Part shown: positions 1 through 64,000 of the stretch, piece after piece | How the letters are laid out: the number at the start of each line of letters is the position of its first letter | Numbering within the stretch: position 1 is the stretch's first letter | Origin: Rhizobiaceae bacterium | GTDB lineage: Bacteria > Pseudomonadota > Alphaproteobacteria > Rhizobiales > Rhizobiaceae | Assembly (NCBI GenBank): GCA_019635795.1 | Contig: JAHBYV010000019.1 | Coordinates: forward strand, 1 to 64,000 | DNA length: 64,000 bases | Direction of reading: 5' to 3' | Translations under genes and position numbers: made by a program | The notes under the pieces: model-generated | The model's input: only the letters and a program-made list of their open reading frames with translations | What the model was told of the DNA's origin: nothing | The model's database searches: none

Positions 1-1
1 G

Positions 2-391
2 AATGACCTGCGTATAATTGGAACTATTGCGGCCTCCATCCTAATCAGCGGCCTTGCCGTATCCGTAGCGAACGCGGCCTGCGAGGGAAGCAACGGACGC
101 GGATGGGGCAGTCGTGGCGGACAGGGCAAGTTTACTATGTCGGCAGCCGACAAGTCGTGCAATATCGGCTTCCCGAACTTCATCAATGACCAAGCCAAAA
201 CCAAGATCCCGGCCAATCAGGTGACGTTAACGTCACAGCCAAAAAACGGCAAGGTCTCAGTGTCGGGTAAGGGATTGACCTACACGCCTAACGCTGGCTT
301 CAAGGGAAAGGATAAGTTCTGCACCCAAAAACGGACGCCAAAAGTAAAAGGCAAGGCGCTGCGCGGTTGCGTTACCTTTACGGTGAAGTAA
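2..391 (+). CDS. Small secreted Ig-like protein, first tandem copy (5' end incomplete or non-ATG start)
   Basis: Frame 2 is open from the window edge and reads a hydrophobic signal-like segment ending in VSVANAA, then a Cys-Gly/Arg-rich stretch and a beta-rich domain with PKNGKV and GFKGKDKFC, typical of bacterial Ig-like (cadherin-like) folds. Four cysteines match those of the paralogue at 633-1013, so two disulfides in the periplasm or outside the cell are plausible. By alignment with that paralogue its start Met corresponds to a CTG at 8-10. The ATG at 3-5 is out of frame and hits a stop at once. The true start is therefore a rare CTG, lies upstream of the window, or has been lost. The function is unknown. 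Confidence 0.6.
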   Translation, partial: NDLRIIGTIAASILISGLAVSVANAACEGSNGRGWGSRGGQGKFTMSAADKSCNIGFPNFINDQAKTKIPANQVTLTSQPKNGKVSVSGKGLTYTPNAGFKGKDKFCTQKRTPKVKGKALRGCVTFTVK

Positions 392-632
392 CGCATCTCT
401 TCAATAGCCGTCGCAGGGAAGGAACCAACCCGCGACGGCCTACGTCACACAGAAAGCGGGATTGGCATGCTGCAACTTAGCTCCCCCCCGGACGATCTCT
501 ATTCCTCGCTTAAATCGGCCCAACAAATCCCGACGTCTAAAGCTGCGTCCTTTTCGTTAAGCAATCCTTCAAAATTCTCATACCCAAATGGCCATGTTCA
601 AATAATGAAATATTCATATTGGAGGGCTGGGA

Positions 633-1013
633 ATGCGTTTACTTGGAATGTTTGCAACTGCCTTTGCTGTCAGTGGACTGGCGGTTTCAGTTGCCAATGC
701 AGCCTGCGAAGGAACGAATGGCCGAGGTTGGGGCAAAGGCGGTGGGAATGGCAAATTTGTGATGGGAGCTACGGACAAATCTTGCAACATTAGCTTTCCG
801 CACTTCATTAATGACGCGAAGAAAACGCGGACCCCTGCAAATCAGGTGAAGTTCACCACGGAACCTAAGAACGGCAAAGTTAACGTAGTGGGCAAGGGAC
901 TTGTTTACACTCCCAACCCCGGCTTCAAGGGAAAAGACAAGTTCTGTACGACCAATAAATCTGCAAAGGAAAAGGGGACCCTGAGGGGCTGCATCACAAT
1001 CAGGGTGAAGTAG
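633..1013 (+). CDS. Small secreted Ig-like protein, second tandem copy
   Basis: This 126-residue protein starts MRLLGMFATAFAVSG and has a clear signal peptide ending near VANAA. A GRGWGKGGGNGKF segment follows, then a domain with PKNGKVNVVGKGLVYTPN and GFKGKDKFC. The start is supported by TTGGAGGG a few bases upstream of ATG 633. It is a close paralogue of the upstream copy along its whole length, including four cysteines, so the pair arose by tandem duplication. The motif YTPNxGFxGxDxF is common in bacterial Ig/cadherin-like domains of secreted and adhesin proteins; a single-domain version like this has no assigned role. The gene ends 25 bases before the left end of the IS3 element. Confidence 0.7.
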   Translation: MRLLGMFATAFAVSGLAVSVANAACEGTNGRGWGKGGGNGKFVMGATDKSCNISFPHFINDAKKTRTPANQVKFTTEPKNGKVNVVGKGLVYTPNPGFKGKDKFCTTNKSAKEKGTLRGCITIRVK

Positions 1014-1112
1014 TTACCTATTCCGAAGCGTCGCAATTGACGTGGTCTGGTGAAAGTGGCCCGGATCGGATGTTAAATTTCTGGCGGATTTTCCCGAAGG
1101 AGGAAGTTCGCT

Positions 1113-1394
1113 TTGAAGAAGAAACGCTATTCGGTTGAGCAGATTGTCGCTGCTCTCAAACAGGTTGAGATGGGTCTGCCTGTCGCCGACCTGATCCGCC
1201 AACTCGGCATATCCGAGATGACATATTATCGCTGGAAGAAGCAGTATTCCGGCCTCGAGAGCGAACAGGTTCGAGAGCTGAAGCAGGTTCTGGAAGAGAA
1301 CGCCCGACTCAAGAAACTGGTCGCGGAGTTGAGCCTGGATAAGGCCGTTTTGCAGGATGTGCTGTCAAAAAAATTCCCCGGCCATCGCTCATGA
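1113..1394 (+). CDS. IS3-family transposase OrfA (HTH protein)
   Basis: This 93-residue protein starts MKKKRYSVEQIVAALKQVE. It has a helix-turn-helix (residues about 8-40, with SEMTYYRWKKQY) followed by a leucine-zipper-like segment (about 50-85), the standard OrfA layout of IS3 elements of the IS407/IS2-like groups. It binds the terminal repeats and supplies the N-terminal part of the OrfAB transposase made by programmed frameshifting. AAGGAGGAAG precedes a TTG at 1113, which is the likely start codon. The stop overlaps the orfB ATG (ATGA at 1391-1394). Confidence 0.88.
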   Translation: MKKKRYSVEQIVAALKQVEMGLPVADLIRQLGISEMTYYRWKKQYSGLESEQVRELKQVLEENARLKKLVAELSLDKAVLQDVLSKKFPGHRS

Positions 1395-2236
1395 AACAGG
1401 TTGTAGACTACGTGACCCGCGTCCACGGCTATAGCCAGCGCAAGGCCTGCCGTCTGACGCGCCAACACCGCTCCACCCAACGCAAGCCATCGGTCCGCAA
1501 TCCTCGAACTGAGCTTTGCCAGAGGATGCATGAGATCGTGGCGGCCCGCATCCGGTTCGGCTATCGGCGTGTGCACATTATGCTCAGGCGAGAGGGTTGG
1601 CAGGTTGGCAAGAATGTCGTCTATCGGCTGTATCGCGAGGAAGGTTTGTGTTTGCGGACCAAGCGCCCGCGTCGGCGCAAGATGGCGGTTCATCGTCAAG
1701 CGCGTTGCCTGGCCAGAAGACCGAACGAGGCATGGAGCATGGACTTCGTTCACGATCAACTGACAGATGGCTCAAAGCTGCGTCTGTTAACGGTCATCGA
1801 TGTGTTCACGCGTGAAGCTCTCGCCATTGAAGTGGGATACAGACTTCGCGGCGAGCATGTGGCAGCAGTGCTGAACCGCCTTGTCTATCTACGCGGAGCG
1901 CCCAGGGCAGTATTTTGCGACAATGGCGCCGAGTTCACCGGGCAGATTGTCGACCTTTGGGCGTATACGCATAAGGTCAGATTGGACTTCTCGCGACCAG
2001 GTACGCCAACCGACAATGCTCATATCGAGTCGTTCAATGGGGCACTCCGTGACGAATTCCTAAATATCAATTGGTTCAGCTCCGTTGCGGAAGCCAGGCG
2101 GCTCGCCGAGATCTGGAGGCGAGACTTTAATGATAGCCGGCCTCACATGGCTCACAATGGCAAAACCCCAACGGAATTTGCCGAAATATCAGGCCTGTGC
2201 CATGGTGGGCAGGTCGAAATCGCTGCTGGATTTTAA
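1391..2236 (+). CDS. IS3-family transposase OrfB (DDE integrase domain)
   Basis: This 281-residue protein carries an HTH_21 segment (about residues 20-80, with HEIVAARIRFGYRRVHIML) and an rve-type DDE core. The catalytic residues are visible as D in WSMDFVHDQL, D in VFCDNGAEF and E in NAHIESFNGALRDEF. It overlaps orfA by four bases in the -1 frame. A run of A residues (GTCAAAAAAATTCC, about 1366-1378) upstream in orfA could serve as the frameshift site for an OrfAB fusion. No internal stop is seen, so the element looks competent. Confidence 0.9.
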   Translation: MKQVVDYVTRVHGYSQRKACRLTRQHRSTQRKPSVRNPRTELCQRMHEIVAARIRFGYRRVHIMLRREGWQVGKNVVYRLYREEGLCLRTKRPRRRKMAVHRQARCLARRPNEAWSMDFVHDQLTDGSKLRLLTVIDVFTREALAIEVGYRLRGEHVAAVLNRLVYLRGAPRAVFCDNGAEFTGQIVDLWAYTHKVRLDFSRPGTPTDNAHIESFNGALRDEFLNINWFSSVAEARRLAEIWRRDFNDSRPHMAHNGKTPTEFAEISGLCHGGQVEIAAGF

Positions 2237-2307
2237 CGACTAGCCCGGGCCACCAAAACCAAGCACTTCAAACCAAGCATGCACTAACATTGAAACGGAC
2301 CACCTGA

Positions 2308-2752
2308 CGGGGGCAGGCCACAAGTTGCGGAGGCATTTTCTTCGACAAGAAATGCAATTCTGATGGGTCGAGCGCAAATAAATCCAGAAAGGTTTTGGTT
2401 CTTCATGTGATATTGAACCCCGCGTACCACACCAACTTGATACGCGAATGGTCTACACTAGGGTAATAGGCGTAATCGCGGTTCAATGTTCAGAGTGAAC
2501 GACGGCGCAATATCAATACAAGGCCAACGTTCACAATAGTGCTGTCCACCACGTAGTCTCCGCTGAATTTACCGAAATCGGCCATTTCAACGACGATCCC
2601 GGCGCAAAGCGCCATCGTGCCTACCATATCACCTGAGCTGGGCAGCGGTTTGCGGTTTTTGAAATGCAGCTGTGAAGCGGCTTTGCCTCGGTCTGCACTT
2701 TGTCCTCCACGCGCTCTCCGGTGATTTCTCACAGCCAGCCGCCAAGGCTTGA
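2308..2752. other. Intergenic stretch without a supportable gene
   Basis: Between the IS right end and the operator before the SDR gene I find no coding frame with both a plausible start and a recognisable product. A 94-codon leftward frame at 2490-2774 is open, but it lacks a ribosome binding site and any familiar motif. It may be the remnant of a gene disrupted near the IS. Confidence 0.4.
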
Positions 2753-2762
2753 TGTATATACA
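2753..2762. promoter_or_regulatory. HutC/GntR-type operator upstream of the SDR gene
   Basis: A perfect ten-base palindrome TGTATATACA lies 40 bases before the SDR start. It matches the TTGTATATACAA-like core known for HutC-family regulators. The same core recurs at 4738-4747 and, with one change, at 14980-14989, in front of the other two transcription units of the cluster. The adjacent HutC-like repressor (3638-4393) is the obvious candidate to bind it. This is inferred from sequence only. Confidence 0.6.
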
Positions 2763-2801
2763 AATAAAGATCATAACTCTATGGACTTAAATGGAGGGCA
2801 T

Positions 2802-3623
2802 ATGATGGGCGCACGGCTTCTGAATAAGATAGCAGTCGTAACCGGTGGGAGCAGAGGGATTGGTCGACAGACCTGCATCGAGCTCGCGACAGAAGGCGCT
2901 AACGTTGCGGTGGTGGCAGGGCGTGATCTTGAGAGTGCTAGGCAGACCGTATGTGAAATCGAGGCGCTGGGGCGCAGAGCTATTGCACTTCAGGTTGACG
3001 TAAGAGACAAATTGCAGGTCGACAGGATGGTAACAGATGTGGTTGGTGAATTCGACCGCATAGATATCCTTGTTAACAACGCCGGAGGCGGCGGTGTTGG
3101 TAAGCCGCTGCACGAACTTACGGTCGAACAGTGGGACAATGCCTTCGCCCTTAATACCCGCTCCACATTCCTTTGCAGTGCGGCGGTCGCGCGTCAGATG
3201 ATAGCGCAGGGCTCCGGCGGAAGTATCATCAACGTTGCTGGCGCATCCGCCCACCGAAACTATGCTGGATACGGTGCCTATGGTCCGAGTAAAGCAGCCG
3301 TGATCTCGATGACGAAGCAGGCTTGTATCGAATGGGCTCCCTACGAAATACGGGTAAATGGCGTCAGCCCAGGGCCTGTTCGCGATCCGGATTCCGGCTG
3401 GCAAGAGCGCGAGCCGATCCTGGCCGAAGAGGTGTCGAGGCTACCCTTGGGCCGCGCCGGCACACGTAGGGAGATCGCACGGACGATCGTTTTCCTCGCC
3501 AGCGAGGACGGCGGCTTCATCACAGGGCAGATGATCGTCGTCGACGGCGGCGGGCTCAACACTTGGTACTTAACTGGTACCATCCGAAGCGGAGAGAAGA
3601 AGCCATTTTGGGGCAAGGATTGA
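2802..3623 (+). CDS. SDR-family NAD(P)-dependent oxidoreductase
   Basis: This is a short-chain dehydrogenase of about 273 residues with a Rossmann cofactor motif TGGSRGIG near the N-terminus, the NNAG motif, and the Ser/Tyr/Lys catalytic set (NVAGASA, then YGPSK). The C-terminal GGFITGQMIVVDGGG segment is typical of FabG-like members. ATG 2802 is chosen because GGAGGG lies at 2793-2798; ATG 2805 is equally possible, and the longer frame from 2700 has no ribosome site. The substrate cannot be read from sequence. Its operator and convergence with the GntR gene (15 bases between stops) place it in the catabolic cluster, where it could oxidise or reduce a pathway intermediate. Confidence 0.85.
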   Translation: MMGARLLNKIAVVTGGSRGIGRQTCIELATEGANVAVVAGRDLESARQTVCEIEALGRRAIALQVDVRDKLQVDRMVTDVVGEFDRIDILVNNAGGGGVGKPLHELTVEQWDNAFALNTRSTFLCSAAVARQMIAQGSGGSIINVAGASAHRNYAGYGAYGPSKAAVISMTKQACIEWAPYEIRVNGVSPGPVRDPDSGWQEREPILAEEVSRLPLGRAGTRREIARTIVFLASEDGGFITGQMIVVDGGGLNTWYLTGTIRSGEKKPFWGKD

Positions 3624-3637
3624 AATGGCTACGGCGT

Positions 3638-4393
3638 TCAAGGACGCGGGGGCCCGAACTGGGCTACGAGTTCATGGTGGTCGCCCGAATAATGCAACTT
3701 TACATGTGTGATGTATGTGTCGTTGTTCCATGTTCGGCGCTCGATCACAAGACAGGCGTCACCCACCTTTAGTTTAAGCTGTTTCGCTGTAATACGATCT
3801 GCGTTAACGGCACGAATCCGATGCTCAGCCGCGCTCCACGGAACGCGATTGATAAGCCAGCGACCTGGTGGAATATTCTCAAACGTCTCTTCTGCTACTT
3901 CGGGAACAGCCGATATATTTATTAAGCGCACTTCAAAGCAGAATGGCTCGCCGCCCGCCAAGTGCATTAGCTGCAGTGCGACCACCTCGTTTCGTCGGTT
4001 AATACCGAGCAATTGCTGATCGCTGGAATTCGCCTTGCGCCGCACCAGCGCCAAGCGCATGTATTGGTAAGAGAGCCCAAGAGCGGCCACTTCAGATTCG
4101 AGGTCACGGATTTCCAAGACCGCTGATCGCGTATGCGGATGCATAACATAGCTGCCCGACTTGCGCCGCCGCTCTATGAGTCCGCGCTTAACGAGGTAGG
4201 ACAACGCCTTGTTGACCGTCATCCGTGAGCATCCGTACTGTTCCATCAGCTCGTATTCAAATGGAATGCGGAACCCCGGAGGCCAGGCTCCCGAGACAAT
4301 CTGACCTTCAACGTCTTGTAATATCCGATCGTGGAGAGGACGGCGCGGCGCAGTATGTGTGACTGGATAGTCTTTTCGTGTTCTAGAGTTCAT
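3638..4393 (-). CDS. GntR-family (HutC subfamily) transcriptional regulator
   Basis: This 251-residue protein has an N-terminal winged helix (about residues 18-85, with PFEYELMEQYGCSRMTVNKALSYLVKRGLIERRRKSGSYV split across the HTH and wing) and a C-terminal UTRA ligand-binding domain (about 105-245, ending LVIERRTWNND and a FGPPRP tail). UTRA regulators bind small effectors; HutC itself senses urocanate. It lies between the SDR and lyase genes and is transcribed opposite to both, a common place for a local repressor. Three palindromes of the HutC type occur upstream of the neighbouring units, but none is obvious directly before this gene. The effector is probably the lyase product or a related acrylate, which is inference. 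Confidence 0.85.
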   Translation of the reverse strand: MNSRTRKDYPVTHTAPRRPLHDRILQDVEGQIVSGAWPPGFRIPFEYELMEQYGCSRMTVNKALSYLVKRGLIERRRKSGSYVMHPHTRSAVLEIRDLESEVAALGLSYQYMRLALVRRKANSSDQQLLGINRRNEVVALQLMHLAGGEPFCFEVRLINISAVPEVAEETFENIPPGRWLINRVPWSAAEHRIRAVNADRITAKQLKLKVGDACLVIERRTWNNDTYITHVKLHYSGDHHELVAQFGPPRP

Positions 4394-4737
4394 ATTCCGC
4401 GCTCAAACAAAAATGAGTCCATCCAGTACCTTTAAAGCCTCAAGATAGGTTATGGTTTAATGCCTACAATAAAGACTCCGATCGATAGTTCCTTTTTTGG
4501 TTCGCGAGTTGTCGTATCGTGATCCCGCAGGCGCAAAACCGTCATTATCAGGACCCTGAACCATGATAGCGGGTCGATCATCCCCGATTTTGGATCAACG
4601 TAGCTGAGAATCGCAGAGGCTTGTCTGTCTATTACGGCAGAGGGAACTGTGATCCCAGCCGTCATGCGTCAGCTCGTTCCTTGCAATGAATGTGAGCATC
4701 GCAAGCGATCATTGAAATTCTCCTTGACCTTCATTTA

Positions 4738-4747
4738 TGTATATACA
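4738..4747. promoter_or_regulatory. HutC/GntR-type operator upstream of the ammonia-lyase gene
   Basis: TGTATATACA sits in the 630-base gap between the divergently transcribed regulator and lyase genes. It is flanked by partly symmetric AT-rich arms (TTTA on the left, ACATAA on the right). A TTGACC hexamer just upstream (about 4724-4729) could be a -35 element, so a bound repressor would block the lyase promoter. The rest of the gap (4394-5023) holds no gene I can support; a 71-codon leftward frame at 4450-4665 has no recognisable features. Confidence 0.6.
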
Positions 4748-5023
4748 ACATAAGCTAGCATTTGGAAGACGTGTTTGACTAGATAGGCATCAGGGCTTGG
4801 CGCGACGCCCGTCCTGCAGCGCTCGACCAGAAGCCGGCCGAGTATGCGTTGTCGAGGAGGATTAGTTGCCGTCCAGCATCGACGCATTTTTAGTTCGGCC
4901 GGTAGGCGGATTCCGCCATCTGGAATATCTCCGAGCCCGAGATACTGTTTCCTGGGTCGGCTTCAACTTCATTGTGATCGCGCACAGCGCGGTATGTCTG
5001 ACCTTAAACAACCGTGTGAAAAA

Positions 5024-6574
5024 ATGAACGACAAGCATCTACATACACTCCATCCGGGAAGCGTTCCCCTTGCCGTACTAGAGGACATTTACTGGAACGA
5101 CGAGGCTGCCGTGGTGATCCACGACTCCTTTAATGACGGCATCCGCAAATCTGCAGTGCGCATTGCAGATATCGCGAGGGGGCACGCGCCCGCATACGGG
5201 ATCAACACAGGCTTCGGCAAGCTCGCCTCGGTGCGCATTCCTCCCGCTGATGTCGAGACGCTGCAGCGCAACCTCATCCTATCGCATTGCTGCGGTGTCA
5301 GCTCTCCCCTACCCCAAAATATCGTACGACTTATCATGGTTTTGAAACTGATCTCTCTTGGCCGCGGCGCATCTGGCGTTCGGATAGAGATTGTGCGGAT
5401 GATCGAACAGATGATCACCCGGGGCGTCATGCCTTTGATTCCGGAAAAGGGGTCTGTGGGTGCCTCCGGCGACCTCGCGCCTCTGGCGCATATGACAGCC
5501 GTTATGATAGGCGAAGGCTTCGCTGACATCAAAGGGCAGCGCCTGCCAGGTAAGGAGGCGCTGGCAAGGGCCGGCTTGAAGCCGATCGTCCTCGCTGCCA
5601 AGGAAGGGCTCGCCATGATTAACGGCACGCAGGTTTCCACAGCGCTTGCGCTCGCCGGACTGTTTCGCGCTCATCGTGCTGCCATATCGGCGTTAATTAC
5701 CGGCGCACTCTCGACCGATGCGGCTAAGGGATCAACATCCCCGTTCCATCGTGAGATTCATACTTTACGCGGACACAAGGGCCAGATCGAGGCAGCACAC
5801 ACCATCCAGATATTGATGAACAATTCTGAGATCCGCAACAGTCACCTCGAAGGCGACGAGCGCGTTCAGGACCCTTATTGCATCCGGTGCCAACCACAGG
5901 TGATGGGTGCCTGCCTTGATTTGCTCAACGCAGCTGCGCGATCGCTCTCGATCGAAGCGAATGCCGTGACCGACAACCCCCTAGTCCTGTCCGACGGCTG
6001 CGTGGTGTCTGGCGGCAATTTTCACGCCGAGCCTGTGGCTTTCGCTGCCGACCAGATAGCTTTGGCCGTCTGCGAGATCGGAGCAATTGCCCAGCGTCGC
6101 ATTGCACTGTTAGTCGACCCGTCGCTCTCATTCGGGCTTCCGGCCTTCCTAGCCAAAAAGCCCGGTCTAAACTCCGGCTTGATGATCGCCGAGGTCACTT
6201 CAGCCGCACTGATGTCGGAGAACAAACAGATGTCGCATCCAGCATCTGTCGACTCGACCCCGACATCAGCAAACCAAGAAGATCACGTCTCCATGGCCTG
6301 CCACGGGGCACGCCGTCTGCTGACGATGACAGAGAACCTCTACACCATTATCGGCATCGAGGCAATTACCGCCGCGCTAGGGATCGAACTACGCGGTCCG
6401 CTGAAGACCGGCACCGAGCTTCGGAAGGTCATTAAACGGCTGCGCGCTTCAGTGCCGACGCTTGATGAAGACCGGTTTATGGCAGTCGATCTCGAAACTG
6501 CCCGAGAGCTAGTGGCTAACGCAGCGCTGAGTTCGACTGTTTCGCCGGAGGTTCTCCCCACTATCGGGGACTAA
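5024..6574 (+). CDS. Histidine/aromatic amino acid ammonia-lyase-like enzyme
   Basis: This 516-residue member of the MIO lyase superfamily resembles HutH closely. The Ala-Ser-Gly triplet that forms the MIO group is at residues 147-149 ([15 protein letters not shown]). Also present are [10 protein letters not shown] with the catalytic Tyr, the NGTQ motif, [13 protein letters not shown] with the substrate-binding Arg, and ANQEDHVSM with the catalytic Glu. HutH normally has SHAAG and YSLRC; here they read SHCCG and YCIRC, both near the active site, which suggests a changed substrate. ATG 5024 is chosen because it precedes a HutH-like beginning ([15 protein letters not shown]); ATG 4994 is an in-frame alternative. 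No hutU, hutI or hutG lies nearby, so it may deaminate histidine or a histidine derivative (for example a betaine) in a non-Hut pathway. Confidence 0.85.
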
Positions 6575-7320
6575 CATGTTGCCGGTCGTAACAAATCATT
6601 GCCTCGTTGCGGAACGTCTATGTGTTGCCCGACGCCGGAAGATACATCCCGCCATGTGAGAGCGACTTAGCAATGCACGCGACGCACCCGGACACCGATT
6701 GGCAGCTCGGTGACACGTGCCGAGCGTGACGGTAATATGCCCGTGAGTCATCAGTTCGTCGACGCTAGTCTCGCCCCATCCGTAGCGCTACGCAGCCTTA
6801 TCGCCGGTACTGCCGCAAGCGGGCATGTCGCTAACCGCGGTAGTGCCAATTTCTAACAAGGTTGTCGCGCGATCACTCAAACCGTCATAGAATAGACAGA
6901 CTGCTTGTGTTTTGAAAGGGCTTTGCGTCGGCATTGGAGGATCTGACCTCCCACATCGTGTTACGAGGAATGTGTAGGATTTTATGCGTTCTGCAGCAAA
7001 CGTAAGGCTCACTTTAACGCTCAAACCTCGGATTTAACATTTTCTGCACCGTCTATTTGATCACTATCAAATCTGAATTGTAGACCTTCGGCGTTTTCAT
7101 CGTGCAGCTCATCCCAAACCATTTTTTGATGGTTAATAGTCTCACTCCGCCAATTCTGAGCTTGGTAATCTTTCTTCCTTCCGTTGCTATAGAGCGCTAC
7201 CCAAATTGCGTTCGGTAACCCTTGGCGACCCATCGAAAGCATCATTGATCAGACCGGTTCTGATCGACGACACTGCTTCTGATCTCTAACTTGATGAACG
7301 CTTTCCGACGGCAGCCCACA
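6575..7320. other. 746-base gap between convergent units, with one inverted repeat
   Basis: No gene is supportable here. Two leftward frames (6788-7024 and 7021-7245) are open but show no ribosome site or family motif and may be gene remnants. A perfect 7-bp inverted repeat, GATCAGA at 7247-7253 and TCTGATC at 7259-7265 with a CCGGT loop, lies between the ends of the converging lyase and dehydrogenase genes. It could be a weak bidirectional terminator, although no T-run follows it. Confidence 0.4.
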
Positions 7321-8244
7321 TCAATATCCTTTGTGGCGGTCTACCTCACCGTCCAGTAAAAGCCCCTTTCGATAACGATCCAGATTCGCGATGATGTAAC
7401 CGGCGGCACTCTCCATTATAGTGTTGCCGGCGATATGCGGTGTAATGATGACTCTCTCATGCTTCCAAAGCGGATTTTGTGGCGGCAGCGGCTCAGGGTC
7501 AGTGACATCAAGTATAACTCGATCCAGATGATTGCTATCGAGAAGCGTCACCACCGCCTCCTGAACGAGATGGGCCCCGCGGGCCATATTGATAACAGAT
7601 GCTCCCCTTGGTAATGTGGACAGCGTCTCGACTGAAAGGAGGCCGCGTGTTTCGTCGGTAAGCGGAAGCAGACAGATTAAGATATTGGTCTCTGCAAGGA
7701 AACGCGGTAATTCCTCCGGCCCGCTGTAGCAATCAACGCCCTCGATAACGTGAGGAGTCCGGCTCCAGCCGCGCAGACGGTAGCCGAATTGCCGCAGGGC
7801 TTCTAGTACAGCGCGACCGATATGACCTAGCCCCATCACACTGACGCAAAGGCTTGCGGGTGTGCGCGAAGGCAACTGCCGCCATATGCACTCTCGCTGC
7901 TGCGCCTGATACGCAGGAAGATCCCGCGCAAGCGTCAGTACCCCCATCACCGCATAATGCTGCATTTGCTCGGTCAGGCCGGGCTCAACCATGCGGACGA
8001 CTCGTAAGCGTGAAGGCAGACTGTCGAAAGCGAAGTGATCGACACCTGCGCCGATACAGAAGAGAACTTCGAGGTTGGGGTAAAGGTCTGCGAGATGTAC
8101 AGGCTGTTCCCAAGTTAGCATGAACCGTACTGCATGCGGATCAACTCCGCTTTCTCTCTCGGCAAACGTAATTTCGGGCATTCTTTCTTCCAGTATCCTG
8201 CGTAGTACCTCACTGCGATTTCCATCTGCTAGGCAAAGAAACAT
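7321..8244 (-). CDS. D-isomer-specific 2-hydroxyacid dehydrogenase, GhrA-like
   Basis: This 307-residue protein of the glyoxylate/hydroxypyruvate reductase A type has the NAD-binding motif VMGLGHIGRAV (about residues 135-145). The catalytic Arg lies in VINMARGAHLV, followed by an acidic DVTDPEPLP region and the catalytic His in TPHIAGNT. The N-terminal catalytic domain is short, as in GhrA proteins. It is the last gene of the leftward operon, 44 bases after the FAD enzyme. In a breakdown pathway it could reduce a 2-oxoacid released from the imported compound; the real substrate is unknown. Confidence 0.85.
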   Translation of the reverse strand: MFLCLADGNRSEVLRRILEERMPEITFAERESGVDPHAVRFMLTWEQPVHLADLYPNLEVLFCIGAGVDHFAFDSLPSRLRVVRMVEPGLTEQMQHYAVMGVLTLARDLPAYQAQQRECIWRQLPSRTPASLCVSVMGLGHIGRAVLEALRQFGYRLRGWSRTPHVIEGVDCYSGPEELPRFLAETNILICLLPLTDETRGLLSVETLSTLPRGASVINMARGAHLVQEAVVTLLDSNHLDRVILDVTDPEPLPPQNPLWKHERVIITPHIAGNTIMESAAGYIIANLDRYRKGLLLDGEVDRHKGY

Positions 8245-8288
8245 CGTATCAGCCTACTTTTTATCCGGTCATGTCTAGCGAATATGCC

Positions 8289-9915
8289 CTATGGGCTCGA
8301 CAAAGCGATGGAGTTGGCACAGATATACCCCCACGTCATATTGGGGCCAAGCGTCGTACCAGGCCCGACGGCCCAGGTCCCGAAGGGGTTTCCCATTGCA
8401 ACCCCAGCACAATAGAGACCGCCTATCACGCTCCCGTCCGATCGCAAGACACGACCTGCGGCATCCGTTCTAGGCCCGCCCTTGGTTGATACAATGGTTC
8501 GATTAAACCGAATCGCGACGAAAGGCTTCCTGTGGATAGGCTTCAGGCGAACCGCCTTCCCGCCGCCGATTACGATGCCGTGCGGTCCGGGATCTTCGCG
8601 ATGAAAATCTACGTCCACGCCGTCGCGGCAGAACTCGTTAAAGCGTGCTATCGTTCGCTGGAGTGTATCTTGAGGAAGTGAAGTAGCGTTCGCCAGTTGC
8701 GCTATGCTGTCTTCCTGCACGACCCATCCGGGATTGCGCGCCGAGAAGTATCGGATTATAGGGGATCCCCGCAGGAAATCGGCGTCACTGATCAGCCACG
8801 CAGGCAGATGCAGCGGACTGTTGGTGATCGGATCACGTTCATCAATGACTGCTCCAAGATTGAACCGATATTCGTTGGTGAACCGCTCTCCGTTGCGGTC
8901 GACGATAATTGCGTTTGCTTCACGATGAAAAAAATGGCTGATGCCGAAGGGCAGCATGTCGGGCCTTATAGGGATCCCTCCAGTAACGTTGGCTTGGTCC
9001 ATATGGACAAGAATCGCGCCAGCTTGGCTGGCGATTTTATGAGCATCGCCGTCGTTTCCGGGCGGACTGCCGAGTAAGTCGATAGGACCCGGGAAGTGCT
9101 TAGCCAGGAGTTCTTTGTCCCATTCGAAACCGCCAGAGGCGAGGACCACACCACGACGGGCAAATATCCTGCGACGCTGCCCATTCTGCTCGACTATCAG
9201 TCCCACGACGCGCCCCCCCACGAGAACAGGCTCTACGGCACGAACACCCAAACGAACCCGACAGTCATTATCAAGGCAACCTTTCAACAGACCGACGACA
9301 AGTGCGGTGCCCATGCCGCGCGCACCTGTCAGCCAGCGCAGGGCGACTAATGGCAGTTTGCGCAGCCCAGCTTTAAGCGGGTGCCGGCTGGGATCTAGCG
9401 CGAGAGCCTCCTGATAGGTGAAAAGATGGGACAAACTGGGCGGACGAATTGCAGCGGTGTAGGGACCCGCCAAGCTCCTCCGAATCGCCCCCGGCGAGAC
9501 CATTCTTCCACGTTGCATTCCTCCGCGGATTTCCGGAAAGGCGTCGGGTTGGTCTGTCAGAGAAAAGCGCAGCGGGGTCGTCTGCTCGACGAAGGACAGC
9601 ATGTTCGGCGCTTCCTCGACGAAGCACTTCCAGAGCGCGTCCTCAGTCTCGCGCCAACCCTCCGGCGCGACACCGCGGATATAGGAAACCCGGCCGCGAC
9701 TATCCATCCAATCCGGCAGCAGCAGCAACGTGGTTTGCGGGAACCCATATCCCAGCCGCCGATAACGCGGTAGTGCCGCCAACCATGTTGGAGCGTTCCA
9801 AAATAATGGTCGAAAAGCCGGTCGAGGATGCGCGAAGGGCTGCAACCAACCCAGCTGAACCGGAGCCTGCAACCAGCACGTCGCAGGTTTCCTCAGCTTC
9901 TATAGGTAAGTGCAT
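8289..9915 (-). pseudogene. FAD-dependent oxidoreductase (KstD/fumarate-reductase-like), broken by one-base frameshift
   Basis: The first 71 codons (9915 down to a TAG at 9700-9702) encode the dinucleotide motif VLVAGSGSAGLVAAL and GGTTALSAAGIW. The remaining ~470 residues, with DSRGRVSYIRG, RRGVVLASGGFEWD and a C-terminal GPGTTLGPNMTWGY, continue in another frame to 8289. Removing one G from GGATGGATAG (complement, about 9700-9709) joins them as GLD-DSRG, which fits the family. Intact members of this FAD_binding_2 family are about 550 residues and include 3-ketosteroid dehydrogenases, fumarate reductases and urocanate reductase, so dehydrogenation or enoate reduction is expected. The gene lies in the operon between the helical protein and the dehydrogenase. 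A sequencing error cannot be excluded. Confidence 0.75.
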
Positions 9916-9968
9916 CAATATACCCTGAGATAGGGCGCCCCCGCAATGACGAGAGCTCCTATTGACGA

Positions 9969-10538
9969 TCAGTTGTTCAGGATGCTGGCAGGAAGCTCGC
10001 CCTTCGCGATAAGCGCGCGAGTCTCGGCTTCTGTCTTGCGAGGGTAGTCCTCGCCGAGCTCCCAAGGGAATACGAGGAAGAACCAGCGATTGAGACGATG
10101 CATGTAGTTGAACCAACTCCACATCAGGTCGTTGAGTTCCTCCTTTGTATTGATCGTGTCAAAGCATTCGATGATGTCTTCGCAGAACTGCGAAAGTTTG
10201 GGGAGGTTCATCCACGGTGCAGGACACTGAGGCGGAGAAACGTCACCCATGAGATGCAGCATGTGAGCATTCACGTAGATCCATAGCTTCTTGCAATGCT
10301 CGACAGAGAAATCGGGATCGGCAATGGCACGCTGCATAGCCGGGTGCGCCGTCCACCAGCTCATCGCCTGCGTATCGGCAACCTGGAACACCAAGTTTGA
10401 CAGGTACTGTCCGTCGGTGCCGGCACCGCTTGGAAACACACCCAGCCGCGACATCTTCACCTCAACGGGTTCTTCCCACATAATACGATCTAGATCATCC
10501 TCGATCGCATCTTTTACTTCCTTCCAATTTTTTGCCAT
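9969..10538 (-). CDS. Helical protein, possible C-terminal-domain partner of a cucumopine-synthase-like enzyme
   Basis: This 189-residue, apparently all-helical protein is rich in Trp, Met and His (VADTQAMSWWTAHPAMQ, LWIYVNAHMLHLMGDVSPPQ, LMWSWFNYMHRLNRWFF). ATG 10538 is chosen over the longer frame because GAGGAAAAG precedes it, one base after the stop of the upstream gene, so the two are translationally coupled. I recall that cucumopine/mikimopine synthases consist of an N-terminal cyclophilin-like domain and a C-terminal helical bundle of about this size. The pair here has the same order and combined length (about 345 residues) split over two genes. The link is an inference from memory and architecture, not from an alignment. 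Confidence 0.55.
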   Translation of the reverse strand: MAKNWKEVKDAIEDDLDRIMWEEPVEVKMSRLGVFPSGAGTDGQYLSNLVFQVADTQAMSWWTAHPAMQRAIADPDFSVEHCKKLWIYVNAHMLHLMGDVSPPQCPAPWMNLPKLSQFCEDIIECFDTINTKEELNDLMWSWFNYMHRLNRWFFLVFPWELGEDYPRKTEAETRALIAKGELPASILNN

Positions 10539-10539
10539 T

Positions 10540-11013
10540 TTACTTTTCCTCTCGGGAAACGTTGATCGTGACGAGCTTGTGGGTCCGATATTGGGCATTC
10601 CAAACATGCCGGCCGGCTTCATAAAAATCCTTCAGGTACTCGTCAGGGACCCGTGCAAAGACTGGACCCTTGGCTGGGAGAGGCTCAGTATTGTCGTCGC
10701 CATAGGCGAAGGATATCTGCAAGCCGCCCGGATAAGCCAGCGAGCCGGGCTTAAGGTCGCAAAGAAAGAGCGGGCGACCGCCTTTGCCCATACGTGGGGT
10801 AGCTTGGGAGCCGAGCGCGACCGGGTGACGGGGTGGACGGGCCTGAGCGCTGTAAAAGTCGCCAGTAGATGTCGTGTGCCAAGGCCACATTTTCCAAGAA
10901 GTTTCGAGCGCTTCCCATACCTCTTTGCAAATTTCAGGCTCTTCGTCCTCGAGAAGAACAGCAGGAACCTTCTTATCGAAGCCTTCCCACTCAATTAATA
11001 TGCGTTTTACCAT
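10540..11013 (-). CDS. DUF3830-like cyclophilin-fold protein
   Basis: This 157-residue beta-rich protein has the features of the DUF3830/cyclophilin-like group: a beta-strand start (MVKRILIEWEGF), a central helix with E and W residues (CKEVWEALETSWKMW), and the PGSLAYPGG segment followed by FAYGD. GGAGAAAA sits just before ATG 11013. In opine synthases of the cucumopine/mikimopine type a domain of this fold forms the enzyme's N-terminal half (recalled knowledge), and it condenses histidine with 2-oxoglutarate. Here it lies between an ABC importer and the helical partner gene, so a lyase (reverse) or related ring-opening reaction on an imported compound is the attractive hypothesis. Family membership is moderately sure; the reaction is not. 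Confidence 0.6.
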   Translation of the reverse strand: MVKRILIEWEGFDKKVPAVLLEDEEPEICKEVWEALETSWKMWPWHTTSTGDFYSAQARPPRHPVALGSQATPRMGKGGRPLFLCDLKPGSLAYPGGLQISFAYGDDNTEPLPAKGPVFARVPDEYLKDFYEAGRHVWNAQYRTHKLVTINVSREEK

Positions 11014-11049
11014 TACTGTTTTCTCCTAGGTTAATTGATATCTCAAAGC

Positions 11050-11865
11050 TCAGTTTCCCGCATTCTGCGACAAAATTTTCTGCAAGCCCGCAATCCTGTC
11101 GATCACCACAATGGCGAAGATCGATAGGAAGATCACTGAACTCACGACTGCAGCGCTGACCGCGTCATACTGAAACTGTATATGGCTGTAGATTTGGATA
11201 GGTAGGGGCGTCCATTTGGAACTCGCCAAGAAAATCGAAATGGCGAAGTCATTCCATGAGATAATAAAGCAGATCATCATCGACGCTATGAAACCAGTCT
11301 TCAACACTGGAAGTGTGATTGAGAAGAAGCTTCGGATCAGGCTGGCTCCAGCATTCCTGGCGGCCTCCTCCAGCGATCGGTCGAAGATAGATAGACTAGC
11401 TGTCAGAATGCGAACAGCGAAAGGAATCACCATCATCACGTGCCCAATCAGAAGCGTAACAAAACCGCCCCCCAAACCAATATTCATGAGGAATACATAG
11501 AGCGCGAGGCCGATGATGGTTGTCGGAACGAGCAGCGGAGACATAACGAATACGTTGAGCGCGGCCTTACCACGGAAGTTGTGACGCACTAATGCGAGGG
11601 AGATAGGGAATGCGAGTGCATTAGCAAGCAGCGCAGAACCTATCCCGAGCATAAGGCTTACGAAGACTCCCCGTCGGAACTGCGTCATGCTCCAGGCTCT
11701 CTCATACCACTCCAAGGTGAATCCCTGCGGTGGGAGCAAGAAACCGGAACTGTTGAATGAGACAAAGATCGTGACCGCAATAGGAAAGAACAGAAAAAAC
11801 AAGAGCGCATAGGTTAGCGTATTTAACGAAGCGCGATAGAAAGTCTGGCGAATAGAGTTAGTCAT
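11050..11865 (-). CDS. ABC transporter permease, PotC-like
   Basis: This 271-residue membrane protein has about six hydrophobic helices and the permease loop (EEAARNAGASLIRSFFSITLPVL) that contacts the ATPase. It resembles the PotC/YdcV subunits of spermidine/putrescine-type importers (FFLFFPIAVTIFVSFNSSGFLLPPQG near the N-terminus). Its start overlaps the stop of the other permease by four bases (ATGA). It forms the membrane channel with that subunit in the cytoplasmic membrane. The substrate is set by the binding protein and is unknown. Confidence 0.88.
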   Translation of the reverse strand: MTNSIRQTFYRASLNTLTYALLFFLFFPIAVTIFVSFNSSGFLLPPQGFTLEWYERAWSMTQFRRGVFVSLMLGIGSALLANALAFPISLALVRHNFRGKAALNVFVMSPLLVPTTIIGLALYVFLMNIGLGGGFVTLLIGHVMMVIPFAVRILTASLSIFDRSLEEAARNAGASLIRSFFSITLPVLKTGFIASMMICFIISWNDFAISIFLASSKWTPLPIQIYSHIQFQYDAVSAAVVSSVIFLSIFAIVVIDRIAGLQKILSQNAGN

Positions 11866-12776
11866 ACTCCGAGCCTCCAGAGGAAGAACCGTTGCATCAA
11901 TCGGGAATAGATTACGAGGATTGCTGCGCTGATTGCGACCATGATGACGGAGATTGCAGCGGCGAAAGGCAAATTGCCGAGTTGCATGGCCTGCTTATAA
12001 ACGACTAGCCCGATCAAGTTCGTATTGGCGGAACCAACCATTAGCGGGATAGCAAAGGCCGAGAAATTGAGGGCGAACAGGACGAGGACACCTGCATTGA
12101 GACCCGGAAGGGTGAGTGGGAGGATAATACTAGCGAAAATGCGCCAACCGCCGGCTCCTGCGTTGGCAGCCGCCTCTAGGAGCGTCGGTTCAATACGCTC
12201 GAAATTATCGAGTAGGGTCATGACGACATATGGGATACCGACATATATCAGAAGAATATAGACAGCTGGCATCGCATAAAGAAGTCGTATAGGTGCATCG
12301 ACGAAGCCAAGCCAAATGATCAGACTATTGAACAGCCCGCCACCGCGCAGAATTACGATCCAGCCAAAGACGAGGCTGACGAGGCCTATAAGTAGCGGAG
12401 CGAGTACTAAGGTCTGAAGAATCTGCCGGCGTAGACCGGTTGCTCGTGCGACGTACATTGCGATCGGATAGGCAAGCAGCACTGTAATCGCTGTTGAGAC
12501 GATCGAGACAAAGACTGACAGCCACACGACATTTCGCAGATACCAGATGTCAGCGAGAAAACGCACGTACTGGTCTAGGACCCAAGCGGGCACCATGGTC
12601 GTCCCCTGAGCCGTCTCGTAAAAGCTAACGCGAACCACCCACAGCAAAGGAAGAATCATGAACAGCACAAGTACGAGGACGCCCGGGGCCACCATGAGAC
12701 TCACCAACAGGCCTGGGCGCCTGAGGTGGTGGGGAGGGGACGCTTGCCGTCCCTCGATCAAACTGTCGACACTCAT
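11862..12776 (-). CDS. ABC transporter permease, PotB-like
   Basis: This 304-residue inner-membrane permease starts with a hydrophilic cytoplasmic tail and then a strong first helix (LVSLMVAPGVLVLVLFMILPLLW). The ATPase-contact loop reads LLEAAANAGAGGWRIFASIILPLTLPG. It matches the PotB/YdcU class paired with PotC-like subunits. Four-base ATGA overlaps on both sides show that ATPase, PotB and PotC are made as one coupled block. Confidence 0.88.
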   Translation of the reverse strand: MSVDSLIEGRQASPPHHLRRPGLLVSLMVAPGVLVLVLFMILPLLWVVRVSFYETAQGTTMVPAWVLDQYVRFLADIWYLRNVVWLSVFVSIVSTAITVLLAYPIAMYVARATGLRRQILQTLVLAPLLIGLVSLVFGWIVILRGGGLFNSLIIWLGFVDAPIRLLYAMPAVYILLIYVGIPYVVMTLLDNFERIEPTLLEAAANAGAGGWRIFASIILPLTLPGLNAGVLVLFALNFSAFAIPLMVGSANTNLIGLVVYKQAMQLGNLPFAAAISVIMVAISAAILVIYSRLMQRFFLWRLGV

Positions 12777-13843
12777 TTGATCAACATCATGTTCTGCGCT
12801 GCAATGTGAAATGTGAGCCTGTCGCCAACTTCGATGGACATTGGATCAACGTCGTGCACCTGAATCAAAAGCTTCCTGCCTGTTTCGGTCGTCGCAGAGA
12901 CCTTGCGACTGGCGCCCAAATATTCGATGAAATCGACTGTGACCGGATGTGTGTTTAAACCCTTATCCTCTCCGCTTCGCAGCACGATCCACTCCGGACG
13001 GGTCATCAGACGCACAGTCCCTTCCGGAGTATTCTCCCTTCGAGTGATATGGAACTCGAGACCGTCATCAGCGATGAAAAACGACCGCGACGAGTCGACG
13101 TGGCGAAGCGTTCCGTTAAAGTAATTCACACCACCAACGAAAGATGCGACAAATTCATTTGGAGGGTTGCGGTAAATTTCTTCGGGCACTGCAAGGCTGG
13201 CAATCCGTCCGCGATCCATAACCGCCACGCGATCCGACATCGACAGGGCTTCTTCCTGATCATGCGTCACATAGACAGTGGTTATATTGAGTCGCCGCTG
13301 CAATTCCTTGAGTTCCTTTCTCATGTCTACTCGGAGCTTGCGGTCGAGATTGCTAAGCGGCTCGTCCATCAAGAGAACTGAACGACCTAGCGCTAGTGCC
13401 CGCGCGACGGCGACACGCTGTTGCTGTCCACCGCTTAACTGTCGTGGAAAACGGGATTCTAAGCCCGACAACGCAGTAAGGGAGAGGGCGTCTCTGATAC
13501 GTTTGTCAATGTCGGCCCGGGAGAGGCCAGCCAACTTGGGACCGAAGCCGATATTCTCGGCTACGGTCATATGAGGCCACAATGCGTAGTTTTGGAAGAC
13601 GAAGCTGAGGTCCCGCTTATTGGGTGGTAGATAGGTGACCTCGACATCACCAATTTTAAGTGCACCGGAATCCGGCATGATAAATCCCGCGATCATCCTC
13701 AGCGTCGTGGTCTTCCCACAACCACTGGGGCCCAGGAAGGAAACGAATTCGCCGGGCTCCACGGTGAGAGACATGTCGCTGACGGCAACAAAATCTCCGT
13801 AGCGTTTAGATATTCCGTTTAGAGAGATTTTCTTGCCAGTCAC
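12773..13843 (-). CDS. ABC transporter ATP-binding protein, PotA-like
   Basis: This 356-residue ATPase has Walker A GPSGCGKTT (about residues 38-46), signature LSGGQQQRVAVARAL, Walker B LLMDEPLSNLD and the switch His in VTHDQEEAL. A C-terminal TOBE-like regulatory domain follows (about 240-356). These are the hallmarks of PotA/FbpC-type ATPases energising polyamine-like or organic cation uptake. It follows the binding protein by about 56 bases and overlaps the next permease. Confidence 0.9.
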   Translation of the reverse strand: MTGKKISLNGISKRYGDFVAVSDMSLTVEPGEFVSFLGPSGCGKTTTLRMIAGFIMPDSGALKIGDVEVTYLPPNKRDLSFVFQNYALWPHMTVAENIGFGPKLAGLSRADIDKRIRDALSLTALSGLESRFPRQLSGGQQQRVAVARALALGRSVLLMDEPLSNLDRKLRVDMRKELKELQRRLNITTVYVTHDQEEALSMSDRVAVMDRGRIASLAVPEEIYRNPPNEFVASFVGGVNYFNGTLRHVDSSRSFFIADDGLEFHITRRENTPEGTVRLMTRPEWIVLRSGEDKGLNTHPVTVDFIEYLGASRKVSATTETGRKLLIQVHDVDPMSIEVGDRLTFHIAAQNMMLIK

Positions 13844-13899
13844 CGCGACACTGCCCTAGCTGAAGACAAACGAATTTAGGGATACGCAAACGCCATCGA

Positions 13900-14922
13900 C
13901 TACTGGTTGACCATGCGCATGTACTGTTCCTGCCATGCGCCGCGCACCTTGTTCAATTCAGTGAAGTCCACGAGCAACAAGTTGTCGAATGCTTCTCCTT
14001 GAACAAGCACGCCACGGAGCTTGAAGTCGTCGGGCAACTTTACATTCTTGTTAGTGGGCGCATATAGATTGTTGACCGCAAATGCGACTTGAGCGGTTTC
14101 ACCCAAAGCGAAGTCGATGAACTTTTGGGCGATTTCGGGTTGCTTAGTCGTGTTGATAATGCTCATGGCCGTGATAGTGGGAAAAGTTCCCTCCTTCGGA
14201 CGTGCGATCTTAATGTGGTCTAGTCCGCGATCCCAGAGATCCTTGATGCGGCCAGTCGTGAGTGGCCCCAGCCACGCCTCCTCCGTCTCAAACAGTGAAA
14301 CGAGTTGGCTTTCGGCATCGGTTTGCGCCACGGCATTTCCGCTGTTAACCAACTCCGCAAGGCGCTTCAGGCCCGGTTCGATATTCTCAAAACTGCCGCC
14401 GTGAGCATTTGCTTGTTGCACTGCCAGAAGCGCGGCAGCCTGACTTTCTATAGACCACATGCCAACGCGATTTCGGTACTTTTCATCCCACAGCACATCC
14501 CATGTAGTCGGCTCCTCGGTTACATACTTGCTGTTGTAAACGAGGGCATAGTCTCCGACATTGGCCCACACTATATTCGGTGAATGACGCGCGTTGTCAT
14601 AGAGACTGGCGAGGTTAGGAATGAGTTTTTCATCCAGTTTGAGAAGAAGTCCATCCTGTTCGGCTGCAGTAGTATGGATCATGGTGTTGGTCATGACATC
14701 GACCTCGCCGGCTCGCGCCTTGACGACAAAATCCTGAGATACACCTATAACCAAGTTAACCTTGCAGTTATGTAATTTCTCAAATTCAGGGATGATGGAT
14801 TCATATGTCCGTTGATAGTTGCCGCCCCAAGTTGAGACGTTAATGCTGCATTCTTGCGCAAATAGCGGCGCCGAAAACAGGGTGAAGACGCCTGCCCCGA
14901 TAGCTTTGTACCAGTACTTCAT
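13900..14922 (-). CDS. Periplasmic solute-binding protein of a PotD-like ABC importer
   Basis: This 340-residue protein has a signal peptide (MKYWYKAIGAGVFTLFSAPL, cleavage near FAQE) and a spermidine/putrescine-type binding fold (STWGGNYQRTYESIIPEFEKLH, later GMWSIESQAAALLAVQQ). ATG 14922 is chosen because GAGGAG precedes it at proper spacing; an upstream in-frame ATG at 14943 would add an MNEEILQ tail in front of the signal peptide. It is the first gene of the eight-gene leftward operon, so uptake is likely to be its main entry step. Ligands of related proteins are polyamines, amino-acid-like or opine-like molecules; the ligand here is not readable. Confidence 0.88.
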   Translation of the reverse strand: MKYWYKAIGAGVFTLFSAPLFAQECSINVSTWGGNYQRTYESIIPEFEKLHNCKVNLVIGVSQDFVVKARAGEVDVMTNTMIHTTAAEQDGLLLKLDEKLIPNLASLYDNARHSPNIVWANVGDYALVYNSKYVTEEPTTWDVLWDEKYRNRVGMWSIESQAAALLAVQQANAHGGSFENIEPGLKRLAELVNSGNAVAQTDAESQLVSLFETEEAWLGPLTTGRIKDLWDRGLDHIKIARPKEGTFPTITAMSIINTTKQPEIAQKFIDFALGETAQVAFAVNNLYAPTNKNVKLPDDFKLRGVLVQGEAFDNLLLVDFTELNKVRGAWQEQYMRMVNQ

Positions 14923-14979
14923 CTGAAGAATCTCCTCATTCAATCAGTTGTTCCGCTTACTCTGGCTTATGCGTTTTAT

Positions 14980-15022
14980 TGTATAGACATAAGAGCTAAC
15001 AGCTTTTAAGAAGGGCTGTCAA
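14980..15022 (-). promoter_or_regulatory. Operon promoter with HutC/GntR-type operator
   Basis: On the minus strand TTGACA (15022-15017), a 17-base spacer and TTAGCT (14999-14994) form a plausible sigma-70 promoter. Just downstream lies TGTATAGACA (14980-14989), nine of ten bases matching the TGTATATACA palindrome, with AT arms (TTAT on one side, TAAG on the other). It is about 58 bases before the binding-protein start. A repressor here would block initiation or early elongation of the import operon. Confidence 0.5.
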
Positions 15023-15175
15023 TTGCATTGTTAGCTGGTAGAGAGTTTAAAATGGATCGTACCGGCCGTGGACAATCGATGGCTCATCAATCGCAGTAGT
15101 TCTAAGCCAAGAACAGTTAGCCACTCCCAGGCAACCCTCCAACCGGGCGGTCCAAATTCAGGGTGGACCTAATGG

Positions 15176-15361
15176 TCAGAGATCAGCTGCTTCAGGGAGG
15201 ATTATCGTTAGGGTCCCGCGTCCCCGACTGCGACGCATGTGTTCAGCGTGCAACTCTTTCATCTCATCGCTTTCGGGATCCCCTACAACGATAAGCCATA
15301 GATCGTCCGCGCCTGCCTTCGCTTCGAGTTTTGCGACAGCCCGCTCGTATTTGTGGGTCAT
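15176..15361 (-). CDS. Small hypothetical protein of the phage-like module
   Basis: This 61-residue protein starts MTHKYERAVAKLEAKAGADD, with a predicted helix then a beta-rich LWLIVVGDPESDEM segment and a basic helix. No family is recognised. Its ATG overlaps the stop of the upstream gene as ATGA, which supports translation. It is the last gene of the module on this side. Confidence 0.6.
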   Translation of the reverse strand: MTHKYERAVAKLEAKAGADDLWLIVVGDPESDEMKELHAEHMRRSRGRGTLTIILPEAADL

Positions 15362-15567
15362 AGCCGCGCCTCCAAATTGCGGAGCCGTTCCTCGATTTGC
15401 TGTGTTTCAATGATCTGGCGCATTCCGAGTAGGATGCTTGCAAGGCGTGTTCCATCTGCAGGTGTAATGCTGCCATTCCGCGCGTCCCTATAAACTCTTG
15501 CAAGCTCGTTCAGGACGCCTGATAAATCGTTTAGAGGGCCAATCCGCCGTTTTAGTCTTGTACTCAA
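15358..15567 (-). CDS. Small helical hypothetical protein of the phage-like module
   Basis: This 69-residue helical protein appears to start at a TTG (15567-15565) with GGGAGAGG upstream; no ATG is available. The sequence (DLSGVLNELARVYRDARNG, then a C-terminal coiled-coil-like QIIETQQIEERLRNLEARL) resembles small phage or regulatory proteins often found near terminase or packaging genes, but no function can be given. It is coupled to the next gene by an ATGA overlap. Confidence 0.6.
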   Translation of the reverse strand: MSTRLKRRIGPLNDLSGVLNELARVYRDARNGSITPADGTRLASILLGMRQIIETQQIEERLRNLEARL

Positions 15568-15658
15568 CAGGTTAACCTCTCCCGAGTATGCATGAAAGCC
15601 TGAGTTAAGGACTCCATCCGCGCATCGCGTTGGGCCCCATAACGAATAGCGTCTCGAC

Positions 15659-15754
15659 TCACGCGTCTTGCTCTTCCGCCGTCATTTCAGCCCAACGCGC
15701 CTGGGATTCAGTCCTGCTTGAATGCCCGTTGTTATCGTTTGCTGCGACTTGCAT
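15659..15754 (-). CDS. Putative 31-residue protein
   Basis: A short frame starts with MQVAANDNNG at ATG 15754 and ends EMTAEEQDA before TGA at 15659-15661. GGGCGGGAG lies about eight bases upstream. The AANDN beginning is common among small alphaproteobacterial phage and conserved hypothetical proteins. The gene lies in the gap between two module genes and on their strand. Function is unknown, and it could be missed by length filters. Confidence 0.5.
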   Translation of the reverse strand: MQVAANDNNGHSSRTESQARWAEMTAEEQDA

Positions 15755-15797
15755 TCGAACGGCTCCCGCCCCTATTGGGGTTTTGTCGGAACCCGTT

Positions 15798-16178
15798 TTA
15801 GCCCGTCCGGACTCGCCAGTCCGGATCTTCCACAAACTCCCTCATTTCCGGAGCACTCTGCAGGAAACGCGCGACAAGGGCGCTCGAACGATCCCCCGCG
15901 CGAAAGCTCTCCAGAGCGGGCCAATCTTCATCTAGAATCATTCTCAAAGCAGGTGCGGAGATCGAGTATTTCCAAGCTCTCCAGCCCTCTCCCCGAAACT
16001 GACGTCCAATGCCAAACTTGTCAGCCCACCGTCTAACCGTCTCGTCACTCCGTCCAGCGATCCGCGCCGCCTCGCGGACGCTGATTGTCTCGCCAGGACG
16101 CATCGGAACGCAGCCGGGCATGACCGACGGCTCGGCAATCGAGACAAGAAGCGCTTGTTCGTCGGGCGTGAACGTCAT
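15798..16178 (-). CDS. HTH protein, probable DNA-binding regulator of the module
   Basis: This 126-residue protein contains a MerR/excisionase-like helix-turn-helix (ISVREAARIAGRSDETVRRWADKFGIG, two helices split by GRSD). The C-terminal half (SAPALRMILDEDWPALESF...) is helical and acidic. The start at 16178 is fixed by the ATGA overlap with the upstream Toprim-like gene; a longer start at 16196 is less likely. It may control replication or expression of the integrated element. Confidence 0.65.
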   Translation of the reverse strand: MTFTPDEQALLVSIAEPSVMPGCVPMRPGETISVREAARIAGRSDETVRRWADKFGIGRQFRGEGWRAWKYSISAPALRMILDEDWPALESFRAGDRSSALVARFLQSAPEMREFVEDPDWRVRTG

Positions 16179-17041
16179 GCCGCATACCTTGCCCAATCTT
16201 CGAGCAACTTGCGTTCGCTTGTTTCCGCTGCCCGGATAACCTGCAATTGCGCAGGATCCATGTGCCGTTCAATTGCTGTACGCAAAAGGCTTTTGAGGAT
16301 ATCGGGCGGCATAGCGTCCACCTCAACGCTGTCACCAACGAACTGCCTTGCATGGCTGTTACCTTCCCGCTTTGTCGGCCTTGTCGGCAGTCGAAAGTAA
16401 TCAACCTGCTCAGAGGTGATTGCCACCCGATGAAGGTCAATCTGTGCCAGTGGCGCATAGAATCGAATGCGACGGATAACATCTATTGGCATCAGGTCGC
16501 CGGACGGATCCAGGTCATTCACGAAAAGGATCGTTAACGGCCTGCCGTCTGCCTTCGTCTCTTCGGCCACAGCCTGGACAACGCTTTCAGAAGAAAAGCC
16601 GCGCGTAACCATAAGAGGAACTCCAAGGTCGCGGGTAACTTCGAACAGAAAGCCGCTAATCGCCTCCTTCTCGCACCAAACTTCCAAAAGGTTTTCTGAG
16701 TTGCGCCAGTAGTCCCGACGATAGAGACGAGCCGTTTCAGTAAGCGCCTCCTGAACACTGCCGTAGAGACGTGGCGTTCGATAAAGCCTCGTGCCATCAA
16801 CAATCTTGCCATAGGGAATCTCGCCAGTGCGGCGAAGCTGCAACGCCAGTCTAATGACAACATTGTTGTATTCTGCCTCGGTCTTCTCGATCAGGCCCGC
16901 CGCCACCATCAAATAGAACAAGTGACGGACGGTCAGTTCCTCTTGACCGGCAACAATGGAAAGCATTGAGGCCTTAAGGCAGGCGATCGCGCTAGAGGTG
17001 CGCCGCTGTCTCTTATCGGGCATGCTGGATAAAGTGCTCAT
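16175..17041 (-). CDS. Toprim-domain protein resembling topoisomerase VI A / Spo11
   Basis: This 288-residue protein has an N-terminal winged-helix-like region (LTVRHLFYLMVAAGLIEKTEAEYNN, with RL..LRRTGEIPYGKI) and then a Toprim-like fold: Glu in LEVWCEKEAISGF, and an Asp-X-Asp in FVNDLDPSGD. That order (winged helix, then Toprim) is the layout of TopoVI-A/Spo11. I see YNN in the first part as a possible catalytic Tyr region, but no B subunit gene is near. Stand-alone forms occur in mobile elements with unknown function. Its start is fixed by an ATGA overlap. Confidence 0.55.
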   Translation of the reverse strand: MSTLSSMPDKRQRRTSSAIACLKASMLSIVAGQEELTVRHLFYLMVAAGLIEKTEAEYNNVVIRLALQLRRTGEIPYGKIVDGTRLYRTPRLYGSVQEALTETARLYRRDYWRNSENLLEVWCEKEAISGFLFEVTRDLGVPLMVTRGFSSESVVQAVAEETKADGRPLTILFVNDLDPSGDLMPIDVIRRIRFYAPLAQIDLHRVAITSEQVDYFRLPTRPTKREGNSHARQFVGDSVEVDAMPPDILKSLLRTAIERHMDPAQLQVIRAAETSERKLLEDWARYAA

Positions 17042-17679
17042 GCCGCCGACCTCAGCACGTCTTCCATCGAAAGGGTGTCGTCCATCCATTTCCGAACGAG
17101 CAGGTCAAAATCGCCGGGAAATACATTCTTTTCCGAAAGCCATTCACGGAATTGAGCAGCATTCGAGAACGCCGGAATGTCCCCTCGCGCGTGTGTAGGA
17201 TCTACCTTTTCTTCATAAGCGGCGTCTCTGGTGCTGGTGCTGGTGGCTACTGGGGAACCATTGGTTGTGTCATTGGGTAAGCCATTACTTTTGCCATTTT
17301 CAGCACTAGCAGAGCCATTAGGTTTGCCACTGGCAAAACCATTGGCGTTGCCATTGATACGACCATCACCCCACCGCTTCTGAGCACCTTTACGCCCCGC
17401 TGTGATTTTGCGTTCGCGCTTCGCAGCAGCATCGCCACGCTCAAAATCGAGCCGTTCGAAGTTGACCAGCAGCGGTTCGATCGCCCCCCAAATCGCCGGC
17501 CATTTTTCCAAATCAACGCCAGTTATCCGGGCCATGCGCTCCGCAACTTCAGGCAGCGATCCATGCTGCCAATAGTGTCGGCGCAAACGTTCATACGCTC
17601 CGAATTCCGCTGAATTGAGGTGGAGCGTCAGAGCCGCCTCATCGCCAATGTAAGTTTTCAACCATGGGAGAGCTTTCAT
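17038..17679 (-). CDS. DUF1376-domain (YdaU-like) phage replication-type protein
   Basis: This 213-residue protein has an N-terminal DUF1376 domain (residues 1-~85; PWLKTYIGDEAALTLHL, then GAYERLRRHYWQHGSLP), usual in phage replication or DnaT-like proteins. A low-complexity hinge follows with many Asn-Gly pairs (about residues 100-150), then a C-terminal helical part (FSNAAQFREWLSEKNVFPGD). ATG 17679 is preceded by GGGAGG and overlaps the upstream stop (ATGA). A role in replication initiation of the element is likely by family, not proven. Confidence 0.72.
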   Translation of the reverse strand: MKALPWLKTYIGDEAALTLHLNSAEFGAYERLRRHYWQHGSLPEVAERMARITGVDLEKWPAIWGAIEPLLVNFERLDFERGDAAAKRERKITAGRKGAQKRWGDGRINGNANGFASGKPNGSASAENGKSNGLPNDTTNGSPVATSTSTRDAAYEEKVDPTHARGDIPAFSNAAQFREWLSEKNVFPGDFDLLVRKWMDDTLSMEDVLRSAA

Positions 17680-17858
17680 TTTAACCTCCCACATGCCTGG
17701 CCACGAAACGGATTGAGCGTTTTCTTCTCCCAGCAATCTTGCGAAGGCCACTCGTCCAGCTTAAGGTTGTGATTGGAAGCTAACCTTGGCTGATTGCTAG
17801 GCTCACCCGGCAAAGAGATGGCGGTCTCTATGCCGGGTTTTGTATTTTCTGAGTTCAT
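17676..17858 (-). CDS. 60-residue hypothetical protein of the phage-like module
   Basis: The frame starts MNSENTKPGIETAISLPGEP at 17858 and is hydrophilic, with no family match. Its ATG overlaps the stop of the 26-codon frame upstream and its stop overlaps the DUF1376 start, both as ATGA. That coupled position is the main support that it is real. Confidence 0.5.
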   Translation of the reverse strand: MNSENTKPGIETAISLPGEPSNQPRLASNHNLKLDEWPSQDCWEKKTLNPFRGQACGRLK

Positions 17859-17935
17859 GGCAGCCACCCAGAAATTGCGAGAGCAACGAAACCTATTGCC
17901 AGCCCCGAGGGGAGATATTTGAGGAACGCCGTCAT
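17855..17935 (-). CDS. Predicted 26-residue membrane peptide
   Basis: A very short frame starts MTAFLKYLPSG and continues as a single hydrophobic helix (LAIGFVALAISGWLP) to TGA. It begins at a TGATG junction with the AlpA-like gene and ends in an ATGA overlap with the next gene, so it fits exactly in the chain of coupled genes. A one-helix peptide like this could be a holin-like or toxin-like product or only a translational coupling device. It is too short for ordinary gene finders. Confidence 0.45.
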   Translation of the reverse strand: MTAFLKYLPSGLAIGFVALAISGWLP

Positions 17936-18141
17936 CAAGCAGCCTCCCCGCAGGCATACGAGCGCTCGGAGAGCCACGCCTCAATATCGGAACGACGCCA
18001 GTAATTGCGGTTGCAGATCTTAACCGGTGCTGGAAACTTGCCGTCCCGAACCCAACGCCAGAGAGACATTGTGGAGATGGGCACGATTTGCTGACAAATA
18101 ACCCGTGCTGATAGCAATTCCGGGTGAATTTCCGAGTTCAT
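17935..18141 (-). CDS. AlpA/excisionase-like HTH protein
   Basis: This 68-residue protein is the usual size of AlpA/Xis-type winged HTH proteins. Its core (TMSLWRWVRDGKFPAPVKIC, then NRNYWRRSDIEAWLSER) is characteristic of that family: recognition helix, wing and a W-rich end. Such proteins direct excision by the neighbouring integrase or activate it. The stop overlaps the next start (TGATG). Confidence 0.8.
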   Translation of the reverse strand: MNSEIHPELLSARVICQQIVPISTMSLWRWVRDGKFPAPVKICNRNYWRRSDIEAWLSERSYACGEAA

Positions 18142-18216
18142 TTCAATTCCTTTCGCGTTGTTGAACGAAAGGAAAAGTCCATGTTAGTTAGGTGACAAAA
18201 AAGAGCAGTTTATTCA

Positions 18217-18834
18217 CTATCTACGCTGGCTGTTGTTTTCTCGAATTTTAGCTTGCTTGATGACTACATCGAGCATTGTTTCGGCTGCCTGAACTCTCGT
18301 TAGGCCCGTTGCCAGAAATTGATTCAGCAAGTCTTTCGCGCCTTCAAACGCTTTCGCGATATCTGGATTGTTCCGATGGCGGTTCGATCGTGCCTTCTTT
18401 CTCCAATCCTTGATACTCTCGCCAGCAGCGCGATACCTTGAGCCCTCAGGCAATGGCAAGCCGGCCATTCTAAAGCGCCTTTCGACTTCTTTGCAGGCAA
18501 CATCTCGACCACCCATTTCATCTACGTAAACGGATGCAATCGCAAAATAGTGTTCACTTTGAAATGACGCTCTCGGTCGCCCCTTTTTCCTAGACTGCTC
18601 AATGTCATATGCAATTTTTGAACTTCGCCCTTCGAGCGCATTTATCAGTTCTGCGCACAAGCCCGCTAACAGAAGCCTGATGCTTTCAGGTTCTCCTCTT
18701 GCCGCGGTGAATTCTGCTAACGCAGTGACACACATCACCACTTTTCCGAGCGACGTAAACTCCGACCCGTTGTCGGCGATGTACTTCAGTGTTTGGTAAA
18801 GTTCGATATCGGCAGAGACAATCTTATCTGTCAT
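18217..18834 (-). CDS. Hypothetical protein next to the integrase
   Basis: This 205-residue protein has no family I recognise. The first third is helical with Cys/Ala-rich segments (VVMCVTALAEFTAARGE). The middle is basic (SRKKGRPRASFQ), followed by a predicted HTH-like region (ACKEVERRFRMAGLPLP) and a helical end. Its start overlaps the integrase stop by 11 bases, so it is co-expressed with it and may be an element-specific regulator. Confidence 0.6.
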   Translation of the reverse strand: MTDKIVSADIELYQTLKYIADNGSEFTSLGKVVMCVTALAEFTAARGEPESIRLLLAGLCAELINALEGRSSKIAYDIEQSRKKGRPRASFQSEHYFAIASVYVDEMGGRDVACKEVERRFRMAGLPLPEGSRYRAAGESIKDWRKKARSNRHRNNPDIAKAFEGAKDLLNQFLATGLTRVQAAETMLDVVIKQAKIRENNSQRR

Positions 18835-20110
18835 TTTCGCTGCGCTCCAAGCCGCTTATGAAATTAGCCCATCCCTCCAAAGCAGCCCTCTTCTCGGCTG
18901 CGTAATCATGCCTATTATAAACTGCAGCAACACCCGAAATTGCCCCGCTTTTGTGGTTAAGAACGGCCTCGACAACGTGAATTGGAAACCCAAGCCGAGC
19001 CATTCCGGTCGTTGCTGACCGGCGCAGATCGTGCAACGTCCAAGCTGGAATGATGGCCTCGGCATCTGCCTTCTGTGCGAGCGCCAGCATTCCCTCATCC
19101 ACATCCTGTTTTGCCTTAGAGAAGCCAGAGATTGGCGTATTGCCGGTCACAGTGAAAACAAACTCGGCCTTGCCATTTTTGTTTAGGACACGAGGAATGG
19201 CTTCGAGGATGCCAATGCAGGCACCTGTCAACGGAACCCATTGGTCACGCCCATTTTTGGTTCTATGGCCCGGAATAAGCCAACCAGGATCGTTCCCCTG
19301 CAAGGAGAGTTCATGCCAACGCATTCCGGCCACCTCATTGCGGCGCTGCGCCGTCAGCAGAAGCATCCGCAGGTATGGGCCAAACGGCCACTCCATATTC
19401 CCCGCAGCCTTCCAGAACCATTGAACCTCAGCATCAGAAAGCACACGATCACGAGATGAAGCATGATTGTCCCGCCGAATGCCATCCATAGGTGACGATT
19501 GAATATAATCCCGTTGAACTGCCCAGCCGAAAAACTTGCGGAGGTATGCATGCGCACGGTCACCAGCAACTTCATGTCCCGCAGCGTCCAGCCTATCCAG
19601 CAGCTTGATCGCATCGCGACGCGTGATTGAAGCGAGTGCTAAGCCATTCCACTTACGGGCTTTGCCGAAAGCCGTGCGATAGGCCTTTTGAGTATTCTTG
19701 GCCAGCCGCCGCTCAACATAAAGCTCCATAAAGTCCGCAGCAACAGCCCCGAAAGTAATCTCAGCCTTGCGCCGGTTTTCGTCAATCTCGTCCTGGCGAA
19801 GCCTACGCGGGTCAATCCCCCGGCTTGCATTGTCAAGCAGCACTCTTGCCCTGTCCCTCGCCTCAGCCAGTGTAAAGCCGGAGGCGTGTTCGTCCCCGAC
19901 CTCTTTATTCGGAGAGAACCTGCCGACGCTGAGCCGAACAACCTTGCCCTCACTACCCTTGATCCTTGTAGCGACGAAAAACGTTGACGCGCCGCCATGA
20001 CTTACCCTGATGCCAAAGCCCGGAACGAGCACGTCGAAATAATCAACCTGTCCCTTCGCAGGGACGGGAATGTTCCTAAGCCATTTATCTGTAAGCTTCT
20101 GTCTGGGCAT
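18824..20110 (-). CDS. Tyrosine-type site-specific integrase
   Basis: This 428-residue integrase of the P4/IntS type has an N-terminal DUF4102 arm-binding domain (MPRQKLTDKWLRNIPVPAKG), a core-binding domain (about 110-190) and a catalytic domain. The conserved Arg is in LLTAQRRNEVAGM, His-X-X-Arg in LHDLRRSATTGM, His in VVEAVLNHKSG and the nucleophile Tyr in VAAVYNRHDY. Integrases of this type use the 3' end of tRNA genes, and a truncated tRNA-Lys lies 150 bases upstream of its start. It catalyses integration and excision of the island. Confidence 0.92.
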   Translation of the reverse strand: MPRQKLTDKWLRNIPVPAKGQVDYFDVLVPGFGIRVSHGGASTFFVATRIKGSEGKVVRLSVGRFSPNKEVGDEHASGFTLAEARDRARVLLDNASRGIDPRRLRQDEIDENRRKAEITFGAVAADFMELYVERRLAKNTQKAYRTAFGKARKWNGLALASITRRDAIKLLDRLDAAGHEVAGDRAHAYLRKFFGWAVQRDYIQSSPMDGIRRDNHASSRDRVLSDAEVQWFWKAAGNMEWPFGPYLRMLLLTAQRRNEVAGMRWHELSLQGNDPGWLIPGHRTKNGRDQWVPLTGACIGILEAIPRVLNKNGKAEFVFTVTGNTPISGFSKAKQDVDEGMLALAQKADAEAIIPAWTLHDLRRSATTGMARLGFPIHVVEAVLNHKSGAISGVAAVYNRHDYAAEKRAALEGWANFISGLERSENDR

Positions 20111-20256
20111 TCTTAGGTAACAATAGGTAACACAAATCAGTTGTTAGACACTGTTACGGTATGTTGCCGTTTGATATTGCGCAACCCCTCAACGTCGTAT
20201 ATAAACAAGTAGTTACAAAGAACGTGAGTTCGGAACTGTTCGCGAGTGTTAAGCTT

Positions 20257-20311
20257 CTAGGTGTGACTTTTAATCATGTGGTCGAGGGTTCGATTCCCTC
20301 CCGGCTCACCA
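20257..20311 (+). other. Truncated 3' half of a tRNA-Lys (UUU) gene, probable attachment site
   Basis: From the anticodon loop (CTTTTAA) to CCA at 20309-20311 the sequence matches a tRNA 3' half: T-arm GAGGG-TTCGATT-CCCTC and acceptor CCGGCTC-A-CCA. The 5' side of the anticodon stem does not pair properly (GTGTGA where CATGA is expected against TCATG), and no D-arm or 5' acceptor is present upstream. This is what remains at the right end when an element integrates into a tRNA gene. The intact tRNA-Lys is expected left of the window. Confidence 0.65.
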
Positions 20312-20463
20312 CGAAAATCACCAACATTATAACGGACCTGCGAGCGCATAAGCTATGCGCGCTGTGAAGCGTTTGACTGCAAGCCCCTCTGACGTTAGGC
20401 GAAGTGGCGACGGTTGAGTTCCAATAAATGAGTCATCTGATGATGACTGTCTGAGGGTGAACC

Positions 20464-20757
20464 ATGGGATTATCAACACAAGAGCAGATACTCATTGAGC
20501 AGCGGCTGACAAATGAAGCGAAATCCGTTGGGGTCGCGTTTTTGCTTTGGCTGTTTACCTGGTTTGTCTCGGGTCACAGATTCTATCTAGCGCGCCCCGG
20601 TACCGCAATTCTTCAAGTTCTATCGTATTTTATCGTTATTGGCTTCGTTTGGGTGTTAATCGACGCATTTCTCATCCCGGGAATGGTTGCGAAGCAAAGG
20701 GATGAAATGCGCAAGCGCCTCACACTGAATGCGCTTGCGTCACAACCATCGCAATGA
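20464..20757 (+). CDS. TM2-domain membrane protein
   Basis: This 97-residue protein has two hydrophobic helices (AFLLWLFTWFVSGHRFYLAR and VLSYFIVIGFVWVLIDAFLI in overview) joined by a G-H-x-F-Y-L turn, the TM2 domain signature. A hydrophilic C-terminal tail follows. TM2 proteins are small inner-membrane proteins of unclear role. GAGGGTGA lies just upstream of its ATG. It is the first gene after the truncated tRNA. Confidence 0.75.
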   Translation: MGLSTQEQILIEQRLTNEAKSVGVAFLLWLFTWFVSGHRFYLARPGTAILQVLSYFIVIGFVWVLIDAFLIPGMVAKQRDEMRKRLTLNALASQPSQ

Positions 20758-20807
20758 ACGACTGAAACACGGTGCGTTGAAACGGAAACTCGCGTCCCCT
20801 CCATCAA

Positions 20808-22304
20808 TCAACGATCGCTCAGCGTGCGCCGCACGGCATCGTGCCAGCCTTTGATTTTGGTTCGCCGCAGTTTTTCGTCCATCGCTGGAGAGAACTGACG
20901 ATCAAGGGACCAGCGCTTGCTAAACTCTCTCGCCTTCGGCCACACTCCGGCCTTCGAACCTGCAAGCCATGCCGCGCCAAGGGCTGTTGTTTCGAGCACC
21001 GTTGGCCGATCAACCGGCGCATCGAGAATGTCGGCCAGGCATTGCATGGTCCAATCCGACGCGACCATGCCGCCATCGACGCGTAGCACCGTCTTGCGGC
21101 CTCCGTGGCCCTTCCAGTCCTTTTTCATGGCGTCCAGCAAATCCCGCGTTTGAAACGCGACCGATTCCAGTGCTGCCTTGGCGAATTCTGCCGGGCCGGA
21201 GTTTCGCGTCAGTCCGAAAATCGCGCCACGTGCATCCGCGTCCCAATGAGGCGCGCCAAGGCCAACGAAAGCCGGAACCAGATAAACGTTCTGGGATGGG
21301 TCTGCCTGCGCGGCAAGCTCACCGCTCTTTGCCGCATGGTTTATCATTTTTGCGCCGTCGCGCAGCCATTGCACCGCAGCGCCTGCAATGAAGATCGAAC
21401 CTTCCAACGCATATGTGGTCTTGCCGCCCAAACGATATGCAATTGTGGTCAGCAATCGATTCTTCGAGCGAACCATATCCGAACCGGTGTTGAGTATCGC
21501 AAAGCAGCCGGTTCCGTAGGTTGATTTCATCATGCCCGGTTCAAAGCACGCCTGCCCGATCGCTGCGGCCTGCTGATCGCCGGCTACGCCGAGTATCGGT
21601 ATCTCCGCACCCAGCAGCGCCTTTTCGGTCTTGCCGAAATCATCAGCGCAATCCTTGACCTGCGGCAGCATGGAAGCTGGAACGCGCAACAGTTTCAGCA
21701 GCTCGTCGTCCCATTTGTTCTCTGCAATATTGAACAGCAGTGTGCGCGAGGCGTTTGTTGCATCTGTTGCGTGCACCTTCCCGCCTGTCAGCCGCCAGAT
21801 CAGGAAGCTGTCAATCGTTCCGGCCAGGAGTTCGCCCGCTTCCGCGCGCTTTCGTGCGCCTTTCACACTATCCAGTATCCAGGAAATCTTGGTGCCTGAA
21901 AAATACGGATCAAGCAGCAATCCAGTTTTGCGTGTGAATGTCGGCTCCTTGCCTTGCTTTTTCAGCTTCTGGCAAAGCGCCACCGTGCGCCGGTCCTGCC
22001 ACACAATGGCATTGTGAATCGCTTTGCCGGTGATCTTGTCCCATATGACGACCGTTTCCCGCTGATTGGTTATCCCGATGGCCGCAATGTCTGTGGCCGT
22101 CAGCTTTGCCTTCTTCAGGGCTGCCTTACAGCTCCAAACGACTGTGGACCACAAATCCTCCGGATCGTGCTCCACCCAGCCCGAGGCCGGATAATGTTGC
22201 GCGAATTCCTTTTGGCCGACACCGACGATCTTCATATCACCATCAAAGACAATGGCGCGCGAGGATGTCGTACCCTGATCGATGGCGAGAATAAAACTTT
22301 TCAT
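20808..22304 (-). CDS. glpK: Glycerol kinase
   Basis: This 498-residue protein of the FGGY family starts [21 protein letters not shown]. It has the usual motifs: [34 protein letters not shown] and the C-terminal [19 protein letters not shown]. It phosphorylates glycerol to glycerol-3-phosphate, the step after uptake by the adjacent ABC system. It follows the binding-protein gene by 62 bases, with a strong hairpin terminator between, so its level probably depends on readthrough or on a promoter in that short gap. Confidence 0.95.
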
Positions 22305-22326
22305 GGGTTCCGTTCATGGTGCAGAC

Positions 22327-22352
22327 AAAAAAGGGGCGGCACAAGCCGCCCC
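22327..22352 (-). terminator. Rho-independent terminator between the glycerol-binding-protein gene and glpK
   Basis: On the minus strand GGGGCGGC-TTGT-GCCGCCCC is a perfect 8-bp GC stem followed by TTTTTT (22332-22327). It lies 15 bases after the stop of the binding-protein gene and should partly separate glpK from the transport genes. Confidence 0.85.
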
Positions 22353-22366
22353 AATATGAATTATGC

Positions 22367-24091
22367 TTATTTCTGCCAGCTTTTCACCAGCTCGTCATAA
22401 TTGACCGTAAGCGGCTTTTCCTTTTCATTCTCGATCTTCAACTGAGGCGCAAGGTTGCCTTTCTTTACGGCGTCCTCATGCCAGTAGTTGATGTCGTGCT
22501 CTTCAGCCAGTTTCGGACCTATGTCGCCCTGAACGCCAGCGCGTTCGAGGCGTTCCATCACTTTCTCCTGCTCTGCACACAGCGAGTCCATTGCTTCCTG
22601 AGCGGTCTTCGCGCCGGAAGATGCGTCGCCGATTGCCTGCCACCAGAGCTGAGCCAGCTTCGGATAGTCAGGAACGTTGGTGCCGGTTGGTGACCACTGC
22701 AGGCGCGCAGGCGAGCGATAGAACTCGACCAGACCGCCAAGCTTTGGCGCGCGATCCGTGAATGACTTGTGATCGAGCGTTGACTGGCGGATAAAGGTCA
22801 AGCCAACATGGCTTTTCTTCACGTCCACCGTCTTGGAGGTTACGAACTGCGCGTAGAGCCAGGCGGCCTTTGCACGATCATCCGGCGTGGATTTCATCAG
22901 GGTCCAGGAACCTGCATCCTGATAGCCAAGCTTCATGCCGTCTTTCCAATAGACGCCATGCGGTGACGGTGCGAAGCGCCATTTCGGCGTTCCGTCCGAA
23001 TTCACGACCGGCAAACCGTCCTTCACGAAGTCAGCCGTGAAAGCGGTGTAGGTGAACATCTGCTGGGCGATTTCGCCCTGAGATGGCACCGGACCGGACT
23101 CGGAGAAGGTCATGCCCTGAGCGGCAGCCGGAGCATAAGCCTTCAGCCAGTCCAGATATTTCTGGATAGCATAGACCGATGCGGGTCCGTTGGTATCGCC
23201 GCCGCGCGCAACGCACGACCCTACCGGACGTGAATTCTCATCGACCTTGATGCCCCATTCGTCGACTGGCTTGCCGTTTGGAATTCCCTTGTCGCCGTTA
23301 CCTGCCATCGAAAGCCAGGCGTCCGTGAAGCGCCAGCCCAGCGATGGGTCCTTCTTGCCGTAGTCCATGTGGCCATAGACTTTTTTGCCGTCGATCTCAC
23401 GACCGGTGAAGAACTCGGCAATATCCTCATAGGCTGACCAATTGACCGGCACACCAAGATCATAGCCGTACTTTGCCTTGAAGTCGGCCTTGTTCTTTTC
23501 ATCATTGAACCAGTCGTAGCGGAACCAGTAGAGGTTCGCGAACTGCTGGTCGGGAAGCTGGTAAAGCTTTCCGTCTGGCGCGGTGGTGAATGACTTCCCG
23601 ATGAAGTCGTCAATATCGAGGTTCGGGTTTGTAACGTCCTTGCCCTCATTGGCCATGAAGTCAGTCAGGCTGCGCGCCTGCTGGTAGCGCCAGTGCGTGC
23701 CGATCAGATCAGAGTCGTTGATATAAGCGTCGTAGATGTTTTCCTTGGACTGCATTTGCGTTTGCAGCTTTTCAACGACGTCGCCTTCGCCGATCAGATC
23801 GTGCGTAACCTTGATGCCGGTGATTGCGGTAAAGGCAGGTGCGAGTACTTTCGATTCATATTCGTGGGTGGTGATCGTTTCAGAAACCACCTTTATATCC
23901 ATGCCAGCAAAGGGCTTTGCTGCATCGATGAACCATTGCATTTCGGCTTCCTGACCTGCCCGGTCCAATGCGGACATGTCCCCGATTTCCTTGTCAAGAA
24001 ATGCCTTGGCTTCGTCCATGCCCGCATATGCGTTGCCGGCGCAAAGCAAAAGCGCAAGAGCGCTTGTCGATGCCAGAATATGCCGTCTCAT
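22367..24091 (-). CDS. glpV: Glycerol ABC transporter substrate-binding protein
   Basis: This 574-residue periplasmic protein starts at MRRHILASTSALALLLCAG with a signal peptide ending near AYAG. GGGAGGA precedes ATG 24091. The long family-1 binding-protein fold (with MQWFIDAAKPFAGMDIKVVSE, SKENIYDAYINDSDLIG, DEWGIKVDENSRPVGSC) is that of the GlpV class of rhizobial glycerol importers. The operon with two ATPases, two permeases, glpD and glpK confirms the role. The frame upstream of 24091 is open but has no start signal. Confidence 0.85.
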   Translation of the reverse strand: MRRHILASTSALALLLCAGNAYAGMDEAKAFLDKEIGDMSALDRAGQEAEMQWFIDAAKPFAGMDIKVVSETITTHEYESKVLAPAFTAITGIKVTHDLIGEGDVVEKLQTQMQSKENIYDAYINDSDLIGTHWRYQQARSLTDFMANEGKDVTNPNLDIDDFIGKSFTTAPDGKLYQLPDQQFANLYWFRYDWFNDEKNKADFKAKYGYDLGVPVNWSAYEDIAEFFTGREIDGKKVYGHMDYGKKDPSLGWRFTDAWLSMAGNGDKGIPNGKPVDEWGIKVDENSRPVGSCVARGGDTNGPASVYAIQKYLDWLKAYAPAAAQGMTFSESGPVPSQGEIAQQMFTYTAFTADFVKDGLPVVNSDGTPKWRFAPSPHGVYWKDGMKLGYQDAGSWTLMKSTPDDRAKAAWLYAQFVTSKTVDVKKSHVGLTFIRQSTLDHKSFTDRAPKLGGLVEFYRSPARLQWSPTGTNVPDYPKLAQLWWQAIGDASSGAKTAQEAMDSLCAEQEKVMERLERAGVQGDIGPKLAEEHDINYWHEDAVKKGNLAPQLKIENEKEKPLTVNYDELVKSWQK

Positions 24092-24161
24092 TAAGTCCTC
24101 CCTTAATGTCCTCGGTTTGACTCCGCCGCGGGCTTGCGGCGGCGTCGGTACTAATCGCGCC

Positions 24162-24566
24162 CTACACGAACCGAAATACGCCGATGGCGTAGACGACCGA
24201 GAGGGCGAGAGCCCACCATAGGTTGGGTCCGACCAGACCCAGCCAGGCAAGATGGATGAATGCGCTGCCAAGCAGAGACAGGAACAGCCTGTCGCCGCGC
24301 GTTGTTTCAAAGCGCAATATTCCGACGCGCGGATCTCCTCCCGGCGACAGATATTCCCACACCGCCATCAGCGTTATGAGCACGAAGATGACGAGAAAAA
24401 AGAGCGCGGTCGGGAAGGTCCACGCCATCCAGCCGCCAGGTATCAGCGGCGCAAACCAATCCTTTGCGCCGTCTTTCGAAGGGACAGCGAGCACCAGCGC
24501 CACCGCGCCGATGGCTTGCAAGCCAAGGATGCCACCAAGAAGATAGGGAACGCGCGAGCTGGCCAT
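24162..24566 (-). CDS. Small membrane protein of the glycerol transporter locus (DUF2160-like)
   Basis: This 134-residue protein has four predicted membrane helices (starting YLLGGILGLQAIGAVALVLAV, a central FFLVIFVLITLMAVWEYL, and a C-terminal LWWALALSVVYAIGVFRFV). Its ATG at 24566 is three bases after the permease stop, so it is coupled. A DUF2160-type gene accompanies this ABC system in rhizobia and is sometimes called GlpU; its role in uptake is not defined. Confidence 0.75.
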   Translation of the reverse strand: MASSRVPYLLGGILGLQAIGAVALVLAVPSKDGAKDWFAPLIPGGWMAWTFPTALFFLVIFVLITLMAVWEYLSPGGDPRVGILRFETTRGDRLFLSLLGSAFIHLAWLGLVGPNLWWALALSVVYAIGVFRFV

Positions 24567-24568
24567 GC

Positions 24569-25474
<906 letters not shown>

Positions 25475-25475
25475 C

Positions 25476-26345
25476 TCACTTATCCGCGTCGTAGTTGGTC
25501 ATGATCGTGTAGAACACCCATGACAACAGAAGGATGATCAGGAAGTAGATGATGGACATGGCCGCAGCCGGTCCAAGATCGAATTGACCAATCGCCATCT
25601 TCACGAGGTCGATTGAAAGGAATGTCGTGGAGTTGCCCGGTCCACCGCCCGTGACCACGAACGGCTCCGTATAGATCATGAATGAATCCATGAACCGCAG
25701 CAGCACGGCAATCAGCAGCACGCGATTCATTTTCGGAAGCTGGATATAGCGGAACACGGCCCAGCGCGACGCGCCGTCGATCTTCGCGGCCTGATAATAG
25801 GCATCAGGGATCGAAACCAGACCCGCATAGCACAGCAGCACGACAAGGCTCGTCCAGTGCCAGACATCCATGATGATGACTGTCGCCCAAGCGTCGAGCG
25901 GGTCGTTTACATAGTTATAGTCGAAGCCCATCGCGTTCAGGACATAGCCAAGCAGGCCAATATCTATGCGACCAAACACCTGCCATATCGTTCCGACCAC
26001 GTTCCACGGAATGAGCAACGGAAGCGCCATCAGCACAAGGCAAACCGGAACACCCCAGCCGCTTTTCGGCATGTTCAACGCAACAAAAATGCCGAGCGGG
26101 ATCTCAATCGCCAGAATGATGCCGGAGAATGCGATGTTTCGCCAGAACGCTTCCCAGAAGCGGCTGGAGGTAAGCATTTCCTGAAACCATTCGCTTCCTG
26201 CCCAGAAAAACTCGTTGTTTCCAAACGTGTCCTGAACGGAGTAATTCACCACAGTCATAAGCGGAATTACCGCTGAAAACGCGACCAGCACCAGAACTGG
26301 CAGCACCATGAACCAGGCGCGATTGTTCCACGTCTTGTCCATCAC
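25476..26345 (-). CDS. glpP: Glycerol ABC transporter permease
   Basis: This 289-residue MalF-like permease starts MMDKTWNNRAWFMVLPVLVLVAFSAVIPL and has six helices, with the coupling loop AYYQAAKIDGASRWAVFRYIQLPKM. It overlaps the upstream ATPase gene by four bases. With the other permease it forms the membrane channel of the glycerol importer. Confidence 0.85.
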   Translation of the reverse strand: MMDKTWNNRAWFMVLPVLVLVAFSAVIPLMTVVNYSVQDTFGNNEFFWAGSEWFQEMLTSSRFWEAFWRNIAFSGIILAIEIPLGIFVALNMPKSGWGVPVCLVLMALPLLIPWNVVGTIWQVFGRIDIGLLGYVLNAMGFDYNYVNDPLDAWATVIIMDVWHWTSLVVLLCYAGLVSIPDAYYQAAKIDGASRWAVFRYIQLPKMNRVLLIAVLLRFMDSFMIYTEPFVVTGGGPGNSTTFLSIDLVKMAIGQFDLGPAAAMSIIYFLIILLLSWVFYTIMTNYDADK

Positions 26346-27424
26346 GCCCCCCTGCCCGTTGCATAGTCCACACGCCAGGAATCAGCGTAAATGTTGATGC
26401 CTGCGGGATCGAACCTTACCCGTGGATCGGCGGGCAGTTCTTCATCCTCGCCCAATATCGCAGCAATCTCCTTGCCCTCTATCGAGGCCCGGACGACCTT
26501 ATGGCGTCCGATATCTTCCACCTTGGTGACTTGTACGGGCATTCCGTCTGAGGCGAGGCGCACGTATTCGGGACGAATACCAAGCTCCATATCCGCTCGT
26601 TCCGTTGAACTCAGCTCCCCTGGCAAATTGACCGTTTGGCCGCCAAGTCTGGCACGAGTACCTTCAACTGTGACTGGCAGAAGGTTCATCCCCGGCGAGC
26701 CGATAAAATAGCCTACGAATGTGTGGCTGGGCTTTTCAAACAATTCGGCAGGCGTCCCGATCTGGACAATCTGACCGTCAAACATCACCACAACCTTTTC
26801 GGCGAATGTCAGCGCCTCTGTCTGGTCGTGCGTGACATAAACCATCGTGTACCCAAACTGACGATGCAGTTGTTTCAGTTGCGAACGCAGCACCCATTTC
26901 ATGTGCGGGTCGATGACTGTCAGCGGCTCATCAAAAAGGATCGCGTTCACGTCCGAACGCACAAGTCCGCGTCCAAGCGAAATCTTCTGTTTCTGATCGG
27001 CCGTCAGACCTCTCGCCCGGCGCTTTGCCCAGTCTTCAAGTTCGATCATCTTAATGATCTCGCGCACCTTCCGGTCCACGTCTTTCTCAGGCACGCCACG
27101 GTTCCGCAGCGGGAAAGCCAGATTATCGTAGACCGTCATCGTGTCGTAGATCACCGGGAACTGGAACACCTGCGCGATGTTTCGTTCCTGCGTGGAAAGA
27201 TCGGTTACATCCGTCCCATCGAAAAGCAGCTTGCCGTGAGACGGATGAAGCAGGCCGGAAATAATATTCAGCAGCGTGGTTTTTCCGCAGCCTGACGGGC
27301 CAAGCAGCGCATAGGCCCCTCCATCCTCGAATGTGTGATGGACTTCTTTCAGCGCGAAATCTTCCGGCCTCGTCGCTTTTGCCGAGTAGGCGTGACGGAT
27401 ATGATCGAGGTCTATGCGCGCCAT
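26342..27424 (-). CDS. glpT: Glycerol ABC transporter ATP-binding protein
   Basis: This 360-residue ATPase has Walker A GPSGCGKTT, Walker B ILFDEPLTVID and the H-loop in YVTHDQTEALTF, plus a TOBE-like C-terminus. The signature motif is unusual: LTADQKQKISLGRG in place of LSGGQ. The partner ATPase has a normal signature, so the two probably form a heterodimer with one standard and one degenerate site, as found in other ABC pairs. It lies between the second ATPase and the first permease. Confidence 0.85.
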   Translation of the reverse strand: MARIDLDHIRHAYSAKATRPEDFALKEVHHTFEDGGAYALLGPSGCGKTTLLNIISGLLHPSHGKLLFDGTDVTDLSTQERNIAQVFQFPVIYDTMTVYDNLAFPLRNRGVPEKDVDRKVREIIKMIELEDWAKRRARGLTADQKQKISLGRGLVRSDVNAILFDEPLTVIDPHMKWVLRSQLKQLHRQFGYTMVYVTHDQTEALTFAEKVVVMFDGQIVQIGTPAELFEKPSHTFVGYFIGSPGMNLLPVTVEGTRARLGGQTVNLPGELSSTERADMELGIRPEYVRLASDGMPVQVTKVEDIGRHKVVRASIEGKEIAAILGEDEELPADPRVRFDPAGINIYADSWRVDYATGRGA

Positions 27425-27433
27425 CTCAATGCC

Positions 27434-28516
27434 TCACGCTGCTTTGCGGGGCTTGGCGCCCACCGCGTTGCCGTAGCCGTCAAACACCATGATATGTCGC
27501 GGATCGATGAACACATCCACTATCTGGTCCGGATCAAAACTCAGCACGCCGTGCGCCAGCATTACCCACCGAACGTCAGCGAATGCGAGGTGCACAAAGC
27601 TCTCCGAACCGGTTATTTCAGTCGCCAGTACCTTTGCCTTGACTGAAACGGCGTCTTTGTGGGGACGGCTCAAGGACAAATGGTGCGGCTGGAACGCAAT
27701 CGTGTAATTGGCGTCGGGTATGCCCGCAATGTCAGCCGGCACGGGTAATCGAACTCCCCCATCGAGCACGAAATCCGCACCTTCCTTGTCGAGCGAAATC
27801 ATGTTCAGCGGCGGATCAGCGAAGGTGCGAGCCGTTATCAGATTGCGTGGCTTGCGAAATACGGAGATGGTCGGCCCGAACTGGGTTATGCGGCCTTCGC
27901 TCAGCGTAGCCGTGTTTCCGCCAAGCAACAGGGCCTCATGTGGCTCCGTCGTTGCGTACACGAAGATGGCACCCGTCTCGGAGAATATTTTAGGTAGCTC
28001 TGCCCTCAACTCCTCACGCAGCTTGTAATCCAGATTTGCCAGCGGCTCGTCCAGCAGAACCAGCTTTGCATTCTTCACTATCGCGCGCGCAAGCGCTGTG
28101 CGTTGCTGCTGCCCGCCGGAAAGATTGAGCGGCGTCCGTTGCAGATAAGGCGTCAGCTTCAGCAGCTCCGCCGCGCGCCGAACTTCGCGATCGATCTTCG
28201 CCTGATCTTCCCCGGCAACACGCAATGGCGAAGCAATATTCTCGTATACGGTCATCGCAGGGTAGTTTATGAACTGCTGATAAACCATTGCGACATTTCG
28301 CTTTTGCACCGGCACGCCCGTCACGTCCGCACCGTCGAACATGACAGCGCCGCTCGTTGGGCGATCAAGCCCCGCCATCAGCCGCATGAGGCTTGTTTTT
28401 CCAGACAGGGTGGGACCAAGCAGCACGTTCAGCGAGCCATGCTGAAGCTGAAGCGAGACGTTGTGGATGTGATCCGCGCCGCCCACTGTCTTGGTAACGT
28501 TTCTCAATTCCAGCAT
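27434..28516 (-). CDS. glpS: Glycerol ABC transporter ATP-binding protein
   Basis: This 360-residue ATPase has Walker A GPTLSGKTS (a Leu where Gly-Cys-Gly is usual), a canonical signature LSGGQQQRTALARAI and Walker B VLLDEPLANLD. The H-loop position reads YATTEPHEALLL, so the switch His is replaced by Glu/Pro context. Thus this subunit and its partner each lack a different consensus element. A C-terminal domain with TOBE-like sequence follows. It is the first transport gene after glpD. Confidence 0.85.
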   Translation of the reverse strand: MLELRNVTKTVGGADHIHNVSLQLQHGSLNVLLGPTLSGKTSLMRLMAGLDRPTSGAVMFDGADVTGVPVQKRNVAMVYQQFINYPAMTVYENIASPLRVAGEDQAKIDREVRRAAELLKLTPYLQRTPLNLSGGQQQRTALARAIVKNAKLVLLDEPLANLDYKLREELRAELPKIFSETGAIFVYATTEPHEALLLGGNTATLSEGRITQFGPTISVFRKPRNLITARTFADPPLNMISLDKEGADFVLDGGVRLPVPADIAGIPDANYTIAFQPHHLSLSRPHKDAVSVKAKVLATEITGSESFVHLAFADVRWVMLAHGVLSFDPDQIVDVFIDPRHIMVFDGYGNAVGAKPRKAA

Positions 28517-28538
28517 GTCGAAGCGGCTCCTCCTGCCG

Positions 28539-30065
28539 TTACTCTGCTGCGATCACTCCCCGGTCGAGGCTATTCATAAATTTGGCCAGCCCCAGCGCCT
28601 CGTCGCTCGTCAGGTGCAGCCCCAGCTTGGTTCTGCGCCAAAGAACGTCTTCCGCAGTCGTGGCCCACTCCTGCTCCACCAGATAGCGGACTTCCAACTC
28701 ATAAAGGTCGGCACCAAAGCGTTTGCCCAGATCAGAAGCTGATCGCGACGTGCCAAGCAGTGCCCGAGCTCGCGTACCATACAAGCGCACGAGACGTTTG
28801 GCGTGCTTTTCTTCAAGAAATGGATATTCAGCCTTCAGAACACCAACCTCGGACGCGAAGCCGTGGACATCAAAATCGCCCCCCGGAAGGACAGCATTTG
28901 CTGTCCACGGCCCTCCGCGCGCACCGAGTAGGCCTTCGATCCTTTCCAGCATCGACTCGGCCAATCGGCGGTATGTGGTAATCTTTCCACCAAAACTGTT
29001 GATCAGCGGCGCAAGCTCACCGCTCTTATCGACTGAAAGCACATAATCGCGTGTCGCTTCCTGAGCTTTTGTCGCGCCGTCATCATAAAGCGGACGCACC
29101 GCCGAATAGGTCCACACAATGTCTTCGCGGAGGACCGGCTCTGCGAAATACTCGCTCGCGGCGTTGCACAGATAATCAATTTCCTGATCGGAGATTTTAA
29201 CCTCACCGAGGTCGCCGCTGTAATCGCGATCCGTGGTTCCGATAAGCGTGAATTCATCTTCGTAGGGAATGGCGAAAATGATGCGGCCATCCTTGTTCTG
29301 GAAGAAGTACGCCCGCGGGTCCTCAAACTTCTTCGGCACCACAATGTGACTGCCCTGCACAAGGCGCACATGATGAACATCGTTCTGACCCAACGCCTGG
29401 GACAAGACATCATCTACCCACGGTCCGGCGGCGTTCACCAGCAAACTTGCAGTCACCGTCTCCTGAGAACCTGTGCGCATGTCTTCGAGAGTGATTGTCC
29501 AGACTTTCTCACCACGGCGCGCCTCCACCACTTTGGTACGGGTGCGAATAACCGCGCCTTTATCAGCGGCGTCACGCGCATTCAGCGACACCAGACGAGA
29601 ATCCATGACCCAACCGTCGGAATACTCAAACGCCTTTGTAAACAGCGGCTTCAGAGGTTTGCTCGCCGGATCAGTACGCATGTCCAGAGTTTTGGTAGCG
29701 GGCAACAGCTTCCGACCACCAAGGTGATCATAAAGGAAAAGTCCGAGCCGCAGCATCCATGCCGGACGCGGTCCACCTTCGAAGTATGGCAGCACGAAGC
29801 GCATCGGCCAAATGATGTGCGGCGCAATCTTCCACAGAATCTCGCGCTCCATTAGAGCTTCGCGCACCAGCCTGAATTCGTAGTGTTCAAGATAGCGCAG
29901 GCCGCCATGGATTAGTTTGGTTGAGCCGGATGAGGTTCCGCTGGCCAGATCGTTCATTTCGGCCAGATAAACAGAGAAGCCCCGCCCGACAGCATCACGA
30001 GCGATGCCGCAGCCGTTAATTCCGCCGCCGATGACGAATATATCGTACTGGGCTGGCGCCGCCAC
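28539..30065 (-). CDS. glpD: Glycerol-3-phosphate dehydrogenase, FAD-dependent
   Basis: This 508-residue flavoprotein has the dinucleotide motif YDIFVIGGGINGCGIARDAVGRG at its N-terminus (GGGINGCG), SGTSSGSTKLIHGGLRYLEH, and the C-terminal helical domain. It oxidises glycerol-3-phosphate to dihydroxyacetone phosphate at the membrane and passes electrons to quinone. GTG 30065 is chosen as start: GAGGGAG precedes it and the protein then begins MAAPAQYDIF, like relatives; the longer frame to an ATG at 30101 has no ribosome site. It is the first gene of the glycerol operon, 112 bases after glpR. Confidence 0.92.
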   Translation of the reverse strand: MAAPAQYDIFVIGGGINGCGIARDAVGRGFSVYLAEMNDLASGTSSGSTKLIHGGLRYLEHYEFRLVREALMEREILWKIAPHIIWPMRFVLPYFEGGPRPAWMLRLGLFLYDHLGGRKLLPATKTLDMRTDPASKPLKPLFTKAFEYSDGWVMDSRLVSLNARDAADKGAVIRTRTKVVEARRGEKVWTITLEDMRTGSQETVTASLLVNAAGPWVDDVLSQALGQNDVHHVRLVQGSHIVVPKKFEDPRAYFFQNKDGRIIFAIPYEDEFTLIGTTDRDYSGDLGEVKISDQEIDYLCNAASEYFAEPVLREDIVWTYSAVRPLYDDGATKAQEATRDYVLSVDKSGELAPLINSFGGKITTYRRLAESMLERIEGLLGARGGPWTANAVLPGGDFDVHGFASEVGVLKAEYPFLEEKHAKRLVRLYGTRARALLGTSRSASDLGKRFGADLYELEVRYLVEQEWATTAEDVLWRRTKLGLHLTSDEALGLAKFMNSLDRGVIAAE

Positions 30066-30177
30066 GCTTGACTCCCTCAGCTTGCATATCAATGGCCTCA
30101 CTATCAGGAAGCCTTGAATGAATTAAAGCGAAGATAGAACGCGTGTCAAACGAAAATTCAAATGCTGCACTGCAACG

Positions 30178-30945
30178 CTAATTGCGCGATGCCTCTATCA
30201 AACGAACCTCATTATCCGAACAAATCTTGCGCACCACTGACAGGTCGCAACGGTCGGTGATAAAGGTATCAACCTGTGAAAGATGCCCGATCCGCACTGG
30301 TGCAGTCCGCTCGAACTTTGTGGAATCACAAACGAGAATGACGTGTCTGGCATTCGCAATGATTGCCTGAGCAACTTTCACCTCGCGAAAGTCGAAATCG
30401 AGCAGAGCGCCATCATGGTCGATCGCCGAGGCACCAATCACGGCATAATCCACCTTGAACTGCTTAATAAAATCAACCGCAGCCTCACCAACAACGCCCC
30501 CATCTGAGCCGCGCACGACACCGCCAGCAATTACGACTTCAATAGAAGGATATACCCGCATCCTATTGGCAACATTGATGTTATTTGTGATGACCATAAG
30601 CCCGTCATGGTCTAGCAAAGCTCGGCTCACTTCCTCGGTTGTTGTACCTATATTGATGAACAGCGACGCCCTGTCGGGTATCAAGCGAGCGGCCGCCTTA
30701 CCGATGGCTTCTTTCTCCTCAGAGGCGATTTTGCGCCTTGCTTCATACTCAACATTCTCAATGCCGGATGGGAATAATGCGCCGCCGTGGATGCGGCGCA
30801 ATACGCGTTGTTCGCACAGATCGTTGAGGTCTTTGCGTATGGTTTGAGGCGTTACATCAAAGTGCGCAGCAAGGTCATCGACCAGGACGCGACCCTGATC
30901 TTTTGCCATCTGAACGATTTCTGCGTGGCGTGGCGTAAGAAACAA
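30178..30945 (-). CDS. glpR: DeoR-family transcriptional regulator of the glycerol operon
   Basis: This 255-residue protein has the N-terminal DeoR winged HTH (VLVDDLAAHFDVTPQTIRKDLN, then RIHGGA) and a C-terminal sugar-phosphate sensor domain (INIGTTTEEVSRALLDH; DGVVGEAAVDFIKQFKVDYAVIGASAID split). It is upstream of glpD on the same strand. GlpR-type proteins repress glp genes and are released by glycerol-3-phosphate, which fits the operon. Confidence 0.88.
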   Translation of the reverse strand: MFLTPRHAEIVQMAKDQGRVLVDDLAAHFDVTPQTIRKDLNDLCEQRVLRRIHGGALFPSGIENVEYEARRKIASEEKEAIGKAAARLIPDRASLFINIGTTTEEVSRALLDHDGLMVITNNINVANRMRVYPSIEVVIAGGVVRGSDGGVVGEAAVDFIKQFKVDYAVIGASAIDHDGALLDFDFREVKVAQAIIANARHVILVCDSTKFERTAPVRIGHLSQVDTFITDRCDLSVVRKICSDNEVRLIEASRN

Positions 30946-31026
30946 ACTCGCCTCCCGTTTTCGTTTTCAGCCTTCTTAGATGAAAACGAAAGTCTTGGGA
31001 AGCCCAGCCGTCTAAAGTGAAAGCGC

Positions 31027-31755
31027 CTACTGGAAATCAGGAAGGCTTTTGAATGCCTGTTTGAGAGCGCTAGACCAGCCTTCTGAAACGGCACGGTAGT
31101 ATGGGTCATCAAATCCGATGCGCCTCCGGGTACCAACCTGAAGGCTACCGGCCTCATAGAAAAGCAGATCCAGCGGCAAGCCGACCGACAAATTTGCTTT
31201 GGCGGTGGAATCAAAAGACACAAGAAGCAGCTTTGCAGCTTCGGCAAATGACATCTGGCGATCATATGCCCGCACGATAATCGGCCGGCCATATTTGGTT
31301 TCGCCGATCTGAAAGAATGGAGTGTCATCCGTGGATTCGATAAAGTTCCCTTCCGGGTAGATCATGAAGAGACGTGGTTCAGAACCCTTAATCTGGCCAC
31401 CAAGAATGAAGGACGCATTGAAATAGGAGTCGGCACGCTGCCCTTCCGGTGTCGAATTATGAATGACTTCGCGAACTGTATTTCCGACCAGTCTGGCTGT
31501 CTGGAACATGGAAGGCATCTCATAGAGCGCTGGCGTCCGGTCAGCCACCGCCTTGGTGCGCTCGTCCAGCAGGCTGACGACAGCCTGTGTGGTTGCAAGG
31601 TTCCCGGCGGACATCAGCACAATCACGCGATCGCCCGGCTGCTCCCAGACGTGCATCTTGCGATAGGTGGAAATGTTGTCCACACCCGCATTGGTGCGCG
31701 TGTCGGAAAGAAAGACCAGCCCTGAATCCAGACGCAAAGCTACACAATAAGTCAT
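31027..31755 (-). CDS. Anbu: proteasome-like beta-type peptidase
   Basis: This 242-residue protein is a proteasome-fold (Ntn-hydrolase) protein of the Anbu type. Removal of Met1 would expose Thr2 (MTYCVALRLDSGLVFLSDTRT) as the catalytic N-terminus, with an Asp in SDTRTNAG and a Lys in RKMHVW further on. Anbu genes cluster with transglutaminase-like, alpha-E and permuted ATP-grasp genes, as found here. The enzyme forms helical or ring assemblies in other species; its physiological substrate is unknown. Confidence 0.85.
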   Translation of the reverse strand: MTYCVALRLDSGLVFLSDTRTNAGVDNISTYRKMHVWEQPGDRVIVLMSAGNLATTQAVVSLLDERTKAVADRTPALYEMPSMFQTARLVGNTVREVIHNSTPEGQRADSYFNASFILGGQIKGSEPRLFMIYPEGNFIESTDDTPFFQIGETKYGRPIIVRAYDRQMSFAEAAKLLLVSFDSTAKANLSVGLPLDLLFYEAGSLQVGTRRRIGFDDPYYRAVSEGWSSALKQAFKSLPDFQ

Positions 31756-31785
31756 CGAATCACGCTTTTCGAATTGTTTTGCCGG

Positions 31786-32580
31786 TTATTGTTCCACAGT
31801 AATATGAACTGCAAGACGTTCGTCGGCGTTACCAATGCGAATTCCTGAAACCGGCATTGCATCGCGATAATCGCGTCCCACTGCAATTCTGGCATATCGC
31901 TCATCGGTGGACATGCCGTTTGCCGCGTCAAACGAAACCCATCCCAAACCGTTGACATAGGCCTCGGCCCACGCGTGACTTGCCACCTGATCCACCCTGT
32001 CATCAATCAGCAGATAACCGCTAACATATCGCGCCGGGTGCCCCATTGCTCGCGACGCTGCAATGAAAACGTGCGCATGATCCTGGCAAACACCACTGCC
32101 CTGTTCCAGAGCCTGTTCAGCCGTTGTTTCGGGGCCAGTGGCCCCCACATTGAATGCTACGGCTGCCTTTATAGCGTGCATTAGTTCATGCAGCCGGTCA
32201 ATTTCGCTCGTTGCGGTTACAGCCTCAAGAAGTTTGCGCACGCCGGGGCCGGGTGCAGTCAGCGTGGTAGGAGATTCAAATAGCCAAAGCGGTGCAAGGC
32301 CGCCATCGCGCCCGTAAATCCCCGACGTATCATACGTTTCTACAACTCCAGTCGCCACAATGCCGATAACGTGCGGGGCGCCGTCCGCGCTCACCAACTG
32401 CGTTTCGTTGCCAAAATGGTCGCGAAAGCGAACTTCCTCACGCGCGCCTTCGACGTTGACGGACCATGACACCACCCGTTGCGTCGCGCTCGTCTGGGGC
32501 GTCAGTCTGAGGCGCTGCAATGCGTAATTGACCGGCGAGTCATAGCTATATTCGGTACGGTGAAGGATCTTCAGCAGCAT
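31786..32580 (-). CDS. Transglutaminase-like cysteine peptidase-fold protein
   Basis: This 264-residue protein has an N-terminal beta-rich domain (LLKILHRTEYSYDSPVNYALQRLRL) and a transglutaminase core: Cys in GSGVCQDHAHVFIAA, His in ASHAWAEAYV and Asp in FDAANG form the catalytic triad. It belongs to the Anbu-linked cluster and lies between the Anbu gene and the alpha-E gene. Proposed roles are peptide hydrolysis or ligation. Confidence 0.88.
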   Translation of the reverse strand: MLLKILHRTEYSYDSPVNYALQRLRLTPQTSATQRVVSWSVNVEGAREEVRFRDHFGNETQLVSADGAPHVIGIVATGVVETYDTSGIYGRDGGLAPLWLFESPTTLTAPGPGVRKLLEAVTATSEIDRLHELMHAIKAAVAFNVGATGPETTAEQALEQGSGVCQDHAHVFIAASRAMGHPARYVSGYLLIDDRVDQVASHAWAEAYVNGLGWVSFDAANGMSTDERYARIAVGRDYRDAMPVSGIRIGNADERLAVHITVEQ

Positions 32581-32589
32581 TCAACCGGC

Positions 32590-33531
32590 TCAGTAAAATC
32601 TGTAATCTTGCGCGACCTGGTTACCAAGCTTGTTATTGTCGCGAATGAAATCACGCAGGAACTCATGCAGTCCGGCATCGAAAATGTCTTTAATCGAGCC
32701 AACTTGCAAGCGCGCCAGCGTTTGTCTTGCAGTGTCGTGACAGGCGTGCCGTTCGCCATAGTCGCGAGCCAGAAAGCCCAGATGCTCTTCGATCATGCGG
32801 TAGCTGAACGCGAGCGAACGCGGCATTCTGCCGTTTACGATTAGAAAATCTGCGATGTTTGTGGGGCGATAATCCGCTTCATACACCCACCGATATGACC
32901 GGTGGGCCGACACTGAGCGCAAGATCGACTCCCACTGGTAATTATCGAGCGTGGAGCCCACCCATGATATGGACGGAAGCAGGACATAATATTTCACGTC
33001 AAGAATGCGCGCCGTGTTGTCAGCCCGCTCGACATAGGTTCCAATCTGCGCGAAATCGAAAATCTCGTTGCGCAGCATTGTTCCGTAAAAACAACCGCGT
33101 ATCAGTGCGGTTTCACGTTTTATCGTATCCAGAACACGGGGCAGATCCGGCTCGTCAATCGGGCGGGAAAGCAGCTTCTTCAGCACCATCCAGCCACTGT
33201 TGATGGCTTCCCACGTTTCGCGCGTCAGCGCGGTTCGCACCATTCTGGCGTTAATTCTTCCAGCATCGATTGAAGACATGACGCTGGAGGGATTTTCGGT
33301 ATCGCGGAGCAGATAATCGGTAACACTCCGCGCGGTGAACTCGTCGTGTTTGGTGCGAAAGCCGGCTTCTGCCCCTGCACTAACAACCACCGAAGCCCAT
33401 TCATCGGAAGTGTTGGACGTGCGCGTAAGCGCCATCCGCAGCCCGGCATCAATGAGGCGAGCCATATTTTCCGCCCGCTCAATATAGCGATTCATCCAGT
33501 AAATGCCGTTTGCCGTGCGTCCCAGCAGCAT
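32590..33531 (-). CDS. Alpha-E domain protein
   Basis: This 313-residue all-helical protein starts MLLGRTANGIYWMNRYIERAENMARLIDAG, the standard beginning of the alpha-E (DUF403) family. Also seen are RADNTARILDVKYYVLLP and a C-terminal GLHEFLRDFI. The family always accompanies permuted ATP-grasp and transglutaminase genes. No enzymatic residues are known. Confidence 0.88.
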   Translation of the reverse strand: MLLGRTANGIYWMNRYIERAENMARLIDAGLRMALTRTSNTSDEWASVVVSAGAEAGFRTKHDEFTARSVTDYLLRDTENPSSVMSSIDAGRINARMVRTALTRETWEAINSGWMVLKKLLSRPIDEPDLPRVLDTIKRETALIRGCFYGTMLRNEIFDFAQIGTYVERADNTARILDVKYYVLLPSISWVGSTLDNYQWESILRSVSAHRSYRWVYEADYRPTNIADFLIVNGRMPRSLAFSYRMIEEHLGFLARDYGERHACHDTARQTLARLQVGSIKDIFDAGLHEFLRDFIRDNNKLGNQVAQDYRFY

Positions 33532-33570
33532 TAACGAATCTCCAGCGCAGACGCGAATATCGGCATCAGA

Positions 33571-34983
33571 TCAATCATCCAGCACCCATGTGTCTTTTGT
33601 TCCCCCGCCTTGCGATGAATTCACAACGAGGGAGCCTTCCTTGAGCGCCACCCGCGTCAACCCGCCAGGCACGATCTGTATGCGGTCGGATACAAGGACG
33701 AATGGCCGAAGATCGACATGACGGGGTGCCAAGCCTTTCTCTGTCAAAATCGGGCACGTCGAAAGCGAAAGCGTCGGCTGAGCAATGTAATTGTGCGGCT
33801 TGGCCTTCAGCTTCGCTGCAAACTCCTCACATTCCTTTTTGGAAGCCGCCGGCCCCACAAGCATCCCGTAGCCGCCGGAACCATGGACCTCTTTCACAAC
33901 CAGTTCGTCCAGATGTTCCAGCACATATTTCAAGCTGTCAGGCTCTGAACATCGCCACGTCGGGATATTGCCCAGTATCGCCTTGCGGCCCGTATAAAAC
34001 TCCACAATCTCCGGCATATAGGAGTAAATGGCCTTGTCATCGGCAATGCCAGTGCCGGGTGCATTTGCTATCGTGATGTTACCTGCGCGGTAGACATCCA
34101 TTATTCCCGGTACACCCAGCGCAGAGTCGGGCCTGAAGGTCAAAGGATCGAGAAACGCGTCATCAACCCGGCGATAAAGCACATCGATTTGCTTGTAGCC
34201 TTCCGTCGTGCGCATGGCCACATGACCATCCACCACACGCAAATCCTGCCCTTCCACAAGCTCCACCCCCATCTGGTCGGCAAGGAAGGCATGTTCAAAG
34301 AACGCGGAGTTGAAGCTTCCCGGGGTTAACACGGCAATTGTGGGCCGGTCGGGCGCGCCATCCGGCTTTACCGCCGCCAATGAGCGCCGCAGAAGCTGGG
34401 GATAATTCTCGACCGGGCGAACCTTGATTTGCTGAAAAAGCTCCGGGAAAAGCTGCATCATGGTTTCGCGGTTTTCCAGCATGTAGGACACGCCGGAAGG
34501 TGTGCGTGCATTGTCCTCAAGCACGAAAAACTCGTTCTCGTTCGTGCGCACGACATCGACACCAATAATGTGAGTATAGACTCCTGCAGGCGGCCGCACG
34601 CCAACCATTTCGGGGAGAAAGGCTTCGTTGCCAGCAATAAGCGAACGCGGCACGCGCCCGGCTTTCAGTATTTCCTGCCGGTGATAAATATCGTCCAGAA
34701 ATGCATTGAGTGCCTGCACGCGCTGCTCAATGCCCTGTGTAAGCCGACGCCATTCCGATCCGGAAAGAATGCGGGGAACAATATCAAACGGTATCAGCCG
34801 CTCTGACGCTTCCTCCTGCCCGTACACCGCGAATGTGATACCGGTTTTGCGAAACACGTTTTCCGCATCAGACATTTTTTCGTTCAGACGAGTAGGGTCC
34901 TGCTTCTGGAACCATCGATCATAATCGGAATAAGCGTTGCGAACGCCTGTGTCCCCAGAGAGCATCTCGTCAAATGCGACCAC
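33571..34983 (-). CDS. Circularly permuted ATP-grasp type 2 protein
   Basis: This 470-residue protein starts MVAFDEMLSGDTGVRNAYSDYDRWF and contains the ATP-grasp elements in permuted order (VLEDNARTPSGVSYML, ANAPGTGIADDKAIYSYMP, VVKEVHGSGGYGMLVGP). The family is thought to make a peptide-like or ligated product with the alpha-E and transglutaminase partners. It is the first gene of the leftward cluster. Confidence 0.88.
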   Translation of the reverse strand: MVAFDEMLSGDTGVRNAYSDYDRWFQKQDPTRLNEKMSDAENVFRKTGITFAVYGQEEASERLIPFDIVPRILSGSEWRRLTQGIEQRVQALNAFLDDIYHRQEILKAGRVPRSLIAGNEAFLPEMVGVRPPAGVYTHIIGVDVVRTNENEFFVLEDNARTPSGVSYMLENRETMMQLFPELFQQIKVRPVENYPQLLRRSLAAVKPDGAPDRPTIAVLTPGSFNSAFFEHAFLADQMGVELVEGQDLRVVDGHVAMRTTEGYKQIDVLYRRVDDAFLDPLTFRPDSALGVPGIMDVYRAGNITIANAPGTGIADDKAIYSYMPEIVEFYTGRKAILGNIPTWRCSEPDSLKYVLEHLDELVVKEVHGSGGYGMLVGPAASKKECEEFAAKLKAKPHNYIAQPTLSLSTCPILTEKGLAPRHVDLRPFVLVSDRIQIVPGGLTRVALKEGSLVVNSSQGGGTKDTWVLDD

Positions 34984-35091
34984 GCACTGCCTCCCCTATC
35001 AAGGGACATATCAATTGCCTACGAGTATATTTGCAAGCGCAAAATTAATCTGAAGAATCCTGATCGGCAGCGCGGTTCAATCGCCGCCGAT

Positions 35092-35328
35092 TCAAAACGC
35101 CCTGAATGTCACGGTGGTAAAAGTGTCGACGATGCCGTCTATGACCTGAATGCGCTCGTTTACGAAGTGACCAATGTCCACATCATCGTCGACATAGAAT
35201 TTCGCAAGTAGATCGAACTGACCAGCGGTAGAATATATCTCGGAGGCGATCTCGGCCTGTGCAAGATCGTTTGCTACGTCATATGCTCTTCCAAGCGCGC
35301 ATTTGAATTGGACGAAAAATGTCTTCAT
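35092..35328 (-). CDS. Stand-alone Lrp/AsnC ligand-binding-domain protein
   Basis: This 78-residue protein consists only of an AsnC/Lrp-type RAM domain (MKTFFVQFKCALGRAYDVAN, IYSTAGQFDLLAKFYVDDD), without the HTH. Such single-domain proteins form ring-like oligomers and may bind amino acids or regulate partners; the role here is unknown. Confidence 0.75.
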   Translation of the reverse strand: MKTFFVQFKCALGRAYDVANDLAQAEIASEIYSTAGQFDLLAKFYVDDDVDIGHFVNERIQVIDGIVDTFTTVTFRAF

Positions 35329-35385
35329 GGCTCACCTGCCCTGTTCATTAGAATAGTTGCATCAGCTCGACTGTGTTTCAAGCCG

Positions 35386-36516
35386 TCAAACCGGCGACAG
35401 ATCGCCCTTCGCCCATTCCATCGTTATTTCTTGTGCACGCTCCGCGAACCGCCCCTGCTGCACCGCGCCGCGAATGTCTCGCATAAGTGCTTGATAATAG
35501 GCAAGATTCGCCCATGTCAGAAGCATTGAACCCAATGCTTCGCCCGACTTCACCAAATGATGGAGATAGGCCCGGCTGTAATCACGTGCGGCAGGGCAAT
35601 CGCTTTCCTCGTCCAATGGCCGCGGATCATCGGCATGGCGCGCGTTGCGCAGATTGACTTTGCCGCGCCGGGTAAAAGCCAGCCCATGCCTGCCGGATCG
35701 CGTCGGCATAACGCAATCGAACATATCTATTCCCCGGGCAACCGATTTCAGAATGTCGTCTGGCGTTCCGACGCCCATGAGATAGCGCGGCTTCTCTGAT
35801 GGCAAAGCCGGACACGTAGCCTCGAGCATATCCAGCATGACTTCCTGCGGTTCGCCAACGGCAAGCCCACCAACAGCATACCCTTTCAGGTCAAGCGAAG
35901 AGAGCGCCTCCGCCGAGCGTACACGCAGGGCCGCGATGTCGCCGCCTTGAACAATGCCAAACATGGCCTTGCCCGGCTGGTCGCCAAACGCTGTCTTGCA
36001 TCGCTCGGCCCAGCGAAGCGAAAGCTCCATTGCACGCTCGATCTCTTTGGGCTTGGCTGGCAGCGCCACGCATTCATCAAGTTGCATCTGGATATCAGAA
36101 TCCAGCAAGCCTTGTATTTCGATCGATCGCTCCGGCGACATTTGATAGGCCGCGCCATCAATATGGGACCTGAATGTAACGCCCTGTTCTGTCAGCTTTC
36201 GCAATTTTGACAGGGACATAACCTGAAAGCCGCCAGAATCCGTCAATATCGGATATGGCCAGCGCGCGAATTCGTGCAGCCCGCCAAGCCGCGCAACGCG
36301 CTCCGCGCCAGGGCGAAGCATCAGGTGATAAGTATTGCCGAGGATAATGTCCGAGCCGAGTTCGCGCACCTGATCCAGATACATCGCCTTGACGGTGCCG
36401 CCGGTGCCAACGGGCATGAATGCAGGCGTCTGGATTGTGCCGCGGGGCATTGAGATTTCACCGCGCCGCGCCTGCCCATCCGTAGCAATAAGTCGAAACG
36501 AAAATTCAGCGCTCAT
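35386..36516 (-). CDS. tgt: tRNA-guanine(34) transglycosylase, zinc site largely lost
   Basis: This 376-residue enzyme has the nucleophile Asp region [13 protein letters not shown] and the second acidic motif [20 protein letters not shown]. It exchanges guanine-34 for preQ1 in GUN tRNAs, the first tRNA step to queuosine. The C-terminal zinc site of the bacterial enzyme (Cys-X-Cys-X2-Cys, later His) reads [17 protein letters not shown], so only one of three Cys is kept, and the His position in TIHNL reads TWANL. Three of four ligands are missing, which suggests a zinc-independent lineage variant. ATG 36516 is chosen for its AGGGATGG site; the stop of queA overlaps it. Confidence 0.9.
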
Positions 36517-37588
36517 TACCATCCCTGAAAAGCAGGCTTCCATCGCCATATGAATAGAAACGATAGCCGCTTTCTATCGCGTGCTCATAGGCTGTGCGCA
36601 TTCGCTCCATCCCGGCAAAAGCGCTCACCAGCATGAACAGAGTTGAGCGCGGCAAATGGAAGTTTGTTATGAGCGCATCTGCGGTTTTGAAACGGTATCC
36701 GGGCGTAATGAAAATATCTGTCGACCCCGCCCATTCTGCCAAATTGCCGTCCTCGCGCGCCGCGCTTTCCAGGAGCCGCAGTGATGTCGTTCCCACGGCA
36801 ACGATACGCCTGCCCTCAGCATGTGCCCGATTGAGCTTTTCAGCCACCTCCCCCGAAACACGTCCCGTTTCCGAATGCATGTGGTGGTCGTCCGTGTCAT
36901 CTGCCTTAACCGGAAGGAACGTGCCGGCACCTACGTGCAATGTTACGAAACAGCGCTCAACGCCGCGCGCGTTCAGACGCTCGAACAGATTCTGCGTAAA
37001 GTGCAGCCCCGCGGTCGGCGCTGCGACCGCCCCTTCTTCGTCTGCATAAATCGTTTGATAGTCCGCGCGGTCGCGCACATCTTCGGGTCGCCGCGCGGCA
37101 ATATATGGCGGCAACGGTATGTGACCTACTGTGTGAAGGGCCTCATCCAAAGCAGCGCCGGAAAGTTCGAAATCCAGCCGCACTTCGCCACTCTCGCGCT
37201 TTTCTGCGACGGTCGCGTTCAGCGTTCCCATAAAACAGACATTGCTGTCATGCCCGAACTGCACCCTGTCCCCGACAGCCAGCCGTTTACCGGGTCGCGC
37301 GAAGGCCAACCAGCTATCGGGCGAAAGGCGCATGTGCAACGTGGCATCAATGTGGGCGGTCGCCTCACCGCGATGGCGGACGCCCCGCAACTGCGCGGGA
37401 ATTACCTTTGTGTCGTTGAAAACGAGGACGTCGCCCGGTTCGAGAAATTCGGGCAAGTCTGAGAAAACCGCGTCAAGTGGAGCCTGGCCCGGTTTGGAAA
37501 CCAGCAACCGCGACGCATCGCGCGGCTCAGCCGGCCGTAGGGCGATTCTGTCTTCAGGCAGTTCGAAATCAAACAGGTCGACACGCAT
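36506..37588 (-). CDS. queA: S-adenosylmethionine:tRNA ribosyltransferase-isomerase
   Basis: This 360-residue protein starts [24 protein letters not shown] and shows QueA motifs [21 protein letters not shown] and [20 protein letters not shown] (split). It adds the epoxy-cyclopentane moiety from SAM to preQ1-tRNA, the step after tgt. The start overlaps the stop of the DMT gene (TGATG) and its stop overlaps tgt, so the three are translated together. Confidence 0.93.
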
Positions 37589-38040
37589 CAGCCGAAACGC
37601 ACCAACAAGGCACCGATCAGAAGCAATCCGGCACCAGCGAGACGGCCCATCGTCACCTCCCTCACGGCAAGGCCCAATATTCCGAGCCGGTCGAGCATCA
37701 ATCCAGCAATCAATTGCCCGGCAACCAGAAAGGCCATAAGCGAGGCCGCGCCAACGCGCGGTGCAAGCAGGATAGTGGACGTAACAAAAGACGCGCCCAG
37801 CAATCCGCCCGCAATGAACATCCACAGTGGCGGGGCTCGCCAGTTCAACGGCGCCACACTGCCGCTAGCCAGCAGGATCGACGTTACAAGCCCTAAAGCA
37901 ACCGCGCCGACGAAGAAGGAAATGCCGGCAGCAGCTACCGGCATTCCAAGATTTCGGGAGAGTTCTGCGTTAACGGGTGCCTGCACGGCAACGAAGCCGC
38001 CAGCAAGAATTCCCAGCAATGGCCACAGAACGTTTCCCAT
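37588..38040 (-). CDS. DMT-superfamily membrane protein (YdcZ/DUF606 type)
   Basis: This 150-residue protein has about five predicted helices ([41 protein letters not shown]). The size and sequence fit the half-size DUF606 transporters. Its place inside the queuosine operon suggests co-transcription, but no transport role in queuosine metabolism can be claimed. Confidence 0.8.
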
Positions 38041-38047
38041 AGATGCC

Positions 38048-38581
38048 TCAGGCGTCAGCCGCCACCTTTATTGACACGATGCTGTCCGGGTCTTTGACAG
38101 GTTCGCCGCGCTTGATCTTATCGACATTTTCCATGCCGGAAACCACCTGCCCCCAAACCGTATATTGACGATTCAGGAAGCCTGCGTCCTCGAAGCAGAT
38201 GAAAAACTGCGAGTTTGCCGAGTTCGGATTCTGCGCGCGTGCCATGGAGCACGTGCCGCGCCCATGATTCATGTTGGAGAATTCCGCTTTGAGATCCGGC
38301 TTGTCTGAACCGCCCATGCCTGCCCGCGATGGATTAAAGGAAGCCGAGCCCTTTTTGCCAAACTTCACGTCGCCGGTCTGCGCCATGAAACCATCGATAA
38401 CGCGGTGGAACACCACGCCGTCATAAGCGCCTTCGCGCGCCAGTTCCTTGATGCGTGCAACGTGGCCGGGAGCGAGGTCAGGGAACAATTCAATGACAAC
38501 ATTGCCCTGCGTCGTCTCCATCAGGAGAACATTTTCCGGATCGCGTCCTTCAAGCGCGCCTTCGTTGCTAATCTCACTCAT
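38048..38581 (-). CDS. Cyclophilin-type peptidyl-prolyl isomerase, cytoplasmic
   Basis: This 177-residue protein has the cyclophilin core (FHRVIDGFMAQTGDV, MARAQNPNSANSQFFICFED, YTVWGQVVSGMENVDKIKRGEP). Catalytic Arg and Phe of FHRVIDGFM and QFFI are present. No signal peptide is found, in contrast to the adjacent paralogue. Its ATG overlaps the paralogue's stop by four bases. Confidence 0.9.
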   Translation of the reverse strand: MSEISNEGALEGRDPENVLLMETTQGNVVIELFPDLAPGHVARIKELAREGAYDGVVFHRVIDGFMAQTGDVKFGKKGSASFNPSRAGMGGSDKPDLKAEFSNMNHGRGTCSMARAQNPNSANSQFFICFEDAGFLNRQYTVWGQVVSGMENVDKIKRGEPVKDPDSIVSIKVAADA

Positions 38582-39162
38582 TTATCTGCTCCAATTCGTG
38601 CCTTGATGATTCGATCGGGGTCCACAACCGCCCCGTTGTTTGCATCGTCGCCGCGCTTGATCTTGTCAACGACATCCATCCCGCCTTCGACCTCGCCGAC
38701 GATGGTATATTGGCCATCAAGAGGAGGCGCGGGAGAGAACATGATGAAAAATTGAGAGTTTGCCGAATCCGGGTTCTGCGCACGCGCCATGCCAACCGTA
38801 CCACGCACAAAGTGTTCGGATTTAGTGAATTCAGCAGGTAGATCGGCCAAATCCGAGCCGCCCGTTCCAACATTATCCTGATCATAGCCGTCAGCCATAT
38901 CTCCGTAGCGCACATCACCGGTCTGCGCCATGAAGCCGTCAATCACGCGGTGGAAGGCCACATTGTCGTACGCGCCTTCACGCACCAGTGCGCGAATTTG
39001 CTCAACATGCTTCGGGGCCAGATCAGGCCGCAAAGCGATCGTGACGTCTCCATCCTTCAGCGTGAGAACAAGCGTGTTTTCCGGCGAAGCGCTGAATGCC
39101 GCGCCGCCCCACATCATAGCTGCCCCAAGCAGAACCGCGCCTGCCAGTCTTTTAAGCGGCAT
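38578..39162 (-). CDS. Cyclophilin-type peptidyl-prolyl isomerase, periplasmic
   Basis: This 194-residue protein starts MPLKRLAGAVLLGAAMMWGG with a signal peptide ending near AFSA, then a cyclophilin domain (FHRVIDGFMAQTGDVRYG, MARAQNPDSANSQFFIMF). GGAG precedes ATG 39162. It acts as a proline isomerase in the envelope and is a tandem duplicate of the cytoplasmic enzyme next to it. Confidence 0.9.
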   Translation of the reverse strand: MPLKRLAGAVLLGAAMMWGGAAFSASPENTLVLTLKDGDVTIALRPDLAPKHVEQIRALVREGAYDNVAFHRVIDGFMAQTGDVRYGDMADGYDQDNVGTGGSDLADLPAEFTKSEHFVRGTVGMARAQNPDSANSQFFIMFSPAPPLDGQYTIVGEVEGGMDVVDKIKRGDDANNGAVVDPDRIIKARIGADK

Positions 39163-39177
39163 GTGACACTCCAATGT

Positions 39178-39687
39178 CTATTTTGCCTTGCCGGGAAATT
39201 TTGTTTTCAGTGCTTCAACCACCGCGGAAGGCACGAAGGGTTCCACATTGCCTCCCATTGCTGCAATCTGGCGCACCAATGTGGCAGTAATCATGCGGAC
39301 CTGCGGGCTGGCAGGCAGAAAGACGGTCTGCAATCCTTCAGCCATTGCCCTGTTCATGCCGGCCATGCCCATTTCGTAGTCGAGGTCCGTGCCGTCGCGA
39401 AGGCCGCGAATAAGCAAGGTTGCTCCCACCTTGCGAGCCGCATCAACCAACAACCCATCAAATGCAACGACCTTGATACGCTTTGCATCGCTGCCCAGCG
39501 ACGACTCTGCGACACGTTCGATGAGCGCCACTCGTTCATCGAACGAGAAGATAGGCGTCTTGCCGGGGTGAATGCCGATTGCCGCATAGACAGTGTCAGC
39601 GACCGTCAACGCTCCCTGGAGGACATCCAGGTGACCATTGGTCAAAGGATCAAACGATCCAGCATAGATTGCGATGCGCTCTGTCAT
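39178..39687 (-). CDS. coaD: Phosphopantetheine adenylyltransferase
   Basis: This 169-residue protein has the nucleotidyltransferase signature [17 protein letters not shown] with T-x-G-H, then [18 protein letters not shown] and the FLPAS..V motif. It makes dephospho-CoA from 4'-phosphopantetheine and ATP. It is the first gene of the block running down to tgt. Confidence 0.95.
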
Positions 39688-39935
39688 AGCCTCTCCCGAC
39701 TAGCCTACCGATTGCTTTAGTGCGTTTCTACGCATTACGAAAGTGCCGGACTTCCATCCGTGGGATTCTGTTTACCATCCTGCTTGGCGCTTCATTAATG
39801 GCTTTTGGCGCATGGTAAGCGCGGGACAAGAAACCGGACATCCACCGCTTTGGCGAGGTCAGCATGGCTGCCGCGCAACGGGAAGATGCAACCATTTCGT
39901 GGGCTCCCCGTTTCGGGAGGGTGGAGAACAGGGTC

Positions 39936-40070
39936 ATGATGATAACAATTCTGGCAGCAGCAATGACAATTCTGATGCTGATTGCAACAGCGGTCGGCGT
40001 TCACCAGGAAGCAGAGCGCGTACGTCTTAAAGATCGCAGCGACCGCTCCCAGGGGTTCGGCGGTTACTGA
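39936..40070 (+). CDS. Small single-helix membrane protein, tentative
   Basis: The frame from ATG 39936 gives 44 residues: a hydrophobic helix ([20 protein letters not shown]) followed by a charged tail ([17 protein letters not shown]). GGGAGGGTGGAG lies upstream. Its stop region overlaps the gyrA stop by seven bases on the opposite strand. It may be real, but there is no family evidence. Confidence 0.4.
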
Positions 40071-42853
40071 TCGACTCCTTTTGCGGAAACGTCCTCAGCA
40101 CTAACCGAATTTGCCGTCGCATCCGCAATCTCTTCATCGCCTTCGCTCTGCGGTTCCGAGATGCGCTCGACTGATACAACCTTTTCATTTGCGGCTGTGT
40201 TGAAGATGGTCACGCCCTTGGTTGCGCGGCTGGCAATACGGATACCATTGACGGGAACCCGAATAACCTGACCGCCGTCTGAGACCAGCATGATCTGGTC
40301 GTCGTCGCCTACAGGGAAACTTGCGACCAACCTGCCAATTTCTGCCGCCTTGGAAACGTCCGTCGCGCGTATGCCTTTGCCACCGCGATTGGTGAGGCGG
40401 AAATCGTACGACGACGAACGCTTGCCGTAGCCATATTCCGTGACCGTCAAGACAAACTGCTCGTGCTCCTTGAGGTAGGAATACCTTTCGTCGGATAGCT
40501 CCGCATCCTCGCTCACCTCCTCATTGGTGAGGGCAATATCGTCCTCATCAGCGCCCGAAACACGGCGTTCATTGACCGCGCGCTTGAGATAGGCAGCCCG
40601 TTCAGCCGCATCCGCTTCTACATGCTCCAGAATAGCCATTGAAATGGCCTTTTCTGACTCACCCAGCAAGATGCCGCGCACGCCATTGGACCCACGGCTC
40701 TGGAACACGCGAACATCGCTGACGCGGAACCTGATGCACTGACCATTGCTGGCAGTCAGCAATACATCGTCCTTTTCAGAACAGGTTTCCACGGCAAGGA
40801 TGGCGTCGCCTTCCTCTTCGAACTTCATCGCAATCTTGCCGTTGCGATTCACCTGCACGAAGTCAGAAAGCTTGTTGCGGCGCACCGTGCCCCGCGTTGT
40901 AGCGAACATGACATCGAGTTCGCCCCACTGCGTTTCATCCTCAGGCAGCGGCATGATGGCCGTAATCGTGTCGCCACTTTCGATCGGCAACAGGTTGATC
41001 AACGCCTTGCCGCGCGATTGCGGAGTGCCGATTGGCAGGCGCCAAACCTTTTCCTTATAGACGATCCCGCGAGAGGAGAAGAACAGAACAGGTGTATGGG
41101 TATTGGCCACAAACAGGCGAGATACGAAATCCGTATCCTTTGTAGACATGCCCGAGCGGCCTTTGCCGCCCCGCGCCTGTGCTCTGTAGATGGAAAGCGG
41201 AACCCGTTTGATATAGCCTTCATGCGTTACCGTGACGACCATGTCCTCACGCGCAATCAGGTCTTCATCTTCCATATCAGCGCCGGCATCGGTGATTTCA
41301 CTGCGGCGCGGCGTGCCGAATTCATCGCGCACTGCCTCGAGCTCTGCCCGGACGATTGACTGAATCCGGGCTCTTGACGCCAGAATATCCAAATAGTCCC
41401 GGATTTCGGCTCCGATCTTGTTCAGTTCATCCGCAATCTCGTCGCGGCCAAGCGCTGTAAGTCGCTGCAAACGCAACTCGAGAATTGCCCGCGCCTGCTC
41501 TTCGGACAGGTTATAGGTCCCATCCTCATTGAGGCGGTGACGAGGATCGTCAATCAAGAGGATGAGTGCTTCGACATCGGCTGCCGGCCAGCGACGTGTC
41601 ATCAACTGTTCACGCGCAGTTTGCGGGTCTGGCGCATTGCGGATCAGCTTTATGACTTCATCGATATTAGCGACCGCAATGGCGAGGCCAACAAGGACGT
41701 GAGCCCGTTCACGCGCCTTGCGCAGAAGATACTTCGTCCGTCTGCTGACCACCTCTTCCCGGAAAGCCACGAAGGCCTTGAGAAGGTCAATCAGCGTCAT
41801 AACCTCTGGTTTTCCGCCATTCAGCGCGACCATATTGGCGCCGAAAGATGTTTGCAGCGGAGTGTAGCGATAAAGCTGATTCAAGACGACGTCAGCAACG
41901 GCATCTTTCTTGAGCTCGACGACCACGCGATAGCCTTGGCGGTCGCTCTCATCGCGAATGTCGGAAATGCCCTCAATGCGCTTGTCACGCACGAGTTCAG
42001 CCATTTTCTCAATCATCGCAGCCTTGTTCACCTGATAGGGAATCTCGGTTACGACAATTGCCTCGCGATCATTGCGCATCGGCTCGATATGAACCTTGCC
42101 GCGCATCTGGATCGAACCGCGACCGGTAGAAAACGCATTATATATTCCCGACCTGCCAAGTATCAGGCCGCCCGTCGGAAAATCAGGCCCCGGTATGATC
42201 TCCATCAGCTCCGGCAATTCCATTGCCGGATTTTCCATAATTGCGATCGCGCCGTTACATACTTCTATCAAGTTATGCGGTGGTATGTTTGTCGCCATGC
42301 CGACAGCAATGCCGCCCGACCCGTTCACCAAAAGGTGCGGGAATCGCGCAGGAAGCACCTTCGGCTCTTGCTCTGCGCCATCATAATTGTCCTGAAAGTC
42401 TACCGTGTCCTTGTCGATATCTTCCAGAAGCTCGTGCGCAACTTTGGTCAAGCGCGATTCAGTATAACGCATTGCAGCGGGCGGGTCGGCATCGATCGAG
42501 CCGAAATTGCCCTGCCCGTCGATGAGCGGCACGCGCATGGACCAATCCTGCGCCATGCGAACCAGCGCATCATAAATGGAAGCGTCGCCGTGCGGGTGAT
42601 ACTTACCCATGACATCGCCGATGATACGCGACGATTTAACGTGCTTGCGGTTCCAGTGATATCCGCCTTCCTGCATCGCGTACAGAATGCGGCGATGAAC
42701 GGGTTTCAGGCCGTCACGCGCATCGGGCAGCGCGCGGCTCACGATCACGCTCATTGCGTAATCGAGATAGGAACGCTGCATCTCCTCGATAATGGAGATC
42801 GGCTCTATGCCTTCCGGGCTCTCCGGCCCGCCTGTCGTGTTTTGGTCGGTCAA
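40064..42853 (-). CDS. gyrA: DNA gyrase subunit A
   Basis: This 929-residue protein has the type IIA topoisomerase breakage domain with catalytic Tyr in [11 protein letters not shown], and the C-terminal beta-pinwheel with the GyrA box [10 protein letters not shown]. The quinolone-determining segment [15 protein letters not shown] carries Ala91 where E. coli has Ser83, and keeps Asp95 (E. coli Asp87). Ala at this position is usual in rhizobial relatives and is linked to lower intrinsic quinolone sensitivity. The acidic insert and long tail make it slightly longer than E. coli GyrA. Confidence 0.96.
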
Positions 42854-43114
42854 AGCGCATCACAATAAATGGGAATCATTGGCTTCTTATATAGGAAAGC
42901 TCCCTGAAATTCCAAACTTACAGGCACATTATCCAGCGTTGTTTTCACATTCCAAATCAATATGTTGACGCATGGCTTAAATAATTTCTTCACTTACCGC
43001 CAGTCATTCCGGTGAAATTGACGATCCGGAGCACGGCCACAAATATAAGCAAGCGCTGTTTTCGCTTGTTGAAATGTGGTGCACACTATAGCTACGGCGG
43101 GAGAGGAACCATCA

Positions 43115-43753
43115 ATGCCGAGCTACGACATTTTGCTGAATGCTTTTGCGACGATCCTTGTCACGATCGATCCGCCCGGCCTTGCGCCGCTCTATCTGGC
43201 TGTCACGCGCGGTATGAATGCTGAGCAAAGGCGTAGTGCGTCCATTAGAGCGTCAGTGATCGCGTTTTTCATCCTCGCAATGTTCTCGCTCGTGGGAAGC
43301 GCGGTTCTATCTGTTCTGGGCATCACGCTTCCCGCGTTTCGTGTCGCCGGTGGAATGCTACTGTTCTTCATTGCGTTCGAGATGGTTTTCGAGAAGCGAA
43401 ACGACCGCAAGGAAAAGACTGCAGAAACCGCTATCACCAAGGACCACGTCCAGAATGTCGCCGCATTCCCGCTCGCTATTCCGCTGATAGCCGGACCCGG
43501 CGCAATTTCTGCCGTGGTTTTGCATTCCGGCCGCCTTCCAGGTGCAGTCGGCCAGACATCGCTTGTGGCAATCATCCTTCTTTGCAGCCTTATCACCTAC
43601 CTTGTCTTCGTTCTGGCGCAGCGTATCGACAGGCTGCTTGGCGAAACCGGAAGGTCTATTCTCACGAGGCTGCTAGGCGTTATTCTGGCCGCACTTGCGG
43701 TTCAGTTCGTGGCGGACGGCATCCGCGCCCTTATGGGCGCGCACGGGGTTTAG
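43115..43753 (+). CDS. MarC-family integral membrane protein
   Basis: This 212-residue membrane protein has six predicted helices; it starts [29 protein letters not shown]. Two inverted repeats with the G-P-x-[10 protein letters not shown] and [13 protein letters not shown] motifs define the MarC/UPF0056 family. GGAGAGGAA lies upstream of ATG 43115. The function is unsettled despite the historical link with multiple antibiotic resistance. The stop overlaps that of the convergent ssb by three bases. Confidence 0.88.
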
Positions 43754-44259
43754 AACGGGATATCGTCATCCAGATCGCGCGAGAAATTACCGCGATTGGC
43801 ATTTCCACCGCCGCCGCGGCCATAATCGTCAGCGGGAGCAGATTGCCCGAAATCTGAACGCCCTGCTCCGCCAGATCCGCCGCCGTAACCGACCTGGCCA
43901 CCTTCCCCACGCGCGTCGAGCATCTGAAGCTCACCGCGGAACTTTTGCAGCACGATCTCGGTGGTATATCGATCCTGACCTTGCTGATCCTGCCACTTAC
44001 GTGTCTGGAGCTGGCCCTCAATATAAACCTTCATGCCCTTCTTCAGATATTGCTCGGCAACCTTGGCAAGGTTGTCGTTGAAAATAACAACGCTATGCCA
44101 TTCTGTCTTCTCACGACGCTCGCCGGAGTTCTTGTCGCGCCAGCTCTCCGAAGTCGCAATGCGCAGATTCACGACCGGATCACCGGAGTTCAACCGGCGA
44201 ATCTCAGGATCCGCACCCAAATTCCCTACCAGGATCACTTTGTTGACGCTTCCGGCCAT
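43750..44259 (-). CDS. ssb: Single-stranded DNA-binding protein
   Basis: This 169-residue protein starts [22 protein letters not shown] and has the OB-fold, then a Gly-rich linker and the conserved acidic tip DLDDDIPF that binds partner proteins. ATG 44259 is used; a GTG directly before it is possible. A LexA box lies about 100 bases upstream, so it is likely part of the SOS response. It converges with marC. Confidence 0.95.
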
Positions 44260-44361
44260 CACGCTGCTCCTACGCTTGTCCTAACAAGGTTCCTCATACA
44301 CTAAATCCGATGGCATGCAGGCTTTTGGATCGGTTGTTGGCCGCTATCCACAGACAAGTTT

Positions 44362-44376
44362 GTTCTTATTTTGTTC
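44362..44376. promoter_or_regulatory. LexA (SOS) box upstream of ssb
   Basis: GTTC-TTATTTT-GTTC at 44362-44376 matches the alphaproteobacterial LexA consensus GTTC-N7-GTTC exactly. It lies about 100 bases upstream of the ssb start on the minus strand. Confidence 0.7.
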
Positions 44377-44414
44377 GATTTTGACTGTCAATCTGTTTGT
44401 GTCGGCCAAATGAA

Positions 44415-44447
44415 AAAGAGCCCGGCGCTATGCGCACGTGGCTCTTT
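44415..44447. terminator. Hairpin with AAAGAGCC/GGCTCTTT stem, possible bidirectional terminator
   Basis: An 8-bp stem AAAGAGCC (44415-44422) with GGCTCTTT (44440-44447) has an inner GCGC pairing and short A and T flanks. It lies between the two divergent genes ssb and uvrA, with no gene needing termination directly next to it. It may end a transcript from the structured stretch at 44.54-44.64 kb. Confidence 0.45.
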
Positions 44448-44540
44448 CTAAATGGATATTTCCATTACTGAGCGAACATACTCGCTCACAATTCGTGGCG
44501 CTCGCGGAATAACCCGCTGCCCGACTGCAGTCTCTGATTC

Positions 44541-44640
44541 TTAGGTGAATAACGACTGGCGAAATAGTTGCTTGATGCAACCTTATTCACGCCTGTCGTG
44601 GCTCCACGGTTGCATGGAGCCATACGGGACTGTCAGGTGG
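44541..44640 (+). other. Structured non-coding stretch between ssb and uvrA, candidate small RNA
   Basis: Two stable stem-loops lie within 100 bases. GTGAATAA (44545-44552) pairs with TTATTCAC (44583-44590) around an inner GTTGC/GCAAC hairpin. TGGCTCCA (44599-44606) pairs with TGGAGCCA (44615-44622), inside a CCTG/CAGG pairing (44592-44595 with 44634-44637). No coding frame is convincing in this nearly 700-base gap (44260-44957). I do not recognise an RNA family. Confidence 0.35.
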
Positions 44641-44817
44641 GGTCATAGCCTCGCTCCTTCTCCCTCACTCCGGGATAACCGCGATCTGCGCGCGAATGCG
44701 TCTTCCGATCAACGATTGAGCAGATTTTGATCCTCAGTCGCTGTATCGTCAAGAACATTTCCCGCGCTATCAAAAAATGTGATCAGAACTCTACTGACAA
44801 GTCGATGTCAGGAATAT

Positions 44818-44832
44818 GTTCGATATTTGTTC
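44818..44832. promoter_or_regulatory. LexA (SOS) box upstream of uvrA
   Basis: GTTC-GATATTT-GTTC at 44818-44832 is a perfect GTTC-N7-GTTC repeat, about 125 bases before the uvrA start. With the one before ssb it makes a divergent SOS region. Confidence 0.75.
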
Positions 44833-44957
44833 TTTTTGCTTGCGGACGCGATATAAAGGCGATTAGAGAGGCGTGCTTCGTTTTTTTGAAACGCGCCCCA
44901 TATACAAGGTGACCGGTTCGCCGGTCGATCTTCAACCGGACAATACGGCAGAGCGGC

Positions 44958-47882
44958 ATGGCCGAGCACAAATACATATCCATTCGCGGTGCGCGGGAAC
45001 ACAATCTTAAGAACGTAGACCTCGATTTGCCACGTGACAGCCTGATCGTGATGACCGGACTGTCTGGTTCGGGCAAGTCGTCGCTCGCGTTTGATACAAT
45101 CTACGCTGAGGGCCAGAGGCGCTATGTAGAGAGCTTGTCCGCCTATGCGCGCCAGTTTCTGGAAATGATGCAGAAGCCGGATGTGGACCAGATTGACGGT
45201 CTTTCACCAGCCATTTCCATCGAGCAAAAGACAACATCGCGCAATCCTCGGTCAACGGTCGGAACCGTTACCGAGATTTATGATTATATGCGTCTGCTGT
45301 TTGCGCGCGTCGGCGTTCCCTATTCGCCGGCCACTGGTCTTCCCATTGAGAGCCAGACAGTCAGCCAGATGGTTGACCGGGTGCTTGCCCTGCCTGAAGG
45401 AACCCGGCTTTATATTACCGCTCCAATCGTGCGTGGCCGTAAGGGCGAATACAGGAAGGAGTTGGCCGAACTCCAGAAAAAGGGTTTCCAGCGCGTCAAG
45501 GTTGATGGCGTTTTTTACGAGATTTCAGACGTTCCCGCGCTCGACAAGAAGTACAAGCACGATATCGACGTTGTCGTTGATCGGATCGTCGTTCGTGACG
45601 ATATCGGAGCCAGGCTCGCGGACTCGATTGAGACTGCGCTGAAGCTGGCGGATGGACTGGCAATTGCGGAATTCGCAGATAAACCGCTGCCTGCGGAAGA
45701 GACGGCAGTGGAATCAGCCAACAAATCGAAGAATGAAACGCATGAGCGTATTTTGTTTTCCGAAAAGTTTGCCTGCCCTGTTTCGGGTTTCACGATTCCC
45801 GAGGTCGAGCCGCGGCTGTTCTCATTCAACAACCCGTTTGGTGCCTGCCCCACATGCGACGGTCTGGGGAATCAGCGCGCTATTGATCCGCTATTGATTG
45901 TGCCGGACGATTCGATTGCACTGCGGGACGGCGCAATCGCGCCTTGGGCAAAGTCTACTTCGCCGTATTATAGCCAGACCCTTGAGGGCTTGGGAAAAGT
46001 CTATGGCTTCAAGCTTGGCGATAAGTTCAAGGACCTCTCAAGCGAGGCTCAAGGCGCAATCCTGAATGGGACTGGCGAGCGCGAAATTTCCTTCACCTAT
46101 GATGACGGCTTGCGGTCTTACAAGACGACCAAGACATTTGAAGGAGTAATTCCCAATCTTCAACGCCGATGGAAGGAAACGGAATCCGCCTGGATGCGCG
46201 AAGAAATCGAGCGCTTCATGTCAGCAACCCCTTGCCCGGCCTGCAAAGGTTACAGGCTGAAACCGGAGGCGCTGGCTGTCAAGATTGCCAGCAAACACAT
46301 CGGAGAGGTGACAGAACTTTCGATTCGAAAGGCTGACAGGTGGTTCACCGAATTGCCTGATAAACTCAACGCAAAGCAGAACGAAATTGCGGTTCGAATT
46401 CTCAAGGAAATCCGTGAACGTCTGCGGTTTCTCAACGACGTTGGTCTGGATTATCTGACGCTTGCACGAAATTCCGGCACTCTCTCGGGCGGTGAGAGCC
46501 AGCGCATTCGGCTTGCCTCGCAAATTGGGTCCGGCCTCACGGGCGTACTGTATGTCCTTGATGAGCCGTCTATTGGCCTTCACCAGCGCGACAATACGCG
46601 ACTTCTGGATACGCTCAAGCATCTGCGCGACATCGGCAATACAGTTATCGTGGTTGAGCACGATGAGGATGCAATTCTTCATGCAGATTACGTGGTAGAC
46701 ATCGGACCGGCAGCGGGGGTGCATGGCGGGCGCGTGATCGCTCAGGGAACGCCTCAGCAGATCATGGCAAACCCGGCGTCAATCACGGGCAAATATTTGT
46801 CGGGCGAACTGTCGATTGCTGTTCCGGCGGAACGCCGCAAACCCAAGAAAGGCCGGCGTATCAAGGTTTCCGGAGCGCGAGCCAACAACCTGAAAAATGT
46901 TACAGCCGAAATCCCGCTCGGAACCTTTACTGCCGTTACGGGCGTGTCTGGCGGCGGTAAATCCACGTTCCTGATCGAGACTTTGTTCAAGGCAGCATCG
47001 CGCCGGATAATGGGCTCGCGCGAGCATCCGGCCGAGCATGATCGGATTGAGGGGCTGGAGTTTCTCGACAAGGTTATTGATATAGACCAATCCCCCATTG
47101 GGCGCACGCCGCGCTCCAACCCAGCCACATATACAGGCGCATTCACACCAATTCGGGACTGGTTTGCCGGTCTCCCGGAGGCGAAAGCGCGGGGTTATCA
47201 ACCCGGACGATTTTCCTTCAACGTGAAGGGTGGCCGTTGTGAAGCGTGTCAGGGTGATGGCGTTATCAAGATCGAGATGCACTTCCTTCCTGATGTTTAT
47301 GTGACTTGCGATGTGTGTCACGGGAAGAGGTACAATCGCGAAACCCTGGAGGTTCAGTTCAAAGGCAAATCGATCGCAGACGTTCTGGACATGACCGTGG
47401 AGGAAGGCGTCGAGTTTTTTGCCGCAGTTCCTGCCGTGCGCGACAAGCTCAGCACGCTTAATCAGGTTGGCCTTGGCTATATCCATATCGGCCAGCAGGC
47501 AACCACACTTTCCGGCGGTGAAGCACAGCGCATCAAACTGGCCAAGGAGTTGTCACGAAAGGCAACCGGAAAGACGCTCTACATATTGGACGAGCCAACG
47601 ACCGGACTGCATTTTCACGATGTGGCAAAACTGCTCGAAGTACTTCACGAACTTGTTGAGCAGGGTAATACGGTCGTTGTTATTGAACACAATCTCGAGG
47701 TCATAAAGACAGCGGATTGGGTGCTTGATCTTGGGCCGGAAGGCGGCGATGGCGGCGGAGAGCTTGTGGCAGCAGGTACGCCGGAGGATATTGTTGCGGA
47801 GCCGCGCAGTTACACCGGTCAGTTCCTGAAAGAGCTGCTTGAACGCCGACCCGGCACCCGCAACGCTGAGGCCGCGGAGTGA
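44958..47882 (+). CDS. uvrA: Excinuclease ABC subunit A
   Basis: This 974-residue protein has two ABC ATPase modules, with Walker [10 protein letters not shown] and GVSGGGKST and signatures LSGGESQR and LSGGEAQR. It finds bulky DNA damage and loads UvrB. The second zinc finger (CEACQGDG...CDVCHGKR) is intact. The first reads CPVSG where Cys-X2-Cys is expected, then CPTCDGLG, so one ligand is replaced by Ser. The SOS box upstream fits its regulation. Confidence 0.96.
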
Positions 47883-47898
47883 CCGCACGGAGGTTGAC

Positions 47899-48711
47899 AT
47901 GAGTCAGGCTGGAACGATCCGCGCTGGTATGGGTGGCTGGACCTTCGAGCCCTGGGAAGGCACTTTTTATCCTGACAAGCTGCCCAAGAAGCAGCAACTC
48001 AACTTCGCCTCGCGACAAGTGCCAACGATTGAGGTGAATGGCACCTATTATTCCGGATTTAATCCCGCAACCTACGCCAAATGGGCAGCGGAAACGCCGG
48101 ATGATTTTGTTTTTTCTATCAAGGGAAACCGCTTCGTAACGAACCGCAAGGTCTTGGCGGAGGCGGGAGAATCCATGAAGAAATTCTTCGCGCAAGGGCT
48201 TGAAGAGCTGGGTCCGAAACTGGGGCCTGTCGTATGGCAGTTTGCACCGACCAAGAAATTTGACCCGCCGGATTTCGAAGCCTTCCTGCAGTTGCTTCCC
48301 TCACATATTGGAGGATTGGAACTACGGCATGCGCTGGAGGTACGCAATGGATCTTTTGCCGCGCCGGAATTCGTTGCACTCGCGCGCAAATACAATTCTG
48401 CAATTTGCTATGCTCATCATTTCGACTACCCGGAAATCGCCGACATCACGGCAGATTTTGTCTACGCTCGGCTGCAAAAGGGTAGTGACGACATTCCGAC
48501 GGCTTACTCTGACGCAGACCTCGTTAAGTGGGCAGCACGGGCAAAAATTTGGGCTGAAGGCGGCCAGCCAGAGGATTTGCCCTATGTTGATTCAACTTTA
48601 GCGGTTGATCGGAAGCCTCGCGACGTTTTTGTGTACATCATTCACGAGGGTAAAATTCGCGCTCCTCAAGGCGCAATGGCTTTCATGGAGCGCGTTGAAA
48701 AAGCTGGGTAA
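47899..48711 (+). CDS. DUF72-family protein
   Basis: This 270-residue protein belongs to the DUF72/YecE family, a TIM-barrel group. The sequence RAGMGGWTFEPWEGTFYPDKLPKK is its typical beginning, followed by VNGTYYSG, FSIKGNRFVTN and a C-terminal DVFVYIIHEGK. GGAGG lies before ATG 47899, 17 bases after uvrA, so they are likely co-transcribed. The biochemical role is not known. The 3' end overlaps the convergent nnr gene by 29 bases. Confidence 0.85.
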   Translation: MSQAGTIRAGMGGWTFEPWEGTFYPDKLPKKQQLNFASRQVPTIEVNGTYYSGFNPATYAKWAAETPDDFVFSIKGNRFVTNRKVLAEAGESMKKFFAQGLEELGPKLGPVVWQFAPTKKFDPPDFEAFLQLLPSHIGGLELRHALEVRNGSFAAPEFVALARKYNSAICYAHHFDYPEIADITADFVYARLQKGSDDIPTAYSDADLVKWAARAKIWAEGGQPEDLPYVDSTLAVDRKPRDVFVYIIHEGKIRAPQGAMAFMERVEKAG

Positions 48712-50185
48712 GGACTTTCGGCAGCATTGACGGAAGGTCTTCTGCGATCAATCCCGGCCCATGAATGCTTGCTGCTTCCGCATGTGCCCAGACCGCAGCG
48801 CAGGCAGCTTCAAATGACGGCATTCCCTGCGATGCAAAGCCCGCTATTATGCCTGCCAGAACATCGCCAGAGCCCGCAGATGCAAGCAAAGGCGAGCCGT
48901 TTGTGTTAATGGCAGCACGCCCTTGAGCGTCAGAAATGACCGTGTCCGGTCCCTTGTAGACGACAACCGAATTGGACCGGGCGGCGGCAAGACGTGCTTT
49001 CTCAAGCTTCGATAGCTGCCCATCGCTGTAAATATCCGGAAATAGCCGACGAAATTCACCTTCATGCGGTGTCAGAACCGCGGCGGGTGCAACTCGGGTC
49101 TTAAGGATTGAAAACCATTTGGCCGAAGCTCCCGAGATGATCGTGAGCGCATCGGCATCCAGAACCGTCATGACTTCACTTCGTGGCGCTAACACAGCCT
49201 CCACCAACGCCGATGTTTCCGGTGTAGCGCCCAGCCCCGGCCCTATTACAAACGCCGCTGGATTTCGTTCCTCAATGAAGGCTTCGACATCACGAGCGCC
49301 ATCGATGCGCCGCAAGATTATTGATGTCAGGTGAGCCGCGTTTACCGCAAGTGCTGATGCAGGAGATAGCATGGTGACGGCACCTGCCCCTGCCCGCGCA
49401 GCGGCCATTGCTGACATACGCGCCGCGCCGGTAGAAGCTGGCCCGCCTGAAAAAACACCAACATGCCCACGGCTATATTTATAGGAATCATAGCCCGGCT
49501 GCAGAAGCACCGCGCTCCAAAGAGCAGGCAAATTCTCAAATGTCGTGCTACCAGTCGCTTTAACAATGCGGTCGGAAATCCCGATGTCACGCACCAGCAG
49601 TTTGCCGCAGAGCGCGCGCCCCGGATAAAGGAGGTGCCCGATCTTCTTCCGAACGAATGTCACCGTTGTCGTCGCCTGAAACACCGGCCCTAAAGCGCGC
49701 CCCGTCAGGCCGGACAGCCCCGACGGCAAGTCAATTGAAACAACCGGCAATCCAGCAGAAGCTACCAGCTTAGCAGCTCGGGCCGCCGCGCCCTCCAGCG
49801 GGCGCTGTAATCCTGCCCCGTAAAGCGCATCAACAACCACAGAATAGGCGCGCGGCTGATAATCCTCCAGATCGCGTCTTGAAATCGGGCATGCATCCGC
49901 AGCAAGCAACGCGTCACTTCCAGCGCGTGGACTGCCTTGCGTCCATATCTGCACGTCGATACCAGCCCGACTGAGCACAGACGCTGTGACGTAACCATCT
50001 CCCCCATTGTTTCCCGGTCCACACAGGACATCCACTGAGTGGGCTTCAGGGAATTCGTTCATAACCGCATCGGCTACGGCTTCCCCTGCCCGGCGCATCA
50101 AGGCCATGCCATCGGCGGGCCCTTCTTCAATTGCGAGATTGTCGGCCCGACCCATTTCGTCGGGCGTAAGAAGCTCTAGTTTCAT
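48683..50185 (-). CDS. nnr: Bifunctional NAD(P)H-hydrate epimerase / ADP-dependent NAD(P)HX dehydratase
   Basis: This 500-residue fusion has an N-terminal YjeF-N epimerase domain (about 1-215, with VLCGPGNNGGDGYV) and a C-terminal ribokinase-like dehydratase domain (with VLDADALTIISG, VLTPHEGEFRRLFP and GSGDVLAGIIAGF). It repairs hydrated NAD(P)H. ATG 50185 begins the YjeF-N domain; the upstream open frame lacks a site. Confidence 0.93.
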   Translation of the reverse strand: MKLELLTPDEMGRADNLAIEEGPADGMALMRRAGEAVADAVMNEFPEAHSVDVLCGPGNNGGDGYVTASVLSRAGIDVQIWTQGSPRAGSDALLAADACPISRRDLEDYQPRAYSVVVDALYGAGLQRPLEGAAARAAKLVASAGLPVVSIDLPSGLSGLTGRALGPVFQATTTVTFVRKKIGHLLYPGRALCGKLLVRDIGISDRIVKATGSTTFENLPALWSAVLLQPGYDSYKYSRGHVGVFSGGPASTGAARMSAMAAARAGAGAVTMLSPASALAVNAAHLTSIILRRIDGARDVEAFIEERNPAAFVIGPGLGATPETSALVEAVLAPRSEVMTVLDADALTIISGASAKWFSILKTRVAPAAVLTPHEGEFRRLFPDIYSDGQLSKLEKARLAAARSNSVVVYKGPDTVISDAQGRAAINTNGSPLLASAGSGDVLAGIIAGFASQGMPSFEAACAAVWAHAEAASIHGPGLIAEDLPSMLPKVLTQLFQRAP

Positions 50186-50354
50186 GAAATCAGCATAGGC
50201 CGGTAGCCCGTCAGTCCGCAATGAGATCAGAAGAATCCGCTCTGCACACAATGTCAGCAATTTGCCTATTATTTGATCACCTTTAGCTCAGCCAATAATG
50301 GCGCGGACGTTTTGAAGGGCGGGAGTTCCAGAAAATTGGTCGGATTGCCTATAA

Positions 50355-50798
<444 letters not shown>

Positions 50799-50854
50799 CC
50801 GGTTCACCTATACCGGTTTCTCGTTATTCAACGTCATCACAGGGAAAGAAGAGC

Positions 50855-52264
50855 ATGACGACAGCCTCTGATATTATGAAGCAGATCAAGGACAACGATG
50901 TGAAATTCGTTGACCTGCGCTTCACCGACCCCAAGGGGAAAATGCAGCATGTGACCATGGACGTCATGGAAGTGAACGAAGACATGTTCGCTGATGGCGT
51001 GATGTTCGACGGCTCTTCGATCGCTGGCTGGAAGGCCATCAATGAATCGGACATGGTCCTGATGCCAGACCCGGCAACGGTTCACATGGACCCCTTCTTC
51101 GCCCATTCGACCATGGTAATCATGTGCGATATTTTGGACCCCGTTTCAGGCGAAGCTTACAATCGCGATCCGCGCGGCATTGCAAAGAAGGCTGAAGCCT
51201 ATCTGCGCGCTGAAGGCATCGGCGACACGATCTATGTCGGTCCGGAAGCCGAATTCTTTGTGTTCGACGATGTGAAATACAAGGCTGATCCTTACAACAC
51301 GGGTTTCAAGCTGGATTCCAGCGAACTGCCTTCGAATGATGACACCGACTATGAAACCGGCAACCTTGGCCACCGTCCGCGCGTTAAAGGCGGCTATTTC
51401 CCGGTTCCGCCAATCGATTCCTGTCAGGACATGCGGTCCGAAATGCTGGTGCTTATGGCAGAAATGGGCATTCAGACCGAAAAGCATCACCACGAAGTTG
51501 CTGCTGCCCAACATGAGCTTGGCCTGAAGTTCGATACGCTGGTGCGCAATGCCGACAAGATGCAGCTTTACAAGTATGTCGTGCATCAGGTTGCAAATGC
51601 CTATGGCAAGACCGCCACATTCATGCCGAAGCCGATATTTGGCGACAATGGCTCGGGTATGCACGTTCATATGTCGATCTGGAAGGACGGAAAGCCGACC
51701 TTTGCAGGCAATGAATATGCAGGCCTTTCGGAAAACTGCCTGTATTTCATTGGCGGCGTCATCAAGCACGCCAAGGCGGTCAACGCGTTCACCAACCCGC
51801 TGACCAACTCCTACAAGCGTCTGGTTCCGGGATATGAAGCGCCGGTTCTGCTCGCTTATTCGGCGCGCAATCGTTCTGCTTCTTGCCGCATTCCATTCGG
51901 TTCATCGCCAAAATCGAAGCGTGTTGAAGTTCGTTTCCCCGATCCGGGCGCGAACCCATACCTCGCATTTGCGGCACTTTTGATGGCCGGTCTGGATGGC
52001 ATCAAGAACAAGATCCATCCCGGTCAGGCAATGGACAAGGACCTTTACGATCTGCCGCCGAAGGAACTCAAGAAGATCCCGACCGTCTGCGGTTCATTGC
52101 GTGAAGCGCTCCAGAGCCTCGACAAGGATCGCGCGTTCCTCAAGGCAGGGGGCGTGTTTGACGACGATCAGATCGATGCTTTCATCGAGTTGAAAATGGC
52201 TGAGGTGATGCGTTTCGAAATGACTCCGCACCCAGTCGAGTTCGACATGTACTATTCGGTCTGA
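50855..52264 (+). CDS. glnA: Glutamine synthetase type I
   Basis: This 469-residue GSI starts [23 protein letters not shown]. Typical motifs are [35 protein letters not shown] and the adenylylation Tyr in DLYDLPPKE near residue 398. It makes glutamine from glutamate and ammonia. A strong terminator follows at 52286-52315. Confidence 0.97.
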
Positions 52265-52285
52265 TCGAAACTTAGCGGAAAAAGC

Positions 52286-52315
52286 AAAAAGCCCCGGAGC
52301 AATCCGGGGCTTTTT
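52286..52315 (+). terminator. Rho-independent terminator after glnA
   Basis: AAAAAGCCCCGGA-GCAA-TCCGGGGCTTTTT is a long perfect stem-loop ending in five T residues, 21 bases after the glnA stop. The A-run also allows function on the opposite strand. Confidence 0.9.
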
Positions 52316-52402
52316 CATGCGCAAAATTGGCGATTTGTCTGCAAATACGACCGTATTGACTGCGAATTTGCGTCAAAACAACACTGCTTTACGGGCAAAA
52401 AG

Positions 52403-52431
52403 AAATGGCGCGGAGGTGATCCGCGCCATTT
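52403..52431 (-). terminator. Rho-independent terminator after the MFS gene
   Basis: On the minus strand AAATGGCGCGGA-TCACC-TCCGCGCCATTT is a 12-bp stem followed by CTTTTTG. It lies 26 bases after the stop of the leftward MFS gene. Confidence 0.8.
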
Positions 52432-52457
52432 GCATTTTTAGCGATTGATCGCGTCGA

Positions 52458-54344
52458 TCAATCCTTGTCGTTGAGGTCGGTGCCGAGCGTATCACGCACG
52501 AACAATGTGCCGATGACGAGCGACATGGCCGAGATGACGATCGGATACCAGAGGCCGAAATATATGTCGCCGCGAGCAGCGCTCATAGCGAACACGGTCG
52601 CAGGCAGCAGGCCACCAAACCAACCATTGCCGATGTGGTATGGAAGCGACATGCCCGTGTAGCGAATCCGGGTCGGGAACATTTCCACCAGGATGGCTGC
52701 AATCGGGCCGTAGACCATCGTCACGTAAAGCACGAGAACGAAGAGGATCGCGATAACCTTGGTCCAGCTTACAGCAGCCGGATCGGCAACCATTGAGAAG
52801 GTGCCGGCACCGGGAATGCTATACGTTGTGACTTCAGTCGCCCCTGCCGCTTCTTCCGCAGTAATGATCTTCGCCTTCACTGCATCTTCGAGAGCCATCA
52901 CCTTCTTTTCACCACCGCGAATTGCATCCGCTGCGAGTGAGAGTTCCGGATTGGCCCCGATGAACGCATCAAGCTTTTGATCGGCAACCGTAGCTGCACC
53001 ACGAACCAGCGGATAGCCCGCATCGTGCAGCGCGCTATGAACGCCTTTTGCGAACGCTGCAGCCATACCTGCGGCCTTGTCGCCAGCAGCTACCGCATCA
53101 TACGAGCTGACAGTTTCTTCGCCGATCTTGACGGTTGCAGGTGTTCCGGCGGCGGCAGTTGTCACAACATCATAAGGAACCGAGTTCTTGGTGAGGAAGT
53201 CGGTAGCGATGTCGCAAGAGGTGGTGAATTTGCGCGTTCCGGTCGGATTGAACTGGAAGTTGCAATCGCCAGGTGCCGCAGTAACCGTTGCGCGAACGCT
53301 TTCCTGCGCTGCCGCCAATGCGGGGTTCGCAGCCCATGTCAAAGCCTTGAACAGCGGGAAGTAGGTCAGGATTGCGAGCAACAGACCCGCCATAATGATC
53401 GGCTTGCGACCTACCTTGTCAGAGAGCCAGCCGAAGAACACGAAGAAAGCGGTGCCCAGTGCGAGCGAGATCGCGATCATGATGTTCACGGCCTGAGCAT
53501 CAACTTTAAGCACGTTCTGGAGGAAGAACAGCGCATAGAACTGCCCCGTATACCACACAACGGCCTGACCTGCGGTCAGCCCGAACAGTGCCAGAAGGGC
53601 AATTTTCGCATTCTTCCATTGACCGAAAGCTTCTGAAAGCGGTGCTTTGGAGCCTTTTCCTTCTTCCTTCATGCGCTTGAATGTCGGCGACTCGTTCAAT
53701 GTCAAACGAATCCACACGGAAATTCCGAGCAACACCACGGAGAGAAGGAACGGAACGCGCCAGCCCCAGGCAGCAAATGCTTCCCTGCCCAGATATGTCT
53801 GGACCGCGAGAATGATGAGCAGCGAGAGGAAGAGGCCAAGGGTCGCCGTGGTTTGAATCCACGAGGTATAATATCCCCGGCGGTCGTCTGGTGAATGTTC
53901 CGCCACATAAGTAGCAGCACCACCGTATTCGCCACCAAGCGCAAGACCCTGCAACATGCGCAGCACGATCAGAATGATCGGAGCGGCGATGCCGATGCTG
54001 GCTGAGCCCGGAAGCAAGCCTACCAGAAATGTAGAAAGACCCATAATCAGGATCGTGACAAGGAACGTATATTTGCGGCCAACAAGGTCGCCCAATCGGC
54101 CAAACACCAGCGCGCCGAACGGGCGCACAAGGAATCCGGCTGCAAAGGCAAGGAGCGCAAAGATATTGCGAGTCGCTTCAGGGTATTGGCTGAAAAAAGC
54201 CGCACCGATGAAGGCTGCCAGTGAGCCGTAAAGATAGAAATCGTACCACTCGAAAACCGTTCCCAGCGATGAGGCGAAGATAACTTTCTTCTCCTCTCGC
54301 GTCATGTTGCGCGACTTTCCGCCGGCTGTAGAAGCCATTGCCAT
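52458..54344 (-). CDS. MFS metabolite:H+ symporter with a large inserted domain
   Basis: This 628-residue protein belongs to the MHS/KgtP-like branch of MFS transporters: EWYDFYLYGSLAAFIGAAFF in TM1 and GRLGDLVGRKYTF after TM2. Usual members are about 430-550 residues. Here about 170 residues of non-membrane sequence (about residues 350-520; Ala/Thr rich, with two Cys in GDCNFQ and TSCDIA) lie between TM8 and TM9. That would place an extra domain in the periplasm, possibly disulfide-linked. The start at 54344 gives an MAMASTAGG tail; MTREEKK may be the true start. Confidence 0.85.
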   Translation of the reverse strand: MAMASTAGGKSRNMTREEKKVIFASSLGTVFEWYDFYLYGSLAAFIGAAFFSQYPEATRNIFALLAFAAGFLVRPFGALVFGRLGDLVGRKYTFLVTILIMGLSTFLVGLLPGSASIGIAAPIILIVLRMLQGLALGGEYGGAATYVAEHSPDDRRGYYTSWIQTTATLGLFLSLLIILAVQTYLGREAFAAWGWRVPFLLSVVLLGISVWIRLTLNESPTFKRMKEEGKGSKAPLSEAFGQWKNAKIALLALFGLTAGQAVVWYTGQFYALFFLQNVLKVDAQAVNIMIAISLALGTAFFVFFGWLSDKVGRKPIIMAGLLLAILTYFPLFKALTWAANPALAAAQESVRATVTAAPGDCNFQFNPTGTRKFTTSCDIATDFLTKNSVPYDVVTTAAAGTPATVKIGEETVSSYDAVAAGDKAAGMAAAFAKGVHSALHDAGYPLVRGAATVADQKLDAFIGANPELSLAADAIRGGEKKVMALEDAVKAKIITAEEAAGATEVTTYSIPGAGTFSMVADPAAVSWTKVIAILFVLVLYVTMVYGPIAAILVEMFPTRIRYTGMSLPYHIGNGWFGGLLPATVFAMSAARGDIYFGLWYPIVISAMSLVIGTLFVRDTLGTDLNDKD

Positions 54345-54565
54345 TGGTTTCCCCTCCCATAATGGGGCGTTTCTGTTTGAACCGCGTCCTTGCCGGAGAT
54401 CATCCCGACGAATCCTCTGGCGCGGTCACCGCCACATTTATGGCAGAACGCTTTTGCGCCGTGCAGCGCTGCATTCGTCTTATAACTTTCGTATAATATG
54501 GCGGCGAACATCATGGGTTTTTGCCGACCGCATTATATGCCAACATCGGTTTCGGAGGATCTTTG

Positions 54566-54850
54566 ATGGAATTTTTTGATCTGCTCGGCACGCAGCTGAC
54601 TGACCCGTTCCGAATAGCGTTGCTTATCGGGTTGCTGGTGACCGCGAACAACACTGCGGCGCACACTGGCCACTTGATACCCGTGGCTTTAGGCGTGCTT
54701 TTTATCGCAGTGCTTATTCCGTCCGCTTTTGGCGCTGGGCCAGCGGGCTTCGCTGCAACCGTGGCAGCGGGAATTGCAGCGAATCTGATTATTCTTGCGA
54801 TCTGCTGGGTCGCGCTGACCCTTTACAGGCGTGCGACAGCGCCTCGCTAA
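54566..54850 (+). CDS. Small hypothetical membrane protein
   Basis: This 94-residue protein starts MEFFDLLGTQLTDPFRIALLIG, with GGAGGA upstream of ATG 54566, and has three predicted helices. It ends immediately before the stop of the convergent ATP12 gene. No family is recognised. Confidence 0.6.
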   Translation: MEFFDLLGTQLTDPFRIALLIGLLVTANNTAAHTGHLIPVALGVLFIAVLIPSAFGAGPAGFAATVAAGIAANLIILAICWVALTLYRRATAPR

Positions 54851-55660
54851 TCAGCTCCGCAAGGCTCTCAGAATTGCGACGGCTGCGTTGAAATCGCGAT
54901 GTCTGGCTTTGCGCCGTGCAACAGCTTCGGCGTCCTGCCCCCAATGTTCGATCTGCCAGTCCTCATCCACATGAGCGGCATTCCATGCCTGCTCTGGTTC
55001 CACCGCATCAGCCTCCACGGCAATTGCCAACAGAGCCGAACCGGTGAGCGATGTCATGAGATGCAATGCAGCAAGCCTTAGCGCCCGAGCCTGCCCCAAC
55101 TCTCCAAGGCGATGTGCAAGATGCGTGCGCAGGGCTTGAATGGCCAGCGGACTCTGCTTTACATGCATCACGCCCTCGGCAAGAGTGAAGCGAGCCTGTA
55201 GTGCGGTGCTCGCCCAGTCCAGCACAGGGTCCCAGGCTTCATTCTGGCGATCAATCAACCGTTGCGGACTGTCTGCGCGGTAACAAAGCAAATCAGACGA
55301 CGCGAACCGTAATATATCTTCCAGCACTGCTTCGTCTTCATTCACGACACCGTCAATGGCGGTGTTCGCCAACCGCGTCAACGGCATTGTTGCCGGATTT
55401 ACTTCTTCTGCCTGTGCCGCATACTCCTCGGCAATCAGCTCCGCTGCAGACCGGTTCGGCAGGGCTATAATCGTTCTGCCGGGCGTCCGCACAGGACGAC
55501 CGTCAAGATGTATCGCCACCCCTTGATCTGAGTCAGCGAGGGACACTTCCTTATAAAAGCGCTTCGGCAAAGGCGTGCGCATCTGGTTTTGCGCACGTTT
55601 TGTCGGGTCCGGATCGGAAACAAATTCGCCTGTTTCAATATCGTTCAGAATGTCACGCAT
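54851..55660 (-). CDS. ATP12-family F1-ATPase assembly chaperone
   Basis: This 269-residue protein has the ATP12 domain (RFYKEVSLADSDQGVAIHLDGRPVRTP, AEEYAAQAEEVNPATMPLTRLANTAIDG). It is thought to help assemble the F1 alpha subunit. This protein is found in alphaproteobacteria and mitochondria. It ends 0 bases from the convergent small membrane gene. Confidence 0.88.
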   Translation of the reverse strand: MRDILNDIETGEFVSDPDPTKRAQNQMRTPLPKRFYKEVSLADSDQGVAIHLDGRPVRTPGRTIIALPNRSAAELIAEEYAAQAEEVNPATMPLTRLANTAIDGVVNEDEAVLEDILRFASSDLLCYRADSPQRLIDRQNEAWDPVLDWASTALQARFTLAEGVMHVKQSPLAIQALRTHLAHRLGELGQARALRLAALHLMTSLTGSALLAIAVEADAVEPEQAWNAAHVDEDWQIEHWGQDAEAVARRKARHRDFNAAVAILRALRS

Positions 55661-55688
55661 TTGACCACTCCCCGCGACTCACCGGCTT

Positions 55689-56678
55689 TCAATCGGCCTG
55701 AATTTCGGCGCTGGCTTCATCGAATCCAAGCAGGTTCCAGCTCTGCTTGATATGCGGCGGAAGCGGTGCCGTCACGTCTATAACGCCCCGATCAGGATGG
55801 GGAATGATAATACGCCGCGCATGAAGATGCAGCCTGTTCTGAATGCCGCCGGGGAATTCCCAGTTTATGTCGGCCTCAAAATACTTCGGATCCCCAATAA
55901 TCGGATGCCCGATATGAGCGGCATGAACACGCAACTGGTGCGTACGGCCAGTATAAGGCTCCATTTCAAGCCAACTCAGCGATTGGCCGGCCTGCTCCAC
56001 CACGCGATAATAGGAAACCGCGTGATCGGCCCCCTCCTCACCGTGCCTGGCAACACGCATACGATCACCATCAGGCGTTTGCTCTTTCACAAGCCATGTC
56101 GAGATTTTGTCCTCGCGCTTGCGCGGAACGCCTTTAACCAAGGCCCAATAGGTCTTCTTGGTCTCGCGAGCCCGAAAGGCTTCGGCCAGCTTCATCGCTG
56201 CTTGCCTTGTTCGAGCAACCACCAAAACCCCTGACGTATCGCGGTCGAGACGGTGGACCAGCCGCGGCTTTTCGCCCTTCTGGTTTCGCCAGGCCTCCAG
56301 CATCGAATCGACATGCCGGGTGACGCCGGAACCGCCCTGCACCGCCAACCCGGCAGGCTTGTTGAACACGAACACCTTCGGGTCTTCGTGCAGCAACATT
56401 CGGGCCAGCACATCTGCATCGCCCTGATTGCGAATTGTGTTGGCTGTCAACGGCCCGTTGCCCTTGCGGTCAACATCGAGCGGCGGCACACGAACCGTTT
56501 GACCCGGCTCCAGCCGCGTATCTGCCTTCACCCGGCCGCCATCGACCCGCACCTGTCCAGACCGCAACAGCTTTTGCAGATGGCCGAAACCAAGCCCGGG
56601 AAAATGGACTTTGAACCAACGGTCCAACCGCATTCCCTGCTCATCCTTCTGGACGCTAATTTGTTCAACGCCTGCCAT
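55689..56678 (-). CDS. RluA-family ribosomal large subunit pseudouridine synthase
   Basis: This 329-residue protein has an N-terminal S4 RNA-binding domain (RLDRWFKVHFPGLGFGHLQKLLRSGQVRVDG) and the pseudouridine synthase core with catalytic Asp in LVHRLDRDTSGVLVVA. Later motifs are TGRTHQLRVHAAHIGHPIIGD. It most resembles RluC. ATG 56678 starts MAGVEQISVQK; the long upstream open frame has no start signal. It is about 24 bases before crcB's stop region. Confidence 0.88.
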   Translation of the reverse strand: MAGVEQISVQKDEQGMRLDRWFKVHFPGLGFGHLQKLLRSGQVRVDGGRVKADTRLEPGQTVRVPPLDVDRKGNGPLTANTIRNQGDADVLARMLLHEDPKVFVFNKPAGLAVQGGSGVTRHVDSMLEAWRNQKGEKPRLVHRLDRDTSGVLVVARTRQAAMKLAEAFRARETKKTYWALVKGVPRKREDKISTWLVKEQTPDGDRMRVARHGEEGADHAVSYYRVVEQAGQSLSWLEMEPYTGRTHQLRVHAAHIGHPIIGDPKYFEADINWEFPGGIQNRLHLHARRIIIPHPDRGVIDVTAPLPPHIKQSWNLLGFDEASAEIQAD

Positions 56679-56701
56679 TATTTTCTCTGTCCAATGCGGG
56701 T

Positions 56702-57079
56702 TCAGCCAATGCTTCGCACCAGCCACATGCCTGCGAACACTGCTGCCAGCGCTCCAACTACGCTTGCCGCGACATAAAAGAAAGCAAGGCTGGTCGTTCC
56801 CCGCTCCCAAAGTGCCGCGAAATCCATCGAGAATGCCGAAAAGGTCGTGAAGCCACCCAACACACCAGTTGCCAGAAAAAGCCGAACCGCCTGCGTATCG
56901 CCCGAACGGCCCGCCAGACCTGCGATCAACACCCCCATTAAAAAGCAACCTGCAATATTCACCGTCAGGGTGCCGTAAGGGAAGCTAGGCCCAGCCAGCT
57001 TTGTTGCGCCGATGTTGGTCAGGTGCCTCAATCCAGCGCCTATTGCGCCACCTATCATGACAAATATCAGTTCCGTCAT
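56702..57079 (-). CDS. crcB: Fluoride exporter CrcB
   Basis: This 125-residue membrane protein has four helices and the Fluc signature (GGAIGAGLRH, GGFTTFSAFSMD with Asn in TVNIAGCFLMG). Dimers form the fluoride channel. It lies directly upstream of the RluA gene and downstream of tig on the same strand. Confidence 0.92.
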   Translation of the reverse strand: MTELIFVMIGGAIGAGLRHLTNIGATKLAGPSFPYGTLTVNIAGCFLMGVLIAGLAGRSGDTQAVRLFLATGVLGGFTTFSAFSMDFAALWERGTTSLAFFYVAASVVGALAAVFAGMWLVRSIG

Positions 57080-57098
57080 GCCAAACCTTCAAACAGCA

Positions 57099-57120
57099 AG
57101 GCCGCCACTAGGGCGGCCTT
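57099..57120. terminator. Hairpin between crcB and tig
   Basis: AGGCCGCC (57099-57106) pairs with GGCGGCCT (57111-57118) in a GC-rich stem with a short ACTAGG-type loop. The T-run is weak on both sides, so it may be a weak terminator for the upstream tig transcript. Confidence 0.5.
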
Positions 57121-57145
57121 CCAGATTCCTGAACGCAGCCGGAGC

Positions 57146-58615
57146 TTATTCTTCCTTGGCCGCCTTCTTCTTTGCAGGCGCCTTCTTCTTCGGTTCGCCA
57201 GCTTCGTCAGCGCTTTCTGCCTTTTCGGCCTTCTTGGAAGAAGCCTTCTTGGCAGGCTTTGCCTTGGCTTCTTCTTCGTCGTCCTCGGCTGTCAGCTCTT
57301 CCTTGGAAACCTTCTTGTCGGTCACGCTGATCTTGCCAAGCAGGTCGTCAACAACCTTCTCTTCAAAGATCGGTGCGCGAAGGGAAGCCAGCGCATTCGG
57401 GTTCGAGCGATACATCTCGAAGACCTGCTGCTGCTGTGCCGGGGGATAGCGACGGATCGTTTCGAACAGGGCGCGCTGAACTTCATCGTCAGAGACCTGT
57501 ACCCCAGCCTTTTCGCCAATCTCGGCCAGCACGAGGCCCAGACGAACGCGACGTTCTGCCAGACGCTGATATTCGGCGCGAGCTTCTTCTTCTGTCGTTT
57601 CTTCGTCCTCGAAGGTACGGCCAGCGAGTTCGAGGTCGCGGTTTACGGTCTGCCAGATGTTGTTGAATTCTGCTTCAACCAGATTGGACGGGGTCTCAAA
57701 CTGATAGGCCTTGTCCAGCTGGTCGAGGAGCTGGCGCTTCACCTTCTGGCGGGTGATCGAGCCGAACTGGCTTTCGATCTGGCCGCGAACGATTTCCTTC
57801 AGGCGCTCAAGCGACTCAAGGCCAAGCGACTTCGCTGTTTCGTCGTTGATTTCCAGCTTGCCCGGCTTTTCAACAGACTTGACCGTGACATCGAAGGTTG
57901 CCTCGCGGCCAGCCAGATGCGGAGCGCCATAGTTTTCCGGGAAAGTGACCGTGATCACCTTTTCATCGCCAGCCTTCAGGCCAACAAGCTGGTCTTCAAA
58001 GCCGGGGATGAATTCCTTGGAGCCAAGAACCAGCGGCTGGTCCTGACCGGCGCCGCCGTCAAACGGCTCTCCGTCCAGCTTGCCAAGGTAATCGATTGTA
58101 ACGCGGTCGCCATCGGCGGCTTTGCCTTCCTTCGGCTCGTAGCTGCGGGCAGATTCGGCCACGCGCTGGACCTGCTCATCCACTTCCGACTCCGGCACAT
58201 CATATACCGGGCGGGTAACCTTGATGTCCGAGAAGTCCTTGATGTCAATGGCGGGAATCACTTCGTACGCGAGATCGAACTCGAAATCTGCAGCGCCGGA
58301 GAGAATCTTCTCAGCTTCCTTCTCGTCCTCAGTCATCTTGACTTCGGGCTGCATTGCCGCCTTTTCACCGCGTTCGGAAAGAATGTCACGCGTGGAATTC
58401 GATAGCACTTCGTTCACAACCTCAGCCATGAACGACTTGCCATACATCTTGCGCAGGTGCTGAAGCGGAACCTTGCCAGGACGGAAGCCGTTGATACGAA
58501 CCTTGTCCCTGGCGTCGTTCAGGCGCTTGACCAGCCGGGCTTCCATGTCGCCAGCCGGGACTTTCACCTTTATTTCGCGCTTGAGACCAGTGTTGAGCGT
58601 CTCGGTAACCTGCAT
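57146..58615 (-). CDS. tig: Trigger factor
   Basis: This 489-residue ribosome-associated chaperone and prolyl isomerase starts [20 protein letters not shown]. It has the ribosome-binding loop ([17 protein letters not shown]), the FKBP-like domain ([20 protein letters not shown]) and the helical C-terminal chaperone part. A Lys/Ala/Glu-rich tail of about 45 residues follows the core and is unusual in length, though rhizobial homologues often have a charged tail. Confidence 0.95.
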
Positions 58616-58920
58616 TTTCTAACCCTTGCTATCACCGCACGAGGCGGGTTTTTCTGGCATCCTGATGGAATTTCTTGTGCCGGATCGGCCTTCCGGTGCG
58701 CCAATTCTGGCAGGCGCCGCCCGAAAAACTTTCCACAACGCGTCTAAGCTTTTGATCTTTCTTGCTAATTTCCCAAATGATAAAAGCAAGCCGCTGGCCC
58801 GGTCACGTTCGGCTGGCCTTTTGTCACACGCGACGCGAATTTTCAACCGAATTTGGCAGTTTGCCCCGCTTGCCCTGCATTGACATGACGGCTGGCCCGT
58901 GGGATGTGCACGCTCGGAAC

Positions 58921-59005
58921 GCGGATGTGGCGGAACTGGTAGACGCCCCGGATTTAGGTTCCGGTGCCGAAAGGCGTGGGGGTTCGAGTCCCTTCATCCG
59001 CACCA
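58921..59005 (+). tRNA. tRNA-Leu (UAG)
   Basis: A complete tRNA with acceptor GCGGATG pairing with CATCCGC before the discriminator A and encoded CCA. The anticodon loop is TTTAGGT (TAG), the T-arm is GGGGG-TTCGAGT-CCCTT, and a long variable arm (GTGCCGAAAGGCGT) is typical of Leu tRNAs. It is followed by the catalase gene. Confidence 0.92.
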
Positions 59006-59179
59006 CACTTCTCAAAAATCGCCAACACTGTGCCGCAATCTGCTCTGGAGCTGATTGCCGGATTGTTGCCTTGGGCAAACCAGGGAACTTTCAACGGCCA
59101 TTCTACGTTTAATCTTCCGCATATTTTCGGGCTCGACGCACGAGCTGACGGCGCTGACCAAATTGATGGGAGAGACGAC

Positions 59180-61327
59180 ATGGCCGATGCGGATTCACCG
59201 AGCAATACGAACTCACTTCACCATCATGCGCCTGGTGCAGGTAGTGTGACACCCCAGTCTGTCAACGGCGCTGCTGGCGAACTCCATCAGAATGTTCCTG
59301 CAAAAGCAGATCATAAAGACGGCACATCCCACCTGACCGATAATTTTGGCCATCGAATTTCTGATAATCAGAACAGTCTAAGAGCGGGAGAGCGCGGACC
59401 AACGCTTCTGGAGGACTTTATTCTCCGGGAAAAGATCTTCCATTTCGACCATGAACGAATACCCGAGCGCATCGTTCATGCTCGTGGTACGGGTGCCCAC
59501 GGTGTTTTCGAATGCACCAAGGCCATTCCGGAATTGACCAAGGCATCGATCTTCCAGAAGGCCGGCGGAACCTGCCCGGTGTTCGTTCGCTTTTCTACAG
59601 TGGCTGGTGGCGCGGGGTCGATCGACACACCGCGCGACGTTCGCGGGTTTGCTGTGAAGCTCTACACAGAGAGCGGCAACTGGGATCTGGTCGGCAACAA
59701 TATTCCGGTGTTCTTCATTCAGGACGCGATTAAATTCCCCGATCTGGTGCACAGCGTGAAGATGGAGGCTGATCGTGGCTATCCGCAAGCGGCGTCTGCT
59801 CACGACACGTTCTGGGATTTTGTGGGCCTGATGCCCGAGACCATGCATATGATTATGTGGGCCATGTCTGATCGCGCAATTCCACGGTCATTTCGAATGA
59901 TGGAAGGCTTTGGCGTGCACAGCTTCCGGTTCATCAACGCCAAAGGCGAAGGGCGTTTCGTGAAATTTCACTGGAAACCTGTGCTCGGCATCGAATCCAC
60001 CACATGGGACGAAGCGGTGAAAATTGCGGGCGCCGACCCCGACTTCCACCGCCGCGACTTGTTTGAAGCCATTGACGCTGGCGATTTCCCGCAGTGGGAT
60101 TTGGGCGTGCAAATTTTCGATGAGGCGTGGGCATCGCGGCAACCTTATGACGTGCTCGACGCAACCAAGCTCATTCCGGAAGAGGAAATCCCTGTAGAAA
60201 TTATCGGCCGGATGACGCTTAACCGGAACGTGGACAATTTCTTTGCTGAAACCGAGCAGGTCGCCTTTCTGCCGACTAACATCATTCCGGGTATTGATTT
60301 CACCAACGACCCGTTGCTTCAGGGCAGACTCTTTTCCTACCTCGACACCCAGAAATCACGTTTGGGCACGACGAACTTCCATCAAATACCTATCAACGCG
60401 CCCAAATGCCCATTCCATAATTTTCAGCGTGACGGGCTTATGCAAACGCTCGTTCCCACCGGTCGGGCAAACTATGAACCCAACAGCTTGGCTGAGGCAG
60501 GAGAGAACGGCGGACCCCGCGCCTGCCCGGAAACGGGATTTACTTCCTTCGAAGCCAATGCGGAGCGCAACGACCCAACTGAAAAGTTAAGAGTTCGGGC
60601 CGAATTGTTTGCCGATCATTATAGTCAGGCCAGACTGTTCTATCGCTCACAGACCGAGAATGAGCAGGCGCATATCGCCTCAGCGCTGGTATTTGAGTTG
60701 TCAAAAGTCCAACTCGACCATGTGCGTTCTCGTGTCGTCTCACGCCTTCGCAATATTGACGAAAACCTCGCGAAGCGCGTGGCAGCCGGGCTGGCTATTG
60801 AAATGCCCGAAAAAGCCAAGGCGGCGAAGGTTCCCATCGACATGAAACCATCAGACGCCCTGTCGATTCAGAAGCAGGCCAAGCAAACTTTGGCGGGCCG
60901 CAAAGTTGGCATTCTGTTTGCCGAGGGATCGGACAAGGCTGCAATCGACAAATTGAAGGGCGATATCGAGAAAGCAGGCGGCAGCGCCTTCCTCGTCGCG
61001 CCAAAGGTCGGCGGCATCAAGGTCAAGGGCGGTACGCTCAAAGCCGACGGACAACTTGCCGGTTCGCCATCTGTCCTGTTCGACGCCGTGGCATCCATCC
61101 TCATGCCGGATCAGGCCGAAAAGCTAACGAAGGATGGCGCGGCTGTGCAGTGGTTCATGGACGCTTTTGGTCATTGCAAGACCATCGCGCACTGCAACGG
61201 AACCAAAGTGATTCTCGAAAAGGCCAATGTGGAGCCCGACGAAGGGGTTGTACCAATCGAAAGCTTCATGAACGTAGGCGTGAAACGGCATTGGGCACGC
61301 GAGCCGAAAGTGCGCGATCTGGCTTAA
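59180..61327 (+). CDS. katE: Large-subunit catalase with C-terminal flavodoxin-like domain (HPII type)
   Basis: This 715-residue monofunctional catalase has the catalytic His in [10 protein letters not shown], Asn in [12 protein letters not shown] and the heme-ligand Tyr in [13 protein letters not shown]. After about residue 560 a DJ-1/PfpI-like domain ([34 protein letters not shown]) marks a large-subunit clade 2 enzyme such as E. coli KatE. GGGAGAG precedes ATG 59180. It detoxifies hydrogen peroxide in the cytoplasm. The stop overlaps the convergent dha kinase by four bases. Confidence 0.93.
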
Positions 61328-62958
61328 GCGCGATAGGCAATTGACGCAAAAGCTTCGGCCACGGCTTGCGCACCCGGATCGACGTGCCCTTCAAGCTGTC
61401 CGTCTCCAAGATATGCGGAGCGGCCAGCCTTTGCCGACTTCATGCGAGCCGTGGCTTGCGCACCATCTTGCGCGGCGCGGGCAGCCGCTTCAAGGTTCGA
61501 GGCGGACAGAGCCACCAGAGCAGGTTCAAGCGCGTCGATCATAGTCCTGTCACCTCGGTTCGCACCGCCGTAGAACTTCATGCGGTCCAGACCGTGCAGC
61601 AGAGCGTCGGGCAAGGCTGCGCCGCCTTCAAGGGCTTTCGCCGCCGACGTGAAAAAGATCGATAACAGCACCCCGCTGGAACCTCCCATGGAGCTTCCGA
61701 GCGTAGAGCCTATCGCCGCAAGTGTTGCGGACAAGTTCGCGAGAGGCATTTGGTCGAGACGGTCAACTATGCTGCGCGCACCTGCTGAAACGGTGGAACC
61801 CGTATCACCATCGCCCGTTTTTGAATCCAGCCTGTTCAGTTCCGGCTCAACATCAATCAAACGCGAGCAAATGGCTTGTATCAAGCCTTCAACGCGCGCA
61901 TCGCTGCTCGCAGAAACGGCCTGTACCATGCCACGCGCCGGCAGTTCGACAAGCTGAACCTGCCCTATCGGCCCGGCAGGCGTCCAGGCATTAGGCTCAA
62001 CCTGTGAACACAGTGCAGCCTCTCTTGCCGGAGACAGCTTGAGCAGCGACAGCGAAAAGCCATTCATGTTCAGAGCGGTCATCAACGGCGCGGGGCCGAT
62101 TGCGAGGGCAATGTGCTGGCCAAGCCGCGAATCCAGCACCGAGTTTGCCAGCAAGGACATTTCGAGTGGTGGGACTGCGCCGAGATTGTTCAGAAGCAAG
62201 GCATATTGTGCGGCCGGGTCAATATGGCTCGCCAGTCTGTCCGACATACGCCGCACAAGTGCCGACGCGTTCGCTAACTCGATGCGCTCAACGCCGGGCT
62301 CACCGTGAATACCCAGACCGAGCTCCCCTTCCCTTTCGCCGAGACGTTCTTCATGCGCCTGCCCCGGTATTGAGCAGGACGACAACGACATTCCCAGCGA
62401 GATCGTATCCGCCGCCACCGCACGGGCTGCGGCTGCGATTGTTACAAGGTCAGCGCCGGTTTCGGCCAGATGTCCGGCGATCTTGTGCACAAACAACGTG
62501 CCTGCAACGCCGCGCGGTTGCGGCAAATTTGGCAACGCGATGTCGTCGGCAACAATCACCATTTCCACGGCGAAACCTTCGGCGCGCGCTTTTTCAACGG
62601 CCAAACCAAAATTCAGCCGGTCACCGGTGTAGTTTTTGACGATCAAAAGGCAACCAGCCTCACCCGTCACGGCACGAATTGCGGCAAGCACCGCTTCGGT
62701 GCTGGGCGACGCGAAAATATCGCCACAAACGGCGGCGGTCAGCATTCCGCCCCCAACAAACCCGGCGTGAGAAGGCTCGTGCCCGGAGCCACCGCCGGAC
62801 ACCAGCGCCACGCGCGATTTATCCCAATCGGCCCGCACCACCACCTTGATGTCAGGATACCCATCCAGCCGCGCAAGTTTGCCCGGTTTTGAGGTCCGCA
62901 AGAACCCGTCTATTGCCTCAGTTACGATTGTTTCGCGGCGATTGAAGAAATGCTTCAT
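61324..62958 (-). CDS. Dihydroxyacetone kinase, ATP-dependent DhaK-DhaL fusion
   Basis: This 544-residue protein has an N-terminal DhaK domain (GGGSGHEPSHAGFVGGGML; substrate-binding His in LGIHGEPG) and a C-terminal DhaL domain with the Mg-binding Asp set in LDSKTGDGDTGSTV. The fusion uses ATP directly and does not need PTS proteins. It makes dihydroxyacetone phosphate from dihydroxyacetone, an alternative entry to the glycerol route. It is placed tail-to-tail with katE. Confidence 0.92.
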   Translation of the reverse strand: MKHFFNRRETIVTEAIDGFLRTSKPGKLARLDGYPDIKVVVRADWDKSRVALVSGGGSGHEPSHAGFVGGGMLTAAVCGDIFASPSTEAVLAAIRAVTGEAGCLLIVKNYTGDRLNFGLAVEKARAEGFAVEMVIVADDIALPNLPQPRGVAGTLFVHKIAGHLAETGADLVTIAAAARAVAADTISLGMSLSSCSIPGQAHEERLGEREGELGLGIHGEPGVERIELANASALVRRMSDRLASHIDPAAQYALLLNNLGAVPPLEMSLLANSVLDSRLGQHIALAIGPAPLMTALNMNGFSLSLLKLSPAREAALCSQVEPNAWTPAGPIGQVQLVELPARGMVQAVSASSDARVEGLIQAICSRLIDVEPELNRLDSKTGDGDTGSTVSAGARSIVDRLDQMPLANLSATLAAIGSTLGSSMGGSSGVLLSIFFTSAAKALEGGAALPDALLHGLDRMKFYGGANRGDRTMIDALEPALVALSASNLEAAARAAQDGAQATARMKSAKAGRSAYLGDGQLEGHVDPGAQAVAEAFASIAYRA

Positions 62959-62981
62959 CTGACCCTCCCCGTCGACTGCGG

Positions 62982-63566
62982 CTAGAATAATGGCTCGTCA
63001 AATATGACCTTATCGCCATCCAGCAATTGCTTGATATGAGCCGTCCCATCCGATGTGACGGCAAGCTTTACAGAGAATATTCGCTCCCTCATATTCTCTT
63101 CAATCTGCCTTCCCGCGCCTTCGGGCAGATAAAACCGCTCAATCCCGTAAGCGACGAGAACTTGCGTTTCAGAATTTCCGGCAATCGGCCAATAATTGAC
63201 CTTACCGCGAATATCGATCTCATCTGGCGTCAAGGGCGCTGTTGGCGGCCCGTTGAGCGCCGCTACCTTTACCGCCCACGAGCCTCCAGCATTCTTTGCA
63301 AGCCGCAAATAGATCAGCACGTCCCGCGCGCGGTCCACTGCTTCCGACGCGTTTTCAATCAACGAGATCGGAATTTGAGATATGTCATAGCCCAGCCGAA
63401 CGTACTCGCCACGTAGCAAATCTCGTGGATCGACTGGCTCCACATTCAGCGTCACTTCACGACCAGCCCGCAAAGCCTGAGCCCTGCCGAGGATCATTGA
63501 ACCCAGGAATGCTATTTGCAGCACAGCAACAAGCGCGGCCAGCAGGATTGTACGCCGCTTCGTCAT
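62982..63566 (-). CDS. GDYXXLXY-type membrane-anchored protein
   Basis: This 194-residue protein has one N-terminal transmembrane helix (RTILLAALVAVLQIAFLGSMILG) and a periplasmic domain with RGEYVRLGYDIS, the defining motif of the GDYXXLXY family. Its ATG overlaps the stop of the upstream gene by four bases. These proteins accompany DUF4401/DUF2157 membrane proteins; the function is unknown. Confidence 0.85.
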   Translation of the reverse strand: MTKRRTILLAALVAVLQIAFLGSMILGRAQALRAGREVTLNVEPVDPRDLLRGEYVRLGYDISQIPISLIENASEAVDRARDVLIYLRLAKNAGGSWAVKVAALNGPPTAPLTPDEIDIRGKVNYWPIAGNSETQVLVAYGIERFYLPEGAGRQIEENMRERIFSVKLAVTSDGTAHIKQLLDGDKVIFDEPLF

Positions 63567-64000
63567 GACGGCACCAATGCAGAAATTCTTCGCTCTATGC
63601 GTGTGATCAGGAAGGCGACCAGCGCAAGAGCAAGCCCTGAAAACAGGAACAAAGCACCTGTTTCCATCAACGTTCCCACGGTGATGGCGTAAATCAACGC
63701 CAGCTCCACCACGAAACCCAGATAAGCCACCCAGCGCATCATGCGGCTTTGGCGACCGCGCATCAGCAACGCCGCAACTATGCCCGCAAAGGCAACGAGC
63801 GCGAGGATAAGCATGGGCCAGAACTCTTCCGTAAATTGAGCCTGTAAAAGCCCCATGCCAGCAAGAAATCCTATCACTGGATGCACCGGTTGAGGCCCGC
63901 CAAGCTGCGCCACGCGCTCAACCCCATCTGGCGCGAAATATGCGATCAGAAAAATCGCTACCGACACCGTTGCAAGCAACAGCCCCATGGAAATCGGTTC
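63563..64000 (-). CDS. DUF4401/DUF2157-like multi-helix membrane protein, 5' end cut by the window
   Basis: At least four predicted helices are visible, with LITRIERRISALVPS at the end. The frame is open to the window edge (GAACCGATTTCC before an internal ATG), so the start is not seen. The pairing with a GDYXXLXY gene suggests the DUF4401 or DUF2157 family. Confidence 0.6.
   Translation of the reverse strand, partial: EPISMGLLLATVSVAIFLIAYFAPDGVERVAQLGGPQPVHPVIGFLAGMGLLQAQFTEEFWPMLILALVAFAGIVAALLMRGRQSRMMRWVAYLGFVVELALIYAITVGTLMETGALFLFSGLALALVAFLITRIERRISALVPS

Follow-up and report, generated by a model that had tools for sequence, protein, structure and literature searches.

The window, as the whole stretch of 64,000 nucleotides from a Rhizobiaceae bacterium is called here, contains a run of genes on the reverse strand headed by an ABC importer (positions 14943 to 11050). 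By Pfam, the importer is made up of a substrate-binding protein of the SBP_bac_8 type (13900..14943, listed with a TTG start, the true start being possibly internal), an ATPase with ABC_tran and TOBE_2 domains (12773..13843), and two BPD_transp_1 permeases (permease 1, 11862..12776; permease 2, 11050..11865). P0002 (10540..11013) and P0001 (9969..10538) come fifth and sixth in the run, and are followed by a FAD_binding_2 flavoprotein (8289..9927, Pfam) and a D-2-hydroxyacid dehydrogenase (7321..8244; 2-Hacid_dh_C by Pfam, the best NCBIfam model, GhrA, scoring below its cut-off). The flavoprotein coding sequence occupies two frames (9700-9927 and about 8289-9700), and shifts from one to the other near 9700, where the L002 and L003 relatives stay open; either the gene is frameshifted and decaying, or the sequence is in error.

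The region also hosts a histidine ammonia-lyase, HutH (5024..6574, forward strand; TIGR01225 equivalog, 686 bits vs. a cut-off of 539), a HutC repressor (3638..4393, reverse strand; TIGR02018 equivalog, 280 bits vs. a cut-off of 220) and an SDR oxidoreductase (2802..3623, forward strand), which shares 56% identity with the SDR adjoining the split pair of pSYM. HutH and HutC are second copies, because the genome also possesses a hut operon of its own elsewhere, in which HutC, HutF, HutI, HutH, HutG, HutU and HutD were read from the open reading frames (the urocanase by Pfam); the window proteins are 57.3% (HutH) and 49.8% (HutC) identical to the copies in that operon. The importer, the histidine-lyase homologue and the HutC-like repressor listed in the initial annotation are real, all passing Pfam or equivalog cut-offs. 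A transposase-type integrase core gene (1391-2236) and a tyrosine recombinase (18824-20110) flank the region, which may accordingly represent an island; there is no tRNA next to it.

HutC-like operators were searched with the pattern TGTATATACA, which we take to be the operator known from Pseudomonas, allowing one mismatch; the site at 4738 had been seen before the pattern was chosen. Three sites were found in the window vs. 0.47 expected, a number reached in 1 of 100 shuffles. Two have the sequence TGTATATACA, and are located some 40 bases upstream of the SDR gene (2753..2762) and between the divergent hutC and hutH genes, some 280 to 345 bases from their listed starts (4738..4747). The third, TGTATAGACA, lies about 40 bases upstream of the operon formed by importer and pair (14980..14989), and the same variant is found in the own hut operon of the genome (L055, 4239). 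Similar sites, some inside genes, are present in L002, L003, L021, L022, L024, L029 and L031, and were not found in L004, L017, L018, L019, L027, L028, L030, L032, L033, L058 and L059.

P0002 and P0001 encode proteins of 157 and 189 residues, respectively, and both open reading frames are present where they had been initially placed. The P0001 start codon is at 10538 and its stop ends at 9969; a single base separates the genes, which are in different frames, and are two genes rather than one polypeptide. In P0001, dN ranges from 0.14 to 0.40 vs. a dS of 0.71-2.63 (all six pairs of four sequences); in P0002, dN is lower than dS in the two computable pairs out of six, dS being saturated in the other four. 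On these ratios, both genes look to be under purifying selection.

By profile and fold comparison, P0002 and P0001 are the two halves of the fold of the Pictet-Spenglerase McbB (PDB 3x27), arranged in the order of the McbB domains. P0001, a helical bundle, corresponds to McbB residues 158-311, and matches both the Pfam family Cucumopine_C (PF18631; E 1.4e-10, 42 bits, above the cut-off of 27) and, as a profile, 3x27 (E 2.8e-12). P0002 is the cyclophilin-like subunit and corresponds to McbB residues 0-142; a cyclophilin-like profile built from four relatives matches the PDB entries 3kop (E 1.6e-5) and 3x27 (E 2.1e-5). The description of P0002 as DUF3830-like was right as to the fold, to which both profile matches point, and less so as to the family, the Pfam match to PF12903 being below cut-off (E 0.018, 15.5 bits vs. 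26). Fold comparison too assigns both halves to the cucumopine synthase/McbB/KslB family, of which the pair is a two-subunit member on these grounds. The supposed resemblance to a split cucumopine or mikimopine synthase is borne out, homology to the opine synthases being found for both proteins.

Relatives were collected from a species-genome scan (3 loci), from whole-genome matches, and from plasmids (regions of 11 of 18 records, with further stretches added). All the 28 helical-domain matches found, distributed in 20 loci, adjoin or are fused to a cyclophilin-like match; seven of these 28 pairs were the seed of the search profiles. Conservation was assessed on 27 sequences, made up of 26 of the 28 pairs plus McbB. 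P0002 residue E110, the Glu of a YGxxTE motif, is Glu in 27/27 sequences, McbB included, and corresponds by alignment range to Glu97 of McbB in the numbering of the entry, a catalytic residue of McbB. Also invariant are G51, G90 and G105 in P0002, P24 and G40 in P0001. The columns of McbB positions 72 and 87, which we take to be active-site residues, vary in the alignment, opine synthases included. E110 and a FPW motif are common to the window pair and cucumopine synthase. PMC11015028 describes the McbB active site as lying between two subunits, which fits an enzyme having its halves as separate chains.

Of the 26 pairs in the alignment, 16 consist of separate genes, 14 (window included) with the cyclophilin-like gene first and two, L029 and L030, with the helical gene first. 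Among the fused genes, three are cyclophilin-first (mis of pRi1724, catA of pRi2659, catA of L031), as is McbB, and seven helical-first (the T-DNA cus genes of L025 and L020, catB of pRi2659 and L031, one gene of L027, two of L058), as is KslB by profile matches. In the tree, the window pair groups with L002a, L003, L004 and L017 (100/100), in a clade apart from all opine-plasmid sequences (100/100), and outside the clade of T-DNA cus and catabolic catB sequences. Helical-first fusions form one clade (96/95). Cyclophilin-first fusions, counting McbB, need three changes on the tree, of which the root and the long branches are uncertain (program warning); as judged from these sequences, fusion or fission occurred several times in the family. 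Two different split pairs reside on opposite strands of L002 (8127-9177 and 9363-10398), one of the window clade and one of the L029/L030 clade. One Sinorhizobium plasmid, pMl1 of S. medicae, carries two split pairs, both of the mikimopine-plasmid type (L059 9077-10044, L019 11552-12519), in stretches where no T-DNA genes are annotated. A further split-pair clade is found beside ABC ATPase and SDR genes (L032 9166-10157, L033 9213-10202).

The gene context was monitored at 18 non-T-DNA loci, namely the window, L002, L003, L004, L017, L018, L019, L021, L022, L027, L028, L029, L030, L031, L032, L033, L059 and the hut-linked locus of L058; the count excludes further Agrobacterium copies of the L022 type (L020, L023, L024, L026, L060) as well as the his-linked copy of pSYM. 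At least one among HutH, HutC, HutU, HutI, HutF and HutG is encoded in the stretch examined at 9/18 loci (window, L002, L003, L004, L021, L022, L029, L031, L058), next to different importers. By our estimate, a hut gene would occur by chance in a 20-kb stretch of a several-Mb genome with one or two hut loci in about 1/100 of the cases or less. L003 has HutC only; in L004, a locus from a rumen Oscillospiraceae (Firmicute), HutH, HutI and HutU pass equivalog cut-offs. In L032 and L033 there is just a distant lyase, with 39-40% identity to the window HutH; it was not scored, and no hut gene was found in the examined stretches of L017, L018, L019, L027, L028, L030 and L059. HyuA and HyuB are encoded in L018, L021 and L022, and HyuA is annotated in L058 and L059. 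Neither was found in any of the five window-clade stretches, that of L002 ending with its contig, and the window has no match to the HyuA/HyuB of L018, L021 and L022. The flavoprotein was found in 4 of 12 loci compared (window, L002, L003, L030). UbiX-like flavoprotein and UbiD decarboxylase genes lie near split pairs of two different clades (L003 4145-6094, L027 2-1971).

T-DNA cus and mis genes are expressed in the plant, for synthesis. The T-DNA genes considered here are recorded as hypothetical proteins, and their identity as cus and mis follows from plasmid type, position and family, the plasmid type being drawn from PMC6733357 and PMC8554961. In pRi2659, catB of the importer/hut cluster (NC_010841) and the T-DNA gene (NZ_CP019703, a record holding both genes) are identical at 285 of 315 residues (90.5%). 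The two genes (L022 11980-12927, L025 11986-12948) share one unbroken identical core and differ at the ends, which suggests recent recombination between catabolic-region gene and T-DNA synthase. In the mikimopine plasmid pRi1724 the split pair sits beside an importer and HyuA/HyuB, just outside the T-DNA; no hut gene was found in the stretch. Between split pair and T-DNA gene there is a border-like repeat, with two mismatches to the consensus of T-DNA borders (0.01 expected). The symbiosis plasmid pSYM of the Mimosa-nodulating Paraburkholderia phenoliruptrix carries two copies, 98.1% identical to each other (317/323): one is accompanied by importer genes and a complete hut set, the other by hisG, the hisG regulatory subunit, hisC and an MFS transporter. 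This his-linked copy, a fused cucumopine-synthase-like gene (region L058 34236-40547; NC_018696.1 634235-640546), is 23 kb apart from the importer/hut-linked one. By analogy with rhizopines, the pSYM copies look like a make-and-eat pair. We take the near-identical genes in synthetic and catabolic settings of pRi2659 and pSYM, and the pRi1724 arrangement, to mean that one and the same enzyme core serves either synthesis or cleavage, depending on the setting.

The reading favored here, which we consider likely, is that P0002 and P0001 together make up a retro-Pictet-Spenglerase of two subunits, which would take an imported histidine-carbonyl adduct and free the histidine, in what would be a histidine-degradation regulon. 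Importer and pair genes would be co-transcribed. The importer would bring in a tetrahydro-imidazo[4,5-c]pyridine-6-carboxylate, an opine-like compound in which L-histidine is ring-closed with an aldehyde or a 2-oxo acid. P0002 and P0001, assembled in a complex, would reopen the ring in a retro-Pictet-Spengler reaction. E110, on the cyclophilin-like side, would act as acid-base catalyst at the subunit interface, and the C-C cleavage would yield an iminium, to be hydrolyzed to L-histidine and the carbonyl partner. HutH would convert histidine to urocanate, which may both relieve HutC at the three operators and feed the separate hut operon of the genome. SDR, D-2-hydroxyacid dehydrogenase and flavoprotein would handle the carbonyl partner, or a modified form of the substrate.

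The enzyme probably runs backwards. McbB is a synthase according to PMC7024544, as are KslB and cucumopine synthase, and the pSYM relative associated with his genes and an MFS transporter fits a forward reaction, too; the window pair might in the same way join histidine to a carbonyl, either to make a compound for secretion or storage or to remove a toxic carbonyl, with the importer supplying a precursor. We regard this as improbable, as the locus features an importer, not an exporter, HutH, HutC and HutC-like operators speak for histidine destruction and the sensing of its breakdown, and relatives reside in clusters with near-complete hut sets. It is likewise doubtful that the pair carries out some other step on an imported histidine derivative, such as epimerization, decarboxylation or dehydration, and leaves ring opening to the flavoprotein. 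McbB also decarboxylates and oxidizes (PMC7024544), a related flavoprotein accompanies the pair in the window, L002, L003 and L030, and one pair plus redox genes replace in the window the catA/catB duo of cucumopine plasmids; yet the L004 and L017 stretches have no flavoprotein match, the flavoprotein frame is broken in the window itself, and E110 and the FPW motif are those of cucumopine synthase.

As to the substrate, the dismantling of an imported histidine-derived opine, proposed early on, fits the relatives on cucumopine/mikimopine Ri/Ti plasmids, which lie beside importers and mostly beside hut genes; cucumopine itself is probably not the compound. That the pair takes cucumopine or mikimopine as such (adducts of histidine with 2-oxoglutarate), as assumed for the Ri/Ti plasmids, is very unlikely: fold, HutH and HutC are shared, and the importer is related to one of the two of pRi2659 (substrate-binding protein 26%, ATPase 51% identical), but the window clade is set apart from the opine-plasmid sequences with full support, HyuA/HyuB, present on opine clusters, were found in none of its five stretches, and the window has an extra D-2-hydroxyacid dehydrogenase and flavoprotein. 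HyuA/HyuB may open the lactam form of cucumopine; their absence from the window clade points to a probable cucumopine relative as the substrate and, together with the extra dehydrogenases, suggests a carbonyl partner other than that of cucumopine. A tryptophan- or other amine-derived adduct of the beta-carboline type, with hut genes as chance neighbors, is barely credible. Solved structures with named ligands do hold tryptophan or its products (PDB titles), but HutH and HutC score above equivalog cut-offs, operator-like sites lie upstream of genes, and hut genes recur at half of the 18 loci with different importers.

On a broader scale, the retro-Pictet-Spenglerase reading of the pair may be part of a catabolic pathway scattered among soil, plant and rumen bacteria, in which enzymes of the Pictet-Spenglerase fold, often of two subunits, run backwards to recover histidine from tetrahydro-imidazopyridines. 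T-DNA synthases would have arisen by independent subunit fusions, in opposite domain orders, one core making the opine in the plant and unmaking it in the bacterium. We are evenly divided on this picture. If true, known catabolism, in which we know of no such step, would gain a retro-Pictet-Spengler reaction, both the consumption of cucumopine and mikimopine and the origin of their synthases would be explained, a family of two-domain enzymes would turn out to include two-subunit ones, and a pool of unrecognized histidine adducts would be predicted in soils, root nodules and rumen. In the literature search, which covered mostly papers outside subscription, neither split members nor catabolic Pictet-Spenglerases were found described, no paper on DUF3830 was returned, and the term retro-Pictet-Spengler was not used among the matches listed. 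Fold family and opine synthases are known, as is, from PMC10745273, the cucumopine-catabolic region of pAtAg67 (Hooykaas et al. 2022, as cited there), and the statement in the initial annotation that no pathway with this gene set had been described was too strong. The pAtAg67 record has hutH, genes of the cucumopine synthase fold and an importer side by side.

Importer, HutH/HutC and genes of the family fold, the set typical of cucumopine/mikimopine clusters, are all found in the window. With pRi1724 the window shares importer and split pair, the two window proteins being 30.2% and 26.1% identical to that pair; pRi2659, pTiLBA1190 and, in part, pAtAg67 combine an importer and HutH/HutC with fused genes of this fold. 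In contrast to the window, pRi1724, pRi2659 and pTiLBA1190 carry HyuA/HyuB, and the latter two a full hut set, whereas the window has HutH/HutC only. Unlike the cucumopine/mikimopine catabolic clusters, the window encodes SDR, D-2-hydroxyacid dehydrogenase and flavoprotein. T-DNA cus and mis feature both domains, Cucumopine_C and the conserved Glu, as the window pair does, but are single fused proteins, helical-first in cus, cyclophilin-first in mis. McbB (3x27) and KslB (9ns6 and others) resemble the window pair in fold, domain content and the YGxxTE Glu (tested for McbB), but are single, biosynthetic polypeptides with tryptophan substrates; the domain order of the window operon is that of McbB, and is reversed in KslB. 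The cyclophilin-like fold of P0002 is also that of 3kop/DUF3830, 3kop being an uncharacterized protein of 158-188 residues. Enzymes and chemistry of mannopine catabolism are unrelated to the window pair. In that Ti plasmid system too, going by a title cited in PMC4231840, catabolic genes are homologous to the synthesis genes of the T-region.
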